Positions 1 to 64,000 of a stretch of DNA of 64,000 nt are shown piece after piece. The stretch's first letter is position 1, and each line of letters begins with the position of its first letter. This DNA is from Xanthomarina sp. F1114 (lineage in GTDB: Bacteria; Bacteroidota; Bacteroidia; Flavobacteriales; Flavobacteriaceae), in NCBI RefSeq assembly GCF_026410255.1, contig NZ_JAPMLL010000003.1:1-64000 (forward strand), in the 5' to 3' direction. Position numbers and translations under genes: made by a program. A model generated the notes under the pieces. That model was not told the origin of the DNA. It saw nothing but the letters and a program-made list of their open reading frames with translations, and did no database searches.

Positions 1-2
1 TT

Positions 3-167
3 TTTTTTTTTTTACGTTTGATTCGTTCTTTTGAGGTACTTGATTTTAGTTCAGTCTCATCAAACTATCTCAAAGACAATTGTGCAAATGGTCATTCTTT
101 TGGATATTATGATGTAGGATATTCTAGTGCCGATCATGCAGATATTAATAATGCTGGTTGTAGCTAA
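3..167 (+). CDS. 3' end of an unrecognised protein (partial at the window edge)
   Basis: An open frame runs from the window edge to a TAA stop at 165-167. The last residues are rich in Gly, Asn, Ser, Asp and His and contain two Cys (the final residues read NNAGCS), which looks like the tail of a secreted protein. The first 13 bases are all T and would encode Phe residues, so the true frame upstream of about position 14 is uncertain. No family is recognised. A hairpin follows 15 bases after the stop, which supports this being a genuine gene end. Confidence 0.5.
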   Translation, partial: FFFLRLIRSFEVLDFSSVSSNYLKDNCANGHSFGYYDVGYSSADHADINNAGCS

Positions 168-182
168 TACTTTTTTAATAGA

Positions 183-222
183 AGATACCACACATTAAAA
201 AGTACATATGTGGTATCTTTAA
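183..222 (+). terminator. hairpin terminator after the partial gene
   Basis: AGATACCACA on the left pairs with TGTGGTATCT on the right (one bulged base) around a loop of about 14 bases, followed by a short T-rich tail. It separates the partial upstream gene from the GLPGLI gene. Confidence 0.6.
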
Positions 223-234
223 AATTTCCACACT

Positions 235-1011
235 ATGAAATATCATTTTTTATTTTTTGCTTTAGTAAGTTGTACCATTTTCGGCCAAAACAAAGGTTTG
301 GTTCACTACGGTCAAATAGAAAGTGTTAGTCTAAAAAGCCCTGTAGGCCCAGATTATAATGGGTATTTAGTTTTTAATAATAACGAATCTTATTACGTAT
401 CTAGAAAAGATAGTTTAGATATGGATACCGAGTTTAAAACTATCTATTACACAGAAGATGGCATGTCGGGTCTTTCTCTGGGCAATAATCTCACCTTTCG
501 TTTTGGCAATCAAGTATATAACAACAGATTAAAAGACAGCTTATATTGGAATCAATGGGTGGATTTTTATGTAGCTGAGAAGACCCCAAAAATTGAATGG
601 AAATTAGAAAAAGAAACCAAAAAAATTGCAGACTTTACGGCTCATAAAGCAACCGGAAAGTTTCGTGGAAGAACCTATACAGCCTGGTATGTTTTAGAAA
701 TCCCTTTACCTTTTGGCCCATGGAAATTACAAGGCTTACCTGGATTGATATTAGAAGCTCACGATGAAGACAAAGAAATGTTTATCTATTTTAAAGGGTT
801 GGAATACCCTACTGATAATAAAGCTAGTATTACACAAATAAAAAGACCGGTAGATCACCCAAAAAACTGGTCGACCCTGCAAGATTTTAAAGATAGACTT
901 GATGATATTTACGAAAAAAGCAAAAACACCTCAATAATAATTGCCCAAAAACAAGGCAGCAATGTACACGAACAAAAAATTAAAAGCGAAACATTTTTAG
1001 AGTCGTTTTAA
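235..1011 (+). CDS. GLPGLI family secreted protein
   Basis: A 258-residue protein with an N-terminal signal peptide (hydrophobic residues 4-17, cleavage probably just before GQNKG) and the signature GLPGLI at residues 167-172 that names this Bacteroidota family (TIGR01200). The biochemical role of the family is not established. Members are typically encoded beside a large outer-membrane receptor-like protein, exactly as here: the next gene starts 21 bases downstream on the same strand, so the two are probably one transcript. Export to the periplasm or outer membrane is inferred from the signal peptide. Confidence 0.88.
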   Translation: MKYHFLFFALVSCTIFGQNKGLVHYGQIESVSLKSPVGPDYNGYLVFNNNESYYVSRKDSLDMDTEFKTIYYTEDGMSGLSLGNNLTFRFGNQVYNNRLKDSLYWNQWVDFYVAEKTPKIEWKLEKETKKIADFTAHKATGKFRGRTYTAWYVLEIPLPFGPWKLQGLPGLILEAHDEDKEMFIYFKGLEYPTDNKASITQIKRPVDHPKNWSTLQDFKDRLDDIYEKSKNTSIIIAQKQGSNVHEQKIKSETFLESF

Positions 1012-1032
1012 TTTAGAATTTACTATAAACAG

Positions 1033-3684
1033 ATGTCTCATTGGATAACCATTGCTTGTGTTTTTATCTGTGTCTTAAGCTCTATAACAGGCAACGCCCA
1101 AATTGAAATTTCAGGCAGGATTGAAGACCAAAACAATCAAGCTTTAGAAAGTGCCAATATTCTTGTTTTTAATAATAAGAATGAACTTATTGGGTATGCC
1201 TACACAAAAAAAGATGGCAGCTATACACTTCTTATAGATTCCAATAAACAAACAAGTCTTATTCTATCCGCGCAAAGTCTGGGTTTTAAAACCAAAAAAG
1301 ACACCTTAAATCTACTTCCAAATAAAAAAAACTATTTGCGTTCTTTCATTCTGCAAGAGCATGCAGAACAATTAAAAGAAATTGTTTTAAGGCCAGACGA
1401 GAAAATTTCTAGAGAAGGACGCACAACAACAATTAAAGTATCCGCATTTAAAAACGATACTGAACAAACTGTAGAAGATATTTTAAAAAGCTTACCAGGC
1501 ATAGAAGTACTTCAAAATGGTACTATAAAAGCACATGGTAGATATATCGATAAATTATTAATTGAGGGAGAAGATATGTTTGATAAAAATTATACCATTC
1601 TCTCTAAAAATTTAGATGCCAAAGTTCTAGATGCCGTTCAAATCTTAGATGGTTTTGAAGACAACCCCATCTTAGCAAAAGTAATAGATTCAGATAAAGT
1701 TGCCATTAACCTAAAGTTAAAGGATAACTACAAAAATATTTGGTTTGGTAATATTCAAGCAGGCCTAGGGACTGAAGATAGAGTTAAACTAGCCTCTAAT
1801 GTTGGCCTAATTAAGAAAAAAATTAAGTTTTTTAATTTTAATAACTATAATAATCTAGGAAATAAAGCTACGGAACAATTAGAAGGCGCGCCATCTTCTC
1901 TAAACACAAACGGATCATTTAGAGAACAAAAGATTGAATTTGATATGGAACCAATATATACCATACAAAATAACGAAGTTCAATTTTTTAATGAAGGTCA
2001 GAGCACGTTTAACAAAGCTTTTATAAATGCTTTAAGCTTTACTACCAGTTTAAAATCTAATTTAAAGCTTCGAGGAACAGGATATTTCACTAAAGACAAT
2101 CAGGACCAGCTATTTTCATCAGAAACCAAGTTTAATACAGGTACAACACCTATTTTTTATTCAGAATATAGTAATACCAATCGTAAAAATTCAATTGCTG
2201 GAGGAGAACTAGAGCTAAAATATGCCATAGGCGAAAAATCATATTTAAAAAATGTGTTCATATATAACAATAAGCCTGAGAATACTTTAAACCATTCTTT
2301 ATTCAACCACGATAAAATCTATCAAAACTTAAAGCAAAACGAATACTCCGTATACAATCATCTAAATTACAGCTACCTAATAGGTGAAAAAAATATTCTT
2401 CATACGTATTTATATTTTGGAGAAAATAGTTTGGAACAAAATACCATATTAGAAAACCCTGAAATAAGCGATATTTTTACATCTTCAGAAAACACACCCG
2501 TCAATAATATTTCTAACGATAGAGTTTCTGTATATGGTGGAAAATCTTCAATGTTACTAAATATTAAAAAGATTAAATCCACAATAGAAGTTGGATATGA
2601 ATCTCTTAAAGAATATAGAAAAAATAGATTTCAGTTACTTGAGACTGGAAATAACATAGAAATTGATAGTCTAGAAAACAATCTTATTTTTAATCAAAGA
2701 AAACTTCAGTTAAATACAAATTTAAAATATTCTGTATATAAAAAAGTCGATTTATCAGTAGGCTTGGGACTAGATTACCTAGAAATTGACACAAAAACAG
2801 CACAAAAAAACAAATGGCTTTTTAATCCAAAAATTAGATTAAGTTCAAACAAATTAAGGATAGGTTATCTAAGTTTAAGTTATATTAAAAATTATAATGC
2901 ACCAAAATCTAACTTATTTTTACCCCATTTTCAATTAAACAGCTTTCAGTCTTTTATTAAAGGAACTAAAGAAGTCCATTTCCCCCAAAACAACACTTTT
3001 GGCTTGTTTTATGAGATAAATAACTCCCTGAAAACGCAATCTATTTCTCTAAGAGCACAATATATCACTTCAGACGGAAAATATACTTCCGAAAATTTTA
3101 TTGGTCAAAATATCATCTTATCATCCTACAGTTTTATTAATTACAGTAATTTGTTCACTTCTAATATCAGTTTAACCTCATATTTTAAAAACTTAGCGCT
3201 CTCAACTAATGTAGGTACTTCTCAAAACTGGTCCAAAACACCAATAAAAGCTAATACAGCTGAATTTAAAGACCTAAAAACATATCATGCTTCCTATTTT
3301 CTTTCTGGCACAACCTATTTTAAACTGCCTATAAATTTTAGTTTTAAATATCACTTAAACATTTCAGAATCAAATTTTAATAATATAATATCAAAAACGC
3401 ATTGGAATAAAATCTATTTGGATACAGCTTTTAAGATGTCAGATATTTGGATAGCTTCTTTGAAAAACAATTCCTATCTCATGGAAGACTCTAATTATTA
3501 TTTTTTAGACTTTCATCTTGATTTCAATCCAAAACAATCTAAATTCTCTTATCAATTAATTTTAAACAATATTACCAATGAAAAATTATTTTCTATAACC
3601 AATATAGATGAATATTCCATATATAAATCTACAGTAGAACTATTACCTAGATACTTGTTTGTAGCGGTAAAATATAGGTTTTAA
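1033..3684 (+). CDS. TonB-dependent-receptor-like outer-membrane beta-barrel protein with carboxypeptidase-regulatory domain
   Basis: An 883-residue protein with a signal peptide (about 1-22), a CarboxypepD_reg-like beta-sandwich at about 25-105 (start ISGRIEDQNN), a plug-like region at about 115-230 (EDILKSLPGIEV) and a long beta-rich C-terminal barrel ending in the aromatic residues KYRF, as expected for an outer-membrane protein. It belongs to the receptor-like outer-membrane proteins encoded next to GLPGLI proteins. Substrate unknown. A clear TonB box is not identified, so TonB-driven transport is inference. It probably works with the upstream GLPGLI protein. Confidence 0.85.
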   Translation: MSHWITIACVFICVLSSITGNAQIEISGRIEDQNNQALESANILVFNNKNELIGYAYTKKDGSYTLLIDSNKQTSLILSAQSLGFKTKKDTLNLLPNKKNYLRSFILQEHAEQLKEIVLRPDEKISREGRTTTIKVSAFKNDTEQTVEDILKSLPGIEVLQNGTIKAHGRYIDKLLIEGEDMFDKNYTILSKNLDAKVLDAVQILDGFEDNPILAKVIDSDKVAINLKLKDNYKNIWFGNIQAGLGTEDRVKLASNVGLIKKKIKFFNFNNYNNLGNKATEQLEGAPSSLNTNGSFREQKIEFDMEPIYTIQNNEVQFFNEGQSTFNKAFINALSFTTSLKSNLKLRGTGYFTKDNQDQLFSSETKFNTGTTPIFYSEYSNTNRKNSIAGGELELKYAIGEKSYLKNVFIYNNKPENTLNHSLFNHDKIYQNLKQNEYSVYNHLNYSYLIGEKNILHTYLYFGENSLEQNTILENPEISDIFTSSENTPVNNISNDRVSVYGGKSSMLLNIKKIKSTIEVGYESLKEYRKNRFQLLETGNNIEIDSLENNLIFNQRKLQLNTNLKYSVYKKVDLSVGLGLDYLEIDTKTAQKNKWLFNPKIRLSSNKLRIGYLSLSYIKNYNAPKSNLFLPHFQLNSFQSFIKGTKEVHFPQNNTFGLFYEINNSLKTQSISLRAQYITSDGKYTSENFIGQNIILSSYSFINYSNLFTSNISLTSYFKNLALSTNVGTSQNWSKTPIKANTAEFKDLKTYHASYFLSGTTYFKLPINFSFKYHLNISESNFNNIISKTHWNKIYLDTAFKMSDIWIASLKNNSYLMEDSNYYFLDFHLDFNPKQSKFSYQLILNNITNEKLFSITNIDEYSIYKSTVELLPRYLFVAVKYRF

Positions 3685-3799
3685 AGAAAGGCCTTGTAGA
3701 GATAATTACAGAAATGGTGAACCTGATAATCGTGGGGTTCGTTACAATAACCGTCGTGATAACCATGGTGATGGCAGAAAGCCAAGAGAAGAGAACTAA
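3671..3799 (+). pseudogene. short coding remnant, Arg/Asn/Asp-rich tail
   Basis: Between the barrel gene and the next terminator, one frame is open from 3671 to a TAA at 3797-3799 and encodes a low-complexity, strongly charged tail (segments EPDNRGVRYNN and DNHGDGRKPREEN). The reading overlaps the end of the barrel gene in another frame and has no start codon. The composition looks like the C-terminus of a basic Gly/Asn-rich protein, followed at once by a terminator. It is probably the decayed 3' end of a lost gene; a chance open frame cannot be excluded. Confidence 0.4.
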
Positions 3800-3825
3800 A
3801 ACCTCATCTCTTTAAAATATAGCTG

Positions 3826-3859
3826 AAAAACCTTGCATTAATTTGTGAGGTTTTTTTTA
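3826..3859 (+). terminator. rho-independent terminator
   Basis: The stem AAAACCTTGCA pairs with TGTGAGGTTTT around a 6-base loop and is followed by a run of T. It closes the barrel-gene transcript and shares its core (CTTGCA-N6-TGTGAG) with the terminator at 5473-5502. Confidence 0.8.
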
Positions 3860-3954
3860 TGGTTTTTAGGCAAATTCAACCACAAAAAGCATATAAAAAG
3901 GTTAAAACACAGCCTTTTCTCTTAAAAAAAGATTAAAAAGAGTCCAAAAAGCAA

Positions 3955-3992
3955 CTATCGTCGTACATCATATAAACACTAAAAAACGATAG
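3955..3992. repeat. inverted repeat in the glycosyltransferase leader
   Basis: CTATCGT at 3955-3961 and ACGATAG at 3986-3992 form 7-base perfect arms around 24 bases, ending 8 bases before the start codon of the glycosyltransferase. It could be an operator or a leader hairpin; no known site is recognised. Confidence 0.4.
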
Positions 3993-4000
3993 AATCATTT

Positions 4001-5437
4001 ATGTCAACAAAAATAAAGTCCTTAAAAAAATTAGAATCAACTATTAACTCTAGAATTAAAACATTTAAAAACTATTTTGGTTTTACAACCGATAGTAATG
4101 GAGATCCTGATATATCTTATAATAGAATTACGCTTCTAAGCACCCTTGCATTTATTGTATTTGGACTTTGGTTATTTAGCGTATTTCATGGAGATTTTAT
4201 TAAATTTAATGAAAACCAAAGAAGTACAACTTTTGGTTTTGCATTCTTAGTTTTGGCAGGTCTTCTTTTTGTTTTTAAAGCCTTTTACTTTATATATATA
4301 GCATATAGATATTTTAAATATAAACCTATAGCATCTGTTTCTAACAACGAATTGCCTACCGTTACTATAATTGTTCCTGCATATAACGAGGGCAAACAAG
4401 TTTGGGATACTCTAATGAGTTTAGCAGAAAGCGATTACCCAAAGGAAAAAATGCAATTATTAGCAATTGATGATGGTAGCTTAGACGATACCTGGGATTG
4501 GATGCTAGACGCAAAAAAACGTCTTGGAGACCGAGTAGAGATTCTTAAACAACCCAAAAACAAAGGAAAACGTCATGCTTTATATCGTGGGTTTAATTTA
4601 GGTACAGGCGATATTTTTGTTACCGTAGATAGCGATTCTATAGTAAAAGAAGACACTCTAAGAAACTTAGTAAGCCCGTTTGTTATAGACGAAGACTGTG
4701 GTGCTGTAGCAGGGAACATTCGAGTTTTAAACAATAAAAGAGAAATGCTTCCTAAAATGCTGGATGTAAGTTTTGTAATGAGTTTTGAATTTGTACGCTC
4801 TGCAGAAAGCAGTTTAAACTCCGTATTATGTACACCTGGTGCCTTAGCTGCTTACCGTAGTACAGCAGTTTATGCTTGTTTACCTGAATGGATAAATCAA
4901 ACTTTTATGGGACAACCATCAGATATTGGAGAAGACCGCGCCATGACCAACATGATTTTAAAACAAGGAAAACATGTGTTATTTCAAAGAAATGCCGTAG
5001 CATACACCAATGTACCAGAAGAATATACCGGACTTTATAAAATGTTTATCAGATGGGGAAGAAGTAATGTTAGAGAAAATATAGCCATGTCTAAATATGT
5101 TTTTAGCAACTTTAGAAAAGGGAATAAATTTGGTAGCCGTTTACTTTTTATCAGCCAGTCTACACGAATATTAATGAGTTACCCTTTTGTATTATTTATG
5201 CTGTTTTTTGTGTTAACTCATCCATTTTTATTTCTAGGTTCTACCTTATTAACCATATTAATAACCTCAACATTTTCGGTTGCCTTTTATTCACATCGTT
5301 ATGAAATAAAAGAATCAGTTTGGGCATATTCCTATAGTATTTTATACACATTTGGGCTATTTTGGATAACTCCTTATGCTATTGCTACAGCCAGTAGAAG
5401 AGGATGGTTAACTCGAGGATTAGCCGAAAAGAGATAG
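4001..5437 (+). CDS. family 2 glycosyltransferase, hyaluronan-synthase/NodC-like membrane protein
   Basis: A 478-residue processive-type GT2. Two membrane segments (about 43-63 and 80-101) precede the catalytic domain, which starts with IIVPAYNEG. Visible motifs: IDDGS at 156-160, the DSD metal site at 210-212, TPGA at 278-281, GED at 310-312 and RWGRS at 351-355; further membrane segments follow at about 385-460. The family polymerises UDP-sugars into an exported polysaccharide such as hyaluronan, chitin oligomers or poly-GlcNAc; the product here is unknown. In the usual QxxRW motif the Gln position is Met (348). The gene stands alone between two similar terminators. Confidence 0.85.
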   Translation: MSTKIKSLKKLESTINSRIKTFKNYFGFTTDSNGDPDISYNRITLLSTLAFIVFGLWLFSVFHGDFIKFNENQRSTTFGFAFLVLAGLLFVFKAFYFIYIAYRYFKYKPIASVSNNELPTVTIIVPAYNEGKQVWDTLMSLAESDYPKEKMQLLAIDDGSLDDTWDWMLDAKKRLGDRVEILKQPKNKGKRHALYRGFNLGTGDIFVTVDSDSIVKEDTLRNLVSPFVIDEDCGAVAGNIRVLNNKREMLPKMLDVSFVMSFEFVRSAESSLNSVLCTPGALAAYRSTAVYACLPEWINQTFMGQPSDIGEDRAMTNMILKQGKHVLFQRNAVAYTNVPEEYTGLYKMFIRWGRSNVRENIAMSKYVFSNFRKGNKFGSRLLFISQSTRILMSYPFVLFMLFFVLTHPFLFLGSTLLTILITSTFSVAFYSHRYEIKESVWAYSYSILYTFGLFWITPYAIATASRRGWLTRGLAEKR

Positions 5438-5472
5438 ATAGAATCTTTAATATTATTCAATCGTAAATAAAC

Positions 5473-5502
5473 AGTCTTGCAGTAAAATGTGAGACTTTTT
5501 TT
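5473..5502 (+). terminator. rho-independent terminator of the glycosyltransferase gene
   Basis: The stem AGTCTTGCA pairs with TGTGAGACT (with G-T wobbles) around a 6-base loop, followed by seven T. The inner part is the same as in the hairpin upstream of the gene (3826-3859). Confidence 0.8.
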
Positions 5503-5546
5503 ATGGCACAACATATTAATTTTGCCTAACACTTATTAGAAACCCC

Positions 5547-5583
5547 GACAGACTGTCACCTTTTTGACAACTTTGACAAAAAG
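5547..5583. promoter_or_regulatory. adjacent dyads upstream of the proline operon
   Basis: GACAG-A-CTGTC at 5547-5557 is a perfect 11-base palindrome. It is followed by a 24-base imperfect palindrome at 5560-5583 with half-sites CTTTTTGnCAA and TTGnCAAAAAG (10 of 12 pairs match). TTTGACA recurs at 5627-5633. The position, about 175-210 bases before proC, would suit a transcription-factor site, but the factor is unknown. The remainder of 5584-5756 holds no gene; a weak TTG-N16-TAATATTG promoter candidate lies at 5708-5734. Confidence 0.35.
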
Positions 5584-5756
5584 AAAAATTATATATTTCA
5601 CAACAAATCGGGCATTTTTATAAGAATTTGACAATAATAAACTATTGAAATCGTCTATATGGGATTTCTTGAAATTAAATTATTTTTTCGGGTGTTCCGT
5701 ATGGTCCTTGTACAATATATAGAAATTAATATTGATAATCAATACATTACAAAAAC

Positions 5757-6563
5757 ATGAAAGTATTAGTAATTGGAGCAGGAAATATGGGATTAACGTA
5801 TTCCGAAGGTATGGCGAAATCGTCATTTTTAGGAAAACAGAATTTAAAGATTTATGATACTGATCCAAATAAAATTACAAAATTAAGCAAAGAACCCCAT
5901 TTTGACGTTTATGATAATTTAGAAGCTTGCTTACCAAAAGCAGACATTGTCTTTCTTGCCGTAAAACCATATCATATTGAAGACTTATTCAAAACGATGG
6001 CCCCACAAATAAACGACCAGCAATTATTTGTATCCTTAATGGCAGGAGTTACAATTGACACAATTAAAGACCAATTAGGTGCCAAAAAAGTAGTTAGAGC
6101 CATGCCAAATTTACCAGCCAAAGTTGGAAAGGGCGTTACCTCTTACACAGAATCTGAAGACGTTTCTAAAGTAGAACTTATCATGGTACGCAATTTACTG
6201 GATACCACAGGAACTTCAATTCACGTAGATACCGAGAACTTTATAGATGCCTCTACCGGAATTTCTGGAAGTGGACCAGCCTATGTATTTTACTTTATGC
6301 AATCTATGCTGGACGCTGCATTAAAAATGGGCTTTTCAGATTACGATTCCAAAGTATTGGTTAGTAACACCTTTGAAGGTGCTATTGAATTATTTAACCA
6401 GTCAAATATTTCTCCAGAAACCTGGATTAATCGTGTTGCCTCAAAAGGAGGAACCACCCAAGCAGCCATAGACTCTATGGACGATAATAATGTTAAACAG
6501 CTTATTCAAGATGCAGCATATGCCGCTTTTGATAGAGCAATAGAATTAGGAAAAGAAAAATAA
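5757..6563 (+). CDS. proC: pyrroline-5-carboxylate reductase
   Basis: A 268-residue enzyme that reduces 1-pyrroline-5-carboxylate to proline with NAD(P)H, the last step of proline synthesis. The N-terminal Rossmann loop GAGNMG is at 7-12, RAMPN at 114-118 and the family signature GSGPAY at 171-176; the length is normal for the family. It heads a proC-proB-proA operon: proB starts one base after its stop. A region of about 250 bases with dyads lies upstream. Cytoplasmic, expected to form oligomers. Confidence 0.96.
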   Translation: MKVLVIGAGNMGLTYSEGMAKSSFLGKQNLKIYDTDPNKITKLSKEPHFDVYDNLEACLPKADIVFLAVKPYHIEDLFKTMAPQINDQQLFVSLMAGVTIDTIKDQLGAKKVVRAMPNLPAKVGKGVTSYTESEDVSKVELIMVRNLLDTTGTSIHVDTENFIDASTGISGSGPAYVFYFMQSMLDAALKMGFSDYDSKVLVSNTFEGAIELFNQSNISPETWINRVASKGGTTQAAIDSMDDNNVKQLIQDAAYAAFDRAIELGKEK

Positions 6564-6564
6564 T

Positions 6565-7341
6565 ATGAGCGACGACATAAAGCGCGTAGTAGTAAAAGTA
6601 GGAACAAACGTATTAACCAATAAAGACAACCGGATTTTAGGACCAGTTTTGAGAGAACTTGTTCGCCAGATTTCAGTATTATATGAAAATGATGTTATGG
6701 TGGTTTTAGTCTCTTCAGGTTCAGCAATTGCAGGAAAAGAAGTTATAGGCGACACCGAAATATCGGATAAATCCATTAGACGTCAGGTATATTCTGCCGT
6801 TGGTCAACCTCGTATGATGCGTCATTACTATAGTTTATTTCACGACTATGGCATGCGTTGCGCTCAAGTTTTGGCAACAAAACGAGATTTTGACCCTGGA
6901 ATGCATCGCGAAAACATGATTAACTGTTACGAAGGGCTTCTATCTGAAGGCATTGTACCAATTGCTAATGAAGATGATGCCGTTTCTATAACCATGTCTA
7001 TGTTTACAGATAATGATGAGTTAGCAAGTTTAGTAGCCGAATTAATTGATGCAGATCGATTAATAATTTTATCAGATACCGATGGACTTTACACAGGACA
7101 TCCAGATGATGAAGATTCCATAAAGATTAAAGAGGTTTCCTTTAATCAAGATGTGGAACAATACGTAAAAGAATCTGATAAAAAAGAAGGCGAAGGCCGT
7201 GGTGGGATGGCTTCAAAATTACGTATTGCAAAAGTCACAGCACAAAAAAACATTCCAACATATATTGCCAATGGAAAACGTGAAAATGTGATTGTTGACA
7301 TAGTAAATGACAAGGAAATAGGAACCAAATTTATTCATTAA
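6565..7341 (+). CDS. proB: glutamate 5-kinase, short form without PUA domain
   Basis: A 258-residue amino-acid kinase that phosphorylates the gamma-carboxyl of glutamate, the committed step of proline synthesis. VKVGTNVL at 10-17 and the SSG motif at 50-52 form the nucleotide and substrate loops, with the ILSDTDGLYTGHP segment further on. It ends where the kinase domain ends and lacks the C-terminal PUA domain of the roughly 370-residue E. coli enzyme. The gene follows proC by one base and precedes proA by 11 bases, so translation is probably coupled. Feedback inhibition by proline is a family property, not visible here. Confidence 0.95.
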   Translation: MSDDIKRVVVKVGTNVLTNKDNRILGPVLRELVRQISVLYENDVMVVLVSSGSAIAGKEVIGDTEISDKSIRRQVYSAVGQPRMMRHYYSLFHDYGMRCAQVLATKRDFDPGMHRENMINCYEGLLSEGIVPIANEDDAVSITMSMFTDNDELASLVAELIDADRLIILSDTDGLYTGHPDDEDSIKIKEVSFNQDVEQYVKESDKKEGEGRGGMASKLRIAKVTAQKNIPTYIANGKRENVIVDIVNDKEIGTKFIH

Positions 7342-7352
7342 AAACAAAACAA

Positions 7353-8552
7353 ATGGAATTATTACATACAGATAAGAAAAACGACGTTTTAAATTCAATG
7401 ATTAAAATTATTGATAGAGAACGCGAAAACATAATAAAAGCAAACAAGCAAGATTTAGAAGCTTTTAAAAAAGACGATCAAGCTTTATACGACCGATTAG
7501 TAGTTAACTCTGCTAAAGTGGATGGTATGATTCAAGCCATAAAAGAAGTTCGTGATCAAGTAGATCCAGTGGGTACTACTATTTCTGACATGACCTTAGA
7601 TAGCGGTTTGCAGATTACCAATAAAACAGCACCTTTTGGAACGATAATGATTATTTACGAATCGCGCCCAGATGTAACCATCGAAGCTGCAGTTGTAGCA
7701 TTTAAAGCCAATAATAAAATATTATTAAAAGGAGGAAAAGAGGCTATTAACAGTAATCTAATTCTTGAAAAATGCTGGCATGAAGCTTTAGAAGAAAATG
7801 AACTATCTAAAGATTGGATTAAACTTCTTCATTTAAAACGTGAAGAAACACAAGAGTTTTTAAGAAACCCAACAGAGAAAATCGATTTAATTGTACCTCG
7901 TGGTGGCGAACGTCTAATTAAGTTTGTAAAAGATCATGCCACTTGTGCTGTCCTAATTTCTGGACGTGGAAACAACTTTTTATATGTTTCAAAACATGCC
8001 AATTGGGAGAAAGCTGTAAAAGTAATTGTGAATGCCAAAACAGATAAAATTTCTGGTTGCAATGCTTTAGATAAAGTATTGATTGACAAAAATATTTCTA
8101 ATTACGAAGAAAAGATTAAAGAACTTCAAAAAACCTTAAATCATGTAGGAGTTTCTTTAGTAGTTGATAAAAAAATTGGTGAGATTTTAACCAGTGAAGA
8201 TCAAATTCCTAATGAAGATACTTGGTATGAAGAGTTTTTAGCAATGAAAATTCTATTAGCCGAAGTAGACAGTATGGATCAAGCTATTACCATGATTAAC
8301 ACTTATTCTGGCGGACATTCGACCGCTATTATTACAGAAGACAAAAAGGAAGCAACTACCTTTATGGAGCAAATAGATAGCGCTGCAGTTTATCATAATG
8401 CTTCTACACGATTTACAGATGGTGGACAAATGGGTGTAGGTGCCGAATTAGCTATTAGTACAGACAAATTGCATCATCGCGGCCCATTAGGTTTAAATCA
8501 ATTAGTAACTAATAAATATTACGTATTTGGCGATGGACATGTACGTGTGTAA
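7353..8552 (+). CDS. proA: glutamate-5-semialdehyde dehydrogenase (gamma-glutamyl phosphate reductase)
   Basis: A 399-residue aldehyde-dehydrogenase-fold enzyme that reduces gamma-glutamyl phosphate with NADPH to glutamate semialdehyde, which cyclises to the ProC substrate. Visible motifs are ESRPDV at 103-108, PRGGERLI at 182-189 and the catalytic Cys236 in SGCNALDK. It is the last gene of the proC-proB-proA operon and is closed by a strong bidirectional terminator. Length and order are normal for the family; all three steps from glutamate to proline are encoded together. Confidence 0.96.
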   Translation: MELLHTDKKNDVLNSMIKIIDRERENIIKANKQDLEAFKKDDQALYDRLVVNSAKVDGMIQAIKEVRDQVDPVGTTISDMTLDSGLQITNKTAPFGTIMIIYESRPDVTIEAAVVAFKANNKILLKGGKEAINSNLILEKCWHEALEENELSKDWIKLLHLKREETQEFLRNPTEKIDLIVPRGGERLIKFVKDHATCAVLISGRGNNFLYVSKHANWEKAVKVIVNAKTDKISGCNALDKVLIDKNISNYEEKIKELQKTLNHVGVSLVVDKKIGEILTSEDQIPNEDTWYEEFLAMKILLAEVDSMDQAITMINTYSGGHSTAIITEDKKEATTFMEQIDSAAVYHNASTRFTDGGQMGVGAELAISTDKLHHRGPLGLNQLVTNKYYVFGDGHVRV

Positions 8553-8582
8553 AAGCCACTTTAATTAGATACTTCTAATAAA

Positions 8583-8617
8583 AAAAGCCCAACAAAATAT
8601 TATTTTGCTGGGCTTTT
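8583..8617. terminator. bidirectional terminator between proA and a convergent gene
   Basis: A 17-base stem with one mismatch (AAAAGCCCA...TGGGCTTTT) surrounds a single-base centre, so the loop opens from inner pairs. A-runs on the left and T-runs on the right let it serve proA on the plus strand and the small secreted protein gene on the minus strand. Confidence 0.85.
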
Positions 8618-8635
8618 AATTTTGTAATCTCTTTT

Positions 8636-9022
8636 CTATTGCGGAATAAGACTTTTCATCTTTTCCATTTGTTTTTTATCTAAAACGGAACTCATGTCTT
8701 TTTGAAAACTTTCTTCTCCCAATAAAGCTGCTTGTAAATTTTCTGTTTGGTCAGAGTTGGAACTCATAAGTTTATCTGCTCCAAAACTACCAATTAGTTT
8801 CTGGAACTTATCACTTCTTAATTGACTAACCACCAAACCAGAAACTTGTTCTTGTTGCTTTTCATTTAGATTCAATTTTTTGGTCAAACTTTTAACTTGA
8901 TCCGAAGCCAAACTTTCAATCATTGAGGTTGAAGAAGCTCCACTCTTAGATAAAGAGTTTAAATCTTGTGCCGAAACTTGCATCATTCCAAATGCAAAGA
9001 ATAAAAATAATAATTTTTTCAT
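8636..9022 (-). CDS. small secreted helical protein of unknown function
   Basis: A 128-residue protein with a clear signal peptide (MKKLLFLFFAFGMMQVSAQ, cleavage before QDLN). The mature part is charged, Gln/Ser/Lys-rich and predicted to be helical (KSLTKKLNLNEKQQEQVSGLV), with repeated Met residues, a little like small periplasmic LTXXQ/Spy-type proteins, although no LTXXQ motif is present. I do not recognise a named family. It is monocistronic, convergent with proA and divergent from rpoD. Confidence 0.75.
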   Translation of the reverse strand: MKKLLFLFFAFGMMQVSAQDLNSLSKSGASSTSMIESLASDQVKSLTKKLNLNEKQQEQVSGLVVSQLRSDKFQKLIGSFGADKLMSSNSDQTENLQAALLGEESFQKDMSSVLDKKQMEKMKSLIPQ

Positions 9023-9191
9023 ATTGTTAATTTTTGGATTAAATAATGGTTTAAGATACTACATTTCTGATAATTTTTTAAAAAAAATAGTTTTAGAAAA
9101 AATAATCATCTTTTCTTGTAACAAAATTTACTCTTTAAGCGTATAACCATAACACAAAGTATCAACTTAATTATTTATAGGCATTCAATAG

Positions 9192-10055
9192 ATGAGACAA
9201 CTTAAAATTACCAAGCAGGTTACCAATAGAGAAACCGCTTCGTTAGACAAATATCTTCAAGAAATTGGAAAAGTTGACTTAATTACAGCAGACGAGGAAG
9301 TAGAATTAGCACAACGTATTAAAGCAGGAGATCAAATTGCTTTAGAAAAGTTGACAAAAGCTAACCTGCGTTTCGTAGTTTCGGTAGCTAAGCAATATCA
9401 AAATCAAGGTTTAACCTTACCGGATTTAATTAATGAAGGAAACTTAGGACTTATAAAAGCGGCACAACGTTTCGACGAAACTCGTGGTTTTAAGTTTATT
9501 TCTTATGCTGTATGGTGGATTAGACAATCCATATTACAAGCTTTGGCAGAGCAGTCGCGTATTGTTCGTTTGCCTTTAAACAAAATTGGTTCTATTAATA
9601 AAATTAATAAAACATTTGCTTTTCTAGAGCAAGCACATGAACGTCCGCCAAGTGCAGAAGAAATTGCTAAAGAATTAGACATGACTATTAACGATGTTAA
9701 GGAGTCTATGAAAAATTCTGGCCGTCACGTAAGTATGGATGCTCCTTTAGTAGAAGGTGAAGATTCTAACTTATACGACGTATTAAACAGTGGAGAGTCT
9801 CCAAATCCAGATAGAGATTTATTACACGAATCTTTACGTACTGAAATTGAAAGAGCACTTGAAACCTTAACGCCTCGTGAAGCAGATGTCATCCGCTTGT
9901 ACTTTGGTCTAGGAAATCAACACCCAATGACCTTAGAAGAAATTGGTGAAACATTCGACCTTACAAGAGAACGTGTCAGACAAATTAAAGAAAAAGCTAT
10001 TCGTAGATTAAAACATACGTCTAGAAGTAAAATATTAAAAACTTACCTTGGGTAA
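9192..10055 (+). CDS. rpoD: primary RNA polymerase sigma factor (sigma-70, RpoD/SigA)
   Basis: A 287-residue housekeeping sigma factor. Region 1.2 is at about 17-50; region 2 at 58-116 contains [11 protein letters not shown] and the 2.4 segment [11 protein letters not shown]; region 3 spans about 117-215; and region 4 at 227-275 has the helix-turn-helix [24 protein letters not shown]. It lacks the long acidic region 1.1 and non-conserved insert of E. coli RpoD, which is normal for Bacteroidota, whose primary sigma recognises TTG and TAnnTTTG elements such as those in this window. It has its own transcription unit; a structured 3' region follows. Confidence 0.96.
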
Positions 10056-10138
10056 GTTTAAATTCCAAAAATAACAAACACTAAAATCCAAAAACTAAGA
10101 GATTGAATTTTGAGTTTTGTCTTTTGGAGTTTTACAGC

Positions 10139-10200
10139 AACAAACAGTATAATCTCGCTTCGGTGAGATACCCACTTTCGTGGGTAATAAACTGTTCGTT
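10139..10200 (+). ncRNA. compact three-way-junction RNA candidate downstream of rpoD
   Basis: An outer stem of nine pairs with one mismatch (10139-10148 with 10191-10200) encloses two abutting hairpins. The first is ATCTCGC-TTCG-GTGAGAT at 10152-10169, a 7-pair stem with a cUUCGg tetraloop. The second is ACCCAC-TTTC-GTGGGT at 10170-10185, a 6-pair stem. The UUCG loop and the G-U pair favour the plus strand. A T-run and a separate terminator (10216-10251) follow. It may be a small RNA or a structured rpoD 3' UTR. No promoter directly upstream is convincing; TATAAT at 10148-10153 falls inside the structure. Confidence 0.5.
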
Positions 10201-10215
10201 TTTTGATTGATGAAA

Positions 10216-10251
10216 GAAGCCAGAGCTGATTACTCTGGCTTCATTTTTTTT
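10216..10251 (+). terminator. strong rho-independent terminator after rpoD and the structured RNA
   Basis: GAAGCCAGAG at 10216-10225 pairs perfectly with CTCTGGCTTC at 10233-10242 around a 7-base loop, followed by A and eight T. Confidence 0.92.
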
Positions 10252-10423
10252 ATACCTCTCCCAAATTCTTACCCTACTAAATAAAGATTTTTTTTCGATT
10301 AATAATATGTTTCGTTTTCCTCTAGGAATCACTTATATATCCTTCTGTATTTACTAAGTACAAACATCCTTCTCACTGGCATTTTACTGTTGGCTGAATA
10401 CAGAGACTAAAAACTTATTTTCC

Positions 10424-10431
10424 TATCTTTG
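10424..10431 (+). promoter_or_regulatory. -7 element of the rpe promoter
   Basis: TATCTTTG matches the flavobacterial -7 consensus TAnnTTTG, 24 bases before the rpe start codon. A TTG at the normal -33 distance is not seen (the nearest is at 10390-10392). The rest of 10252-10455 holds no gene or other feature I can support. Confidence 0.5.
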
Positions 10432-10455
10432 TAAAAATAAAACAATACAACTACA

Positions 10456-11118
10456 ATGAACTCTAAATTAATAGCTCCTTCCATGTTAGCAGCCGATTTC
10501 GGCAACATGCAACGCGATGTAGAAATGGTTAATAATAGTGATGCCGATTGGTTTCATATAGACGTTATGGATGGACATTTTGTTCCAAATATCTCTTATG
10601 GAATGCCAGTAATTGCTGCAATTAAAAAGCATGCCACAAAACCATTAGATGTCCATTTAATGATTGAAAAACCTGAGCGCTATATTGAAGAATTTGCTAA
10701 AGTTGGAGCAGATATTATTACGGTTCATTACGAATCTACAGTTCACTTACATAGAACACTTACTCAAATTGAAGATGCAGGATGTAAAGCCGGTGTAGTT
10801 TTAAATCTAACAACCCCTGTTTCTGTGTTAGAAGATATTCTACCAAAATGTTATATGGTATTACTCATGTCTATTAATCCAGGTTTTGGAGGTCAGAAGT
10901 TTGAAGATATGACCTATAATAGAATTAAGAAACTACGACGTATGATAGACGAACAAGGCTTAAATACCAAAATTGAAATAGATGGAGGTGTTACAGACAA
11001 AAACATCAAACAACTAGTAGATGCTGGTGCCGATGCTTTTGTTGCAGGAAGTCATGTTTTTAAAAGTGATAACCCAACAGAAACTATCAAGCGATTAAAA
11101 CTGCTTGCCAATTCATAA
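10456..11118 (+). CDS. rpe: ribulose-phosphate 3-epimerase
   Basis: A 220-residue TIM-barrel enzyme that interconverts ribulose 5-phosphate and xylulose 5-phosphate in the pentose phosphate pathway. Metal and catalytic motifs are all present: HIDVMDG at 34-40, DVHLM at 65-69, NPGFGGQ at 141-147 and EIDGGV at 174-179. Length is standard. It is a single-gene unit between the rpoD terminator and its own terminator, which begins inside its stop codon. Confidence 0.96.
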   Translation: MNSKLIAPSMLAADFGNMQRDVEMVNNSDADWFHIDVMDGHFVPNISYGMPVIAAIKKHATKPLDVHLMIEKPERYIEEFAKVGADIITVHYESTVHLHRTLTQIEDAGCKAGVVLNLTTPVSVLEDILPKCYMVLLMSINPGFGGQKFEDMTYNRIKKLRRMIDEQGLNTKIEIDGGVTDKNIKQLVDAGADAFVAGSHVFKSDNPTETIKRLKLLANS

Positions 11119-11143
11119 AAAAAGCTCCAAATGGAGCTTTTTT
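11118..11143 (+). terminator. rho-independent terminator of rpe
   Basis: AAAAAAGCTCCA pairs perfectly with TGGAGCTTTTTT around AA. The left arm starts in the rpe stop codon. The symmetrical A and T runs mean it may also end the convergent CBS gene transcript. Confidence 0.92.
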
Positions 11144-11166
11144 CGGTTTAGATTAATAGCAATTGG

Positions 11167-11586
11167 TTAGAATTGTTTAATTAGATAGTTGATTAAATCT
11201 GTAGTAGTAACAATACCTACTAACTTATTATTATCTACAACTGGTAAGGCATGAAACTCTTTTTTAGCCAATATTTCTGCTGCCTCTTTAATAGTTGTGG
11301 CAGAGGTTATACTTGTAAGGTTTTTAGCCATAACCTGTTCGATAGTAAACATATTATAAACAACGGTGTCTACAGTATCTTGATCTTCATCTATGGCATC
11401 TGCAAAACTAATACGGAGTAAATCTGTATAACTTAATATACCAATAATTTTATCGCCACTAACTACAGGAATATGTCTTATTTTTTTCTTTTTAAATATG
11501 CGTTCTGCAGTTTCTAAATCGTCTTTATGATTTAAGGTAATGACATCTTTAGTCATTATGTCTGAAATAGGTGCTCTTTGTTTCAT
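11167..11586 (-). CDS. CBS-domain pair protein
   Basis: A 139-residue protein made almost entirely of two CBS domains (about 5-58 and 76-139), with the recurrent pattern IPVVSGDKIIGILSYTDL and LPVVDNNKLVGIVTTTDL. CBS pairs bind adenine nucleotides and act as energy or ionic-strength sensors. No catalytic domain is attached, so the target is unknown. It is monocistronic, convergent with rpe; the M90 peptidase gene starts its transcript further right on the same strand, with about 75 bases between them. Confidence 0.88.
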   Translation of the reverse strand: MKQRAPISDIMTKDVITLNHKDDLETAERIFKKKKIRHIPVVSGDKIIGILSYTDLLRISFADAIDEDQDTVDTVVYNMFTIEQVMAKNLTSITSATTIKEAAEILAKKEFHALPVVDNNKLVGIVTTTDLINYLIKQF

Positions 11587-11662
11587 GTTACAGGTTTTAG
11601 ATTGTTTACTAAAGGTAAAGAACTAAGTCAGTAAAAAGTATGATAAAAATCATGTAGTGAGG

Positions 11663-12505
11663 CTAATAGCCAGAAAAATTAAAATTTAACATTTGCTTGG
11701 TTTTCGCATATACTTCTGGAAATTGAGATCTAAATTCAGTTGGGGTTTCAATGAAGGTTTCAATAATAACGGCTACAAACTCAAATTGATTGGTTAGGCC
11801 ATATTCTCTAAAATAGCCCGTACTTATCATACGCTCACGAAGGTTTTTGCTATTCGCTAGCAATTCGTTTAACTCGTAAAAAGTATCCGTAAATATAGCA
11901 GCCCCAATGTGTTTTTCTCTCATACTATTTAAATGAATAGCATGTACAAATTCATGGATTCCTAGGTTGAGATTATCGTTTTCAATATCATATCCTTCTA
12001 AAAAGTGTGACCAAGACAACACCAAAGCTTTTAGTCTATAATTATATTCTCCTTTGTGATAAGCATCATTTGTTTGAGAATAGAATTGAGAAGGATAGAT
12101 AAAAATGACCTCTACAGAACGGATATAAAAATTTCTAAAACCGAAGGTAAGCATGACGGCTGTAGCCGAAATCAAAACTATCATCTCTTCAGAAACTACA
12201 ATTCCATCACGGCCAATAAATTCTTTATCTGTAATAAAACGAGATAATCGGTTTTCAAAAAACTTTTTTTCTTTTGCAGGAAGTCTGTTATAAAAAATGA
12301 ATTTTTCCTCTAAAATATCCTTTTGCTGTTTAGGTAACTTTTTTAACCAAATTGAACTATGTCGATAAAGTGGCTTTTTATAAATCATAACAAAAGCTGA
12401 CTCTATCATATTAATAAGAGCAAAAATAATTACACCTGATAAAATAAAAAGTAAAAACCCAAATATGAAGAGGTATTCTGTAGGTAGCTTTGGTAGGTCG
12501 ATCAT
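11663..12505 (-). CDS. membrane-anchored M90 (MtfA-like) zinc peptidase
   Basis: A 280-residue protein with an N-terminal membrane segment (about 12-35) and an MtfA-like domain carrying the zinc motif HEFVH at 184-188 in GIHEFVHAIHLN, with a downstream Glu-rich helix (FEFVAVIIETFIE) likely to supply the third ligand. E. coli MtfA, a soluble M90 member, binds the repressor Mlc and has aminopeptidase activity; whether this anchored version does so is unknown, since no Mlc homologue is seen here. It is transcribed leftwards, separate from yqeY. Confidence 0.85.
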   Translation of the reverse strand: MIDLPKLPTEYLFIFGFLLFILSGVIIFALINMIESAFVMIYKKPLYRHSSIWLKKLPKQQKDILEEKFIFYNRLPAKEKKFFENRLSRFITDKEFIGRDGIVVSEEMIVLISATAVMLTFGFRNFYIRSVEVIFIYPSQFYSQTNDAYHKGEYNYRLKALVLSWSHFLEGYDIENDNLNLGIHEFVHAIHLNSMREKHIGAAIFTDTFYELNELLANSKNLRERMISTGYFREYGLTNQFEFVAVIIETFIETPTEFRSQFPEVYAKTKQMLNFNFSGY

Positions 12506-12647
12506 AGGATTGGGATTACTGTGATAAATCTAGTCAATTAAAAATAAAAGTGAAGGACTAAATTAATGATTATTTTATACTCCTAATTAAGAGATGATTT
12601 TAAGAGGACTAATTAAACAACTCTTATTAATCTTAAAAGTTATGTAT

Positions 12648-12699
12648 AAAAAAACACACAAAGCTTAAATTAAAGGATGTTTAATTTAAGCTTTGTGTG
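12648..12699 (-). terminator. terminator of tRNA-Arg with a perfect 20-base stem
   Basis: On the plus strand, 12655-12674 and 12680-12699 are perfect 20-base inverted arms around GGATG, with a run of seven A at 12648-12654, which reads as a U tract on the minus strand. It lies only 4 bases after the tRNA-Arg discriminator base. Confidence 0.93.
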
Positions 12700-12703
12700 C
12701 TAG

Positions 12704-12777
12704 TGACCTCGAGAGGATTCGAACCTCCAACCCTCAGAGCCGAAATCTGATATTCTATCCAGTTGAACTACGAGGCC
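12704..12777 (-). tRNA. tRNA-Arg (anticodon UCG)
   Basis: On the minus strand the acceptor arm GGCCTCG pairs with CGAGGTC (one G-T pair), the D arm is GTTC/GAAT, the anticodon stem is TCAGA/TCTGA with loop TTTCGGC (anticodon TCG), and the T arm is GGAGG/CCTCT with loop TTCGAAT. The discriminator is A. CCA is not encoded (the next bases are CTA), so it must be added after transcription. Confidence 0.95.
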
Positions 12778-12874
12778 AATTATAATTTTATTTTTTAAAA
12801 ACTCTTTTCCTGATCCTGATTTAAAGTATTTTTCACGAAGAATCGGGACTGAAAAGTTTAAGTTTAATTTATAT

Positions 12875-13324
12875 TTAAGATAACTTAGCTCTAACCACAT
12901 TAGAAATAGTCTTCCCATCTGCTCGTCCAGCTAACTCTTGACTTACTATCCCCATAACTTTCCCCATATCTTTCATGCCTTCTGCTCCAATGCTTTCAAT
13001 AGTCATTACAACAACTTTTTCAATTTCCTCTTCGGATAGGGCTTCTGGTAAAAATTGTGAAATAACTTCTGCTTCCGCTAATTCTGGCTCCGCTAAATCT
13101 TTACGACCTTGCTCTAAGTAAATAGCTGCACTATCCTTACGTTGCTTAACTTGCTTTTGAAGTATTTTAAGCTCTTGCTCTTCGGTTAACTCTTCTTTAG
13201 ATCCACTTTCTGTTTGGGCTAATAAAATAGCCGACTTTACAGCTCTTAATGCTGTTAGTGCTGATTGATCTTTATTTTTCATGGCATCTTTTAGAGCTAC
13301 CATAAGGTCTTGTTGTAAACTCAT
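12875..13324 (-). CDS. GatB/YqeY domain protein
   Basis: A 149-residue protein of the YqeY family, related to the tail domain of the GatB amidotransferase subunit. Typical features are the helical start (LKDAMKNKDQSALTALRAVKSA), the central EEELKILQKQVKQRKDSAA-like helix and the C-terminal MGKVMGIVSQELAGRADGKTI loop. The family is thought to act with tRNA, but its function is unproven. It follows ftsZ in the same direction but lies beyond the ftsZ terminator, and it may be co-transcribed with tRNA-Arg about 97 bases downstream. Confidence 0.9.
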   Translation of the reverse strand: MSLQQDLMVALKDAMKNKDQSALTALRAVKSAILLAQTESGSKEELTEEQELKILQKQVKQRKDSAAIYLEQGRKDLAEPELAEAEVISQFLPEALSEEEIEKVVVMTIESIGAEGMKDMGKVMGIVSQELAGRADGKTISNVVRAKLS

Positions 13325-13481
13325 TTTTCTTGTTTTGTTAAGAGCTTACGAAGATATAAAAAAGTAAGGATTTATTAGCACATCTTACGACTGGCATTTT
13401 TAGACTTCAAATAAAATTCTATTTTGTTTAAATGAAAAAAAACATATGATAAAACAAAATATTCTGAAGTTTACACAAAAC

Positions 13482-13518
13482 AAAAACCCGAAAGATCCAT
13501 TTGATTATCCGGGTTTTT
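13482..13518 (-). terminator. terminator after ftsZ, end of the dcw cluster
   Basis: AAAAACCCG at 13482-13490 pairs with CGGGTTTTT at 13510-13518 around a 19-base loop. On the minus strand it lies about 30 bases after the ftsZ stop codon and precedes yqeY. Confidence 0.8.
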
Positions 13519-13549
13519 AAAGAAGCACTCTCAATAAACTTAATTGCTA

Positions 13550-15484
13550 TTAATCAACATTATCATGTAAAAACGAATTGTTGCTTCTAAATTGTATATC
13601 GTCGTTATCGTCTGTACCAATACTGGTTCTGGACATATTGGAATCTGATGAATGCTGTGTTTCATCTAAATCAATTCCTCGACGTTTGTATGCTGGAACC
13701 TTTTCTATATCATCAATTTTTGAATTATTGAACTTATAGTTAAAATCCTTCATTTTGCGTCTGCGTTCCTCTGCGCGTTCCTTTAGTAATTCAGAAATTG
13801 GACTGTTTAATGGGTCAACCTCATCCGCTACTTCTTCAGTTTCTGGTTGACTTACCGTTTTCTTTTCAAAAACAATTTCTTTATCCAATTCTTCAGCTAT
13901 TTCAATAGTCTTTTTTTGCTTTTGATTAATTTCAGATTCAATTTCAACATAATCGTCAAGAGCATATCTGGTTTCGCCATTTTTAGTTGTTTCTGTTACA
14001 GGAATAACTTCCACATAATCGTTTACAGGCATTTTTTTAATATCCTCTTCTAAATCATGAACTTCCTTGTCCTCTTCAATATTGTTTACTTTGGTATTAC
14101 TTATAGGCATATCGAAAGTAAGTGTGATTTGCTGTTCTTCTTCAGCTTCAAATTTTTGCTCTTCTATGTTGCTTGGAGCTTCTGTAATTACAAAATCGTC
14201 CGTTTCTACCTCAGGTGAAACTTCTTTGTAATCAACATCCATATTTTTAATGGTTTCTGAGGTAGGTATTAAATCATTATTAGAATCTACATTCTTAGGC
14301 TGACTATTATCTTCCTCTTCATCAAAACTTAAAGTGTGTTTTACAATTGGAGTCTCTGTTTTTTCTTGCAGCTCGACACTTGGTTTAATTATTGGTGGCG
14401 CCTGTTCCTTTTTTACCAATTCCTTTTCTGTTGGCTTATCCTCTTCTAAAGCATGAACTACCTTTTTTGTTTCGGTATTTGAAATTTCGTCTTGTTGATC
14501 TATATTAAATCCAGTAGCAATAATAGTAACAGAAATAGACTCTTCTAAAGAATCGTCTTCTCCAACTCCCATAATGATATTGGCACCGTGCCCTGCCTCG
14601 TTTTGTATATGGTCGTTAATTTCACCTATCTCATCAATAGTAATTTCTTGTGCACCAGAAACAATAAGCAGCAATACATTCTTGGCTCCAGTAATTTTAT
14701 TATCGTTTAACAAAGGTGAATCTAACGCATTACTAATTGCCTCTTGCGCTCTGTTTTGACCAGAAGCTGCAGCAGACCCCATAATAGCTGTTCCGCTATT
14801 ACTTAATACGGTTTTAGCATCACGTAAATCTATATTTTGTGTATAGTGATGGGTTATAACTTCTGCAATACCTCTTGCAGCTGTAGATAAAACTTCGTCT
14901 GCTTTTGAGAATCCAGCTTTAAAACCTAGATTACCATAAACCTCACGGAGTTTATTGTTGTTAATAACTACTAATGAATCTACGCAATTACGCAGGTTTT
15001 CAATTCCTATTTGGGCTTGTTGATTACGCATTTTACCTTCAAACTGAAAAGGCATAGTTACAATTCCTACAGTTAAAATATCTAACTCTTTAGCCATTTT
15101 AGCAATAATGGGAGCTGCTCCTGTTCCGGTTCCTCCACCCATTCCGGCTGTGATAAATATCATTTTGGTATTGGTATCCAACATACGTTGAATATCTTCA
15201 AAACTTTCTATAGCAGATTTTTCTCCTACATCTGGATTTGCTCCAGCACCCAATCCTTCAGTTAGATTTAAACCTAATTGAATTTTATTTGGGACTCCAC
15301 TATTTTGAAGTGCTTGTGCATCTGTATTACAAATTACAAAGTCTACCCCTTTAATGCCTTGCTGGAACATGTGATTAATGGCATTACTACCACCACCTCC
15401 AACGCCTATAACCTTGATAACATTAGATTGATTTTTAGGTAAATCAAATGAAATGTTGTTTTCGAATTCTTTGTTGCTGCTCAT
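13550..15484 (-). CDS. ftsZ: cell division GTPase FtsZ with long acidic linker
   Basis: A 644-residue tubulin-like GTPase that polymerises into the Z-ring. The nucleotide-binding glycine loop GVGGGGSNAINHM starts at 27 and the tubulin signature GGGTGTG is at 116-122; the globular GTPase ends near 330. About 265 residues of acidic, Glu/Val-rich linker follow, then a conserved-peptide-like PAYKRRG at 597-603 (compare DIPAFLRK in E. coli) and an unusual further 41-residue Ser/Asp/Asn tail. The long form is typical of Bacteroidota. It is the last gene of the dcw cluster, 77 bases after ftsA, and is closed by a terminator. Confidence 0.97.
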   Translation of the reverse strand: MSSNKEFENNISFDLPKNQSNVIKVIGVGGGGSNAINHMFQQGIKGVDFVICNTDAQALQNSGVPNKIQLGLNLTEGLGAGANPDVGEKSAIESFEDIQRMLDTNTKMIFITAGMGGGTGTGAAPIIAKMAKELDILTVGIVTMPFQFEGKMRNQQAQIGIENLRNCVDSLVVINNNKLREVYGNLGFKAGFSKADEVLSTAARGIAEVITHHYTQNIDLRDAKTVLSNSGTAIMGSAAASGQNRAQEAISNALDSPLLNDNKITGAKNVLLLIVSGAQEITIDEIGEINDHIQNEAGHGANIIMGVGEDDSLEESISVTIIATGFNIDQQDEISNTETKKVVHALEEDKPTEKELVKKEQAPPIIKPSVELQEKTETPIVKHTLSFDEEEDNSQPKNVDSNNDLIPTSETIKNMDVDYKEVSPEVETDDFVITEAPSNIEEQKFEAEEEQQITLTFDMPISNTKVNNIEEDKEVHDLEEDIKKMPVNDYVEVIPVTETTKNGETRYALDDYVEIESEINQKQKKTIEIAEELDKEIVFEKKTVSQPETEEVADEVDPLNSPISELLKERAEERRRKMKDFNYKFNNSKIDDIEKVPAYKRRGIDLDETQHSSDSNMSRTSIGTDDNDDIQFRSNNSFLHDNVD

Positions 15485-15561
15485 GAATTTCGTTTTTTAA
15501 TGATTCTATTACTTTTTGCGATATTTAAAATATCTATTTGGATTAATTTTTTGTATTAAAT

Positions 15562-16875
15562 TTATTCTGCGTTATCTAAAAAGTCTTTCACCTTGTCAGT
15601 TAACTTATCCAGAAAGGAACGTCTTTCTGGTTTTTTATCTTTAAGTTCCTCTTCTATCTCTTCTAATTCTCCTTTTTCTTCGGCTTCTTCTATTATTTTT
15701 TCTACTTTTTTTCTTTCTTGTCTTTTTAAACCGTCCATAACTAAACCAACAGCTGTAGCGTATTGAGGACTTGTAATTTCGTCGTCACTATCTCCTGCTA
15801 AATGCTCGTTAGGGTAACCAATTCTGGTATCCATTCCTGTTATATATTCTACTAGTTGCTTTAAATGCTTTAATTGAGCGCCTCCTCCTGTTAAAACTAT
15901 TCCTGCAATAAGTTTCTTTTTTTGTTCTTCGTGACCGTAGTTTTTAATTTCTGCATATACCTGTTCTACAATTTCTACAACTCTGGCATGAATAATTTTA
16001 GACAGATTTTTTAAGGTAATTTCTTTTGGTTCTCTTCCTCGTAGACCTGGAATGGAAACAATCTCATTATCTTTATTTTCTCCTGGCCATGCAGAGCCAA
16101 ATTTTATTTTTAATAATTCGGCTTGCTTCTCTATAATCGAGCACCCTTCTTTTATATCTTCTGTGATTACATTTCCTCCAAAAGGAATAACAGCTGTATG
16201 ACGAATAATTCCATCCTTAAAAACTGCTAAATCTGTAGTACCTCCTCCTATATCGATTAAAGCTACTCCAGCTTCTTTTTCTTCACGACTTAATACGGCA
16301 TTTGCGGAAGCTAATGGTTCTAGAGTAATTCCTTCTAGATTTAATCCAGCACTTTTTATACATCGACCTACGTTTCTAATGGAAGATACTTGTCCAACTA
16401 CCACATGGAAATTAGCTTCTAATCTACCACCATACATTCCTACTGGCTCGGTAATTTCAGCTTGACCATCTACTTTATATTCTTGAGGCAATACATGGAT
16501 AATTTCTTCTCCAGGAAGCATTACCAATTTGTGAACTTGATTAATTAATCGTTCAATATCGTCTTCATCAATAACCAATTCCGAGTTAGGTCTTGTTATA
16601 TAATCGCTGTGTTGTAAGCTTCTAATATGTTGTCCTGCAATTCCAACGGTTACATTTTCAATTTTACATTCTGCTGCTGCTTCTGCTTCTTGTGCTGCAG
16701 ATTGAATAGATTGGATGGTTTGTGTAATATTATTTACCACCCCACGATGCACCCCAAGACTTTTAGATTTTCCAATTCCTAAAATCTCAACTTTTCCATA
16801 CTCGTTTTCACGACCTATCATGGCCACAATCTTTGTGGTTCCTATGTCTAATCCTACTGCTATACTGTTTTCCAT
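15562..16875 (-). CDS. ftsA: cell division protein FtsA
   Basis: A 437-residue actin-fold ATPase that tethers FtsZ to the inner membrane. The phosphate-1 motif GLDIGTTK is at 8-15, and the later IDIGGGTTDLAVF and VLTGGGAQL loops complete the nucleotide site. The SHS2/1C insertion follows the first subdomain. The C-terminus ends in an amphipathic segment (FLDKLTDKVKDFLDNAE), the expected membrane-targeting helix, after a Glu/Lys-rich stretch. It starts 3 bases after ftsQ and precedes ftsZ, the standard order. Confidence 0.97.
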   Translation of the reverse strand: MENSIAVGLDIGTTKIVAMIGRENEYGKVEILGIGKSKSLGVHRGVVNNITQTIQSIQSAAQEAEAAAECKIENVTVGIAGQHIRSLQHSDYITRPNSELVIDEDDIERLINQVHKLVMLPGEEIIHVLPQEYKVDGQAEITEPVGMYGGRLEANFHVVVGQVSSIRNVGRCIKSAGLNLEGITLEPLASANAVLSREEKEAGVALIDIGGGTTDLAVFKDGIIRHTAVIPFGGNVITEDIKEGCSIIEKQAELLKIKFGSAWPGENKDNEIVSIPGLRGREPKEITLKNLSKIIHARVVEIVEQVYAEIKNYGHEEQKKKLIAGIVLTGGGAQLKHLKQLVEYITGMDTRIGYPNEHLAGDSDDEITSPQYATAVGLVMDGLKRQERKKVEKIIEEAEEKGELEEIEEELKDKKPERRSFLDKLTDKVKDFLDNAE

Positions 16876-16878
16876 AGT

Positions 16879-17598
16879 TTATATTTTGGTACACACAACC
16901 TGACTCTCAAACTGTAAATTAACATTTGCATACTTATCAAGTAACTTCTCTTTTAAGGCCTTATTATAAAATGCTTTTAAATTCATTATTTTTTTATCTA
17001 AATTCTTCAAATCTCCAAGCTGTACCGTAAAATGACTTTGTCTTAATTTTAAATTAAAACGGTCTGGATCTATTTGATGAATTTCTATGACATGTTTTTT
17101 TAAAAACTCATCTTCATTCACTTTTTTTGCTATTTTAAAAACACTTGAAAGTTCATTTTTAGCGACTTTTCCGGTTACAAGTGGTACTCGTGCAGAATAA
17201 TTAGATGACAATGGCATGTAACTCCCCTGGTCATCTATGTAATAAGATGCATTTGTACGTACTCTTGCTATAGGTTTTTTTTGCTCAACATCTACTGTAA
17301 GTAATCCATTTACAGACAGATACACTTGAGCCGATTTTATTGTTTGGTTAGAATTTAGGGCAGACTCCAAAACATTCAAATCTAAACTTTCTTTGGCCTT
17401 ATTTTTAATGCCTTCTGTATTTTGTATTAACAATTTACTAACATTCTCGCGCGTTAAGAAAAGGTTGTTATCTCCTTGAAAATTTATAATAGGTTCCGGT
17501 ACTTTTCTAAACTTATTTTTCCCTGAAGAAAAGGCATACAAGAACACTACTAAGCATAGTAGACCAATCATCTTTATGTAATTCCAGTTAATTTGCAA
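16879..17598 (-). CDS. ftsQ: cell division protein FtsQ
   Basis: A 239-residue bitopic protein with one N-terminal membrane segment (about 9-26) and a periplasmic POTRA/FtsQ-like domain. Sequence identity to characterised FtsQ is low, so the name rests on topology, on the pattern of a periplasmic LTRENVSKLL and VEQKKPIARV, and on its place between murC and ftsA. In division it scaffolds the FtsQLB complex in the septal membrane. The start overlaps the end of murC by 11 bases, suggesting translational coupling. Confidence 0.88.
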   Translation of the reverse strand: MQINWNYIKMIGLLCLVVFLYAFSSGKNKFRKVPEPIINFQGDNNLFLTRENVSKLLIQNTEGIKNKAKESLDLNVLESALNSNQTIKSAQVYLSVNGLLTVDVEQKKPIARVRTNASYYIDDQGSYMPLSSNYSARVPLVTGKVAKNELSSVFKIAKKVNEDEFLKKHVIEIHQIDPDRFNLKLRQSHFTVQLGDLKNLDKKIMNLKAFYNKALKEKLLDKYANVNLQFESQVVCTKI

Positions 17599-18943
17599 CC
17601 TCTAAAGCTTTTTTAATATGTTTAACTTCTTCTCCTATATCTCCTGCTCCAAGAGTTAGTACAACCTGAGCCTGACTTTCCTTTATCAAAGCATTTATCT
17701 CGCTTTTCTCTATTAGTTGTTTCTTATTATTTTCTATTTTACTTAATAACCACTCCGAACTAACTCCTTCAATAGGTGTTTCTCTAGCTGGATATATATC
17801 CAACAAAGCGATTTGATCGAACTGAGATAGACTTTTTGAAAAGTCGTCAATAAAATCTCTCGTTCTACTGAATAAGTGCGGCTGAAAAATAACCAGCACC
17901 TTTTTACCAGGATACATTTCGCGAACTGCCTGATATACGGCATTTATTTCTTCTGGATGATGTGCATAGTCGTCTATGTACACAAAATCTTCTCTTTTTA
18001 TATGATATGAAAATCTTCTTTTAACCCCTTTAAAAGATGCTAAAGCTTTGGCGAGCTGCTGGTGAGGGCAACCATACTCTACAGCCATCGCCAAGGCTAT
18101 TAATGCATTCGACAGATTATGTCTACCAGGTAGGTTAAATTGTAAATCTTTAAGTGTTGTTTTTGGTGTTTTTACATCGAAAACATAGGCACCATTTTCT
18201 ATCTTTATATTTTGGATTGAATAATCTGATTGATCTTCAATTCCATAAGTGATTCCAGCAATAGGCAATCCATTTCTAACAAACAAGGTGCCATTTTCTT
18301 TTACTTTTTTAGAGAAATCTCCAAAGGATTTAACTAATTCAGATGCATCCCCATAAATATCCAGATGGTCTGCATCCATAGATGTAATACAAGCTATATC
18401 TGGAGACAGTGTCAAGAAAGACCTATCAAATTCGTCTGCTTCAACTACTGAAACTTCGGTTCCGTTTAGAATTAAATTCGAATTATAATTTTCGCTTATT
18501 CCGCCAAGAAAGGCTGTTACAGGAACCTGGCATTCATTTAACAAATGCCCTAAAATACTAGTAGTGGTTGTTTTTCCATGTGTTCCGGCTACTGCTAAGC
18601 AAAATGTGTTTTCTGTTATTAACCCAAGAATTTCCGAACGTTTTAAAAGTGTATAGCTAGGCTGATTTTTAAAATGAACCAATTCCATATTCGCTTTAGG
18701 AACGGCAGGAGTATACACAATTACTGTTGTATCATAATTTAAATAAGGCTCTGGAATATTAGAAACCGAATCTTCAAAATGAACTTGAATACCTAAAGCC
18801 TCCAAACTATCTGTAATGTCTGTTTTGGTTTTATCGTATCCAGCAACTCGTTTATTTTTGGCATGAAAATATTTGGCCAAAGCACTCATGCCTATACCTC
18901 CAATTCCTATAAAATATACGTTATCTATGTTGTCCAAATTCAT
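17588..18943 (-). CDS. murC: UDP-N-acetylmuramate--L-alanine ligase
   Basis: A 451-residue Mur ligase that adds L-Ala to UDP-MurNAc using ATP. The N-terminal nucleotide-sugar loop GIGGIGMSALA is at about 13-23, the ATP loop GTHGKTTT at 120-127, the metal region VVEADEFDRSF further on and YAHHPEEI in the central domain. Length is standard. It belongs to the peptidoglycan block of the dcw cluster, between murG and ftsQ. Confidence 0.97.
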   Translation of the reverse strand: MNLDNIDNVYFIGIGGIGMSALAKYFHAKNKRVAGYDKTKTDITDSLEALGIQVHFEDSVSNIPEPYLNYDTTVIVYTPAVPKANMELVHFKNQPSYTLLKRSEILGLITENTFCLAVAGTHGKTTTTSILGHLLNECQVPVTAFLGGISENYNSNLILNGTEVSVVEADEFDRSFLTLSPDIACITSMDADHLDIYGDASELVKSFGDFSKKVKENGTLFVRNGLPIAGITYGIEDQSDYSIQNIKIENGAYVFDVKTPKTTLKDLQFNLPGRHNLSNALIALAMAVEYGCPHQQLAKALASFKGVKRRFSYHIKREDFVYIDDYAHHPEEINAVYQAVREMYPGKKVLVIFQPHLFSRTRDFIDDFSKSLSQFDQIALLDIYPARETPIEGVSSEWLLSKIENNKKQLIEKSEINALIKESQAQVVLTLGAGDIGEEVKHIKKALEVAN

Positions 18944-18976
18944 TTTCTTTAAATCTCGATTCTGCTCGATTTATTT

Positions 18977-20083
18977 TTATTTATTCAATAATTTTTCTAC
19001 TTCGTCCACTATATGTTTTGTAGCATCTACTAGAGCTAACTTTTTAATATTCTTGCTTAATAGTTCTTGTTTTTCTGGGGAAGCCATTAATTGCGAAAAT
19101 CCATTTTCAAAATCCACATCTAAATCGGCTTCATTAATTACCATAGCCGCTTTTTCATTTACTAAAGCCATGGCATTTTTTGTTTGATGGTCTTCGGCCA
19201 CATTTGGCGAAGGAATGAATATGACTGGCTTTCCAACAATACATAATTCTGATACTGAACTTGCACCTGCCCGAGACACGATAACATCTGCTGCAGCATA
19301 GACCAAATCCATATTATTTAGAAAGTCATGCACCTGAATATTTCTAGTATTATCGTAAATTTTGTATTGATCGTAATACAACTTTCCACATTGCCAGATA
19401 ATTTGCATATTGTGTATTAGAATAAAATCGAGCTCTTTTTCTATCAGCTCGTTAATACGTCGAGCTCCCAAACTTCCTCCTAAAACAACGAGTGTTTTTT
19501 TCTCTTTACTCAACTCAAAATATTCTAAAGCTTTTTCTCTTTTAGAATCAATATTTAACAAGTCTTGTCTCACTGGGTTTCCAGTTTTAATTATTTTACT
19601 TTCAGGAAAAAATCGTTCCAAACCATCGTAAGCCACACAAATTTTATCAGCATTTTTAGACAGTAACTTATTGGTTATTCCTGGAAAGGAATTTTGTTCC
19701 TGAATTAAACTAGGAATCCCTTTTGAGTTTGCCACCTGCAACAATGGTCCACTAGCAAAGCCTCCTGTTCCAATAACAACATTTGGCTTAAACCTGTTTA
19801 TTATTTTCCTGGCTTTAAACAAACTGCTAATTAACTTAAACGGAAAGCTTAAATTTTTTAAAGTGAGTTCACGTTGAATTCCCGAAATCCAAAGTCCTTC
19901 AATTTTATAACCAGCTTGAGGCACTTTATCCATTTCCATTCTATCTTTTGCTCCAACAAATAAAAACTCAGCATCAGGAAAACGCTGTTTTAGTTCGTTT
20001 GCAATCGCAATAGCAGGATAGATGTGACCACCTGTTCCTCCACCAGATAAAATAATCTTATATGTCTTATTATTTTGCCCCAC
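18977..20083 (-). CDS. murG: UDP-GlcNAc:undecaprenyl-PP-MurNAc-pentapeptide GlcNAc transferase
   Basis: A 368-residue GT28 glycosyltransferase that converts lipid I to lipid II at the cytoplasmic face of the inner membrane. The glycine-rich acceptor loop [15 protein letters not shown] is at 14-28, [11 protein letters not shown] follows, and the donor-binding LGGSLGA and [11 protein letters not shown] segments lie in the second Rossmann domain. It sits between ftsW and murC, as in most Bacteroidota dcw clusters. Confidence 0.97.
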
Positions 20084-20160
20084 TTCTTTTTTCTATATTC
20101 TATTTTTAAACTTTTCTTTTTTTTACAATTTTACTCGTCCAAGATTGTAATTCTTTAATT

Positions 20161-21354
20161 TTATATGGCTTCCGACAGGATTGATAATGGATTATCCTCC
20201 TTATCTTCCTTCTCTTTTATTTCTTCTCTTTTTGCACTAACACTCAAAATAATTCCAAGTGCCATACAGGTCATCCAAATTGAGGTACCACCACTACTAA
20301 TTAATGGCAAGGTCTGACCTGTTACTGGGAATAACTCAACAGCAACTGCCATATTTATTAAAGCTTGAAATACAATGGGCAACCCAACCCCAAGCACTAA
20401 GAGTTTCCCAAATATGGTATCTGCTTTTTGCGAAACAATAACAATTCGAAACAATAGCCACAGATAAAATATCATTAATATAAAACCTCCTATCAAACCA
20501 TATTCTTCAACAATAATGGCATAAATAAAATCTGATGAAGATTGTGGGAGAAAATTTTTCTGAACACTTTTCCCTGGACCAACACCCTGAATTCCTCCGG
20601 TAGCAATAGCTATTTTAGCTTTTTCGATTTGATAATCTGCTTCTGTATCCCCTTCATCTGAAAAACTTTCAATCCTACTCATCCATGTATCCACCCTATT
20701 TGGCATAGCATCTGGAAAGGCTTTCGCTATTAAAATAAATAAAGTAAGTGCTAAGATTCCAGTTCCTATAATAACAGCTAAATACCTAATAGGATAGCCT
20801 CCTAAAAACACCAGCATTAAAACCATAACAAACATTATGGCTGCTGTTGAAAAGTTAGCAGGTAAAATAAGAACTAACACTAAAAACACCGGAACCCATA
20901 ATGGCAAAATAGTCTCTTTAAAAGAAACTTCTTTATCCTTAATTTTAGACATGTAGCGAGCTACAAAAACCATTAAAACAACAAAGGCAAACGTGGACGT
21001 TTGAAAAGACATATTAACCAATGGAATTTTTATCCATCTACTTGCATATGCGCCTTCTATAGTTGTTCCTTGTAAAATGGTAATTATTAATAACACAATA
21101 ACAATTGGAATGAGGATAATAGATAAGCCTCTGAAATAACGATATGGAACTTTATGAACCCCATACATAATTATAAAACCTAAAAACAAATGAAATAAGT
21201 GTTTTAAAAAATCTGAAAAGGTGCTCCCTCCATCTCCTCCGTAAGCTAAATTACTAGCTGCACTGTAAACAGGTAAGAAAGAGAAAATTGCCAGCAACGC
21301 TGCAATTGCCCAGATTAATCGATCTCCTTTTATGTTCTTAACTATATTTTTCAT
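20161..21354 (-). CDS. ftsW: septal peptidoglycan glycosyltransferase FtsW (SEDS family)
   Basis: A 397-residue polytopic SEDS protein with about ten membrane segments. It polymerises lipid II at the septum together with FtsI. Conserved SEDS segments seen are VARYMSKIKDKEV, the loop SDFIYAIIVEEYGLIGG and the C-terminal PVTGQTLPLISSGGTS. A charged Lys/Glu-rich cytoplasmic tail follows. It lies between murD and murG; both gaps are short, consistent with one transcript. Confidence 0.95.
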   Translation of the reverse strand: MKNIVKNIKGDRLIWAIAALLAIFSFLPVYSAASNLAYGGDGGSTFSDFLKHLFHLFLGFIIMYGVHKVPYRYFRGLSIILIPIVIVLLIITILQGTTIEGAYASRWIKIPLVNMSFQTSTFAFVVLMVFVARYMSKIKDKEVSFKETILPLWVPVFLVLVLILPANFSTAAIMFVMVLMLVFLGGYPIRYLAVIIGTGILALTLFILIAKAFPDAMPNRVDTWMSRIESFSDEGDTEADYQIEKAKIAIATGGIQGVGPGKSVQKNFLPQSSSDFIYAIIVEEYGLIGGFILMIFYLWLLFRIVIVSQKADTIFGKLLVLGVGLPIVFQALINMAVAVELFPVTGQTLPLISSGGTSIWMTCMALGIILSVSAKREEIKEKEDKEDNPLSILSEAI

Positions 21355-21410
21355 CCTTTTAGGACACTAATTTTATATGATTCTTTTTTTTATAAAACTT
21401 CCAAATAGAT

Positions 21411-22793
21411 TTATAGATTTCTTACTGCATTTTTAAATTGTCTGCCTCTATCCTCATAATTTTCGAATAAATCGAAACTTGCACATGCTGGCGACAACAA
21501 CACATTATCTCCTGCTTCAGCTAATTTGTATGCTATTTTTACTGCTTCTTCCATATATTGAGTTTCAATAATAACATCTACCATAGAGCCAAAGTTCTCC
21601 AATAACTTTTCGTTATTTACTCCTAAACAGATAATAGCTTTTACTTTTTCATTTATAAATGGAAATAATTCTTGATAATTATTCCCCTTATCTTCACCTC
21701 CAACAATCCAAACGGTTGGTGCTTCCATACTTTCTAAGGCATAATAGGTCGCGTTAACATTGGTTGCTTTAGAGTCGTTTATATACTGTACTTTATTTAT
21801 TTTTAAAACATGCTCCAACCTATGTTCAACACCATGAAAATTCTCCAAACTTTCTCTAATTGTTTGTTTTCTAATACGCAATAATTGAGCTACTGTAGAT
21901 GCAGCCATGGCATTTTTAATATTGTGTTTACCTTCTAAGGTTAGGTCTCTTGTTGACATATCTATCTGGTTATTATCTATTGTTATTGTTATTTTATTGT
22001 TGTTATAATACGCACCGTTTTCTATTTTTTTTACTAATGAAAAAGGCAATAATTTTGATTGAACTGGATGATTTTTTAGCCAATCCAAAATCACTGGATC
22101 GTCTGCATCGTAAATCAGATAATCCTCTTTAGTTTGGTTTAAAGCAATTCTAAATTTAGAAGCGATATAATTCTCAAACTGATAATTATACCTGTCCAAA
22201 TGGTCTGGAGTAATATTTGTAATTACAGCGATATGAGGTTTAAACTCTTTAATATCGTCCAATTGAAAACTACTAATCTCCAGCACATAATTTGGAAAGT
22301 CTTTTTCTACAACCTGTTTTGCAAAACTATCTCCAATATTTCCTGCCAAACCAACCTCTAATTTTTGTTTTAGAATATGATGTGTTAGGCAAGCTGTTGT
22401 TGTCTTTCCATTACTTCCAGTAATTCCAACAATTGTAGCTTTGGTATATCTAGAAGCAAATTCAATTTCTGAAACTACTTCAATTCCTTTTTCACGAATT
22501 TGTTTTACCAAAGGCACTTTCTCTGGAATTCCCGGGCTTTTCATGACGATATGGGCGCTTAAAACCAAGTCTTCCGAATGACCTCCTTCTTCCCATTCAA
22601 TCTCATTATGTATAAGAACTTCTTTATATTTTTCTTTAATTTTTTGCTTGTCCGAAACAAACACATCAAAGCCTTCTGCTTTTCCTAAAAGCGCTGTTCC
22701 AACACCACTTTCTCCTCCTCCTAAAACAACAAGTCTTTTATCTCCTTCATAGGCGAGCTTCACATCCTGACTTATCTGATTTTTTATTGACAC
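21411..22793 (-). CDS. murD: UDP-N-acetylmuramoyl-L-alanine--D-glutamate ligase
   Basis: A 460-residue Mur ligase adding D-Glu to UDP-MurNAc-L-Ala. The N-terminal loop VVLGGGESGVGTA is preceded by about 22 residues; GITGSNGKTTT is the ATP loop and the ENFHGVEHRLEHV region is in the C-terminal half. The start is GTG with no good ribosome site; a second GTG at 22763, ten residues further in, gives an N-terminus closer to the usual MurD length and may be the true start. It lies between mraY and ftsW. Confidence 0.95.
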   Translation of the reverse strand: MSIKNQISQDVKLAYEGDKRLVVLGGGESGVGTALLGKAEGFDVFVSDKQKIKEKYKEVLIHNEIEWEEGGHSEDLVLSAHIVMKSPGIPEKVPLVKQIREKGIEVVSEIEFASRYTKATIVGITGSNGKTTTACLTHHILKQKLEVGLAGNIGDSFAKQVVEKDFPNYVLEISSFQLDDIKEFKPHIAVITNITPDHLDRYNYQFENYIASKFRIALNQTKEDYLIYDADDPVILDWLKNHPVQSKLLPFSLVKKIENGAYYNNNKITITIDNNQIDMSTRDLTLEGKHNIKNAMAASTVAQLLRIRKQTIRESLENFHGVEHRLEHVLKINKVQYINDSKATNVNATYYALESMEAPTVWIVGGEDKGNNYQELFPFINEKVKAIICLGVNNEKLLENFGSMVDVIIETQYMEEAVKIAYKLAEAGDNVLLSPACASFDLFENYEDRGRQFKNAVRNL

Positions 22794-22888
22794 AAACTAA
22801 ATACTGTTTTATATATTTTCTTTATTCTATCTTTTCTATCTTCTCTTTTCAATTTTCTATTGATGAGACTCCTGCTTTCGCCGGAATT

Positions 22889-24130
22889 TTATCTAATTTT
22901 TAAGGTGACGATTGAAATAATGGCTAGTAAAATTCCAATAATCCAAAATCTAGTAACTATCTTACTTTCGTGATGACCACATTTCTGATAATGATGATGT
23001 AAAGGCGACATCTTAAAAATACGCCTTCCTTCTCCATACTTCTTTTTGGTGTACTTAAACCAACCTACCTGCATAACCACCGATAAGTTTTCGGCTAAGA
23101 AAATTCCACACAAAACAGGAATAAGCCATTCTTTTCTTACTGCAATTGCTATAACAGCAATAATTCCTCCTATGGTTAAGCTACCTGTATCTCCCATAAA
23201 CACTTGAGCTGGATAAGCGTTGTACCATAAAAACCCTATTAGGGCTCCAACAAATGCTGCTATGTAAATGGTGATTTCTTCGACTCGCGGGATATACATA
23301 ATATTCAGGTAATCTGAGAAAATAATATTACCAGAAACCCACGCAAAAATCCCTAGTGTGAGTACAATAATAGCCGAGGTTCCTGCTGCTAAGCCATCGA
23401 TTCCATCAGTTAAATTAGCACCGTTTGACACAGCAGTAATTATGAAAATAACTATGGGTATAAAAATAATCCAAGCATACTTTGCCCAATCTGGATTTAC
23501 CCAAGCAATTATTTCAGCATAGTCGAATTCATTAGATTTTACGAATGGAATGGTTGTTTTAGTAGAGCGTTCTTCGTCTTTAAAAAGCTTAGACGATTCT
23601 ACTTTTGGATTGGCAGCCAATATTTCCTGTTGTTGCTCTATAGGCAGTTTCTCTTTTAAAGTAACATCTGGATTAAAGTACAAAGTTGCGCCAACAATAA
23701 TTCCAAGACCGACTTGACCAAGCACTTTAAATTTTCCTTTTAGCCCTTCTTTGTTTTTTCTGAATTTCTTAATATAATCATCTATAAACCCAATAGCTCC
23801 CATCCATAGGGTTGTAACTATTAGCAAAATAATGTACACATTATCAAGCCTCGCTAACAATAATACTGGTATTAGTGTTGCTAGAATAATGATAATTCCA
23901 CCCATGGTTGGAGTACCTGCTTTTTCTACTTGTCCTTCTAAACCAAGATCTCTAATGGTTTCTCCAACTTGTTGTTTTTGTAAATACCTTATGATACGCT
24001 TTCCGTAAATAGTAGATATTAAAAGCGATAAAATAATAGCCACAGCAGCCCTAAAGGTTATATAACCAAAAAGTCTTGCTCCAGGAATCTGGAAATGCGT
24101 GTCTAAATAATCAAAGAGGTAGTACAGCAT
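22889..24130 (-). CDS. mraY: phospho-N-acetylmuramoyl-pentapeptide transferase
   Basis: A 413-residue polytopic membrane enzyme that transfers phospho-MurNAc-pentapeptide to undecaprenyl phosphate, giving lipid I. It has the aspartate-rich motif FIDDYIKK, the [14 protein letters not shown] loop and the [11 protein letters not shown] region, all hallmarks of MraY. It is longer than the roughly 360-residue E. coli protein because of an extramembrane insertion at about 160-215, common in Bacteroidota. Its start is one base from the murE stop. Confidence 0.97.
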
Positions 24131-24131
24131 A

Positions 24132-25595
24132 TTATTTTTCTAATTGTTTTAAAAATTCTTGAACTATTTTAAAATCATCAAAATCAGATCTTTCACCTCG
24201 AACCTCCTGATAAGTCTCATGTCCTTTTCCTGCTATTAAAATAATATCGTTTGGATTTGCTAACTGACAAGCAGCTTTAATTGCCTGCTTTCTATCGGTT
24301 ATAGTTACTATTTTTTTAAAATTTTGAGGCTCTATGCCTTTTTCTATATCTTCAATAATTGTTTCCGGATCTTCATTTCTAGGGTTATCACTTGTAACAA
24401 TAACCTTAGTACTCAATGCAGAAGCAATATGTCCCATTTTAGGACGTTTTGTTTTATCTCTATTTCCGCCACAACCAAAAACTGTGATTAACTCTTCGTT
24501 TTTAGTTCGAATACTATTAATGGTTTCTAAAACATTTTTTAAGGCATCTGGAGTATGCGCATAATCTACAATAGCGGTTATTTTATTCTCTGAAATTAGA
24601 TATTGAAACCTTCCAGCTACACTTTCTAACTCGCTAATAATTCTTAAAGTTTCCACTTTTTCCAAGCCTAACAAATCGGCCGTTCCATATATAGCTAACA
24701 CGTTATACGCATTAAAGCTTCCAATTAACTTGGTCCAAACTTCACTTTCATCTACTTTAAGCAAGAGTCCGTTTAGTTGGTTTTCTAAAATCTGTGCGCG
24801 ATAATCTGCATAACCTTTTAAAGCATAAGTTTTCTTTTTTGCTTTGGTATTTTGTAACATTATCAGACCATTTTTATCATCCACATTAACAAGAGCAAAT
24901 GCTGAAGCAGGCAATTTGTCGAAAAACGACTTCTTAACATCTCTATATTCGGAAAACGAATTGTGATAATCTAAATGATCGTGAGATAAGTTGGTAAAAA
25001 TACCACCTTCAAAATGCAAACCTTCAGTCCTATTTTGATGTATTCCATGAGAACTCACTTCCATAAAACAGTAAGCCACTCCCTCGTCGTTCATTTCCTT
25101 TAAATACTTATTAATAGTCAAAGAGTCTGGAGTGGTATGACTAGTTTTATATTCTTTATTATCTACCATAATTTTAACGGTTGATAACAATCCGACTTTA
25201 AATCCCGCCTTTTTAAACAATTGATACAATAAGGAAGCAATGGTAGTTTTACCATTGGTACCAGTTACACCCACTAGTTTTAGATTCTCTGAAGGATTCT
25301 GATAAAAATTGGACGCCATTATAGCTAAAGCTCGTGACGTACTTTCTACTTGTACATATGTAATTCCTTCAACAATATCTTCAGGAATTTCTTCGCAAAC
25401 AATAGCACTAGCACCTAGTTCAATAGCTTTATTTATATAATCGTGACCATTAGAAATTGAGCCTACAATAGCAACAAAAACATCGTTTTTAGAGATATTT
25501 CTAGAATCGAAATCTATATTTTTAATAGACACACTCGTGCTACCTACAACAGCATGAAGGGTTACTTTATATAATATGTCTTTTAAAAGCATCAT
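24132..25595 (-). CDS. murE: UDP-MurNAc-L-Ala-D-Glu--meso-diaminopimelate ligase
   Basis: A 487-residue Mur ligase. The ATP loop TGTNGKTT is at 111-118. DNPR at 403-406 is the meso-diaminopimelate specificity motif (lysine-adding enzymes differ here), so the peptidoglycan is predicted to be of the DAP type, as usual in Gram-negatives. Its ATG overlaps the ftsI stop by 4 bases, indicating translational coupling. mraY follows immediately. Confidence 0.97.
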
Positions 25596-27601
25596 GAGGC
25601 CTCGATAGTTATTTTTTGATTCTTTCTAATTTTTTCGCCTTTTGTTAACGATTGCGCTTTAACAACACCCATACCGAGGGTTTCTACTTGCAAGCCCATA
25701 TTTTCCAAGAGAGCTATAGCATCCATTAATGGCAAACCAACAACACTTGGCATAATAGTTTTATATGTTTGAGCCGTTTTATAATAAGTTTCAAACTCCT
25801 TTTCCACAGAAGGATCGTTAACTTTCAAGCTAGCTATCTCATCTACTATTGGAGTATCTGTAAAAACTTTTTGAGCAATACGTTTAAATACAGGTCCCGA
25901 CACATCTGCACCATAATAACCTTTTTTTATACTTGGCTTATGGATAATTACAATACATGAATACTTTGGATTTTCTGCAGGAAAATAGCCAGCAAAAGTG
26001 GACACATACCTAGGGTTTTTCTCCCAATCGTCCATCCAATATTCTGTTTTTGCCGTTCCTGTTTTTCCCGCCATTGAGAAATAAGGTGAATACAAAGATC
26101 TTCCCGTACCACGAACTACCACGTTTTTAAGTATTTCTTGTACTTCATTAATTGTTTTATCTGAACAAATTTTATTGTTAATTATAGTTTTATCTATTGT
26201 TTCTATAGACTTATTTAATTGGCGAACTTCTTTTACAAAGGTTGGTTTTACCATTACCCCATTATTAGCTACTGCATTATAAAAGGTTAAGGTTTGCAAT
26301 GGAGTTAACCTCAAATTATAACCATAAGCCATTGAAGGCAAGGCATTTCTACTCCAAAGCTCATGGCCTGGACCAGGAATAACTGGTTGTCCTTCGCCTA
26401 AGATTGAAACTCCTAAAGGCTTATCTAAAGACCAGCTTTTCAATCGGTTTACAAATTTTTCTGGTTTAGCAGAATAGTTGTCGTCTATAATGCTTGCAAA
26501 CGCAATATTGGATGACACTTCCATAGCTCTGGCTACAGAAATCTTACCATAACCTCCATGCTTGGAGTCGTTAATTGCACGTCCGTAAAACATTTTTCGT
26601 CCATGCTTTGTATCTATAACTGTAGATGTATCTACCACCTTATCTTCTAGAGCCGCCATTAATGCCATAAGCTTAAAAGTAGACCCAGGTTCATGAGACT
26701 CGCCAACAGCATAATTTAATTTTTCGTAATAAGAACCGCTTTTGGTTCTACCCAGATTAGAAATAGCTCTAATCTCTCCTGTTTCCACCTCCATAACCAC
26801 CACGCAACCGTGTTCAGCTTGGTAAGTTTCCAATTGCTGCAATAAAGCATGATGTGCTATATCTTGAATATTAACACTAATGGTTGTATACAAATCGTAC
26901 CCATCTCGTGGTTCAACCTGATTATAATCTGCTATAGGTTTCCACTGGCCTTTTCCTATTTTTTGTTTAAGCCTTAATCCATTGGTTCCGCGTAAGTATT
27001 TAATTCCAAAAGCTCCATCTATTCCAGGTCTTGTTACATTTCCATCTTCATCAAAACGCTCATACCCAATAGTTCTTTCGGCAACACCACCCATTGGATG
27101 CTCTCTTTTAGTGGTTTGTTCAACAATAAGCCCACCTTTAAAAGCTCCTAACTTCAATAAAGGAAAACTTCTAATCCTTAAGTAGTCTGAATACCCAATA
27201 TCTCTAGCCAACAAATAGTATCTATTTTTATTAGCTCTAGCTTTTCTAATTTCATTTTGATAATATGAAGAAGATCTTTTTCCTGAGAACTTTGCTAAAG
27301 AATCTGCTAAACCTTTTAGTTCCTTTTCAAACACTTTAGTCTTTGATGTAACTGCATCTATTCTTATATCGTATTTAGGCACAGAAGTTGCTAGCAAGTT
27401 GCCGTTTACCGAATAGACATTCCCTCTATTAGCTGGAATAACCACATTTTTAATGGTTCGTTCTTCTGCTAAGTCTCTGTATTTATCACCTTGTACAAAC
27501 TGTATAGTTAAAAGTTTAAACACAACAGCCAGAGCGAAGATGAACATACATCCTGCTATGAAATACAATCTGTTTAATATGTTCTTCTCTTTTACTGCCA
27601 A
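25592..27601 (-). CDS. ftsI: septal transpeptidase FtsI (PBP3-like) with C-terminal PASTA domain
   Basis: A 669-residue class B penicillin-binding protein that cross-links septal peptidoglycan. One N-terminal membrane segment (about 12-33) is followed by a dimerisation domain and the transpeptidase domain with the catalytic STFK at 307-310, SSN at 363-365 and KTGT at 513-516. A single PASTA domain occupies about the last 65 residues (starting near MPSVVGLPLMDAI). Its start is 6 bases after ftsL and its end overlaps murE by 4 bases. Confidence 0.96.
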   Translation of the reverse strand: MAVKEKNILNRLYFIAGCMFIFALAVVFKLLTIQFVQGDKYRDLAEERTIKNVVIPANRGNVYSVNGNLLATSVPKYDIRIDAVTSKTKVFEKELKGLADSLAKFSGKRSSSYYQNEIRKARANKNRYYLLARDIGYSDYLRIRSFPLLKLGAFKGGLIVEQTTKREHPMGGVAERTIGYERFDEDGNVTRPGIDGAFGIKYLRGTNGLRLKQKIGKGQWKPIADYNQVEPRDGYDLYTTISVNIQDIAHHALLQQLETYQAEHGCVVVMEVETGEIRAISNLGRTKSGSYYEKLNYAVGESHEPGSTFKLMALMAALEDKVVDTSTVIDTKHGRKMFYGRAINDSKHGGYGKISVARAMEVSSNIAFASIIDDNYSAKPEKFVNRLKSWSLDKPLGVSILGEGQPVIPGPGHELWSRNALPSMAYGYNLRLTPLQTLTFYNAVANNGVMVKPTFVKEVRQLNKSIETIDKTIINNKICSDKTINEVQEILKNVVVRGTGRSLYSPYFSMAGKTGTAKTEYWMDDWEKNPRYVSTFAGYFPAENPKYSCIVIIHKPSIKKGYYGADVSGPVFKRIAQKVFTDTPIVDEIASLKVNDPSVEKEFETYYKTAQTYKTIMPSVVGLPLMDAIALLENMGLQVETLGMGVVKAQSLTKGEKIRKNQKITIEAS

Positions 27602-27607
27602 GTTGAA

Positions 27608-27925
27608 CTATTTTTGAGTTTTAACTTTTATTTTTGTTGGTGGAATCTCTGAAATTGCCAATCCTTTTTTTTTCATCTTCAATTCTACCACCGATTCTTT
27701 CTTGAGTTCCATTAATTTTTTTCTTCCGTCTACAAATGCCGACCTCAATTCTTTTGCTTCATTATTTAATCTAGCTATTTGATGCACTTTATTATCAGCA
27801 CTATGCGAACTTGCTATCATAACAAAAGCCAAGAAAGACACAAACAAAATCATTCTCCAGTTTTTAAATGCATCGTCATTAACTAGAAAGGTTCCTTTTA
27901 ATATGTTTGACAAACTTTTTCTCAT
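27608..27925 (-). CDS. ftsL: FtsL-like cell division protein
   Basis: A 105-residue bitopic protein: short cytoplasmic N-terminus, membrane segment at about 23-40, then a charged coiled coil (about 45-80, VHQIARLNNEAKELRSAF) and a short tail. Sequence is poorly conserved across bacteria; the call rests on size, topology and position between rsmH and ftsI, the usual ftsL place. It would form part of the FtsQLB complex that activates FtsWI. Its start codon shares one base with the rsmH stop. Confidence 0.85.
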   Translation of the reverse strand: MRKSLSNILKGTFLVNDDAFKNWRMILFVSFLAFVMIASSHSADNKVHQIARLNNEAKELRSAFVDGRKKLMELKKESVVELKMKKKGLAISEIPPTKIKVKTQK

Positions 27926-28833
27926 TACAATTTTTTCGCAATTCTTAATTTGGCACTTCTAGCACGATTATTTATTTTAATTTCTTCTTTTGATGGAACT
28001 ATTAACTGCCCTACTTTTTTTAAAGGCACTTCAAAATTCCCATATATATCACGCTCCGGCTCACCTTCAAACAAACCATTTCTTATAAAACGTTTTACCA
28101 ATCTATCTTCTAAAGAATGGTATGAAATAAGACTTAACCGGCCATCTTTTTTCAATACGCTTGGCATTTGTAATAAGAACTCTTTTAAAGCTTCAATTTC
28201 CTGATTAACCTCTATTCTAATAGCTTGATATATTTGCGCCAACACTTTATTCTCATACTTTGGTGGCAAAAACTTTTTTAATACTTTTTTTAATTGCTCG
28301 CTAGTAACAATAGGTTCTAAAGCCCTGCTTTCTACAATTAACCTGGCCATAGCTGGTGCTGCTCGCAACTCGCCATATTGTAACAAAACTTGTTTTATTT
28401 GCTCTTCGTCATATTCATTAACAACATGATACGCCGTAAGCTTGCTCTCCTGATTCATTCGCATATCTAAATCCGCCTCGAATCTGGTAGAGAACCCGCG
28501 TTCGGCTACATCAAATTGATGTGAAGACACGCCAAAATCTGCTAAAACCCCATCGACTTCCTTGGCGCCATAGAACCTTAAAAACCTTTTTACATGTCTA
28601 AAATTTTCATGAATTAAGGTAAAACGCTCATCATCGATTGTATTTTTAAGAGCATCGGCATCCTGATCAAAAGCAAATAACCTCCCTTCAGGTCCAAGCC
28701 TTTTTAAAATCTCTCTACTATGTCCTCCACCACCGAAAGTAACATCCACATAAACGCCATCTTCCTTGATGTTTAATCCGTCTACAGTTTCTTTTAATAA
28801 AACTGGATTATGATATTTCAAATGCGTCATCAT
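27925..28833 (-). CDS. rsmH: 16S rRNA (cytosine1402-N4)-methyltransferase
   Basis: A 302-residue SAM-dependent methyltransferase that modifies C1402 in the ribosomal P site. The SAM loop VDVTFGGGGHSREIL is near 29-43, and ADFGVSSHQFD plus LISYHSLEDRLVKRF are family signatures. It is the second gene of the dcw cluster. The start ATGATG at 28828-28833 lies inside the 3' end of mraZ, overlapping it by 26 bases. Confidence 0.96.
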   Translation of the reverse strand: MMTHLKYHNPVLLKETVDGLNIKEDGVYVDVTFGGGGHSREILKRLGPEGRLFAFDQDADALKNTIDDERFTLIHENFRHVKRFLRFYGAKEVDGVLADFGVSSHQFDVAERGFSTRFEADLDMRMNQESKLTAYHVVNEYDEEQIKQVLLQYGELRAAPAMARLIVESRALEPIVTSEQLKKVLKKFLPPKYENKVLAQIYQAIRIEVNQEIEALKEFLLQMPSVLKKDGRLSLISYHSLEDRLVKRFIRNGLFEGEPERDIYGNFEVPLKKVGQLIVPSKEEIKINNRARSAKLRIAKKL

Positions 28834-29278
28834 CTTGTCCCATTACTTCTTCAGCTAAATCTGCAAAATCTACAGCAGCATCGTCTATTACTTGTTCGTA
28901 TTTATCTTTATCCCAAATCTCTACAATATTTACAGCAGCCGATAGCACAATTTCTTTTGAGATATCAGCAAAAACCACAAGATCTTTCGGGATCAATAAC
29001 CTTCCAGTAGCATCAATTTCTACTACTTTTACACCGGCCGTAAACCTTCTAATAAAATCGTTATTCTTTTTCTTGAATCGATTTAGCTTATTAACACGCT
29101 GCATTAAAAGCTCCCATTCAGACATTGGATACAACTCTAAACAAGACTGAAATACGGCACGTTTTACAACAAACCCATTCTGTAAAACAGGAGACAACTG
29201 CTTTTTCAGCGCAGCAGGAAGCATAAGCCTTCCTTTTGCGTCTACTTTACATTCGTATGTTCCTATTAATGAGTTCAA
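28808..29278 (-). CDS. mraZ: transcriptional regulator MraZ
   Basis: A 156-residue DNA-binding protein of two tandem AbrB-like half-domains, each with a DxxGR motif: DAKGRLMLP at 13-21 and DATGRLLIP in the second half. MraZ forms rings and represses its own dcw operon by binding direct repeats near the promoter. The start is TTG at 29276-29278: no ATG or GTG lies upstream in frame before the promoter, and the next in-frame ATG falls inside the first DNA-binding motif. Candidate operator repeats lie at 29329-29354. Confidence 0.95.
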   Translation of the reverse strand: MNSLIGTYECKVDAKGRLMLPAALKKQLSPVLQNGFVVKRAVFQSCLELYPMSEWELLMQRVNKLNRFKKKNNDFIRRFTAGVKVVEIDATGRLLIPKDLVVFADISKEIVLSAAVNIVEIWDKDKYEQVIDDAAVDFADLAEEVMGQDDDAFEIS

Positions 29279-29310
29279 AAGAGTTCGTTCTAAATTTTGT
29301 GTTTAAGTTT

Positions 29311-29318
29311 CAAATATA
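29311..29318 (-). promoter_or_regulatory. -7 element of the mraZ/dcw promoter
   Basis: Read on the minus strand, TATATTTG matches TAnnTTTG. It lies about 32 bases before the TTG start of mraZ and immediately downstream of the three putative MraZ boxes, which occupy the place of the -33 region. No TTG is seen at the -33 position. Confidence 0.6.
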
Positions 29319-29328
29319 TCGAAAAATA

Positions 29329-29354
29329 TACCACTTTTTACCACATTCTACCAC
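29329..29354 (-). promoter_or_regulatory. three direct GTGGTA boxes: putative MraZ operator
   Basis: On the minus strand, GTGGTA occurs three times at exactly 10-base spacing (plus-strand TACCAC at 29329, 29339 and 29349). Two of the three are preceded by AAA (AAAGTGGTA), resembling the AAAGTG-type repeats reported for Mycoplasma MraZ. They overlap the -33 region of the mraZ promoter, which fits autorepression. The spacing places all boxes on the same DNA face. Confidence 0.7.
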
Positions 29355-29539
29355 TTTGTTGATAAATTTTCGATTAACAGCAACTTTAATTCGTTATGAA
29401 AATCACCTCATCTCTTTTAAATACTCACTTTCAGATATTTATAAATGCGATAAATTTTCATATTCCATTTGTTAATATCTCTTTAGCTATCTGATGCCAT
29501 ACGAATTAATAAATATGAAAATATTATCAATGATTTAAC

Positions 29540-29547
29540 TATATTTG
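29540..29547 (+). promoter_or_regulatory. -7 element of the alpha/beta hydrolase promoter
   Basis: TATATTTG matches TAnnTTTG, 26 bases before the hydrolase start codon. It is divergent from the mraZ promoter. No clear TTG -33 element is visible. The stretch between the two promoters (29355-29539) holds no supported gene. Confidence 0.5.
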
Positions 29548-29573
29548 TTTTCAATGAAAAGACTAACAAATTA

Positions 29574-30338
29574 ATGGTGCATCGACTAAAAAAGGAAAAA
29601 GAGTACAGATATATTGAGACTGGAGAAGGAACACCAATTATTGTGCTTCATGGATTGATGGGAGGTTTAAGCAATTTTGAAGCCGTAACAAAACACTTTA
29701 GTAAGGTTGGCTACAAAGTTATTATTCCTGAGTTGCCCATTTATTCCATGTCTTTGTTAAAAACTAACGTGAAGAGTTTTGCTAAATATTTACATGACTT
29801 TATTGAATATAAAGGTTTTGATGAAGTTATATTATTAGGAAACTCTCTTGGCGGCCATATTGGTTTATACCACACAAAACTTTATCCCAAAAAAGTAAAA
29901 GCCTTAATTATTACTGGAAGTTCTGGTTTATATGAAAGCGCTATGGGCGGTGGTTACACGAAACGCAGTGATTACGAAGTGATAAAAAAGAAAGCTCAGG
30001 ACGTATTTTACGATCCTGAAGTTGCCACTAAAGAGATAGTAGATGAAGTTTATAAAACTGTAAACGACAGAAATAAATTAATTAAAACACTTGCTATTGC
30101 TAAAAGTGCGATTAGACATAATATGGCAAAAGATTTGCCTAAAATGAAAACTCCTACGTGTATTATTTGGGGAAAAAATGACAATGTAACACCTCCAGAA
30201 GTAGCCGTGGAATTCAACGAGCTTTTACCAGATTCTGAATTGTTTTGGATTGACAAATGCGGTCATGCTGCCATGATGGAGCATCCTGAAGAATTCAATA
30301 GCATCATGAATAAATGGCTTGAAAAACGTGGTTTCTAA
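29574..30338 (+). CDS. alpha/beta-fold hydrolase
   Basis: A 254-residue hydrolase of the lipase/esterase-like alpha/beta fold. The oxyanion region HGLMGG is near 26-31, the nucleophile Ser91 lies in GNSLGG at 89-94, and the predicted acid and base are Asp in GKNDNVTPP and His in CGHAAMMEHP near the C-terminus, so the triad is complete. Substrate unknown. It has no signal peptide and is probably cytoplasmic. engB follows 136 bases downstream in the same direction; no terminator is seen between them. Confidence 0.88.
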   Translation: MVHRLKKEKEYRYIETGEGTPIIVLHGLMGGLSNFEAVTKHFSKVGYKVIIPELPIYSMSLLKTNVKSFAKYLHDFIEYKGFDEVILLGNSLGGHIGLYHTKLYPKKVKALIITGSSGLYESAMGGGYTKRSDYEVIKKKAQDVFYDPEVATKEIVDEVYKTVNDRNKLIKTLAIAKSAIRHNMAKDLPKMKTPTCIIWGKNDNVTPPEVAVEFNELLPDSELFWIDKCGHAAMMEHPEEFNSIMNKWLEKRGF

Positions 30339-30474
30339 GAAATCCTAATCCATTCCTCTTTATTCTGACTCTTGAGATTAAAATAGTTTAATAATTCTTA
30401 TAAACCCTTTTCCCTGTGGGAAGCCGTTCGACAGAACAAATAAAAAAAGAATCTCGCTTTCTCGAGAACAAAAA

Positions 30475-31080
30475 ATGGATATAAAATCGGCTGAATTTGT
30501 AATGAGTAATTCGGATGTTGAAAAATGTCCAAAAAACCTAATTCCAGAATATGCCTTTATTGGTAGAAGTAATGTTGGAAAATCTTCTTTAATCAACATG
30601 CTTACCCATAGAAAAAGTTTAGCAAAGACTTCCGGAAGACCTGGAAAAACACAGCTTATTAATCATTTTTTAATAAACAAAAACTGGTATTTAGTAGATT
30701 TACCTGGGTATGGATATGCTAAAGTTTCGAAAAGTTCAAAAAAAGTCTTTCAAAAATTTATCACTCAATATTTTGGATTGCGTGAGCAATTAGTTTCTGC
30801 GTTTGTTCTTGTAGATATTAGACACAAACCGCAACCTATAGACTTAGAATTTATGCAATGGTTAGGCGAACAAGGGATTCCATTTTCCATTATTTTTACG
30901 AAATCTGATAAGCTAAAGCCCAAAGCAATAGACAGGCATGTAGCCGACTATACCGCGATTATGCTAGAAACCTGGGAGGAAATGCCAAATTATTTTATTA
31001 CTTCCTCGTCTAATGAAACCGGGAAGGAAGATGTTCTTAATTATATAGACACTCTTAATAAGAATATGAAATTAGAATAG
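30475..31080 (+). CDS. engB: ribosome biogenesis GTPase EngB (YihA/YsxC)
   Basis: A 201-residue TrmE-Era-EngA-EngB-type GTPase needed for 50S assembly. G1 GRSNVGKSS is at 30-38, the G2 Thr region at about 51-60, G3 DLPGYG at 75-80, and the G4 motif TKSD follows in the second half. Length is normal. It faces the convergent OppC-like permease gene, with no convincing terminator in the 94-base gap. Confidence 0.95.
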   Translation: MDIKSAEFVMSNSDVEKCPKNLIPEYAFIGRSNVGKSSLINMLTHRKSLAKTSGRPGKTQLINHFLINKNWYLVDLPGYGYAKVSKSSKKVFQKFITQYFGLREQLVSAFVLVDIRHKPQPIDLEFMQWLGEQGIPFSIIFTKSDKLKPKAIDRHVADYTAIMLETWEEMPNYFITSSSNETGKEDVLNYIDTLNKNMKLE

Positions 31081-31174
31081 CTTACAAGAAACTCTTATAT
31101 GTTTCGCTAATACTATATTTTAGACAGAAATAGCATCAAACTTTTAAGCTCTTTAGGTGCATATAGTTACACTG

Positions 31175-32263
31175 TCAACTTTTAACATCCAATGCATCTC
31201 TTAAAGCATTACCAATAAGCATAAATGCCATAACTAGGCTCATAATACAAAAACCAGGAATTAGTGCTAAATAAGGTTTGCCTAAAATAATATAATTATA
31301 ATGATCTTTTATCATAGCTCCCCAACTTGCCATTGGTGGCTGGGCTCCAATTCCTAAAAAGCTTAAACCACTTTCTATTAAAATAGCTGCTGCAAAATTA
31401 GCTGCAGATATAACAATTACCGGTGCCATTATATTTGGAAGGATATGTTTAGCGATGATCTTAAAGTCGTTAAACCCAAGCGCCCTTGCGGCTGTTACAT
31501 ATTGCATTTCTTTAACGCTAATTATTTGTCCTCGAACCACTCTTGCCACCTCTACCCACATAGTTAAACCCACAGCTATAAACACTTGCCAGAATCCTTT
31601 TCCTAAGGCTAAAGTAATAGCAATAACTAATAATAAGGTAGGAATGGACCATGTTACATTAATAATCCACATAATAAACGCATCTACTTTTCCGCCAAAA
31701 TAACCCGCCATACTTCCCATAAAAACACCAATAACCAGAGAAATAAAGACAGCTACAAATCCAATAAAAAAAGAAATTCTTGCTCCCACAAGAATTCTAC
31801 TTAACAAATCGCGGCCATATTTATCTGTTCCAAACAGGAAATTTTGCTCCTTAATAAGTGTTTCTCTTCGTGACATTGAATTCAAATTCAGAGTCTTTTC
31901 TGCTCCTTTTAAACCATCAGAAGCATATTCAGTATAAAACAAAGTATCATTTTCTATAGAGTAATTTGAGATAGGTATTTCGGTTTCGGTATTAATTTTT
32001 CCAAAAAAAAGTTTATCTAAATAAGATTGCTCATTGACAATAGAAGTTGGCAGAGTTAGCATTTGAACTGTAAATCCTGGTCTCTTTGAATGAATAGACA
32101 AATGCATTTGATTAGCATGCTGAGAATTATCTGGTGCAAAAGCATAGGCAAATACAGAAATAATTCCGATTAGAACAATAAACCAAAAGCTAAAAACGCC
32201 CCAAAAATTTTGTTTGAATTTTTGGAGCGCTAACTGACCTAATGAGCCTGTATTATTACTCAT
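31175..32263 (-). CDS. OppC/DppC-like ABC transporter permease
   Basis: A 362-residue permease. One N-terminal membrane segment (about 20-42) is followed by a large extracytoplasmic insert (about 45-150) and the BPD_transp_1 domain with about five membrane helices and the EAA-like loop ARALGFNDFKIIAKHILPN that contacts the ATPase. The family moves peptides or nickel. No partner permease, ATPase or binding protein is encoded nearby, so its partners must lie elsewhere. It starts 6 bases after prc, suggesting co-transcription. Confidence 0.85.
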   Translation of the reverse strand: MSNNTGSLGQLALQKFKQNFWGVFSFWFIVLIGIISVFAYAFAPDNSQHANQMHLSIHSKRPGFTVQMLTLPTSIVNEQSYLDKLFFGKINTETEIPISNYSIENDTLFYTEYASDGLKGAEKTLNLNSMSRRETLIKEQNFLFGTDKYGRDLLSRILVGARISFFIGFVAVFISLVIGVFMGSMAGYFGGKVDAFIMWIINVTWSIPTLLLVIAITLALGKGFWQVFIAVGLTMWVEVARVVRGQIISVKEMQYVTAARALGFNDFKIIAKHILPNIMAPVIVISAANFAAAILIESGLSFLGIGAQPPMASWGAMIKDHYNYIILGKPYLALIPGFCIMSLVMAFMLIGNALRDALDVKS

Positions 32264-32269
32264 TTAATA

Positions 32270-34489
32270 TTACTCTTTAACCGTAGTTGCTAGTTCTTTT
32301 ATAGAATAAGACATTTTTAAGTCTTGAAGTACGTGAATAGCTTCTTCTACATACACATCTTGACTTAAGCTTTTATGCCAACGGTCTCTTTTTTCTTTTA
32401 GAATGGTATCTGTTTTAAAAAGCTCCTGTTCGTATGGTAAAGACTCGAAAGTCAAGTTTGTTTGATACTCCGAAATTTTCTCATAACGCTTAGACTCCTC
32501 TTCATTCAAATTTAATTGGGCTTTATATTTATTATAGTTTAGTGAATGAATATTTTCGTCCATTTTCGCTTTAATCCATTGCGCATTTTCACCTATAAGC
32601 TTCAACTGTTCATTATTATCCATTCTTTCGCTACTTTTTTCAATAGTTCCACTATAATCAAAATTTCCTTTCCATAAAGTATAATCTACAGAATCTATTT
32701 TATCCCATGGTAATGGATTTTTCTGATCTTTTTCACCTATATCAATAAAACTAAATCTATCTACAACTACCACATCACTTTTTACACCTTCCAACTGAGT
32801 AGAGCCTCCATTGATTCTATAAAACTTTTGTGTAGTTAATTTCAAGGCTCCTAGGTCGCCATTTTTATTATTTCTAACCATATTGTTTAGATCCAAGAAG
32901 TTTTGAACCGTTCCTTTTCCATAGGTTTGTTTGCTTCCAATAATAATTGCACGTTTATAATCTTGCATAGCAGCTGCCAGAATTTCTGAAGCTGAAGCTG
33001 ATAATTCGTTAACCATAATTACTAAAGGTCCATCCCAAACTATAGATTTATCCTTATCCTTTAAAACTTCTTTAGGCTCTCCAGTAGCTCTAACTTGAAC
33101 TACAGGACCTTCTTTTATAAACATCCCGGCAATTTCTACAACAACTGGAAGAGATCCCCCTCCATTATTTCTAAGGTCTATAACAAGACCTTCCATGCCT
33201 TCTTTTTTTAATCGTTCTATTTCTTGTTTTATATCTGACGCTGCATTTCTGCTTTTATAGTCTTCAAAATCCACGTAGAATTTTGGCAGATTAATTACAC
33301 CAAAGCGCTTGTCGTCTTTTTCAACAATAGCCGTTTTTGCATAGGTCTCCTCTATTTCTACAACATCTCTTGTAATACTAATATCTTTAGTAGTACCGTC
33401 CACTTTTTTAACCGTTAAAACCACGGTTGTTCCTTTAGGTCCTTTTATTAATTTTATGGCATCCTCTAAACGCATGCCCACAATATTTACAGGTTCCTTT
33501 TCTTTTTCCTGACGAACTTTTAAAATAAGATCTCCAACTTCCAACTCATTACCTCTCCATGCTGGTCCGCCAGAAATCAATTCAACAATTTTAGTATGAT
33601 CCATTCTCTTTTGAAGTCTAGCTCCAATTCCTTCAAGTTTTCCAGACATTTGCTGATTGAAATTCTCCTTATCTTCTGGAGCAAAATAAGTTGTATGCGG
33701 ATCAAATTCTTCTACTATAGCATTTACATACATTGCAAACCAATCTTTTCTTTGAAAATCGTCTATATAATCTGAGTAATACAAATCAATAGACTTCAAA
33801 GTCTCCTCTCTTGCTTCTTTTTCTATTTGAGTTAAGGTCTTTCTCTCTACCTTAAGATCGTTGTTATTATCGGTATCTGCAGAAGCAGTATCTTCTGAAT
33901 CTTTAAGTGTGCCTGGTTCGACTAAATTATTATCTTCTTTCGCTTTTTCTTGGATTGAAATTAGATCGTCGTAGTTAACAATATTCGAGAATTTTAACTG
34001 TTGTCTCCAACGGTCTTTCATTTGCTTTTTATTTTTTACATAACCAATACTCTTATAGTCTGAATTAAATTCTTCATCTATTGAATAATCAAATGGAGAA
34101 GCTAACACCTCTTTATAAATAGATTTCGACTCGTCTATTCTTTGAATAAGTCTGTTGTAAGTTAAGTTAAAAAAAGAAATATCGTACTCCTTTAACTGAT
34201 CGTCAAGTTCTAATTTATATTTTTCAAACTCTTCAATATCAGACTGGTAAAAGTATCTTTTCAAAGGGTCTAATTGGTCCAAATAGCCATCAAATACATC
34301 TGCAGAAAACTCATCGTCAACCATCTTTGGATCAAAGTGCCCACGTTGTAATACATAAGTAATAACTTGTATTAAAAGCTTATCTTTATCTGGATCTTCA
34401 AAGGTTTTAGTTGTAAAACTACACGAAGCAAATGCTAACAGTACAACCAATACCAATATCTTATAATTCCTTTTCATAAATCTCATCAT
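32270..34489 (-). CDS. prc: carboxy-terminal processing peptidase (Prc/Tsp, S41A)
   Basis: A 739-residue periplasmic serine protease. An N-terminal lipoprotein signal (LAFASC, Cys23) suggests membrane anchoring. An N-terminal helical region precedes a PDZ domain (about 270-345) and the S41 peptidase core with the nucleophile in SASASE and the general-base Lys in GSKQTYGKGTVQ, then the DUF3340-like C-terminal helices. It cleaves C-terminally tagged or peptidoglycan-hydrolase substrates. Divergent from surE; the OppC-like permease follows. Confidence 0.93.
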   Translation of the reverse strand: MMRFMKRNYKILVLVVLLAFASCSFTTKTFEDPDKDKLLIQVITYVLQRGHFDPKMVDDEFSADVFDGYLDQLDPLKRYFYQSDIEEFEKYKLELDDQLKEYDISFFNLTYNRLIQRIDESKSIYKEVLASPFDYSIDEEFNSDYKSIGYVKNKKQMKDRWRQQLKFSNIVNYDDLISIQEKAKEDNNLVEPGTLKDSEDTASADTDNNNDLKVERKTLTQIEKEAREETLKSIDLYYSDYIDDFQRKDWFAMYVNAIVEEFDPHTTYFAPEDKENFNQQMSGKLEGIGARLQKRMDHTKIVELISGGPAWRGNELEVGDLILKVRQEKEKEPVNIVGMRLEDAIKLIKGPKGTTVVLTVKKVDGTTKDISITRDVVEIEETYAKTAIVEKDDKRFGVINLPKFYVDFEDYKSRNAASDIKQEIERLKKEGMEGLVIDLRNNGGGSLPVVVEIAGMFIKEGPVVQVRATGEPKEVLKDKDKSIVWDGPLVIMVNELSASASEILAAAMQDYKRAIIIGSKQTYGKGTVQNFLDLNNMVRNNKNGDLGALKLTTQKFYRINGGSTQLEGVKSDVVVVDRFSFIDIGEKDQKNPLPWDKIDSVDYTLWKGNFDYSGTIEKSSERMDNNEQLKLIGENAQWIKAKMDENIHSLNYNKYKAQLNLNEEESKRYEKISEYQTNLTFESLPYEQELFKTDTILKEKRDRWHKSLSQDVYVEEAIHVLQDLKMSYSIKELATTVKE

Positions 34490-34669
34490 ATTAATTTCAT
34501 TACTTTTATTGAATTTCAGTCAATTACGACAAATCACAATAAACACATTTAAAATCCTAAAAGTATCTTTTTATTTTACTAATTTAAAGAAAAAACTATG
34601 CCAATAGAGACAATTGGTAATAATTTTTTGTTAAACCAGAAAAATTAAGGCCTTCCGTAGGATTTTATG

Positions 34670-34677
34670 TATTTTTG
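34670..34677 (+). promoter_or_regulatory. -7 element of the surE operon promoter
   Basis: TATTTTTG matches TAnnTTTG, 21 bases before the surE start codon. No TTG at the -33 spacing is seen. Confidence 0.45.
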
Positions 34678-34698
34678 TTGTGTTAATTTAATGAAATA

Positions 34699-35487
34699 AT
34701 GAGAAAAAAACCACTTATTTTAGTAACAAACGACGATGGAATTACAGCTCCTGGAATTAGAGCTTTAGTAGAAGTTATGAAAGAACTTGGCGATGTTGTA
34801 GTTGTTGCTCCAGATAGCCCGCAAAGTGGTATGGGACATGCCATTACTATAAACTCTATGTTACATATAGAACGTGTATATGTTGATAATGGAGAGCAAT
34901 TAGAATACAGCTGTTCTGGAACTCCAGCCGATTGTGTTAAACTTGCTACCAAACAAATATTAGGGAGGAGACCAGATTTATGTGTATCAGGAATTAACCA
35001 TGGATCAAATTCTTCCATAAACGTTATTTATTCTGGAACTATGAGTGCTGCTCTAGAAGCGGGGATTGAAGGCATTCCTGCCATTGGATTTTCGCTATTA
35101 GATTATAATTATAATGCCAATTTTGAAACGGCAAAACACTATGTAAGGACTATCACCAAAAATGCCTTAGAAAATGGTATTCCAGATCAGGTGGTTTTAA
35201 ATGTGAATATACCTAATTTACCTGAAAAAGATATTAAGGGGATTAAGGTCTGCAGACAAGCACGAGCTAATTGGGAAGAAGAGTTTGACAAAAGAAAATC
35301 GCCTCAAGGAAAAGATTATTATTGGCTTACAGGAAAATTTGTAAATTTAGACTCAGGAGAAGATACTGATGAATGGGCGCTTGAAAATGGCTATGTATCT
35401 GTAGTTCCTGTGCAATTTGATTTAACGGCTCACCATGCCATTAGCAATCTAAATGCTTGGGATTTTAACGATTTAGATAAAAAATAA
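34699..35487 (+). CDS. surE: 5'/3'-nucleotidase SurE
   Basis: A 262-residue metal-dependent phosphatase acting on nucleoside monophosphates. The acidic metal motif NDDG is at 11-14 near the start, with SGINHGSNSS and the YSGTMSAALEA segment also present. It heads a run of closely spaced genes (surE, a small membrane protein, lpxB, C40 peptidase, comEC) that probably form one transcript, so stationary-phase or housekeeping expression is shared. Confidence 0.95.
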   Translation: MRKKPLILVTNDDGITAPGIRALVEVMKELGDVVVVAPDSPQSGMGHAITINSMLHIERVYVDNGEQLEYSCSGTPADCVKLATKQILGRRPDLCVSGINHGSNSSINVIYSGTMSAALEAGIEGIPAIGFSLLDYNYNANFETAKHYVRTITKNALENGIPDQVVLNVNIPNLPEKDIKGIKVCRQARANWEEEFDKRKSPQGKDYYWLTGKFVNLDSGEDTDEWALENGYVSVVPVQFDLTAHHAISNLNAWDFNDLDKK

Positions 35488-35490
35488 TAA

Positions 35491-35769
35491 ATGAAAAAAG
35501 AACTTTTAATAGGCGTTTTAGTTGGGCTTCTTGCAAATTCTATTGGACTTTATCTGGCTACTATATACTTTGGAGATGGAAGTTCTTTCCTGGACGTATT
35601 ACGCTCGGCCTCTAAAGAAGGAATATTAGGAAAACTAATTAGTTTAGGTGCTATTTTAAATCTTTTAGTTTTCTTTGTATTTATAAAAAAGAAACAGGAT
35701 TATCGTGCTAGGGGTGTTTTACTAATAACTATTGTTATTGCTGTGCTAACTTTCTTTTTTAAAACATAA
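35491..35769 (+). CDS. small three-helix membrane protein of unknown function
   Basis: A 92-residue protein with three predicted membrane segments (about 5-24, 47-65 and 74-90) and a short basic loop KKKQDYRARG between the second and third. No family is recognised. It starts 3 bases after surE and precedes lpxB by 39 bases, so it belongs to this operon, perhaps acting at the inner membrane with lipid A synthesis; that is only context. Confidence 0.75.
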   Translation: MKKELLIGVLVGLLANSIGLYLATIYFGDGSSFLDVLRSASKEGILGKLISLGAILNLLVFFVFIKKKQDYRARGVLLITIVIAVLTFFFKT

Positions 35770-35808
35770 TAGATTGCGTGATATATCAAAAACGAATAAT
35801 ATAAACAT

Positions 35809-36930
35809 ATGAAATACTATATTATTGCTGGAGAAGCTTCGGGAGATTTACACGGATCTAACCTTATGAAAGCTTTGCTAAAGGAAGATGTAAATGCCTC
35901 TTTCCGGTTTTGGGGAGGAGATTTAATGAGCAAAACTAGCGGTACTTTAGTTAAACATTATAGAGACTTAGCTTTTATGGGCTTTGCTGAAGTTCTTTTA
36001 AACCTAAGAACTATATTTAGAAACCTATCCTTTTGTAAAAAAGACATTGAAGCATTTAATCCTGATGTAATTATTTTTATTGATTATCCGGGATTTAACT
36101 TACGAATTGCCAAATGGGCTAAACAAAAAGGCTATAAAACACATTATTATATTTCTCCACAAATATGGGCTTGGAAAGAAAACCGTATTAAAGCCATAAA
36201 ACACGACGTGGATGAAATGTATGTAATTCTGCCGTTTGAAAAAGATTTCTACGAAAAGAAACATAATTACCCTGTTCATTTTGTGGGACATCCAACTATT
36301 GACGCCATAGCAAACAGACCACAAGTTGACGAATACGCATTTAGAGCAGATTACGAATTAAATGAGAAACCTATAATTGCCATTTTACCTGGAAGTAGAA
36401 AACAAGAGATAAAGAAAATGTTATCTGTTATGCTATCTGTGGTAAAAGACTATCCTAAATATCAATTTGTAATTGCTGGAGCTCCCAGTCAGGATTACCA
36501 CTTTTACCAGCAGTTTACCAAAGGTTCTAGTGTTAAATTTATATCTAATAAAACCTACGATCTATTATCTGTAGCCACTGCTGCCCTTGTAACGTCTGGA
36601 ACCGCCACATTGGAGACAGCTCTATTTAAAGTACCTCAAGTAGTTTGCTACAAAGGGAACTGGATTTCTTACCAAATTGGAAAGCGCGTTGTTAATTTAG
36701 AATATATATCTTTAGTTAATTTAATAATGAACAAGAAAGTAGTAACAGAGCTTATTCAAACAAATTTTAATACTAAAACGCTTAAACAAGAACTTAATAT
36801 TATATTAGACCCATACGAAAGAGCTAAATTATATTTAGAATATTATGAACTTGAGAAAAAATTAGGAGGCAAAGGAGCTAGCCAAAAAACAGCCAAATTA
36901 ATCTACAACAACATTATCGAGAAAAATTAA
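35809..36930 (+). CDS. lpxB: lipid-A-disaccharide synthase
   Basis: A 373-residue GT19 glycosyltransferase that joins UDP-diacylglucosamine and lipid X to form the lipid A disaccharide at the inner membrane. Family features are the start YYIIAGEASGDLHG, the segment FIDYPGFNLRIAKWAK, the signature ISPQIWAWKENR and LPGSRKQEI. Length is standard. Its stop codon is one base from the start of the next gene. Confidence 0.96.
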   Translation: MKYYIIAGEASGDLHGSNLMKALLKEDVNASFRFWGGDLMSKTSGTLVKHYRDLAFMGFAEVLLNLRTIFRNLSFCKKDIEAFNPDVIIFIDYPGFNLRIAKWAKQKGYKTHYYISPQIWAWKENRIKAIKHDVDEMYVILPFEKDFYEKKHNYPVHFVGHPTIDAIANRPQVDEYAFRADYELNEKPIIAILPGSRKQEIKKMLSVMLSVVKDYPKYQFVIAGAPSQDYHFYQQFTKGSSVKFISNKTYDLLSVATAALVTSGTATLETALFKVPQVVCYKGNWISYQIGKRVVNLEYISLVNLIMNKKVVTELIQTNFNTKTLKQELNIILDPYERAKLYLEYYELEKKLGGKGASQKTAKLIYNNIIEKN

Positions 36931-36931
36931 C

Positions 36932-37456
36932 ATGAGAAAAATAACCTACATATTAGTACTTCTTATTTCTATTACTGCCTGTAAATCGACAAAAAAAGCT
37001 AAAACCTCTAGTAAAAAAAATCAAAAAACTACTAAAGTAGCAAACACACCAACTAACTCTAAAGCTGACACTAAGGTTATTAACAATATTATTCAAACAG
37101 CAGAGAAATACAATGGAGTTCGTTATAAATATGGTGGAACTACAAAAAAAGGAATGGATTGCTCTGGTTTAATTACTACTGCCTTTAACAGCGAAAACAT
37201 TCAACTTCCAAGAACTACAGGTAGTTTAGCTACTACAGGAAACTGGGTAGATGTTAAAGAGGTTCAAAAAGGAGATTTATTGTTTTTTGCAACTAGCAAA
37301 AACAGCCGACGTATCAATCACGTAGGACTTGTTACAGAAGCTCGACGAGGGTTTGTAGAGTTTATTCATTCTACCACCAGTGCAGGAGTAATTACTTCCA
37401 AACTTTCAGAAAAATATTGGTATTTTGCCTTTGTTCAGGCACGTCGCATATTGTAA
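36932..37456 (+). CDS. NlpC/P60 (C40) cell-wall peptidase lipoprotein
   Basis: A 174-residue lipoprotein. The lipobox ends at Cys17 (SITAC), followed by a Lys/Thr-rich spacer and the NlpC/P60 domain at about 50-174: catalytic Cys77 in KGMDCSGL, His130 in INHVGL and a polar third residue downstream. The family cleaves the D-Glu-DAP bond of peptidoglycan stem peptides. It is coupled to lpxB and followed by comEC; an 8-base hairpin covers its stop codon. Confidence 0.92.
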   Translation: MRKITYILVLLISITACKSTKKAKTSSKKNQKTTKVANTPTNSKADTKVINNIIQTAEKYNGVRYKYGGTTKKGMDCSGLITTAFNSENIQLPRTTGSLATTGNWVDVKEVQKGDLLFFATSKNSRRINHVGLVTEARRGFVEFIHSTTSAGVITSKLSEKYWYFAFVQARRIL

Positions 37457-37473
37457 GATATTTAGTATCTTAC
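37453..37473 (+). promoter_or_regulatory. hairpin between the C40 peptidase stop and the comEC GTG start
   Basis: GTAAGATA at 37453-37460 pairs perfectly with TATCTTAC at 37466-37473 around TTTAG. The stem contains the upstream stop codon and ends 4 bases before the GTG start of comEC, so it could hide the initiation region until ribosomes finishing the upstream gene melt it. Confidence 0.45.
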
Positions 37474-37477
37474 TTAT

Positions 37478-39529
37478 GTGAAACTACTTGACTTTATTAT
37501 CATTAAGCTAACCATTTGTTTGGTTACGGGCATTTTATTGGCTAGATTTTTCGATATTCCTCTACTGTTTTCTGCTAAAGTTACTGGAACACTTTTCACT
37601 TTATTAACGCTTGTATATTTTATTTCAAAACCTCGTTTAGAAAAGACGATTTGGTTTGGAGTTATAGCATATATTACGATGACATCATTAGGTGTTCTGA
37701 TTTCGAACATCCACAATCAAAAAAATCATAAAAACCATTATACCAACAATTCAGAATTTGTTCAAGACAGTCTTCTAACAGTAACTCTTAAAGTTTCAAA
37801 CAGCTTAAAACCAAACAAGTTCAACGACAGATATGTGGTTAATATACTAAAAATCAATCAGGTCCCAGTCGAAGGCTTATCCTTATTAAATATTAGAAAA
37901 GATAGCCTAAACCCAGTGTTTGCCGTAGACGATATTCTGATTGTAAAAACAAAAATACACCCTATTAAAGCTCCTTTAAATCCAGATCAATTTAACTTTA
38001 AAAAATTTCTGGAGAACAAATACATTTATTCTCAAATATATCTACCGTATGAGCAAGTTTTTATTTCAGAAAAAAAGAGATTTACAGTGTATGGGTATGC
38101 AGACGCCATTAGAAAACATATAAATACCAAACTCCAAAGTCACAATTTTAAACCCGATGAACTAGCCATAATAAATGCCTTACTCTTAGGACAGAGACAA
38201 GGATTAAGCGAAGACATTTACAACGATTATAAAAACGCTGGATCCATACATATTCTAGCTGTGTCTGGTTTGCATGTGGGTATTATTTTATTATTTCTAA
38301 ACTTCTTATTTAAACCTATAGAGTATATAAAGCATGGCCGTATCTATAAAATTATCTTAATTATTATATGCTTATGGATTTTTGCTGTAATAACGGGACT
38401 ATCTGCTTCTGTTCTAAGAGCTGCACTCATGTTTAGCTTTGTTGCAGTTGCTATGAATATAAATAGACCAAGAAATACCATAAATATATTAGTTGCTTCA
38501 GCTTTTGTTTTATTAATGTTTAATCCCAACCTACTTTTTGATGTTGGTTTTCAGTTAAGTTATTTGGCCGTAATTGCTATTGTTACTATTTATCCTATAT
38601 TATATAGTTTTTGGCATCCAAAATATTGGTTAGCAGATAAATTTTGGCAAGCGTTTATTGTATCCATTGCGGCTCAATTTGGTGTTTTACCCATTAGTAT
38701 CTATTACTTCCATCAGGTCCCTGGTTTATTTTTCCTTTCTAATGTTATTGCCATTCCTTTTCTAGGTTTTATTCTAGGGTTTGGGATAATAGTAATTATT
38801 TTATCAACTATAAATCTACTTCCTGACTTTCTATCTACATCTTACGGAAAGATAATTGAACTTATGAATGGTTTTTTCAAATGGATTGCAAAACAAGAAA
38901 CCTTTTTGATTCAGGATATTCCTTTTAACATTTTTCAGGTTATAGCCAGCTATATTTTAATAATTAGTGTTTACCAACTCTATATGAAGAAAAGTTATAA
39001 GCAAGTCTTATACGTATTTACTGCTATTTTAATAGGTCAGTTTGTTCTTATTACCACCAAGTATTCTACAGAAACAAAGGAACAATTTGTGGTATTCCAT
39101 AAAGGATCTTCCACTCTATTAGGAGTTCATAAAGGGAGAAAATTACAATTACAACTTAGAATAATTGACACTACAGAGGCCAATAGCACTATGATTACTA
39201 ATTATACCACTAGCAATTATATTTCAGACATCCAAGTAGACAGCTTACAGACTTTATATAAAATAGACACTAAATGGTTATTGGTTGTAGATAGTCTGGG
39301 AGTTTATGATATAAAATCATTAAATCCAAAATATGTATTACTCAGTAACTCTCCTAAACTTAACTTAAAAAGGTTAATAGACTCTTTACAACCGCAAGTA
39401 ATTATTGCAGATGGGAGCAATTACAAATCTTATATGCAACGTTGGGAAGCTACTTGTAAAAAACAAAAGCTCCTTTTTCATCAAACTAATAAAAAAGGAG
39501 CTTTCGTTATTCCTCTAAAGGCAGATTAG
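37478..39529 (+). CDS. comEC: ComEC/Rec2-like DNA-uptake channel
   Basis: A 683-residue polytopic membrane protein. An N-terminal membrane and OB-like region (DUF4131 type, about 1-190) precedes the competence domain with the signature GSIHILAVSGLHVGI and many membrane helices; the C-terminal 170 residues form a short soluble domain in place of a complete metallo-beta-lactamase. ComEC passes single-stranded DNA across the inner membrane during transformation. The start is GTG, chosen because it fits the hydrophobic start KLLDFIIIKL. The 3' end overlaps the convergent thioredoxin-like gene by 4 bases. Confidence 0.9.
   Translation: MKLLDFIIIKLTICLVTGILLARFFDIPLLFSAKVTGTLFTLLTLVYFISKPRLEKTIWFGVIAYITMTSLGVLISNIHNQKNHKNHYTNNSEFVQDSLLTVTLKVSNSLKPNKFNDRYVVNILKINQVPVEGLSLLNIRKDSLNPVFAVDDILIVKTKIHPIKAPLNPDQFNFKKFLENKYIYSQIYLPYEQVFISEKKRFTVYGYADAIRKHINTKLQSHNFKPDELAIINALLLGQRQGLSEDIYNDYKNAGSIHILAVSGLHVGIILLFLNFLFKPIEYIKHGRIYKIILIIICLWIFAVITGLSASVLRAALMFSFVAVAMNINRPRNTINILVASAFVLLMFNPNLLFDVGFQLSYLAVIAIVTIYPILYSFWHPKYWLADKFWQAFIVSIAAQFGVLPISIYYFHQVPGLFFLSNVIAIPFLGFILGFGIIVIILSTINLLPDFLSTSYGKIIELMNGFFKWIAKQETFLIQDIPFNIFQVIASYILIISVYQLYMKKSYKQVLYVFTAILIGQFVLITTKYSTETKEQFVVFHKGSSTLLGVHKGRKLQLQLRIIDTTEANSTMITNYTTSNYISDIQVDSLQTLYKIDTKWLLVVDSLGVYDIKSLNPKYVLLSNSPKLNLKRLIDSLQPQVIIADGSNYKSYMQRWEATCKKQKLLFHQTNKKGAFVIPLKAD
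39457..39504 (-). terminator. minus-strand terminator inside the comEC coding sequence
   Basis: AAAGCTCCTTTTT at 39466-39478 and AAAAAGGAGCTTT at 39492-39504 form a perfect 13-base stem; on the minus strand the stem is followed by TTGTTTTTTA. It lies 22 bases beyond the stop codon of the convergent thioredoxin-like gene and so can end that transcript, while also encoding part of the comEC C-terminus. Confidence 0.75.
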
Positions 39530-40071
39530 TTAGAGAACTCAGGTTTAAAGGCATTAGAATATGCCGTGAAATCTTGTTGAGTTTTCATATCTACATGTTT
39601 ATCTTCCTTAAACAATTTTAAATACAGTTCTAATTGTTGAGGTGTTTTATACCCAATCACTGGTGTTAAAAACTCAGCTTGTTCGTCTAAAATTAAAATA
39701 GTTGGATAAGATCTTACACTAAAATACGCAGACAATTGATGTTGCGAATTACGCCTGTTTTTATTTGCTGGATTATATCCTGGATTGGTAAAAGTATTCC
39801 CTTTAAAATTAATGGTTTCGTTTCCTTCAGCATTAAATTTCACTGCATAATAATACTTATTTACATAAGCTGCCACATCTTTATTCTGAAAGGTGTTTTT
39901 ATCTAACATCTTACATGGACCGCACCAATTAGTATAGGCATCAATCATTATTTTTTTTGGATTTTTCTTCTGAAGCTCTACAGCCTTTTCTAATGTTATC
40001 CAATTAATTTCTTGAGCAGATATGCTGGTTGCAACTAATATTAAAGCGATTAGGGGGAGTATTTTTTTCAT
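39526..40071 (-). CDS. secreted thioredoxin-fold protein with CGPC motif
   Basis: A 181-residue protein with a signal peptide (about 1-19) and a thioredoxin-like domain whose active site WCGPCK has its Cys pair at 50 and 53, followed by a cis-Pro-type region (VRSYPTILIL). It resembles periplasmic thioredoxin/DUF255-like reductases of Bacteroidota and probably reduces or repairs exported protein thiols. Partner unknown. It is convergent and overlapping with comEC, with its terminator inside comEC. Confidence 0.87.
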   Translation of the reverse strand: MKKILPLIALILVATSISAQEINWITLEKAVELQKKNPKKIMIDAYTNWCGPCKMLDKNTFQNKDVAAYVNKYYYAVKFNAEGNETINFKGNTFTNPGYNPANKNRRNSQHQLSAYFSVRSYPTILILDEQAEFLTPVIGYKTPQQLELYLKLFKEDKHVDMKTQQDFTAYSNAFKPEFSN

Positions 40072-40234
40072 TTTTTAATTTATTTTAATATCTCAAATTG
40101 AAGCTATTCTCAAAATTTAAAACTTCATGTTAAACTTAGTCGTTACTTCTTGAAATACTTACTTAATTTAAAAAGTAATTTTTCAAACATATAAATTTTA
40201 AGTATATCCTTTTCAAAAATTGTTCCTAAAATAT

Positions 40235-40265
40235 AAAAAACACTTCAATACTGAAGTGTTTTTTT
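40235..40265 (-). terminator. terminator of the DPP-IV/POT transcript
   Basis: AAAAAACACTTCA and TGAAGTGTTTTTT form a perfect 13-base stem around ATAC. On the minus strand it lies 25 bases after the stop codon of the last peptide transporter gene. Confidence 0.92.
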
Positions 40266-40289
40266 ATATTATTTTATGTTTTTACTCTA

Positions 40290-42077
40290 TTAACGCACTC
40301 CGTGCATTAAACGTTTTAGAAGCGGATTCAATGCCATAGAAATAAGCCCTACAATTACAGGAATTACAGCAAAGATTAAGAAAAATGTTCCTAAAGAATA
40401 TTGTTCTGATATTTTATCAATCATTCCTCCCATAGTATTTGCCGCTTTTTGACCTACTGCAATAGCTAGATACCAAACTCCAAACATAAAACCAATCATT
40501 CTAGCTGGCACGAGTTTACTAAGGTATGACAGTCCTAATGGAGATAAGCATAATTCGCCCATAGTATGAAACAAGTATGCAAGTATTAAAAATATCATAC
40601 TTACTGAGGCTGTTTTAGCACCTGGAGGAATATCTGTTGCACCATAAGACAAAATAGCAAAACCAAGACCTAATAGTACTAATCCAATACCGTATTTCAT
40701 TGCAGCACTCGGATTGTATTTACTTTCCCACCATTTAGAAAATATAGGCGCCAAAGTAATTATAAAAAACGAGTTAAGAATTCCAAACCAGGTAGCATCT
40801 ACTGTCATTTCTGTTTGGCTAAACTTATCGAATAAACGGAAAATAACTAGACCCCATACTAATGCGAATGCAATAGCTAGTACTATGTTTGAAGCTCCAA
40901 TTTTTGTGAATGTCTTCTTGAATATAAGAGCAATTACATAGGTTATAATAATTAGCGGGATTGTAGTTAACAAGCCATCGATTATCTTGAATATAGTTGC
41001 GGTATTTCCAGTCAGACTTCTATCAGTATAATCATTGGCAAACAAGGTCATTGACCCTAGAGATTGCTCAAAAAAGGCAAAGAAAAATACTGTAAAAAGA
41101 GCAAATATTGTAACCGCGATCAGTCTATCTCTTACTATTGGTAAATAACGTGCAATACGTGTTATCAATAAAACAAGAAACATAGCTAAAGCAGCTAGAA
41201 CCACTATATTTGTACCGCTCATTCCGCCAATTTCAAAAGGCACTAAAGATTTAGAATAGATAGTTTCTAAGGGATCATTAAAAAGATAAAGTAACCCTCC
41301 TATAGACGATAAAGCGATTAACAAGTAATCAAATTTTGTAAATGGATTAAGCTTGATTTCAGCTTTCAACTCCTCTTCTACTTCTTCAGGATCTGTTGAA
41401 TCTACATTATGAGATAATACAACCTCTTCTTTTCTAGCTGGTTTATCCCCAATTTTTCCAAATATTTTATGAGCCAAGATAAATTGAAGCATTCCCAAAA
41501 GCATAAAAATTCCTGCTAGACCAAAACCCCAATGCCATCCATAATTTTCAGCTAAATACCCACAAAGCATCATTCCAAAGAAAGCTCCAGCATTAACACC
41601 CATATAGAAAATAGTGTAAGCTCCATCTTTTTTGGACTCTCTAGTTTTATACATTTCGGATATAATGGAAGTAATATTCGGTTTAAAGAAACCAGTTCCA
41701 ATAACCAATAAAGCTAAACCAATATAAAATGTTAGCGTGGTATCAAAAGCCATGGCCGCATGACCTAGAGTCATAACCAAACAACCAATAATTACCGCAA
41801 TACGATAACCTGTAATTTTATCTGCAATCCAACCTCCAACAATTGGTGTTAAATATAACAGTGATGCGTAAGTTCCTATTAATGATAACGCATGCTCACG
41901 TGGCCAATCCCATCCAGGATTATCACTCACCATTGGTGCTGTTAAAAATAAAATTAGAAGGATACGCATTCCATAGAAAGAAAAGCGCTCCCACATTTCT
42001 GTGAAAAACAGGATAAATAACCCGACTGGATGCCCTAGTACGGTGTCTTTAAATAGATTTTCAATATCTGTATTCAT
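40290..42077 (-). CDS. POT/PTR family proton-coupled peptide transporter
   Basis: A 595-residue major-facilitator protein of the POT family that imports di- and tripeptides with protons. The first helix carries the proton-coupling ExxER motif (EMWER, Glu27 to Arg31) with RFSFYGMR, and FFKPNI and GELCLSPLGLSYLSKL are family signatures. A charged cytoplasmic loop divides the two halves. It lies directly downstream of a second, clearly paralogous POT gene (33-base gap), probably one transcript. Confidence 0.93.
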   Translation of the reverse strand: MNTDIENLFKDTVLGHPVGLFILFFTEMWERFSFYGMRILLILFLTAPMVSDNPGWDWPREHALSLIGTYASLLYLTPIVGGWIADKITGYRIAVIIGCLVMTLGHAAMAFDTTLTFYIGLALLVIGTGFFKPNITSIISEMYKTRESKKDGAYTIFYMGVNAGAFFGMMLCGYLAENYGWHWGFGLAGIFMLLGMLQFILAHKIFGKIGDKPARKEEVVLSHNVDSTDPEEVEEELKAEIKLNPFTKFDYLLIALSSIGGLLYLFNDPLETIYSKSLVPFEIGGMSGTNIVVLAALAMFLVLLITRIARYLPIVRDRLIAVTIFALFTVFFFAFFEQSLGSMTLFANDYTDRSLTGNTATIFKIIDGLLTTIPLIIITYVIALIFKKTFTKIGASNIVLAIAFALVWGLVIFRLFDKFSQTEMTVDATWFGILNSFFIITLAPIFSKWWESKYNPSAAMKYGIGLVLLGLGFAILSYGATDIPPGAKTASVSMIFLILAYLFHTMGELCLSPLGLSYLSKLVPARMIGFMFGVWYLAIAVGQKAANTMGGMIDKISEQYSLGTFFLIFAVIPVIVGLISMALNPLLKRLMHGVR

Positions 42078-42110
42078 TGCAATAAGTATTTAATTGGTTA
42101 ATTACTAATA

Positions 42111-43697
42111 TTAATTAATTCCGTGCATCATTTTCTTCAATTTCGGATTTATAATCAATAGGACTACTGCCGCAAAAATTGGTATAGATGCAATAATTAA
42201 GAAGAAGGTAGACATAGAATACGTTTGCGAAATTTTATCAATATATGAACCTGTCATTCCTGCAATAAAGTTGGCAATTGCCGAAGCTGTAAACCAAAGT
42301 CCAAACAGCAAACCTGCCAAACGTTTGGGCGACAATTTAGATACATAAGACAGTCCTACTGGAGACAAGCATAACTCTCCCGTTGTATGAAAGAAATAGG
42401 CCATAATTAACCAAACCATACTTACAGATGCGCTAGTTGCGCCTTGAGGAATACTATTAGAACCTATAGAAAGTACCACAAACCCAAGTCCTACTAATGC
42501 CAGTCCCATTGCAAATTTAATTGGACCAGAAGGATTCCATACTTTTTCCCACATTTTACTAAATGAAGAAGCTAAGGTGATAATAAAAAAGGAGTTTAGA
42601 ATTTGAAACCAAGAAACCGTAACTTCTGTTTGCTCTAGACTGAATTCTCTATACACTTTCCAGCCTCCTAAAATCCAAATAATAACAAATGAAATTGCTG
42701 TAAAAATAATTGTTAGTGGATATTTTTTATATATTTTCTTACCTAAGCCGAACAGTACCCAGGTAACTATTAAAATTGGGAAAATTGTTAAAATAGCATC
42801 CACCCATTTAAAAATAACTCCGGAATTCCCTTCTAAAACTCTCTGTGTATAATCTTTAGCAAAAACGGTCATAGATCCACCTGCTTGTTCAAAAGCAAAA
42901 AAGAAAAATATACTTGCAACCATTAATACTCCAACAACCACTAATCTATCTCTAACAATATTTGCTGGAATTTCAATTTCGTCTTCGTCATCTGCAATTT
43001 TTTCTAAATCCTGCTCTAGTTGTTTTTTAGGTGTTTCACCTATAGAACCGAATATATTACCTGCAAAATAGAATTGTAACATTCCGAAAAGCATAAATAC
43101 ACCAGCCAATCCAAATCCATAATGCCATCCTATTTTTTCTCCAATATATCCACAAAGTAACATTCCTAAAAATGCACCCGCATTAATACCCATATAAAAA
43201 ATAGTATAACCTGCATCTTTTTTAGAACTTGAATCTGGATATAAATTTCCTACCATAGAAGAAATATTCGGCTTAAATAAACCGTTACCTAAAATCATCA
43301 TAACAAGTCCTGCATAGAAAAAATTAGGACTAAACCCTTCTAAAGCCATAGATGCATGCCCTAAAGTCATAATTAAAGCACCTAATAAAATGGCTTTTCT
43401 AAAGCCAGTAAACTTATCTGCTAATAAACCTCCTAATAGGGGCGTTAAATAAACCAAACCAGTATACCAAGCATAAAGCTGCATTGCATCGGCATTAGAC
43501 CATTCCCAACCTCCTTTAGCTATTTCTGTTATTAAAAATACTGTTAACAATGCTCGCATTCCGTAATAACTGAAACGTTCCCACATTTCTGTAAAAAATA
43601 AAATGAACAGTCCTGCTGGATGTCCCATTACCATAACGTCATCAACACCTTTTTTATCAAGGTGCTTGATTAAAGCTGGATCATTTTCTTGGCTCAT
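42111..43697 (-). CDS. POT/PTR family proton-coupled peptide transporter (second copy)
   Basis: A 528-residue POT symporter, paralogue of the neighbouring 595-residue protein. EMWERFSYYGMR places the ExxER motif at Glu37 to Arg41; YTIFYMGINAGAF and GELCLSPVGLSYVSKL match the sister protein almost word for word. The shorter length comes mainly from fewer loop and helix residues in the middle. It is encoded 48 bases downstream of the DPP-IV-like peptidase, so peptide release and uptake are probably co-expressed. Confidence 0.93.
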   Translation of the reverse strand: MSQENDPALIKHLDKKGVDDVMVMGHPAGLFILFFTEMWERFSYYGMRALLTVFLITEIAKGGWEWSNADAMQLYAWYTGLVYLTPLLGGLLADKFTGFRKAILLGALIMTLGHASMALEGFSPNFFYAGLVMMILGNGLFKPNISSMVGNLYPDSSSKKDAGYTIFYMGINAGAFLGMLLCGYIGEKIGWHYGFGLAGVFMLFGMLQFYFAGNIFGSIGETPKKQLEQDLEKIADDEDEIEIPANIVRDRLVVVGVLMVASIFFFFAFEQAGGSMTVFAKDYTQRVLEGNSGVIFKWVDAILTIFPILIVTWVLFGLGKKIYKKYPLTIIFTAISFVIIWILGGWKVYREFSLEQTEVTVSWFQILNSFFIITLASSFSKMWEKVWNPSGPIKFAMGLALVGLGFVVLSIGSNSIPQGATSASVSMVWLIMAYFFHTTGELCLSPVGLSYVSKLSPKRLAGLLFGLWFTASAIANFIAGMTGSYIDKISQTYSMSTFFLIIASIPIFAAVVLLIINPKLKKMMHGIN

Positions 43698-43745
43698 AAG
43701 TTTAGTTTTTAGGTTTATTATATTTTAGTTAGTTCAATTTTACTT

Positions 43746-45935
43746 TTAATTAGTTTTATCTCCTATAGTTTGATTTATAAAATCTGTCATTTTAGTGTAT
43801 AAATGTAATCTCGTATTTCCTCCATAAATACCATGGTTTTTGTCTGGATAAATCATCCATTCAAATTGTTTATTGGCTTGAACCAAGGCTTCAACCATTC
43901 TCATGGTGTTCTGAACATGTACATTATCGTCTGAAGACCCATGAATTAGTAAAAAGTCGCCTTTTAATTTATCCACATGATTTATTGGCGAATTATCGTC
44001 GTAACCACTTGGGTTTTCTTGCGGGGTTGTCATATAACGTTCTGTATAAACAGAATCGTAAAAACGCCAGCTAGTAACAGGAGCTACAGCAATAGCCATT
44101 TTAAACACATCGTTCCCCTTGAAAAGTGCATTACTGCTCATAAAACCACCATAACTCCAGCCCCAAATTCCCATTCTAGATGCATCTATATATGGTAATT
44201 CACCTAATTGTTTAGCCGCATCAATCTGGTCTTCAACTTCAAATTTACCAAGTTCTTTTTGAGTAACTTTTTTAAAATCAGCTCCTTTATACCCAGTTCC
44301 TCTTCCATCTACACAGGCCACAATATAGCCTTTTTGCGCTAAGTATTGATACCAATAATCATTTGCTCCACCCCAACTGTTAGATACACTTTGAGATCCT
44401 GGCCCAGAATACTGATACATAAATAATGGATACTCCTTAGTCTCATCAAAATTAGCAGGTTTTATCATCCACATATTTAAATCATTTCCATTAATACGAA
44501 TGGTACTAAACTCTTTTGGAGACATTTTATATGCTGCTAGTTTTTGCAATAGTTTATCATTATCCTTTATACTTTTAATTAATTTACCTGATTTGGCATT
44601 GTTTAGAGTAAAAGTTGGAGGCGTTGAAACATTTGAGAAAGAATTAATAAAATAAGAGAAATCTGCACTAAAAGAAGCTCTATTAGATCCTTCCCCTTTT
44701 GTTAGTTGCTCTTTATCTCTTCCATTAAGTTTTATGCTGTAAACTGCTCTATTTATAGAACCATTTTCGGTAGATTGGTAGAATATTCTATCGTGTTTCT
44801 CATCGTAACCATAATAACTAGTTACTTCCCAATTTCCTTTAGTTACTTGATTCAGTAATTTTCCGTTTTTAGAATAATGATATATATGATTATTACCATC
44901 TTTTTCTGAAGTCCAAATAAAGCTATTGTCTTCTAAAAAAGTTAAATCGTCTGTAACATCTACATACGCATTATCTCTTTCTTCTAAAGCTAATTCTGCG
45001 GTGTTCTTATTGGCATCTATCAGCCATAAGTCTAATTCATTTTGATGTCTGTTTAAGTATTGAGCACTTAACACATCCGGATTATTAGTCCATTTAATTC
45101 TTGGAATATAAAAATCGTGATATTCTTTATTTACTTTTACATCAGACAGCTTATCTGTTTTTAGATTGTATAAATGAAGAGATACTAATGCATTTGCTTC
45201 TCCGGCTTTAGGGTATTTAAACACATCTTGAGTTGGATACAAGTCTTTACCATAAATATCCATGGAGAATTCTGGAACAAGTGTTTCGTCGAAACGAATA
45301 AAAGCTATTTTATTACTAGCTGCATTCCATTGAAAAGCTCTAACAAAACCAAATTCTTCTTCGTAAACCCAGTCTGTAATACCATTGATTATTTTATTTT
45401 CTTCGCCATCAAAAGTAATTTGAGTTGTTTTTCCAGAGTTTAAATCTTTTACAAACAAGTTGTTGCTATATCCATAAGCTATTTTTGTTCCATCTGGTGA
45501 AAAGGTTGGCTCTTGAATTTTTTCTTCAGCAACTAGAGTCAGTTTTTCAGTTTTTGTATTAAAGACATAATATATCCCTAAGGTCGAACGTCTAAAAATA
45601 GGTGTTACATCTGTAGCTAGAAGGATTTTATTTTCGTCTTCACTAAAAGTATAATTGGTAAAATAAGTTATATCCTCTAAATTTTTAGAATTAACTAAGG
45701 TTTTTACTTTCTTCAAAGTTTTATAATCGTAAACATCAATCGCCGTTACTCCGGAGTTTCTATCAAAGTCAAGAACAGAGTATTGCTGTCCGTTTTTCAT
45801 AGAATGTAAAGCGTCCATACCTTCGGTTCTAAAGGTACCATTCCAAATTTCTTCTAAAGTAATTTCTTTGTTTTGGGCTGATGTAAAGAGAGTTGCTAAA
45901 AAGCAAAACAAAAGTAGATGTCTTGTAAATTTCAT
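43746..45935 (-). CDS. dipeptidyl peptidase IV-like serine peptidase (S9B)
   Basis: A 729-residue exported peptidase. A signal peptide (about 1-20) leads a beta-propeller and an alpha/beta-hydrolase domain with the triad Ser594 in GWSYGG, Asp669 in HGSSDDN and His701 in DKNHGI. DWVYEEE at 188-194 corresponds to the Glu pair that holds the substrate amino terminus in DPP-IV, so X-Pro dipeptide release is likely. It is encoded just upstream of two peptide symporters that could import its products. Confidence 0.93.
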   Translation of the reverse strand: MKFTRHLLLFCFLATLFTSAQNKEITLEEIWNGTFRTEGMDALHSMKNGQQYSVLDFDRNSGVTAIDVYDYKTLKKVKTLVNSKNLEDITYFTNYTFSEDENKILLATDVTPIFRRSTLGIYYVFNTKTEKLTLVAEEKIQEPTFSPDGTKIAYGYSNNLFVKDLNSGKTTQITFDGEENKIINGITDWVYEEEFGFVRAFQWNAASNKIAFIRFDETLVPEFSMDIYGKDLYPTQDVFKYPKAGEANALVSLHLYNLKTDKLSDVKVNKEYHDFYIPRIKWTNNPDVLSAQYLNRHQNELDLWLIDANKNTAELALEERDNAYVDVTDDLTFLEDNSFIWTSEKDGNNHIYHYSKNGKLLNQVTKGNWEVTSYYGYDEKHDRIFYQSTENGSINRAVYSIKLNGRDKEQLTKGEGSNRASFSADFSYFINSFSNVSTPPTFTLNNAKSGKLIKSIKDNDKLLQKLAAYKMSPKEFSTIRINGNDLNMWMIKPANFDETKEYPLFMYQYSGPGSQSVSNSWGGANDYWYQYLAQKGYIVACVDGRGTGYKGADFKKVTQKELGKFEVEDQIDAAKQLGELPYIDASRMGIWGWSYGGFMSSNALFKGNDVFKMAIAVAPVTSWRFYDSVYTERYMTTPQENPSGYDDNSPINHVDKLKGDFLLIHGSSDDNVHVQNTMRMVEALVQANKQFEWMIYPDKNHGIYGGNTRLHLYTKMTDFINQTIGDKTN

Positions 45936-46057
45936 TAAAAAAGTTTTTTCAAAAAAAATATTGTCAAGTTTACTAAAAATTAAGCAAAAAACACCAAATA
46001 TTAACAGTTAAATAGGCTTTTAAAATGTATTGCGCACAAAAATAATTACAAGAAGAG

Positions 46058-46065
46058 TATCTTTG
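46058..46065 (+). promoter_or_regulatory. -7 element of the HMG-CoA reductase promoter
   Basis: TATCTTTG matches TAnnTTTG, 19 bases before the start codon. A TTG lies at 46030-46032, with a 25-base spacer, slightly longer than usual. Confidence 0.55.
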
Positions 46066-46084
46066 TATTCCAATTTAAATTTTC

Positions 46085-47404
46085 ATGAGTAAATCTATAA
46101 CAGGCTTTTCTAAACTTTCTAAATCACATAAAATCGATTGGATAGTTTCCACTTATTTCAATAACAATCCTGATACTAAAAATATCATTGAACAATATTG
46201 GAATTCAAATTTTAAATTACAACAACTCCATGACGAGTTTATAGAAAATACCATTACCAATTATTATTTACCATTTGGAGTAGCGCCAAACTTTTTAATA
46301 AATGGAAAAATGCATGCTATTCCAATGGCAATTGAAGAGAGTTCTGTAGTTGCTGCCGCGAGTAAAGCTGCTAAATTCTGGTCTGAGAGAGGTGGATTTA
46401 AAGCTGAAGTATTATCCACTACGAAAATAGGGCAAGTTCATTTTATGTTTCATGGGGATTTCAAGATTTTACAAAACTATTTTAAAACTGTAAAACCTAA
46501 GCTTATTGAAGCCACAAAACCCATAACAAAAAACATGGAAAAACGTGGGGGTGGAATTATAGATATAGAGTTACGCGATAAAACCGAAAGTCTAGAAGGT
46601 TATTATCAACTACATGCCACTTTTGAAACTTTGGATGCTATGGGCGCCAATTTTATCAACTCTTGTTTAGAGCAATTTGCTAAAACCTTTAGAGAAGAAG
46701 CTCTCGTTTTTAGTGCCTTTTCTAAAAAAGAAAAGAATATTGAAATTATTATGAGTATTCTTTCTAATTATGTACCCGATTGTTTGGTAAGAGCGGAAGT
46801 AAGTTGCCCTGTTAAAGATTTAACCGAAAACCCTTCTATAAACCCAGAAGAATTTGCTAATAAATTTCTTCAGGCTGTTAGAATTGCTGAAGTAGAACCC
46901 TTCCGAGCGGTAACGCACAATAAAGGAATAATGAACGGTATAGACGCCGTAGTTTTAGCCACTGGAAACGATTTTAGAGCTGTAGAGGCTGGTGTACACG
47001 CCTATGCTTCCAGAAATGGAACCTACAGTAGTCTTACCCATGCAAAAATTGAAAATGGCATCTTTTATTTTTGGATTGAAATTCCTTTAGCACTTGGAAC
47101 CGTGGGGGGCTTAACAAGCTTACATCCATTGGTAAAATTAGCTTTAGAATTACTACACGAGCCATCTGCAAAAGAACTCATGCAAATTGTAGCTGTAGCT
47201 GGGTTGGCACAAAATTTTGGAGCCTTGCGTTCTTTAACAACGTCTGGAATTCAAGAAGGCCATATGAAAATGCATTTGATGAATATCTTAAATCAGTTTG
47301 AAGCCACTGAAGAAGAGAAAGTCACTCTTATTCAATATTTTAAAACACATACAGCAACACATAGCTCTGTTGTTCAAGCGATAAAAAACTTAAGAAAAAA
47401 GTAA
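46085..47404 (+). CDS. hydroxymethylglutaryl-CoA reductase, class II
   Basis: A 439-residue HMG-CoA reductase of the bacterial (class II) type, interconverting HMG-CoA and mevalonate. The substrate and cofactor segments LHATFETLDAMGANFIN, THNKGIMNGIDAVVLATGND and RAVEAGVHAYASRNGTY are characteristic; no membrane anchor is present. In Flavobacteriaceae this enzyme serves the mevalonate route to isoprenoids, although the class was named from degradative enzymes. The GHMP kinase follows 14 bases downstream. Confidence 0.93.
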   Translation: MSKSITGFSKLSKSHKIDWIVSTYFNNNPDTKNIIEQYWNSNFKLQQLHDEFIENTITNYYLPFGVAPNFLINGKMHAIPMAIEESSVVAAASKAAKFWSERGGFKAEVLSTTKIGQVHFMFHGDFKILQNYFKTVKPKLIEATKPITKNMEKRGGGIIDIELRDKTESLEGYYQLHATFETLDAMGANFINSCLEQFAKTFREEALVFSAFSKKEKNIEIIMSILSNYVPDCLVRAEVSCPVKDLTENPSINPEEFANKFLQAVRIAEVEPFRAVTHNKGIMNGIDAVVLATGNDFRAVEAGVHAYASRNGTYSSLTHAKIENGIFYFWIEIPLALGTVGGLTSLHPLVKLALELLHEPSAKELMQIVAVAGLAQNFGALRSLTTSGIQEGHMKMHLMNILNQFEATEEEKVTLIQYFKTHTATHSSVVQAIKNLRKK

Positions 47405-47418
47405 ATTTAAGTGTAAAT

Positions 47419-48330
47419 ATGCAGGCCGAAACATATTATAGTAACGGAAAATTATTACTAACAGGGGAATATGTAGTTCTGGATGGCGCTTTATCTTTAG
47501 CTATACCTACCGCTCAAGGTCAGTATTTAGAAGTAAGAAAAACTAATGAATCTAAAATTAACTGGAAGAGTTTAGACTATACAAATAAGCTCTGGTTTGA
47601 AGCCACATTGACTCTACAAGATATAATTGCGGGAGCTCCTAATATGTCCGATGACAAATCAATTAGGTTATTTGAAATATTACAAACTGCAAAACAGCTC
47701 AATCCAAATTTTTTAAAGGATGGATATCATGTTGAAACCAAATTGACTTTTCCTCAATCATGGGGCTTAGGCTCATCTTCTACCCTAATTAATAATATAG
47801 CAAATTGGGCTAAAGTAGATGCTTACCAGCTTTTAGCAAAGACTTTTGGAGGTTCTGGTTACGATATTGCTTGCGCAGAAAACAATAAACCCATAACCTA
47901 TCAATTAAGCAATAATAAACATAGGGAAATTAAAGAAGTAACTTTTAATCCCACATTCAAAGGAGCTCTATATTTTGTATACTTAAATAAAAAGCAAAAT
48001 AGCCGTGAAGGAATTGCACAATACAAGTCTAATAAAACTAATAAAACCAAAGCAATAAAAGAGATTAGCGAAATAACTAGCTCTTTGATAAATTGCAACA
48101 ATCTAAAGGAATTTAATATCCTATTAGACAATCATGAGCATTTAATATCTAAAATTATTCATCAATCTCCTGTTAAGGAAAGATTGTTTTCAGATTTTAA
48201 AGGTTCTATAAAAAGTCTTGGAGCCTGGGGAGGAGATTTTGTTTTAGCAACATCAGAAGGGAATCCTAGATCCTATTTTAATAACAAAGGCTATGATACT
48301 ATTATTCCATATACTGAAATGATTAAATAA
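47419..48330 (+). CDS. GYDIA-type GHMP kinase, probably mevalonate pathway
   Basis: A 303-residue GHMP-superfamily kinase. The ATP-binding loop WGLGSSSTLINN and the later GGSGYDIACAE motif, after which this subfamily is named, are visible, along with the early hydrophobic GEYVVLDGALSLAIPT. The family phosphorylates small alcohols; the position directly after HMG-CoA reductase suggests mevalonate or phosphomevalonate as substrate, but the exact step is not proven. Closed by a bidirectional terminator. Confidence 0.87.
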   Translation: MQAETYYSNGKLLLTGEYVVLDGALSLAIPTAQGQYLEVRKTNESKINWKSLDYTNKLWFEATLTLQDIIAGAPNMSDDKSIRLFEILQTAKQLNPNFLKDGYHVETKLTFPQSWGLGSSSTLINNIANWAKVDAYQLLAKTFGGSGYDIACAENNKPITYQLSNNKHREIKEVTFNPTFKGALYFVYLNKKQNSREGIAQYKSNKTNKTKAIKEISEITSSLINCNNLKEFNILLDNHEHLISKIIHQSPVKERLFSDFKGSIKSLGAWGGDFVLATSEGNPRSYFNNKGYDTIIPYTEMIK

Positions 48331-48348
48331 TCTTATATACTTAAAACG

Positions 48349-48381
48349 AAAAAAGCTTCACAGATCTGTGAAGCTTTTTTT
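48349..48381. terminator. perfect palindromic bidirectional terminator
   Basis: AAAAAAGCTTCACAGA and its exact reverse complement abut to form a 32-base perfect palindrome with A and T tails. It separates the convergent GHMP kinase and ppiD genes and can serve both. Confidence 0.93.
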
Positions 48382-48403
48382 ATATCTATAATAAGAAGAA
48401 ATC

Positions 48404-50530
48404 TTATTGAACTGTATTTGCTCTATTGTCTTCAATTTCTGAAGCTTCTTTTAAAGCATCGTATAGTTTGGTATTTACTTTTGCCGTTTTTGCACTTCCA
48501 ATTTGATTTGCAAATCCTTGATAGTTATCCATTTCTGGAGCAGGAGTTCTTTTGGTAACTTGAATCATATAAACACCTTTTTCTCCTTCAATTAATTTTG
48601 AAGTTTCACCTTCATTTAATCCAAAAGCAGTTCCAACAACAACACCTTCTTTACCGGCACCAGAAATAGTTGGATTTTTCATATTGATAGCTAGAGCAGT
48701 TTTAACAGTTTGGTTTTCACCAGAAGCTACATCTTCAACCGTTGTTGCAGAAATTCTATCCATTATTAATTTAGCTTTCTTTTCTTTTCTAATAGCAGGT
48801 AAGGCTGTAACAGAAGCTTGTTCTGAATTCATTAAACCTTCAGGATTAGATGCTGTAACTTGAACAATAGCATAACCTCCATTTAAGTTAAAACGTTTAG
48901 CTGCTCCTACTTTAGTACCTTCTTCAAAAGCCCAACGTACAATAGGTCTCTGGTTTCCTAAACCTGGAATATTTTCATCTAAAAGCTTAATTCCATTTAT
49001 AGGACGTACAGTTAATTCTTTCTCTTTTGCAACAGTTTCAAAATCACCTTTTTCAATAGCAATTTCGAAATTAGAAGCATCCCTAAACACTTGATTAATG
49101 GTTGTTTCAGACGGTTCAATCTCTCTAGCAATAGTAGCTACTTTTATAGCACGTTGCTTAGCAGTTTGTCCTTCAATTTCTATAATGTGAAATCCGAAAG
49201 CAGTTTGAACCACATCCATATCCCCTACATTATTTTCGAATGCAAAATCTCTAAACTCTTCTACCATGGCGTTGTAAGGGAAGTAATCGTAACTTCCTCC
49301 ATTTTCAACACTTCCTTGATCTGAAGAATATGTTGTTACAAATTCACCAAATCTCGATTTATCCTTTTTCAAGATAGTTAATAAACTATCTGCCGTTTTC
49401 TTAGCATCAGCTTCAGACTGTGTTACATCTGGTTGCGCACTTGCAGCACCAACAAAAGGTATTAAAATATGTCTTGCTTTAACGGAGTCTGGCATTTGAA
49501 CAGCAGCAACCACTTTAGTTAACTTAATATAGTTTTGATCTTTATAAGGTCCGTAAACCTGACCAGTATTTAATTTAAAAATAGTATCAGCAACAGCCGT
49601 AGGTAAACCTGATTTAAATACGAAACGATCTTCAAATTTAATATCAGAATTTGAATTTACAAAAGCCTTATTATTTGTAACCTGAGCAAATCCTTTAACT
49701 GTATCGTTAGTTTTGCTAACCTCGTTATAAACAACTTGATCTTTCAATAAATCTGATAAATCTTGTTTGATGTTATTTTCATCTTCTGCCGTAGCAACTT
49801 CTCTAAACTCTACATAACGTATATCTCTAGAAGCTTCAACTTCGTATTGCTTTTTGTGCTTTTTGATATATGAAGAAATTTCAGACTTAGAAACAGGTAC
49901 TGTACTATCAGAAATAGACGTATAAGGAACTTGAACGTATTTTATATCTACAGTTTCACTCTGCAAGGTGTGTTCTAATTTTCCTTCAGCCAAAGTTCCA
50001 GTCATTCCTGCTTTAACCATATTAAAGTAGTCTTGCTGTAAAGCACTTACTCCAATACTATTTTCGTAATCAACCCATTGTTTATATGCAACAGCCGATG
50101 TTTCTTTTAAGTTTGCAATGTATTCGTTTAATTTGTTCTCGTCAAAAAGTCCTACTTCATTTTGAAACTCTGGGCTATTAGCTAAGTTGGTTCTTAACAA
50201 ATCTCTCATTTGATCCTTTTGAACATCTAGACCTAATTCTTCAAATTGTGTTTCTAAAACAGCTTGTCTTACTTCTTGATCCCACACTCTGTTCATAGCT
50301 TGAGTACTTGTTCCGTTAGGACCAAGTTGTCTCTGCGCTACTTCCACTTTTTGCATAAAATCTTCACGGGTAATATCTTTTCCGTTAATTGTTGCAACAA
50401 TATTTTGGGATTTTCCAACTAATGCATCTGTATTTCTAAACAAATCTCCAATTACAAAAGAGAATAACGCTAACGCAATCACTATGATTAAGAAAAGTCC
50501 ACGTTGTCTAATTTTATTTAAAACTGCCAT
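48404..50530 (-). CDS. ppiD: PpiD-like periplasmic peptidyl-prolyl isomerase
   Basis: A 708-residue inner-membrane-anchored chaperone. One N-terminal membrane helix (about 11-31) is followed by a SurA_N-like helical domain (about 40-230) and a parvulin domain at about 349-455 (KARHILIPF, GGSYDYFPYNAMVEEF, AFGFHIIEI), then C-terminal helices. PpiD helps outer-membrane and periplasmic proteins fold as they leave the translocon. It is the last gene of the coaX-lptC-ppiD envelope block on this strand. Confidence 0.9.
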   Translation of the reverse strand: MAVLNKIRQRGLFLIIVIALALFSFVIGDLFRNTDALVGKSQNIVATINGKDITREDFMQKVEVAQRQLGPNGTSTQAMNRVWDQEVRQAVLETQFEELGLDVQKDQMRDLLRTNLANSPEFQNEVGLFDENKLNEYIANLKETSAVAYKQWVDYENSIGVSALQQDYFNMVKAGMTGTLAEGKLEHTLQSETVDIKYVQVPYTSISDSTVPVSKSEISSYIKKHKKQYEVEASRDIRYVEFREVATAEDENNIKQDLSDLLKDQVVYNEVSKTNDTVKGFAQVTNNKAFVNSNSDIKFEDRFVFKSGLPTAVADTIFKLNTGQVYGPYKDQNYIKLTKVVAAVQMPDSVKARHILIPFVGAASAQPDVTQSEADAKKTADSLLTILKKDKSRFGEFVTTYSSDQGSVENGGSYDYFPYNAMVEEFRDFAFENNVGDMDVVQTAFGFHIIEIEGQTAKQRAIKVATIAREIEPSETTINQVFRDASNFEIAIEKGDFETVAKEKELTVRPINGIKLLDENIPGLGNQRPIVRWAFEEGTKVGAAKRFNLNGGYAIVQVTASNPEGLMNSEQASVTALPAIRKEKKAKLIMDRISATTVEDVASGENQTVKTALAINMKNPTISGAGKEGVVVGTAFGLNEGETSKLIEGEKGVYMIQVTKRTPAPEMDNYQGFANQIGSAKTAKVNTKLYDALKEASEIEDNRANTVQ

Positions 50531-50630
50531 TTTTTATTTCTATAGATTATAAATTATCGAGCGCGAAAATACCATTTTCTATTTAATAATAAAAGTAGAA
50601 TTACGCATTAATTATATTAAGATTAGGATT

Positions 50631-51920
50631 TTAATCGACCTCAAGTATTTTAAGTTCCACTAAATCGATTTTTGTATTGGAGACTTCAAGGATGTTAAAC
50701 TGAAAATTATCAATTTTAACTATGTCATTTTGTTGAGGAATTTCTTCCGTGAAGTCGACAATTAGACCACCAAGAGTTTCATAGTTTTCGCTATCGGGTA
50801 AGTTAAGTTTAAAGGTTTCGTTTAAATAATCCACCTCTAACCTTGCCGAAAATCTATATACATCTTCTTCCAATCTTTCTTCAATTAGAAGCATGGTATC
50901 ATGTTCGTCTTCAATTTCACCAAAAAGCTCTTCCACGATATCTTCTACTGTTAAGATTCCTGAAGTACCGCCATATTCGTCTAAAACTACAGCCATACTT
51001 TTTCGTTTCTTAATTAGAGTACTTAAAATATCTTTGATTAGCATAGTTTCTGGAACAAACTCTATGGGAACCAGAATGGATTTTAAAGTTTTTGGTTTTT
51101 TAAAAAGCTCAAAGGAATGCACGTATCCTAAAATATCGTCTATAGTATCTTTATATATTAATATTTTAGAATATCCAGTCTCGGTAAAAAGGGAATTAAG
51201 GTTTTTTGAGGTCTCTGTTACGTCTACAGCTGTAATTTCCGTTCGTGGCACCATTACTTCTCTAGCTTTTACTTCTGAAAATTCTAGAGCGTTTTGAAAG
51301 ATTTGAATTTCGGAATCAACATCGTCACTTTCTTCAACAGATTCCATTTGTTCGCTTATATAATTTCCTAATTCTACTTTTGAAAATGCCAATTGTATTT
51401 GATCTCCTTCTGTTTTAAAGAATTTCTTTAAAATAAAATCTGAAATCCAAATAACAAAATCTGAAATATAACTAAAAAGGATATAGAAAAAATATGCCGG
51501 AAGAGCTAAAAGTTTTAGTAGTGAATTGGCATAAATTTGAAAAAACACTTTAGGTAAAAACTCTGCAGTTATTAAAATAACTAAAGTTGAGATAACGGTT
51601 TGAGTTAACAAACTAAAATCTATAAGTAGAAAATTAACAATTTTTGAATCTGAAGGCAAAAAGGTATGAAACCAGTTTACCAGCAAATTTCCCATAAAAA
51701 GACCATAAATTACCAAAGCAATATTGTTTCCAATAAGCATTGTGGCAATAAACTTGGAAGGTTTTGCTGTTAATCTTGTTAGTATTTTTGCCAAAATCCC
51801 TTGTTGCTTTTTTTCAATTTCTATGTGAATTTTATTAGAAGACACATAAGCAATCTCCATTCCGGAAAAAAAAGCAGAAAGAATTAAGGAAGCTATAATA
51901 ATTATAACATCTGGACTCAT
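50631..51920 (-). CDS. CNNM/CorC (hemolysin-family) membrane protein
   Basis: A 429-residue protein with an N-terminal DUF21/CNNM domain of about four membrane segments (1-190), a CBS pair (about 205-330, with VMVPRTEITAVD) and a C-terminal CorC/HlyC domain (about 340-425, YETLGGLIVD). The family is linked to magnesium efflux and resistance; older names such as hemolysin are misleading. GldE of flavobacterial gliding belongs to the same family, but the neighbours here (ppiD, lptC) argue against that role. Confidence 0.9.
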   Translation of the reverse strand: MSPDVIIIIASLILSAFFSGMEIAYVSSNKIHIEIEKKQQGILAKILTRLTAKPSKFIATMLIGNNIALVIYGLFMGNLLVNWFHTFLPSDSKIVNFLLIDFSLLTQTVISTLVILITAEFLPKVFFQIYANSLLKLLALPAYFFYILFSYISDFVIWISDFILKKFFKTEGDQIQLAFSKVELGNYISEQMESVEESDDVDSEIQIFQNALEFSEVKAREVMVPRTEITAVDVTETSKNLNSLFTETGYSKILIYKDTIDDILGYVHSFELFKKPKTLKSILVPIEFVPETMLIKDILSTLIKKRKSMAVVLDEYGGTSGILTVEDIVEELFGEIEDEHDTMLLIEERLEEDVYRFSARLEVDYLNETFKLNLPDSENYETLGGLIVDFTEEIPQQNDIVKIDNFQFNILEVSNTKIDLVELKILEVD

Positions 51921-51923
51921 TGA

Positions 51924-52115
51924 TTACTGATCGTCTTTGTTCTCAAGCTTTTTATTAAATCTTTTTCTAAAGAAAAACATAAATACAGCTGCTGCAGCTA
52001 ATAATAAAGAAGCAATATCAAGAGTTCCTTCCTTTAAATACACTGATACAACATTGTAAAAAAAGATAATAGCAAACACTAAATAGGCGTATTGAAAAAA
52101 CTTAAATAATTTCAT
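51924..52115 (-). CDS. small two-helix membrane protein
   Basis: A 63-residue protein with two predicted membrane segments (about 8-24 and 33-48) and a basic C-terminus (FFRKRFNKKLENKDDQ). No family is recognised. It lies 3 bases before the CNNM/CorC gene and 36 bases after lptC on the same strand, so its expression is probably tied to theirs. A real gene is supported by the tight packing and clean membrane pattern, not by recognised homology. Confidence 0.72.
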   Translation of the reverse strand: MKLFKFFQYAYLVFAIIFFYNVVSVYLKEGTLDIASLLLAAAAVFMFFFRKRFNKKLENKDDQ

Positions 52116-52151
52116 TTCGATATGTTAAAGTTGGTGTGTAAAGATAAAGAA

Positions 52152-52703
52152 TTATTCGTCAAGTGTAATGATTCCGTCGATTTCTAATACTTGAGCTTGA
52201 TTAAATTTTGTATCGGAATCGAAACCTTTACCATTTATAACGTCTTGCCCTGTTCTAAAAGTTACGGGTTTATTTGTAAAAAGCCACTCTCTTTTTTGAT
52301 CGTAATAGAGTTGTTCTGCAAATAACGTATCGTTATTGGCAGAAGACAAGACCACGTTTCCTTGCAGATCTATTATTCCAGTTTTATCGTATGCTATTGC
52401 ATAGTCTGCAATAACATTACTTTTTTGGTTTTGTTCATCGAATAAATCTAAGTCGATACCGTCTGGAAACTCGTTAAAAACAAAATCTCTATTGGAATAA
52501 TCCAACATTTTAGGGCTTTTTAAATTGGCAGTCACTCTTCCAGAATCCGTTCGAATAAGGTTAATATGTTCTGCAACACCCATAGGTTCGTTTTCAGAAA
52601 CACCTATTTTTTTAACTTCATCGAAGTTATTTTTACAAGAATTGAGCACAATAAAAATTATGCAGTAAATAAGAAAGTTTTTATGTGAATTATATATACC
52701 CAT
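52152..52703 (-). CDS. lptC: LptC-like LPS export protein
   Basis: A 183-residue lipoprotein-like protein (lipobox LNSC, Cys23) with a mostly beta LptC/OstA-type fold; segments such as GVAEHINLIRTDSGRVTANLKS and VVLSSANNDTLFAEQLYYD are typical. LptC passes LPS from LptBFG to the periplasmic bridge. Cys at this place suggests lipid anchoring in Bacteroidota instead of the transmembrane helix of E. coli. Its ATG lies only 3 bases downstream of the U tract of a perfect terminator hairpin. Confidence 0.87.
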   Translation of the reverse strand: MGIYNSHKNFLIYCIIFIVLNSCKNNFDEVKKIGVSENEPMGVAEHINLIRTDSGRVTANLKSPKMLDYSNRDFVFNEFPDGIDLDLFDEQNQKSNVIADYAIAYDKTGIIDLQGNVVLSSANNDTLFAEQLYYDQKREWLFTNKPVTFRTGQDVINGKGFDSDTKFNQAQVLEIDGIITLDE

Positions 52704-52706
52704 TTT

Positions 52707-52741
52707 AAAAAAACATAGTCACAGCAAAAGCTGTGACTATG
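52707..52741 (-). terminator. perfect terminator directly upstream of lptC
   Basis: CATAGTCACAGC and GCTGTGACTATG (52714-52725 and 52730-52741) form a 12-base perfect stem around AAAA. On the minus strand seven T follow, then three A and the lptC ATG. It separates the TPR-protein gene from lptC. Confidence 0.9.
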
Positions 52742-52772
52742 TGATTAATTTTATGTGGAAAAATTTTATTCA

Positions 52773-54149
52773 TTATAAACTTGGAACAGTTACACTATCT
52801 CCAATCCAACATCCAATGTTTATTTTCTGACCAGCGTTACCTTCGCTAAAAATTTCAGATTTCTGTGGTGCTTTAGCTCTATAACTTGCTGCAGATTGGG
52901 CAGCAGCGCTCTTTAATGTTGGGTCTACTCGACCTGCTTTTTCTGCTTCAATAGCTGCTAACCAGAATACGGCACGTTTGTTAAAGTTAGAATCTCCACA
53001 GTTGTTTGCACTTCTATTATACATGTCTGCAATTTTTAAATGCGGACGTCCGTTAGAAGGGTTAAATTTTAAAGCATTTCTAAAGTATGATCTTGCAGAA
53101 CCAAAGCTACCTTTAGCTTTTAACTTATCTCCAATTTTCTCATAAAGTTTTGCTTTTTTGAAACTATCAGATTCTAAGCTTAAAGCTTGTTCGTAGAACT
53201 TAAGCGCTTCGTTAGACTTTCCTTCTTTATCTTTTAATATCCCTAAGTAATAAGCTGAATTAGCAGATGGGCTTAAATCGTGATATGCATTTACTAATTT
53301 AAAGAATAATGGATCGTCTGTACATTCTTTGGCAGACATGTTCCCAGCAGCTCTTTGTAACCAAACAGCATCATTTTTATTAGCTTCAAAATCTTTACTG
53401 TATAAAGGAATTAAATTCTCACAATTAGCTCTAGACCCTAATTTACTATTAATACTTCCAGAAATCTGATCGTAAGCTTTTAAATAGCTTTCGTACATTT
53501 TCTTATATCTTCCTTCTTTACTTGTTAAAGCTGTACCAGCATCTTCTTTTTCAATAAGTTCGTTTAAGCTTTCTGAATAGTTAGCAACTTCCTTATCTAC
53601 TTTTTCAACAACCTCATCATATTTAGTAAACAATTCACCTGCAGATTTTTTACCGGCATCAAATAGGTCTACCATTAAAGAAAAATATGTATATAAGGAT
53701 TTTGGATTAGTAAAAGTCTCTGCATCTGCTTTGTATACAGCATCAAAACAAGCGTATAATTCTTCGTCAGATTTATTTAGAACTTCTCTATTATCATATA
53801 ATAACTGACAAGATTTAGCTCCAAATTCACCCTTTGGTGTTTTACTTGCGAAATTAGCTTCTCTCTCTTCCCAAAGTTTTACTAAATCGTTAATATAAGC
53901 AACCTGTTCAGTTCCGGTAGACTTTTCAATCTTGTCGTTAAGAATACTTTCTCCATAAACGTAAATTGCTCTACTGTAATTTGGATTTCTTTTCCTTAAT
54001 TCCATAAAAGGTTTATATGCAGCGTCGTAATTTTTCGCTTTAGCATATTCAGACATGATAGATAAAGTACTTGAATCCTCATCTTGAGCAGTCACAAAAT
54101 TCAATCCTAAAAATAAGGTTAATAGCAAGAATGTAATTTTGGTTTTCAT
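52773..54149 (-). CDS. exported TPR protein
   Basis: A 458-residue protein with a signal peptide (about 1-21) and mainly helical repeats. At least three TPR units are visible in the C-terminal half, for example NEALKFYEQALSLESDSFKKAKLYEKIG and FGSARSYFRNALKFNPSNGRPHLKIADMY. The C-terminus (NIGCWIGDSVTVPSL) is unusual. TPRs bind partner proteins; in this envelope block a periplasmic scaffold role is inference. The next gene downstream is lptC, beyond a terminator. Confidence 0.85.
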   Translation of the reverse strand: MKTKITFLLLTLFLGLNFVTAQDEDSSTLSIMSEYAKAKNYDAAYKPFMELRKRNPNYSRAIYVYGESILNDKIEKSTGTEQVAYINDLVKLWEEREANFASKTPKGEFGAKSCQLLYDNREVLNKSDEELYACFDAVYKADAETFTNPKSLYTYFSLMVDLFDAGKKSAGELFTKYDEVVEKVDKEVANYSESLNELIEKEDAGTALTSKEGRYKKMYESYLKAYDQISGSINSKLGSRANCENLIPLYSKDFEANKNDAVWLQRAAGNMSAKECTDDPLFFKLVNAYHDLSPSANSAYYLGILKDKEGKSNEALKFYEQALSLESDSFKKAKLYEKIGDKLKAKGSFGSARSYFRNALKFNPSNGRPHLKIADMYNRSANNCGDSNFNKRAVFWLAAIEAEKAGRVDPTLKSAAAQSAASYRAKAPQKSEIFSEGNAGQKINIGCWIGDSVTVPSL

Positions 54150-54165
54150 AATATTTAGTTTATTC

Positions 54166-55485
54166 TTAATTAAATTTTCTTCTTTGGAACCATCTGTCGT
54201 TGAACGAGAAGCTTAATTGGAAATTAATAAAATTTTCTTGAATTAAATTGCTACTTGTTGTTCCTTTCTTTCCAAACTCTACACCAATGTTGGCATTAGA
54301 GAATGAGTTCCCCATTGGTAATCCTACTCCAAAAGATATGCCAAACTCGTTTATAGCCTCGTCATTAATGTTTAATCCAGTTTCTTCAAATCGAACTCCA
54401 GCTCTATAAACCACTCTACTTAAATAACTTGAGAATGAATTATAATCTGGAATAAAAAATCCTCCAACAGAAAATGCTGAGGCTCCAGAATACTTAACAT
54501 TTCCTGCAGAATCGCTAGCTGCATATAATGCGTTTTCAAATTTACTTGTGTCTAAATATGAATATTCTGCACCTACAAACCATATTCTAGGTTGCCCAAT
54601 TCCAGCTCCGAAAGCTAACCTGGATGGAATAACAAAATCCGTATATCTTAAACCTTGTGCTTCTAAATTGGCATCTATAGAATTAATAACATTTTCATTA
54701 CCATTAATCTGATTTATGGTAATGGTATTAAATGTACGAGAATTATTTGAAGATAAATTTGTCTTTGGTCTATATGTTAATGATGTGGTTAATTCAAACT
54801 CATCTTTAATCATTTTCGTATATGTTAATCCAAGATTTACTCCTAATCCTCCTAAATCTGATCTATTATCTTCTCTTGTTTGGTATTGTGCCAAACTTCC
54901 TTCATGCGTATAGACGTATTCAATGGTATTGTTTTTAATACTACCAAAGTTATACCCAAAATCTACACCAACACTTAATTCGTCAGAAATTAAATATCCT
55001 AATGAGGCATACACCTTATTAACTCCACCTTCACCTCTAAATTTACTTTGTAGATTATCCTCATTATTCAAGGTTTCTAATTTGTAACCTACAGTTGTAT
55101 AAGGTATCAGCCCCATACCTAACCCAAATCTTCCAATTGGAAAAGACATTGCAAGATAATCTAAAGTGGTTGAATTTACCTTATCTGATGCAGATTCACT
55201 TTTTAGTTTAGAATTAGAGTGACCTCCACCAATAGCAAATTTTACAGGCCTACTTTCGTTATTATATTGGGCTAAGTTTTTAGTTGCGTAAGATGCTGGG
55301 TTTCTTAAATTTAAATGAATACTATCTGAATAAATACTCAACCCTCCCATACTTCTGTTCTCGACAGTTCCTTTAAATTTTAAGCTACCTATACCATAAA
55401 ATGAATATGGTGAGGCCGTACCTTCTTGGGCGTAACTTTGAATTGCACACAAGGCAATAAAAACTAATACAAGTTTTTTAATCAT
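54166..55485 (-). CDS. outer-membrane beta-barrel protein
   Basis: A 439-residue protein with a signal peptide (about 1-19, before QEGTASPYS) and a barrel of alternating strands ending in FNDRWFQRRKFN. The early segment SPYSFYGIGSLKFKGTVENRSMGGLSI resembles FadL/OmpP1-like barrels of Bacteroidota. Substrate or partner unknown. It overlaps the coaX stop by 4 bases and is 16 bases from the TPR gene, so these three are likely one transcript. Confidence 0.82.
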   Translation of the reverse strand: MIKKLVLVFIALCAIQSYAQEGTASPYSFYGIGSLKFKGTVENRSMGGLSIYSDSIHLNLRNPASYATKNLAQYNNESRPVKFAIGGGHSNSKLKSESASDKVNSTTLDYLAMSFPIGRFGLGMGLIPYTTVGYKLETLNNEDNLQSKFRGEGGVNKVYASLGYLISDELSVGVDFGYNFGSIKNNTIEYVYTHEGSLAQYQTREDNRSDLGGLGVNLGLTYTKMIKDEFELTTSLTYRPKTNLSSNNSRTFNTITINQINGNENVINSIDANLEAQGLRYTDFVIPSRLAFGAGIGQPRIWFVGAEYSYLDTSKFENALYAASDSAGNVKYSGASAFSVGGFFIPDYNSFSSYLSRVVYRAGVRFEETGLNINDEAINEFGISFGVGLPMGNSFSNANIGVEFGKKGTTSSNLIQENFINFQLSFSFNDRWFQRRKFN

Positions 55486-56213
55486 TCGGTTGAATTAAAT
55501 TGTAAAATATGGTTCAATCCTATTAATAGGAAATTTGAGTTGGCAAATATGCTATTTTTAAATTGTTTTGACAAGAAATTAGCATCTCCTCCTGTTAAAA
55601 TAACTGTTAAATCTGAATATTTCTCTTTATAACTGTCTATTACACCATCTATTTCGTTTAAAATACCAAAAACAATTCCTGTGTGAATGGCGTTTTCTGT
55701 TGAGTTTCCAATGATGTCTTCCGGTAACTTTGTTTCTATTAACGGTAATTTGGCTGTAAAATTATTCAAAGATTTATATCTCATTCGTAATCCTGGCGAA
55801 ATAGCACCGCCTAAAAAATTATTTTTGTCAGAAATAAAATCATAGGTAATACACGACCCCATATCTATTATCAAACAATTTTTATTTGGAAATTGTTTAA
55901 CGGCTGCACTTACTAAAGCCAATCTATCTACTCCCAGCGTTTTTGGAGTAGCATATAAATTATTAAATGGCAATTTAGTTTCCGAATCTAAAACTATTAC
56001 TTTTAAACGTTGTTTTACAAAATTTAAAGCCTGTTCATCAAGTTTTCCTACGGAAGAAATGACACATTTATTAATTTTAGGATATTTTTTTAAAAATAAT
56101 TCAAATTCATTTTTAACTTCATTTTCTTCAACCGAAGATTGAAACACAACCTCATCTTGCTGAAAAACAGCAAATTTAATAAAAGTATTTCCAATATCTA
56201 TAATTAAATTCAT
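55482..56213 (-). CDS. coaX: type III pantothenate kinase
   Basis: A 243-residue kinase that phosphorylates pantothenate at the start of coenzyme A synthesis. Motifs IDIGNTFIKFAVF (N-terminus), DMGSCITYDF, GGAISPGLRMR and LTGGDANF are those of the ASKHA-fold type III family, which lacks feedback inhibition by CoA. The start is ATG at 56211-56213; the longer frame to 56312 would only add residues and would run across the promoter. It heads the envelope block, divergent from tRNA-Phe. Confidence 0.95.
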   Translation of the reverse strand: MNLIIDIGNTFIKFAVFQQDEVVFQSSVEENEVKNEFELFLKKYPKINKCVISSVGKLDEQALNFVKQRLKVIVLDSETKLPFNNLYATPKTLGVDRLALVSAAVKQFPNKNCLIIDMGSCITYDFISDKNNFLGGAISPGLRMRYKSLNNFTAKLPLIETKLPEDIIGNSTENAIHTGIVFGILNEIDGVIDSYKEKYSDLTVILTGGDANFLSKQFKNSIFANSNFLLIGLNHILQFNSTE

Positions 56214-56230
56214 GGCTCGTTTTAAGGTTG

Positions 56231-56238
56231 CAAATTTA
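56231..56238 (-). promoter_or_regulatory. possible -7 element of the coaX promoter
   Basis: Read on the minus strand, TAAATTTG matches TAnnTTTG, 17 bases before the coaX start codon; it is divergent from the tRNA-Phe promoter. No clear -33 TTG is seen on this strand. Confidence 0.4.
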
Positions 56239-56264
56239 CAAAACGATTTTTTATTTACTTTCAT

Positions 56265-56295
56265 TTGGCGAATAATAAAATTGATTCTATATTTG
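56265..56295 (+). promoter_or_regulatory. promoter of tRNA-Phe
   Basis: TTG at 56265-56267 and TATATTTG at 56288-56295 are separated by exactly 20 bases and match both elements of the flavobacterial consensus. The tRNA starts 19 bases after the -7 element. Confidence 0.8.
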
Positions 56296-56314
56296 CACTC
56301 GCAATTATGCAATT

Positions 56315-56390
56315 GGTGCCTTAGCTCAGTTGGTAGAGCAAAGGACTGAAAATCCTTGTGTCCCTGGTTCGATTCCTGGAGGCACCACCA
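56315..56390 (+). tRNA. tRNA-Phe (anticodon GAA)
   Basis: Acceptor GGTGCCT/AGGCACC, D arm GCTC/GAGC, anticodon stem AAGGA/TCCTT with loop CTGAAAA (anticodon GAA), T arm CCTGG/CCTGG with loop TTCGATT. Discriminator A and CCA are encoded, unlike the tRNA-Arg of this window. Confidence 0.97.
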
Positions 56391-56392
56391 CT

Positions 56393-56421
56393 AAAAACCC
56401 GAACAAATGTTCGGGTTTTTT
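56393..56421 (+). terminator. terminator of tRNA-Phe
   Basis: AAAAACCCGAACA and TGTTCGGGTTTTT form a perfect 13-base stem around AA, just after the CCA end. From 56422 to 56678 no further feature is seen. Confidence 0.93.
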
Positions 56422-56678
56422 GGTTTTTATATTTAATTATACTTTTATATTACAGTACCTTTCTTATCTCCCATATCAATACCTATAATACAAATTCAAC
56501 CTCTTCCAAAACATTCACAATTTTCCATTTATAATTATTGCTTTATTTTAAAGACAGCTCTCAATTGACATAAATCATTAATCTTCAAGGAAATTACATG
56601 TAACTTTATAGCTACATTCTTAAACTGTTTGTAAATACAATAAAAGAAACAGCTAATTGAAGTTAAAAATCTACCCTT

Positions 56679-57179
56679 ATGTCCATATTTAAAAAAACAG
56701 TGATAATTACCTTATTAGGTTTACTAAGTTTCGTATTGTACCTCTCACTGTTTTATAATCCTTGTGGCTACAGTCTTTTCTCGAAAAAAACTCCTGACAA
56801 ATACAACTTACTAATAGCCAACGAAGGAAGCCATTTTAAAGATTCTTTGGTTAGTCTAATTATACAACATTACAACTCTAAACCGGTAAACATTAAAGTA
56901 ATTTCCTTGAGTTCTCTATCCGATGCTCAGCCTAAAAATCAGGATGCTATACTTATTCTTCATTCCTGGTACACATGGAAGCCACCTAAAGAAGTTGAAA
57001 TATTTATAAATAACCATTATCGCTGCTTAAATAACATTTTAGTATTTAGTACTTCATATCAAGGAGACCTGAAAATAGAAGAGTTAGATGCCATTACTGG
57101 CTCATCAAAAATGATTGATGTGAAAAATTACGCTTCAAAAATTATAAAAAAACTCAGCCCATTACTCAATAACTACTAA
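56679..57179 (+). CDS. unknown protein with N-terminal membrane anchor
   Basis: A 166-residue protein. A membrane segment at about 7-27 (VIITLLGLLSFVLYLSLFY) precedes a mixed alpha/beta domain with strand-like stretches NLLIANEG, INIKVISLS and AILILHSWY and a glycine-containing turn YQGD, loosely flavodoxin-like. No cofactor loop is clear. No family is recognised; the call is only a membrane-anchored soluble domain. The next 307 bases before ferritin hold no gene. Confidence 0.65.
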   Translation: MSIFKKTVIITLLGLLSFVLYLSLFYNPCGYSLFSKKTPDKYNLLIANEGSHFKDSLVSLIIQHYNSKPVNIKVISLSSLSDAQPKNQDAILILHSWYTWKPPKEVEIFINNHYRCLNNILVFSTSYQGDLKIEELDAITGSSKMIDVKNYASKIIKKLSPLLNNY

Positions 57180-57486
57180 ATCAACTTAAGTAGCGCAGCC
57201 TATATTCCATCTCGCTTAAACCCTGTAAAAACAAATAGAGACAGGATTTAAAGAAAATGTCTTTAAACTGAGGTAAAACCAGATAACAGAAGAACTAACC
57301 CTAAATTTTAAGCTAAAACTATTAAGGTTTAAATCTTGCTTTCTGTGATATATTGCACTTGTTTAAAATACTTAAGAACTTCTTCAGAAAACAAATAACG
57401 CATTTGAGTTAAAATTTAATTCTAAGTAGTTAACCTTTCTTAAGGCTATTCAAGACCTTTATTAAAGCATAAAAAAACCATATAAA
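57180..57486. other. gap before ferritin without a gene
   Basis: The only structure seen is an 8-base hairpin, TTTAAAGA/TCTTTAAA with loop AAATG, at 57247-57267. No TAnnTTTG promoter element, terminator U tract or iron-box motif is recognised. Confidence 0.6.
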
Positions 57487-58041
57487 ATGAACACCAACAG
57501 ATTATCAAAAAAAATAGAAACAATTTTAAACCATCAAGTAACCAAAGAGGCAGAAGCCGCTCAAATATATTTATCTTATGGCTGTTGGGCGGACAGTGAA
57601 GGTTATGGCGGAATAGCCAATTATTTGTTTCGCCACTCTCAAGAAGAACGAGACCATATGATGAAAGTTATGCAATACATTATGGAGCGTGGAGGAACAG
57701 CAAAAATTGATGCAGTTAAAGCTCCCCCAGCTAACCCAAAAAATTTGCAAGACTGTTTTGAAAAAACCTTTAAACATGAAGTTGACAACACCAACGCTAT
57801 TTATGAAATTGTAAATTTAGCTCATGAGGAAAAAGATTGGGCAACTTATAATTTTGCGCAATGGTTTGTTAAAGAACAAATAGAAGAAGAGAAATTGGTT
57901 CTTGAACTGTTAGACAAATTAAAAATTGCCGGAGGCCCGAAAGCAAGTGATGAATCCTTATTAAATTTAGACACTCAATTAGGAAAAGAACCAGATTCTG
58001 TTTCTCTAGCTAGAGAGGCCAATACTGAGAATCCTGAATAA
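57487..58041 (+). CDS. non-heme ferritin
   Basis: A 184-residue iron-storage protein of the four-helix FtnA type. Ferroxidase ligands fit Glu21, Glu54 and His57 (aligned to E. coli Glu17, Glu50 and His53), with further acidic ligands on later helices. It lacks the Met that would bind haem in bacterioferritin, as far as I can judge. It forms a 24-subunit shell. A terminator follows; it is a single-gene unit. Confidence 0.92.
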   Translation: MNTNRLSKKIETILNHQVTKEAEAAQIYLSYGCWADSEGYGGIANYLFRHSQEERDHMMKVMQYIMERGGTAKIDAVKAPPANPKNLQDCFEKTFKHEVDNTNAIYEIVNLAHEEKDWATYNFAQWFVKEQIEEEKLVLELLDKLKIAGGPKASDESLLNLDTQLGKEPDSVSLAREANTENPE

Positions 58042-58066
58042 AAAATATTATTTTAATAAATAGAGA

Positions 58067-58099
58067 ATAGCAAGTCCTAATTAGGCTTGCTATTTTTTT
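58067..58099 (+). terminator. terminator of the ferritin gene
   Basis: ATAGCAAGTCCTA and TAGGCTTGCTAT form a stem with one mismatch, followed by seven T. The rest of the gap to 58355 holds only the putative regulatory motif at 58300. Confidence 0.85.
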
Positions 58100-58299
58100 G
58101 TTTTTTAATTGACTCTAATCCATAGTTAAACTAATTCTTCAATCGTATTATTAACCTAGAAACTTAAAGAAGACAATCTTTTTATTCGAGCATACACTAA
58201 AATAGCTCTTAAACAAAAAACATATAATACTCTCGAAATAAAACAATTACACTCATGCAGGAAATGAAAATTAATGTTTCTATAATTGATTTATAAATT

Positions 58300-58319
58300 C
58301 ATGTTAACCTTTGATCATT
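58300..58319 (+). promoter_or_regulatory. shared motif upstream of the DUF4412-type gene
   Basis: CATGTTAACCTTTGATCATT lies 36 bases before the start codon and is nearly repeated at 59348-59368 upstream of the laminin-B-like gene. It resembles a promoter with TA-N3-TTTG, preceded by TTG about 16 bases upstream. Confidence 0.45.
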
Positions 58320-58355
58320 ATTACTATTAAGTAATGTAACTAAAACCTTAAAAAC

Positions 58356-59207
58356 ATGAAAAAGATATATTTATTTTCAATAACAACTTTACTCATTTTC
58401 GCATTTGCAGGACCTGTTAATGCCCAACGCGGTTGGATAAAGAGACAGGTAAAAAAAGATATGAAAGAAAAATATGCTGAGCCCGAAAAAGAGAAGGGAC
58501 GTGAAGCACTTAAAGATGTTACTTACGAAAATGACAGTCGTTATCCTGTTCCAGAAAATCCGGTACAAGCAACTCTTTCAATGGAAACAACAACTTTTAA
58601 AAACAATGGGAAAGTGAAAGAGACCACCACGGCTAAAATGGTTTTTGGAAACACTGGAGAGTGTATGATTATGAATGAAGGTACTAAAAATGAAAATCGC
58701 ATACTTTTCGATTATAAAGGCGCTGCAATGTATATGATAGATCCTAAAGAAAACACAGCCACAAAAATGCCTATGATTAACTTTCAAAAAATGGCCGAAA
58801 AGCTTGCAGGAGATCAAATAGACCTTGAAGACAGTAATGGCGTATGGCAACGAACGGACGAAACTAAAACTATTTATGGTCATAATTGCCGAAAGTACAT
58901 TTACACTAACAGCAAAGAAAAAACTACTATGCATGCCTGGGTAACTAAAGAAATTAGTATTGACCTAAGTGGAAATCACCTATTTGGTGGACAGATTAAA
59001 GATTTCTCTAACAGTTCTGTGCTAACCAAATCTTCAAAATTAGACGAAAACTATCCACAAGGTATGATGGTAAGAAGTGTGCACTTCGAAAAAAACAGAG
59101 AAACACCAAGTATGCAAATGGATATAACTTCTCTTGAAAATAAATCAGATGCTAAATACTTCGATTTGAGTAATTACAAAGTAAATGATGTTCTAGATAA
59201 ATTATAG
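58356..59207 (+). CDS. secreted DUF4412-type protein
   Basis: A 283-residue protein with a signal peptide (about 1-23, before QRGW). The mature part begins with charged residues (KRQVKKDMKEKYAEPEKEK) and then a beta-rich domain of the DUF4412 type, with repeated strands such as ARLSMETTTFK, CMIMNEG and CRKYIYTNSK. Many Met residues are exposed. Function is unknown; periplasmic or outer-membrane localisation is likely. It is preceded by a motif it shares with the next gene. Confidence 0.75.
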   Translation: MKKIYLFSITTLLIFAFAGPVNAQRGWIKRQVKKDMKEKYAEPEKEKGREALKDVTYENDSRYPVPENPVQATLSMETTTFKNNGKVKETTTAKMVFGNTGECMIMNEGTKNENRILFDYKGAAMYMIDPKENTATKMPMINFQKMAEKLAGDQIDLEDSNGVWQRTDETKTIYGHNCRKYIYTNSKEKTTMHAWVTKEISIDLSGNHLFGGQIKDFSNSSVLTKSSKLDENYPQGMMVRSVHFEKNRETPSMQMDITSLENKSDAKYFDLSNYKVNDVLDKL

Positions 59208-59347
59208 TAATTATAAATTCTCAAAAACTCTATATCCTTCATTAACATTATAAATCTTATTTTATAATACCTAAGCACAAAAGATTCACACAAGCAGGCA
59301 GCAATTTTAAGCATTAATATGTACGATTTCCAAATTTGTACATAATA

Positions 59348-59368
59348 CATGTTAACTTTTGATGCATT
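59348..59368 (+). promoter_or_regulatory. shared motif upstream of the laminin-B-like lipoprotein gene
   Basis: CATGTTAACTTTTGATGCATT corresponds to the motif at 58300-58319, again about 40 bases before the start codon. The match over 15 of 16 core positions and the equal spacing suggest a common promoter or operator. Confidence 0.45.
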
Positions 59369-59407
59369 CATACATTAAACAAATCAATATAAAACATTTT
59401 AAAAAAA

Positions 59408-60070
59408 ATGAAAAATCAAATCAAAACACCCCAAAGCAACAAACCATTCATTTATTTCATATTATCCACCCTTTTTTTATTTACAATAGCCAGTTGCAGT
59501 AGCGATGATGACACAACAGAACCTCCGGTGAATAACGACAACATTATTAACATAAGCCAATTTCAAACAGATGCACAAGGTTGGCGAATTACTGGCGATG
59601 CACAAGGTGGTTATGTAGAAGCCTCTTACTCTCCGGATGGCGGGGTAAACGATGGCTATATTTATGCAGACGACGATGTCGCTGGAGGCGTTTGGTACTT
59701 TACAGCACCAGATTTATATCACGGAAACAAGTCTGTTTATTATAATGCTACACTTAGTTTTAGTTTGTTCCAAACCTCTGCTATGGACAATCAATTTGAA
59801 AATGCTGATATTATTTTTAGAAATGGTTCTGACCAAATAACTTACGTTCATGCATTAACTGATTACCCAACAAGCGAATGGACTGATTATAGCTTAAAAA
59901 TTAGTACAGAAAGCGGCTGGCTAAAAGGTGATTTCGATAGTGGCACTCCAGCAACTGAAGCCGAAATTAAAGCCATATTATCTAATGTAACCGAGTTTTC
60001 CATTCGTGGAGAATTTCAGTCGGGGCCAGATACAGGTGGAATGGATAATATTAAAATAAGTTTAGAATAA
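59408..60070 (+). CDS. lipoprotein with laminin-B-like domain
   Basis: A 220-residue lipoprotein. The lipobox IASC ends at Cys30, followed by SSDDD, an acidic start that in Bacteroidota lipoproteins often marks surface export. The remainder (about 45-218) resembles a laminin IV/B domain: WRITGDAQGG, DGYIYADDD, a GGVWYFTAPDLYHGN stretch corresponding to the WxAPxxFLG pattern, and FSIRGEFQSG near the end. Such domains bind matrix components in animals; in bacteria the ligand is unknown. First gene of the lipoprotein island. Confidence 0.82.
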   Translation: MKNQIKTPQSNKPFIYFILSTLFLFTIASCSSDDDTTEPPVNNDNIINISQFQTDAQGWRITGDAQGGYVEASYSPDGGVNDGYIYADDDVAGGVWYFTAPDLYHGNKSVYYNATLSFSLFQTSAMDNQFENADIIFRNGSDQITYVHALTDYPTSEWTDYSLKISTESGWLKGDFDSGTPATEAEIKAILSNVTEFSIRGEFQSGPDTGGMDNIKISLE

Positions 60071-60072
60071 AC

Positions 60073-60115
60073 TGGTAATCAATGTGGTTCAACACATTTT
60101 ATTAGTTACCACATT
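60073..60115 (+). repeat. overlapping alternative hairpins
   Basis: AATGTGGT at 60081-60088 can pair with ACCACATT at 60108-60115. Alternatively AATGTG pairs with CACATT at 60093-60098 inside an outer GGTAA/TTACC stem (60074-60078 with 60106-60110). The two folds exclude each other. There is no U tract, so it is not a typical terminator. Confidence 0.4.
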
Positions 60116-60182
60116 TAGCTATAAATTAAAAAAAACCAAACACTTAATTGCAATTTTGTAACACAATTAAAAATTATTAATC

Positions 60183-60773
60183 ATGAAAACAAAAATAGAC
60201 TTTTTTAAGACCTTTTTTGCTCCAATCATACTCATTGTCGCTTTTGCAAGTTGTAGCAGTGATGACAATATAACGAATCCAAACAATCCAAATCCAAACC
60301 CAACTGGAAATTCTGGAGTAGCACACACCTATAATATTACCGTTGACGGACAATCATATTCTGGAACAGTAGAAAACGTTTCTGACGGAGAAGGCGAGAA
60401 TGGTGCTGTTCAAGCCTCATCACTCGCTATTAACGAGGACGGCGTAACGCACGTTACTTTTACACTAAAAAACAATGATATTACGGCACAAGGTCTTTTT
60501 GATTTCCCAATAGGAGAGAGTACCAATCTCCCGTTTAGTGGAGATGCTCAGATATATTTTACATTTCCAACGGATTCTGGATTAAACTATAGCTCAGATT
60601 CAGGAACTGCTAACCTAACCATTCGCGAACAGGTTTTTGTTTTAGGAATACCAATATTTTCCGAACTCACCATTGAATTTAATGGTACGTTTACCTATCG
60701 TGATAACAATGATGATTTGCAATCAACAACGGCCTCTGGTACTATTAAAATAAACCTACCTCCTGGATATTGA
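60183..60773 (+). CDS. lipoprotein of unknown function
   Basis: A 196-residue lipoprotein: lipobox FASC at Cys24 followed by SSDD, then an Asn/Pro-rich linker (NPNNPNPNPTGN) and a beta-rich domain of about 140 residues with strands such as TYNITVDGQSY, GVTHVTFTLK and ATLTIEFNGTFTYRD. No named family is recognised. It lies between the laminin-B-like and NHL lipoprotein genes on the same strand. A hairpin (AAACAGT/ACTGTTT, 60785-60808) follows. Confidence 0.78.
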   Translation: MKTKIDFFKTFFAPIILIVAFASCSSDDNITNPNNPNPNPTGNSGVAHTYNITVDGQSYSGTVENVSDGEGENGAVQASSLAINEDGVTHVTFTLKNNDITAQGLFDFPIGESTNLPFSGDAQIYFTFPTDSGLNYSSDSGTANLTIREQVFVLGIPIFSELTIEFNGTFTYRDNNDDLQSTTASGTIKINLPPGY

Positions 60774-60851
60774 GCACACCCAAAAAACAGTTAAGTTAAT
60801 TACTGTTTAAAAAAGATACACCATTAAATTTTACTAAAAAATAATGTGATC

Positions 60852-62168
60852 ATGAAATATTTAAAAACAACACTCAAACCTTTAATTTTAATACTTGCCA
60901 TGGCTTTTGCGGTTACAAGTTGTAGTAGCGATGATGATACCCCTACTCAACCTACTCCAACTGCTACTGTGAATAACATTTCACCAGTAAGTGGACCAAA
61001 AGGCACCGTTGTAACCATTAGTGGTAACCATTTTGGTAGTAACACAAATAACATCAAAGTATTTTTTAATAATATGGAAGCTGCTGTTCAGACAGTATCC
61101 AATACAGAGATTACTGTTACTGTTCCACCAAGAGCTTATACAGGAATGGTAAAAGTAATGGTTAATAGCACGGAAATAATAGCACACGAATTCGAATATA
61201 TTATTTCAGAATTTCAGGTAAGTACGTTTGCAGGAAGTACTAATGGTTTTGCAGATGGAACAGGAATTGATGCACAATTTGATTATCCAAGGGGAATAAC
61301 CATCGATAATGCAGGAAACTTTTATATTACAGACACTGGAAATCATAAAATTAGAAAAATAAATCCTAATGGAACGGTCAGTACCATAGCAGGAAGTATC
61401 GAAGGTGATGCTGATGGAACAGGTACTAATGCACAATTTAATGCTCCAGAAGGAATAGCTATAGATAGTCAAGGTAATCTCTATATCGCTGATAGAGACA
61501 ATAATAAAATACGAAAAATCACACCAAATGGAGCAGTCACGACTTTAGCAGGAAATACAGCTGGCTACGCTGATGGAACCGGTGCAGATGCGCAATTTTA
61601 CGGCCCGACAGGAATAACTGTTGATAATCAAGACAATCTCTATGTAGCGGATAATAATAACAATAAAATTCGCAAAGTCACCCAGAATGGGGTGGTTAGT
61701 ACAGTAGCAGGTAATAATTCTGGTGATACGGATGGAACAGGAACTAACGCACAATTTAATGGTCCACAAGAAATAACCGCAGATAGCCAAGGAAACCTCT
61801 ACATAGCTGATTCTGGTAATCATAAAATACGAAAAATCAACTCAAGTGGTGAAGTTTCGACTATAGCTGGAAGTATCGAAGGTAATGCAGATGGAACGGG
61901 AATTGATGCACAATTTGCTACTCCACTTGGAATAACTTTGGATAGTCAAGGCAACCTCTATATAGCAGACAGCTATAATCACAGAATTCGAAAAATCACG
62001 CCTAGTGGTCTTGTTAGCACCATAGCTGGTAGTTCCCCAGGTTATACAGACGGAACAGGAGCAAGTGCACAATTTTATTTCCCTCTTAAAATAATAATAG
62101 ATAGCCAAGACAATCTTTATGTTTCGGATAGAAATAATAACAAAATTCGCAAAATTACTCCAGAGTAA
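60852..62168 (+). CDS. lipoprotein with IPT/TIG domain and six NHL-type repeats
   Basis: A 438-residue protein if started at ATG 60852; a GTG at 60846 is the only other start and adds two residues. Lipobox VTSC ends at Cys24, then SSDDD. An IPT/TIG domain spans about 40-118 (ISPVSGPKGTVVTISGNHFG). Six NHL-like repeats of 53 residues follow, each of the form STxAGSxxGxADGTG...GIxxDxxGNLYIAD...NHKIRKI, predicting a six-bladed propeller. Such proteins bind partners or ligands outside the cell. Leader DNA is very similar to that of the gene at 63590. Confidence 0.9.
   Translation: MKYLKTTLKPLILILAMAFAVTSCSSDDDTPTQPTPTATVNNISPVSGPKGTVVTISGNHFGSNTNNIKVFFNNMEAAVQTVSNTEITVTVPPRAYTGMVKVMVNSTEIIAHEFEYIISEFQVSTFAGSTNGFADGTGIDAQFDYPRGITIDNAGNFYITDTGNHKIRKINPNGTVSTIAGSIEGDADGTGTNAQFNAPEGIAIDSQGNLYIADRDNNKIRKITPNGAVTTLAGNTAGYADGTGADAQFYGPTGITVDNQDNLYVADNNNNKIRKVTQNGVVSTVAGNNSGDTDGTGTNAQFNGPQEITADSQGNLYIADSGNHKIRKINSSGEVSTIAGSIEGNADGTGIDAQFATPLGITLDSQGNLYIADSYNHRIRKITPSGLVSTIAGSSPGYTDGTGASAQFYFPLKIIIDSQDNLYVSDRNNNKIRKITPE
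61221..62165 (+). repeat. six tandem 159-base NHL repeats
   Basis: In-frame repeats of 53 codons begin at 61221 and recur every 159 bases, the last one ending just before the stop. They share the codons for ADGTG, AQF and HKIRKI. They explain several long but meaningless open frames on the opposite strand. Confidence 0.9.
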
Positions 62169-62298
62169 ATACTAACTTTTATCAAAACCAATAATCTGCT
62201 TTATAATTAAAAGTAGAAATGCGACTAGTAAATTGGTTCAAGTCGGAATTAATACTGAACAAACAAAACCTCAAACTATCACTAAAAATAATTGAAAA

Positions 62299-63522
62299 AT
62301 GAAAGCACAACAAAATTATTTTAAAATTCTACTACTATTACTCTGTGCTGGCTTTGCCTTAAACAGTTGTCGTAGCGATGATGACAACCCTGCGCCAACA
62401 ACCACATACCAAATTGGCATAACAGCTTCGCCAAGTGAAGGTGGAACCGTTTCTCCACAAAGTGGTGCGTTTGAAAAAAACCAACAAATAGAACTAACTG
62501 CCACCCCAAATACGAGTTGGCAATTTAAAGAATGGCAAGGCAATGTTACTGGTACCGACAACCCCATGCAACTTACCGTAGATGAAGCAAAAACCGTAAC
62601 AGCTGTTTTTGAAAGAGACTTATTTTATCTAGCAGATAACGGCGTTACTATCATGGCTCCTGAGGCTGCCGTTGGGGACACTGGCGTTATTAATGGCATA
62701 ACCTACACCAAACGTACAGTAGACCAAATTACTCCAGAAAATGCTGAAACAACATGTACCACTGACATTACTGATATGTCACAACTATTTAAAGACAAAA
62801 CTACGTTTAACGGAGATATCAGTCATTGGGACGTGAGCAACGTAACAGTCATGCGCGCAATGCTTAGTGGTGCTAGCACCTTTAATCAAGACCTCAATAG
62901 CTGGAACGTGAGCAATGTAACGCAAATGGATAGAATGTTTAGTGGTGCTGTCGCTTTTAACGGAAATATTAGCAACTGGAATGTAAGTAGTGTAACGACA
63001 ATGGAGCACATGTTCCGTCATGCTAATAGCTTTAACGGAAATATTAGCAACTGGAATGTGAGTAACGTAACGCTTTTCAAAAGTATGTTTAATGATGCTA
63101 GTATCTTTAACAGTGACCTCAGCAACTGGAACGTAAGCAGTGCAACGAATATGACTGCAATGTTTTACGATGCCAGCTCCTTTAATCAGAACCTCAATAA
63201 CTGGGATGTGAGCCATGTAACGGAAATGACTAGTATGTTTTCTAATGCCGAAGAATTTAACGGAAACATAAGCAACTGGGACGTAAGCAATGTTACAATG
63301 ATGCAATACATGTTCTGGAGAGCTACCAGTTTCAATCAAGACATCGGTAATTGGGATGTAAGTAATGTTACTGACATGAAATGGATGTTCCGAAATGCAA
63401 CCAATTTTAACCAAAACTTAACTGGGTGGTGCGTAACCAATTTAGCTACCGAACCCACAGATTTTGCCTTAAACAGTGCCTTAACTAACAGTAACAAACC
63501 AGTTTGGGGGACTTGTCCTTAA
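62299..63522 (+). CDS. BspA-like (DUF285) repeat surface lipoprotein
   Basis: A 407-residue lipoprotein: lipobox LNSC with Cys24, then RSDDD. A divergent InlB-B-repeat-like domain (about 35-110, GITASPSEGGTVSPQSG, WQFKEWQGNVTG) precedes a linker and 8.5 repeats of 25 residues with the pattern FNxxIxxWxVSxVTxMxxMFxxAxx (from about 170), the BspA/DUF285 type. The mature protein ends shortly after the repeats with a Cys in GWCVTN and a final GTCP. Related proteins act in adhesion and binding. No type IX sorting domain is seen. Confidence 0.9.
   Translation: MKAQQNYFKILLLLLCAGFALNSCRSDDDNPAPTTTYQIGITASPSEGGTVSPQSGAFEKNQQIELTATPNTSWQFKEWQGNVTGTDNPMQLTVDEAKTVTAVFERDLFYLADNGVTIMAPEAAVGDTGVINGITYTKRTVDQITPENAETTCTTDITDMSQLFKDKTTFNGDISHWDVSNVTVMRAMLSGASTFNQDLNSWNVSNVTQMDRMFSGAVAFNGNISNWNVSSVTTMEHMFRHANSFNGNISNWNVSNVTLFKSMFNDASIFNSDLSNWNVSSATNMTAMFYDASSFNQNLNNWDVSHVTEMTSMFSNAEEFNGNISNWDVSNVTMMQYMFWRATSFNQDIGNWDVSNVTDMKWMFRNATNFNQNLTGWCVTNLATEPTDFALNSALTNSNKPVWGTCP
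62806..63440 (+). repeat. tandem 75-base BspA-like repeats
   Basis: Units start at 62806 and recur every 75 bases (62881, 62956, up to 63406), eight full copies and a partial ninth, each encoding FN, W, VS and VT at fixed places. The DNA copies are similar enough for recombination or slippage to change copy number. Confidence 0.9.
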
Positions 63523-63589
63523 ACAAGAACGGTATCCAATAAACACGTTTAAAACAAAAAATTAATATGAATAACTTAAAAATAAAATT

Positions 63590-64000
63590 ATGAAAAACCT
63601 ACAAACAGCCTTTAAACCTTTAATTTTAATGTTTGCTATGGCTTTTGTTTTTACAAGTTGTAGTAGCGATGATGATAATTCTGCGCCAACAACCACTTAC
63701 CAAATTGATATAACAGCTTCGCCAAGTGAAGGTGGAACTACACTACCACAAAGTGGTGATTTTGAAAAAGATCAACTAATAGACTTAGCCGCAATACCAG
63801 CAGACGGTTGGCATTTTAAAGAATGGCAGGGCGATGTAACTGGTGCTGAAAATCCTAAACAAATAACAGTTGATGCAGCTAAAAACATAACGGCCGTATT
63901 TGAAAGAGACTTATTTTATCTAGCAGATAACGGCGTTACTATAATGGCTCCTGAGGCTGCCGTGGGAGATTCAGGTATAATAAACGGTATAGTTTATACC
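63590..64000 (+). CDS. paralogous surface lipoprotein, partial at the window end
   Basis: An open frame starts at ATG 63590 and runs without a stop through position 64000 (137 codons). Lipobox FTSC at Cys24 is followed by SSDDDN, then an InlB-like domain (ITASPSEGGTTLPQSG, WHFKEWQGDVTG) and the segment FERDLFYLADNGVTIMAPEA, nearly identical to the preceding gene, so BspA-like repeats probably follow beyond the window. Its leader peptide DNA instead resembles that of the NHL gene at 60852, so the gene looks mosaic. Confidence 0.88.
   Translation, partial: MKNLQTAFKPLILMFAMAFVFTSCSSDDDNSAPTTTYQIDITASPSEGGTTLPQSGDFEKDQLIDLAAIPADGWHFKEWQGDVTGAENPKQITVDAAKNITAVFERDLFYLADNGVTIMAPEAAVGDSGIINGIVYT

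Follow-up and report, generated by a model that had tools for sequence, protein, structure and literature searches.

The element behind rpoD

The window, by which we mean the whole stretch of 64,000 nt that was analysed, comes from Xanthomarina sp. F1114 and carries rpoD, the gene of the primary sigma factor. Downstream of this gene, on the same strand, lies a structured element of 113 nt, which the sequence places in the putative rpoD 3'UTR, ending at the terminator and presumably co-transcribed with the gene. The features are as follows.

9192 to 10055, plus strand: rpoD, primary sigma factor, presumed host gene of the 3'UTR element (open reading frame of 287 aa; Pfam sigma-70 regions 1.2, 2, 3 and 4)
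10139 to 10148, plus strand: 5' strand of stem P1, AACAAACAGT (RNA fold; kept in relatives)
10152 to 10169, plus strand: hairpin A in the P1 loop, with a cUUCGg loop, lineage-specific (sequence; among the elements read by eye, similar elsewhere only in locus L178)
10170 to 10185, plus strand: hairpin B in the P1 loop, with a UUUC loop, lineage-specific (10165 to 10184 match the REP-like pattern GAGATNCCCNCTTNCGNGGG exactly)
10191 to 10200, plus strand: 3' strand of P1, overlapping the start of the conserved block (RNA fold; family alignment)
10192 to 10213, plus strand: 22-nt block CTGTTCGTTTTTTGATTGATGA, the proposed seed (exact in 118 of the 119 carriers read; complement upstream of start codons)
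10216 to 10242, plus strand: P3, intrinsic terminator hairpin with the widely shared CUGAUUA loop (terminator scan, ten pairs; covariation)
10244 to 10251, plus strand: U-tract of the terminator (sequence)

The element is present once in the window's own genome, and its length compares with about 80 nt in most relatives. The initial annotation, made from the letters alone, had described an outer stem around two abutting hairpins, followed by a separate ten-pair terminator, and sequence, fold and terminator scan confirmed all of these parts at their positions. P1 pairs 10139-10148 with 10191-10200 through nine pairs and one A.C mismatch, and a U6 tract follows it. In the predicted fold the first nine nucleotides of the block are mostly paired in P1, and its UUUUGAUU core has an unpaired probability above 0.9. 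The plus strand from 10133 to 10254 folds at -40.7 kcal/mol (z -5.8), and 0 of 200 shuffled sequences folded as well, so that the claim of a structure beyond chance stands for the whole fold. For the inner hairpins chance is the wrong null, because hairpin B matches a dispersed repeat. The annotation had also preferred the plus strand. Folding energy does not bear this out, since the minus strand of the same segment folds slightly better (-43.1, z -7.1), but 56 cells of the family alignment A2 described below hold G-U-type pairs on the plus strand that read as A.C on the minus strand, and these favour the plus strand.

REP and dRS3-like elements are dispersed palindromes, and hairpin B shares their layout, a likeness limited to the insert in the P1 loop and not reaching the conserved RNA. 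At up to two mismatches the pattern GAGATNCCCNCTTNCGNGGG has 20 matches in the window's own genome (G000, loci L001-L030) against 0 for a reversed control, which makes hairpin B a dispersed multicopy palindrome of the REP kind. Among 118 distinct elements the P1 loop is 5-11 nt long in 105 and 24-43 nt in the other 13, whose loops hold varied palindromes, several of the GATTCCC..GGGAAT type (by eye). Two hairpins in the loop were seen, again by eye, only in the window and in L178 among these 118 elements, and a three-way junction as the functional fold therefore found no support. Because the P1 loop varies in length and hairpin B matches a dispersed repeat, we regard the junction as an elaboration of the loop, in which the inner hairpins would most simply be repeat insertions or their remnants. 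Selection for the junction as an RNA fold of the window's lineage seems very improbable to us: L178 belongs to another genus and carries a similar double hairpin with changes that appear to keep the pairing, but genomes of the window's own genus (G001-G007) have a P1 loop with no palindrome or with a single different one, and the repeat character of hairpin B counts against selection of the junction as well.

The palindrome has features of its own. A start codon lies within 25 nt on the same side in 8 of the 20 GAGATNCCCNCTTNCGNGGG matches and on the other side in 0 of 20, and this one-sidedness suggests that the palindrome may act in 5' leaders. Locus L025 (1501-2344) holds a tandem array of several copies of a palindrome GAGATTCCTGCTTTCGCAGG, the first five of them spaced 115 bp apart.

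Conservation in the family and linkage to rpoD

By the Rpe protein the nearest relative of the window is Hanstruepera marina (91%), followed at 86-88% by an uncultured Flavobacteriaceae bacterium, Lacinutrix venerupis, a Winogradskyella MAG and Psychroserpens. Directly 3' of rpoD many relatives share one layout, AACAAACAGTTA, a short loop and TAACTGTT, then CGTTTTTTGATTGATGAAAGAA, ending in a GC-rich hairpin whose loop is mostly CUGAUUA and in a T-run; the outer stem of the initial annotation is P1 of this layout. A MAFFT alignment of 16 sequences, 15 of them distinct (A1), had 97.4% of its cells paired, with changes on both sides of a pair in 24 cells against at most 4 in slid controls. A larger alignment (A2), in which 77 matches from 76 hand-chosen sources were fitted to a covariance model, had 96.3% of cells paired and both-side changes in 136 cells, where slid controls reached 21 at most. 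These changes fell mainly in P3 (126 of the 136 cells, covering 8 of its 10 pairs), and P1 was almost unvarying. Conservation and compensatory change in relatives, the check that the annotation had proposed for its structure, were found for the terminator and the block and not for the inner hairpins.

The covariance model R1 found a match at E <= 0.1 in 219 of 299 Flavobacteriaceae genomes and none in the other 80. Across the order 38 of 246 genomes matched at E <= 0.01, of which 32 belong to the family (best E of each 2e-8 or lower) and six to other families, at E 1e-4 to 0.005; no strong R1 match was found outside Flavobacteriaceae among these 246 genomes. The element lies on the same strand as rpoD and downstream of it in all 100 of the loci L142-L241, on which this count rests and which include some genomes twice, weaker second matches of some genomes being left out; the distance from the coding sequence is 34-495 nt. 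In L135 another open reading frame separates the element from rpe (by eye), which argues that the element is tied to rpoD. Upstream of rpoD, L222 (G478) holds the final 77 codons of another rpoD copy, the rest of which is cut off by the end of the locus, and an element of its own follows each copy.

Other explanations of the distribution were considered and set aside. A dif-like or terminus site does not fit, since in single-contig genomes rpoD and the element behind it are found at various positions. Viral contigs contained 0 exact matches to the block, which speaks against carriage by phages. Of 29 plasmid records with a match 25 were from Acinetobacter and none covered 80% of the query; the 20 matches listed had E values of 0.02 to 1 and covered the block region (query 48-81 or 48-96). 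The two Acinetobacter plasmids that were read (L447 301-334, L448 301-347) carry an intergenic TTGTACGTTTTTTGATTTATGA with three mismatches to the block, without the P1/P3 layout, and we take the plasmid matches to be AT-rich chance or an unrelated repeat.

The block is nearly invariant. Among 125 distinct rpoD loci 119 had it, 118 of them exactly, a proportion to be read as an upper estimate because the loci came mainly from the better-scoring matches listed, with weak ones such as G083 and G093 left out. The six other loci had no such layout by eye: five had a simple hairpin and a T-run, and L138 only a gap of 36 nt. In the 115 carriers with a full rpoD none of 69 fourfold-degenerate third positions was invariant, and the longest stretch of the coding sequence free of variation was 8 nt. 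A near-invariant block whose UUUUGAUU core is single-stranded in the predicted fold is what a conserved seed of a small RNA would look like.

Several variants were noted beside the common layout. In the window (10060-10133) and in L113 an inverted repeat of the TTCCAA/TTGGAA type takes the place of a short hairpin found in many relatives after the rpoD stop codon (by eye). In L217 and L219 an incomplete second copy, with other sequence in place of P3, separates rpoD from the full element. In L226, L234 and L236 the P1 loop is CTGATTA, as in the terminator, and the linker repeats TGAT (by eye); these loops and repeats are a possible protein-binding motif. A small peptide beginning ATGAAAGAA was rejected as a product of the region, since its frame is not kept and the spacings differ in L123, L133 and L135 (by eye).

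Complementary sites before start codons

At up to three mismatches the block matched several places each in many of the 299 genomes, among the matches listed. A hand tally of these matches in genomes G060-G099 gave 96 in the 27 carriers, elements included, and 4 in the 13 non-carriers; a reversed control of the same composition had 3 matches in these 40 genomes, against 100 for the block. A 17-mer core searched in six genomes had 76 matches against 15 for its control.

The places outside rpoD were then compared with start codons. On the antisense strand a start codon followed within 60 nt in 46 of 74 distinct places, and on the other strand in 0 of 74, so that many of the complementary sites lie at translation initiation regions, as those of a small RNA should; by the same rule 1146 of 29600 random positions had a start codon. 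The 74 places are often orthologues and not independent, and a nominal P value is not to be taken literally. They comprise 60 non-rpoD loci from the matches listed, which do not include the CGATTCG..AATGA class or, for the most part, the rows of G324 and later genomes, and the loci of the 17-mer search, in which that class is present and was counted as without a start. The offsets from site to start cluster at +2 (16 places) and at +25 to +27 (15 places). No start codon was found by the strict rule in 28 of the 74 places, some of which are inside coding sequences, several of them in that of a gene which we take to be M56/BlaR1-like; under a looser rule (any in-frame ATG, an open reading frame of 60 codons, duplicates kept) 61 of 78 were within 60 nt. 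Sites in this gene type were seen in L244, L249, L252, L253, L262 and L264, where TCATTAATCAAAAAACGAATCG precedes an internal ATG inside the coding sequence. Pfam assigned no family to a 30-residue piece of it, and these sites may be a coding coincidence or a target within the coding sequence.

These counts bear on two simpler readings. One is that the block is a double-stranded DNA operator, present in one copy behind rpoD, through which a regulator governs the padR operon together with other genes. A conserved motif at several loci does look like an operator, and padR is among the genes, but the orientation is strict (46 to 0), the sites adjoin the start codon and not a promoter, and the block spans a P1 strand and the linker of a covarying terminator structure, which makes an operator quite improbable. 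The other is that the element is a plain rpoD terminator with no regulatory role and that the leader matches are a coincidence of A-rich sequence. P3 is indeed a terminator, a U6 tract follows P1, flavobacterial leaders look A-rich, and loose matches show little excess in the window's own genome (below), but the block is conserved far above silent sites and outnumbers a reversed pattern of equal composition many times over, and we give this reading next to no probability.

The link between the element and its sites was measured at padR, a gene found in genomes with and without the element. The 120 nt upstream of padR were scored against the complement of the block, a score of 15 or more counting as a site. 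From 36 carriers given, four that had been picked for a known site and two without a padR match were removed, leaving 30; from 32 non-carriers, three without a match and G011, which had no locus, were removed, leaving 28. The carriers are 25 genomes of G060-G099 and five added by hand (G000, G002, G003, G008 and G156), the site in G003 being already known, and 17 of the 28 non-carriers were hand-picked from outside G060-G099. G089, with a misplaced start, and G066, with a match beyond the 120 nt scored, were counted as having no site; in G000 the padR start was read 12 nt early and the site was counted.

Of the 30 carriers 19 had a site, as did 2 of the 28 non-carriers (Fisher P 7e-6); within G060-G099 alone the figures were 15 of 25 carriers and 2 of 11 non-carriers (P 0.03). 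The score was below 15 in 11 of the 30 carriers. All four carriers picked for a known site were positive and were kept apart from the count. The two non-carriers with a site, G086 and G091, each match the block in an assembly that is fragmented, so that the element may have been missed in them; with these two set aside, 0 of 9 non-carriers in G060-G099 had a site. Shared ancestry of the carriers could also produce such a link. In a PadR tree, poorly resolved with 62 rows and too few columns, carriers and non-carriers were mixed, and 11 label changes were needed, at least 2 of them forced by supported branches. The non-carriers are probably not one clade, on weak evidence, and this mixing weakens the objection without removing it; shared ancestry as the cause of the padR link is excluded only weakly.

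The co-occurrence also bears on the possibility that the element acts only in cis, in the stability of the rpoD mRNA or as a site for a protein, the leaders being under another factor or serving as sponges for the rpoD mRNA. The linkage to rpoD in all loci read, the second rpoD copy included, agrees with such a role, and the UGAU repeats and the CUGAUUA loop that some genomes have in both hairpins would fit a protein-binding site. By itself, however, a cis element gives no account of why padR sites occur together with the element, and we consider it unlikely.

Several of the genes at the sites are envelope genes by their predicted products. Pfam, run on ten sequences from genes at the sites, identified PadR, DUF2807 (head-GIN, two sequences), MacB_PCD with an FtsX permease, Porph_ging/GLPGLI, Beta-lactamase, and CarbopepD_reg with an outer-membrane barrel and Plug (TonB-type), and it found no family for two of the full-length targets among the ten. 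In the window's own genome DUF4870, padR, pspC (toast-rack type) and DUF2807 stand in a row, a Psp-like operon; the padR leader carries TCAATCAAAAAAATGAACAG, the DUF2807 leader CACATCAAAAAACGAACAattATG, and a gene beginning MQTITKY.. a weaker site. The predicted duplex with the own element was -21.4 kcal/mol for the padR leader (0 of 1000 shuffles as good), -20.9 kcal/mol for DUF2807 (8 of 1000) and -19.2 for the MQTITKY leader (0 of 1000), and was not significant for the pspC leader (-13.4, 114 of 1000). An 18-mer of the complement, allowing up to three mismatches, gave 171 matches against 111 for the control in six genomes of the genus and a weak excess, 26 against 20, in the own genome, where most of the other places read were inside coding sequences. 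The regulon of this genome may thus be small, or its sites shorter.

A putative antisense RNA in the rpoD mRNA

The initial annotation had proposed a small RNA or a stable 3'UTR of the sigma-factor mRNA, and the linkage to rpoD, the covarying terminator, the 22-nt block and the complementary leaders all support it. Proteobacterial sRNAs derived from 3'UTRs, such as CpxQ, use the terminator of the coding mRNA in which they lie and have a seed that is conserved; the element has the same layout, with the primary sigma factor as its host gene. Rfam 15 gave no family at gathering score over the element in the window and ten relative loci, and rli61, MicC, BSnc120 and the other matches at low thresholds, all below their gathering scores, were rejected. 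Flavo-1 (RF01705), which the annotation had suggested for comparison, is likewise a flavobacterial structured RNA motif, of unknown function; it did not match the element at gathering score in the window or the ten relative loci, and its one match among the latter lies elsewhere in L032.

The closest parallels are in Bacteroides thetaiotaomicron, where GibS and FopS are described as sRNAs whose long, conserved seed pairs at translation initiation regions (PMC7366714, PMC11697453). The rpoD element resembles them in its phylum, Bacteroidota, in its long conserved seed and in the predicted complementarity to translation initiation regions; the two were shown by experiment in Bacteroides, whereas the element is from Flavobacteriaceae and known from sequence, and they are set apart here by their descriptions and not by the letters of their seeds. 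Of the 14 FopS members one comes from a 3'UTR, and FopS has a single-stranded 5' stretch followed by a Rho-independent terminator (PMC11697453); it is multicopy, whereas the element is tied to rpoD and single in the own genome. Rfp18 of Flavobacterium psychrophilum is described as a conserved, independent transcript whose third stem-loop pairs with metalloprotease mRNAs (PMC9723704). By that description, both are conserved flavobacterial RNAs, and the element differs in having two stem-loops in most genomes and in its place in the rpoD 3'UTR; the word rpoD is absent from the main text of that paper on flavobacterial sRNAs. The 15- and 16-mer pieces of the block and of its complement occurred in no paper of the literature searched, whose scope did not include supplements, and among the papers listed by further searches none, judged by title and start of the abstract, is on an sRNA from the rpoD 3'UTR of flavobacteria. 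sRNAs derived from 3'UTRs are known as a kind; the family of the rpoD element was not found in Rfam 15 or among the papers listed by these searches.

The sequences themselves show the structure and conservation of the element, its linkage to rpoD, the antisense sites in leaders and the co-occurrence at padR. The reading that we prefer is that the rpoD 3'UTR element is a trans-acting sRNA that represses envelope genes, to which we assign a probability of about 0.73. An RNA made of P1, the block and P3 would be released from the end of the rpoD mRNA, possibly as a discrete transcript, or would be active there, and the single-stranded UUUUGAUU core of the block would serve as the toehold on a target mRNA. 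Pairing in the cell would then spread from the core into the 3' strand of P1 and open this stem. The resulting duplex would cover leaders of the UCAUCAAUCAAAAAACGAACAG type, a few nucleotides or about 26 nt before the AUG, and would block the initiation of translation. Because many sites abut the start codon, as in GibS and FopS, repression is the likeliest sign of the regulation.

The targets would be envelope genes, foremost the padR-pspC-DUF2807 operon, and with such targets we propose that expression of the sigma factor is coupled to the silencing of an envelope-stress-like programme, which would be the physiological purpose. The fuller statement, that a family-wide sRNA in the rpoD mRNA pairs antisense at start codons and so silences outer-membrane proteins, MacB-type permeases and the Psp-like operon, has in our judgement somewhat better than even odds.

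Here 22 nt of noncoding sequence vary less than do silent sites in the conserved gene upstream. The block and the list of its antisense partners make RNA regulation in Flavobacteriaceae directly testable, and from the leader sites the regulon of further family members can be proposed by a simple rule. If the proposal is true, the mRNA of the housekeeping sigma factor would be a coding message and a repressor of an envelope regulon at once, and the sigma factor would be tied to envelope homeostasis through the tail of its own mRNA.
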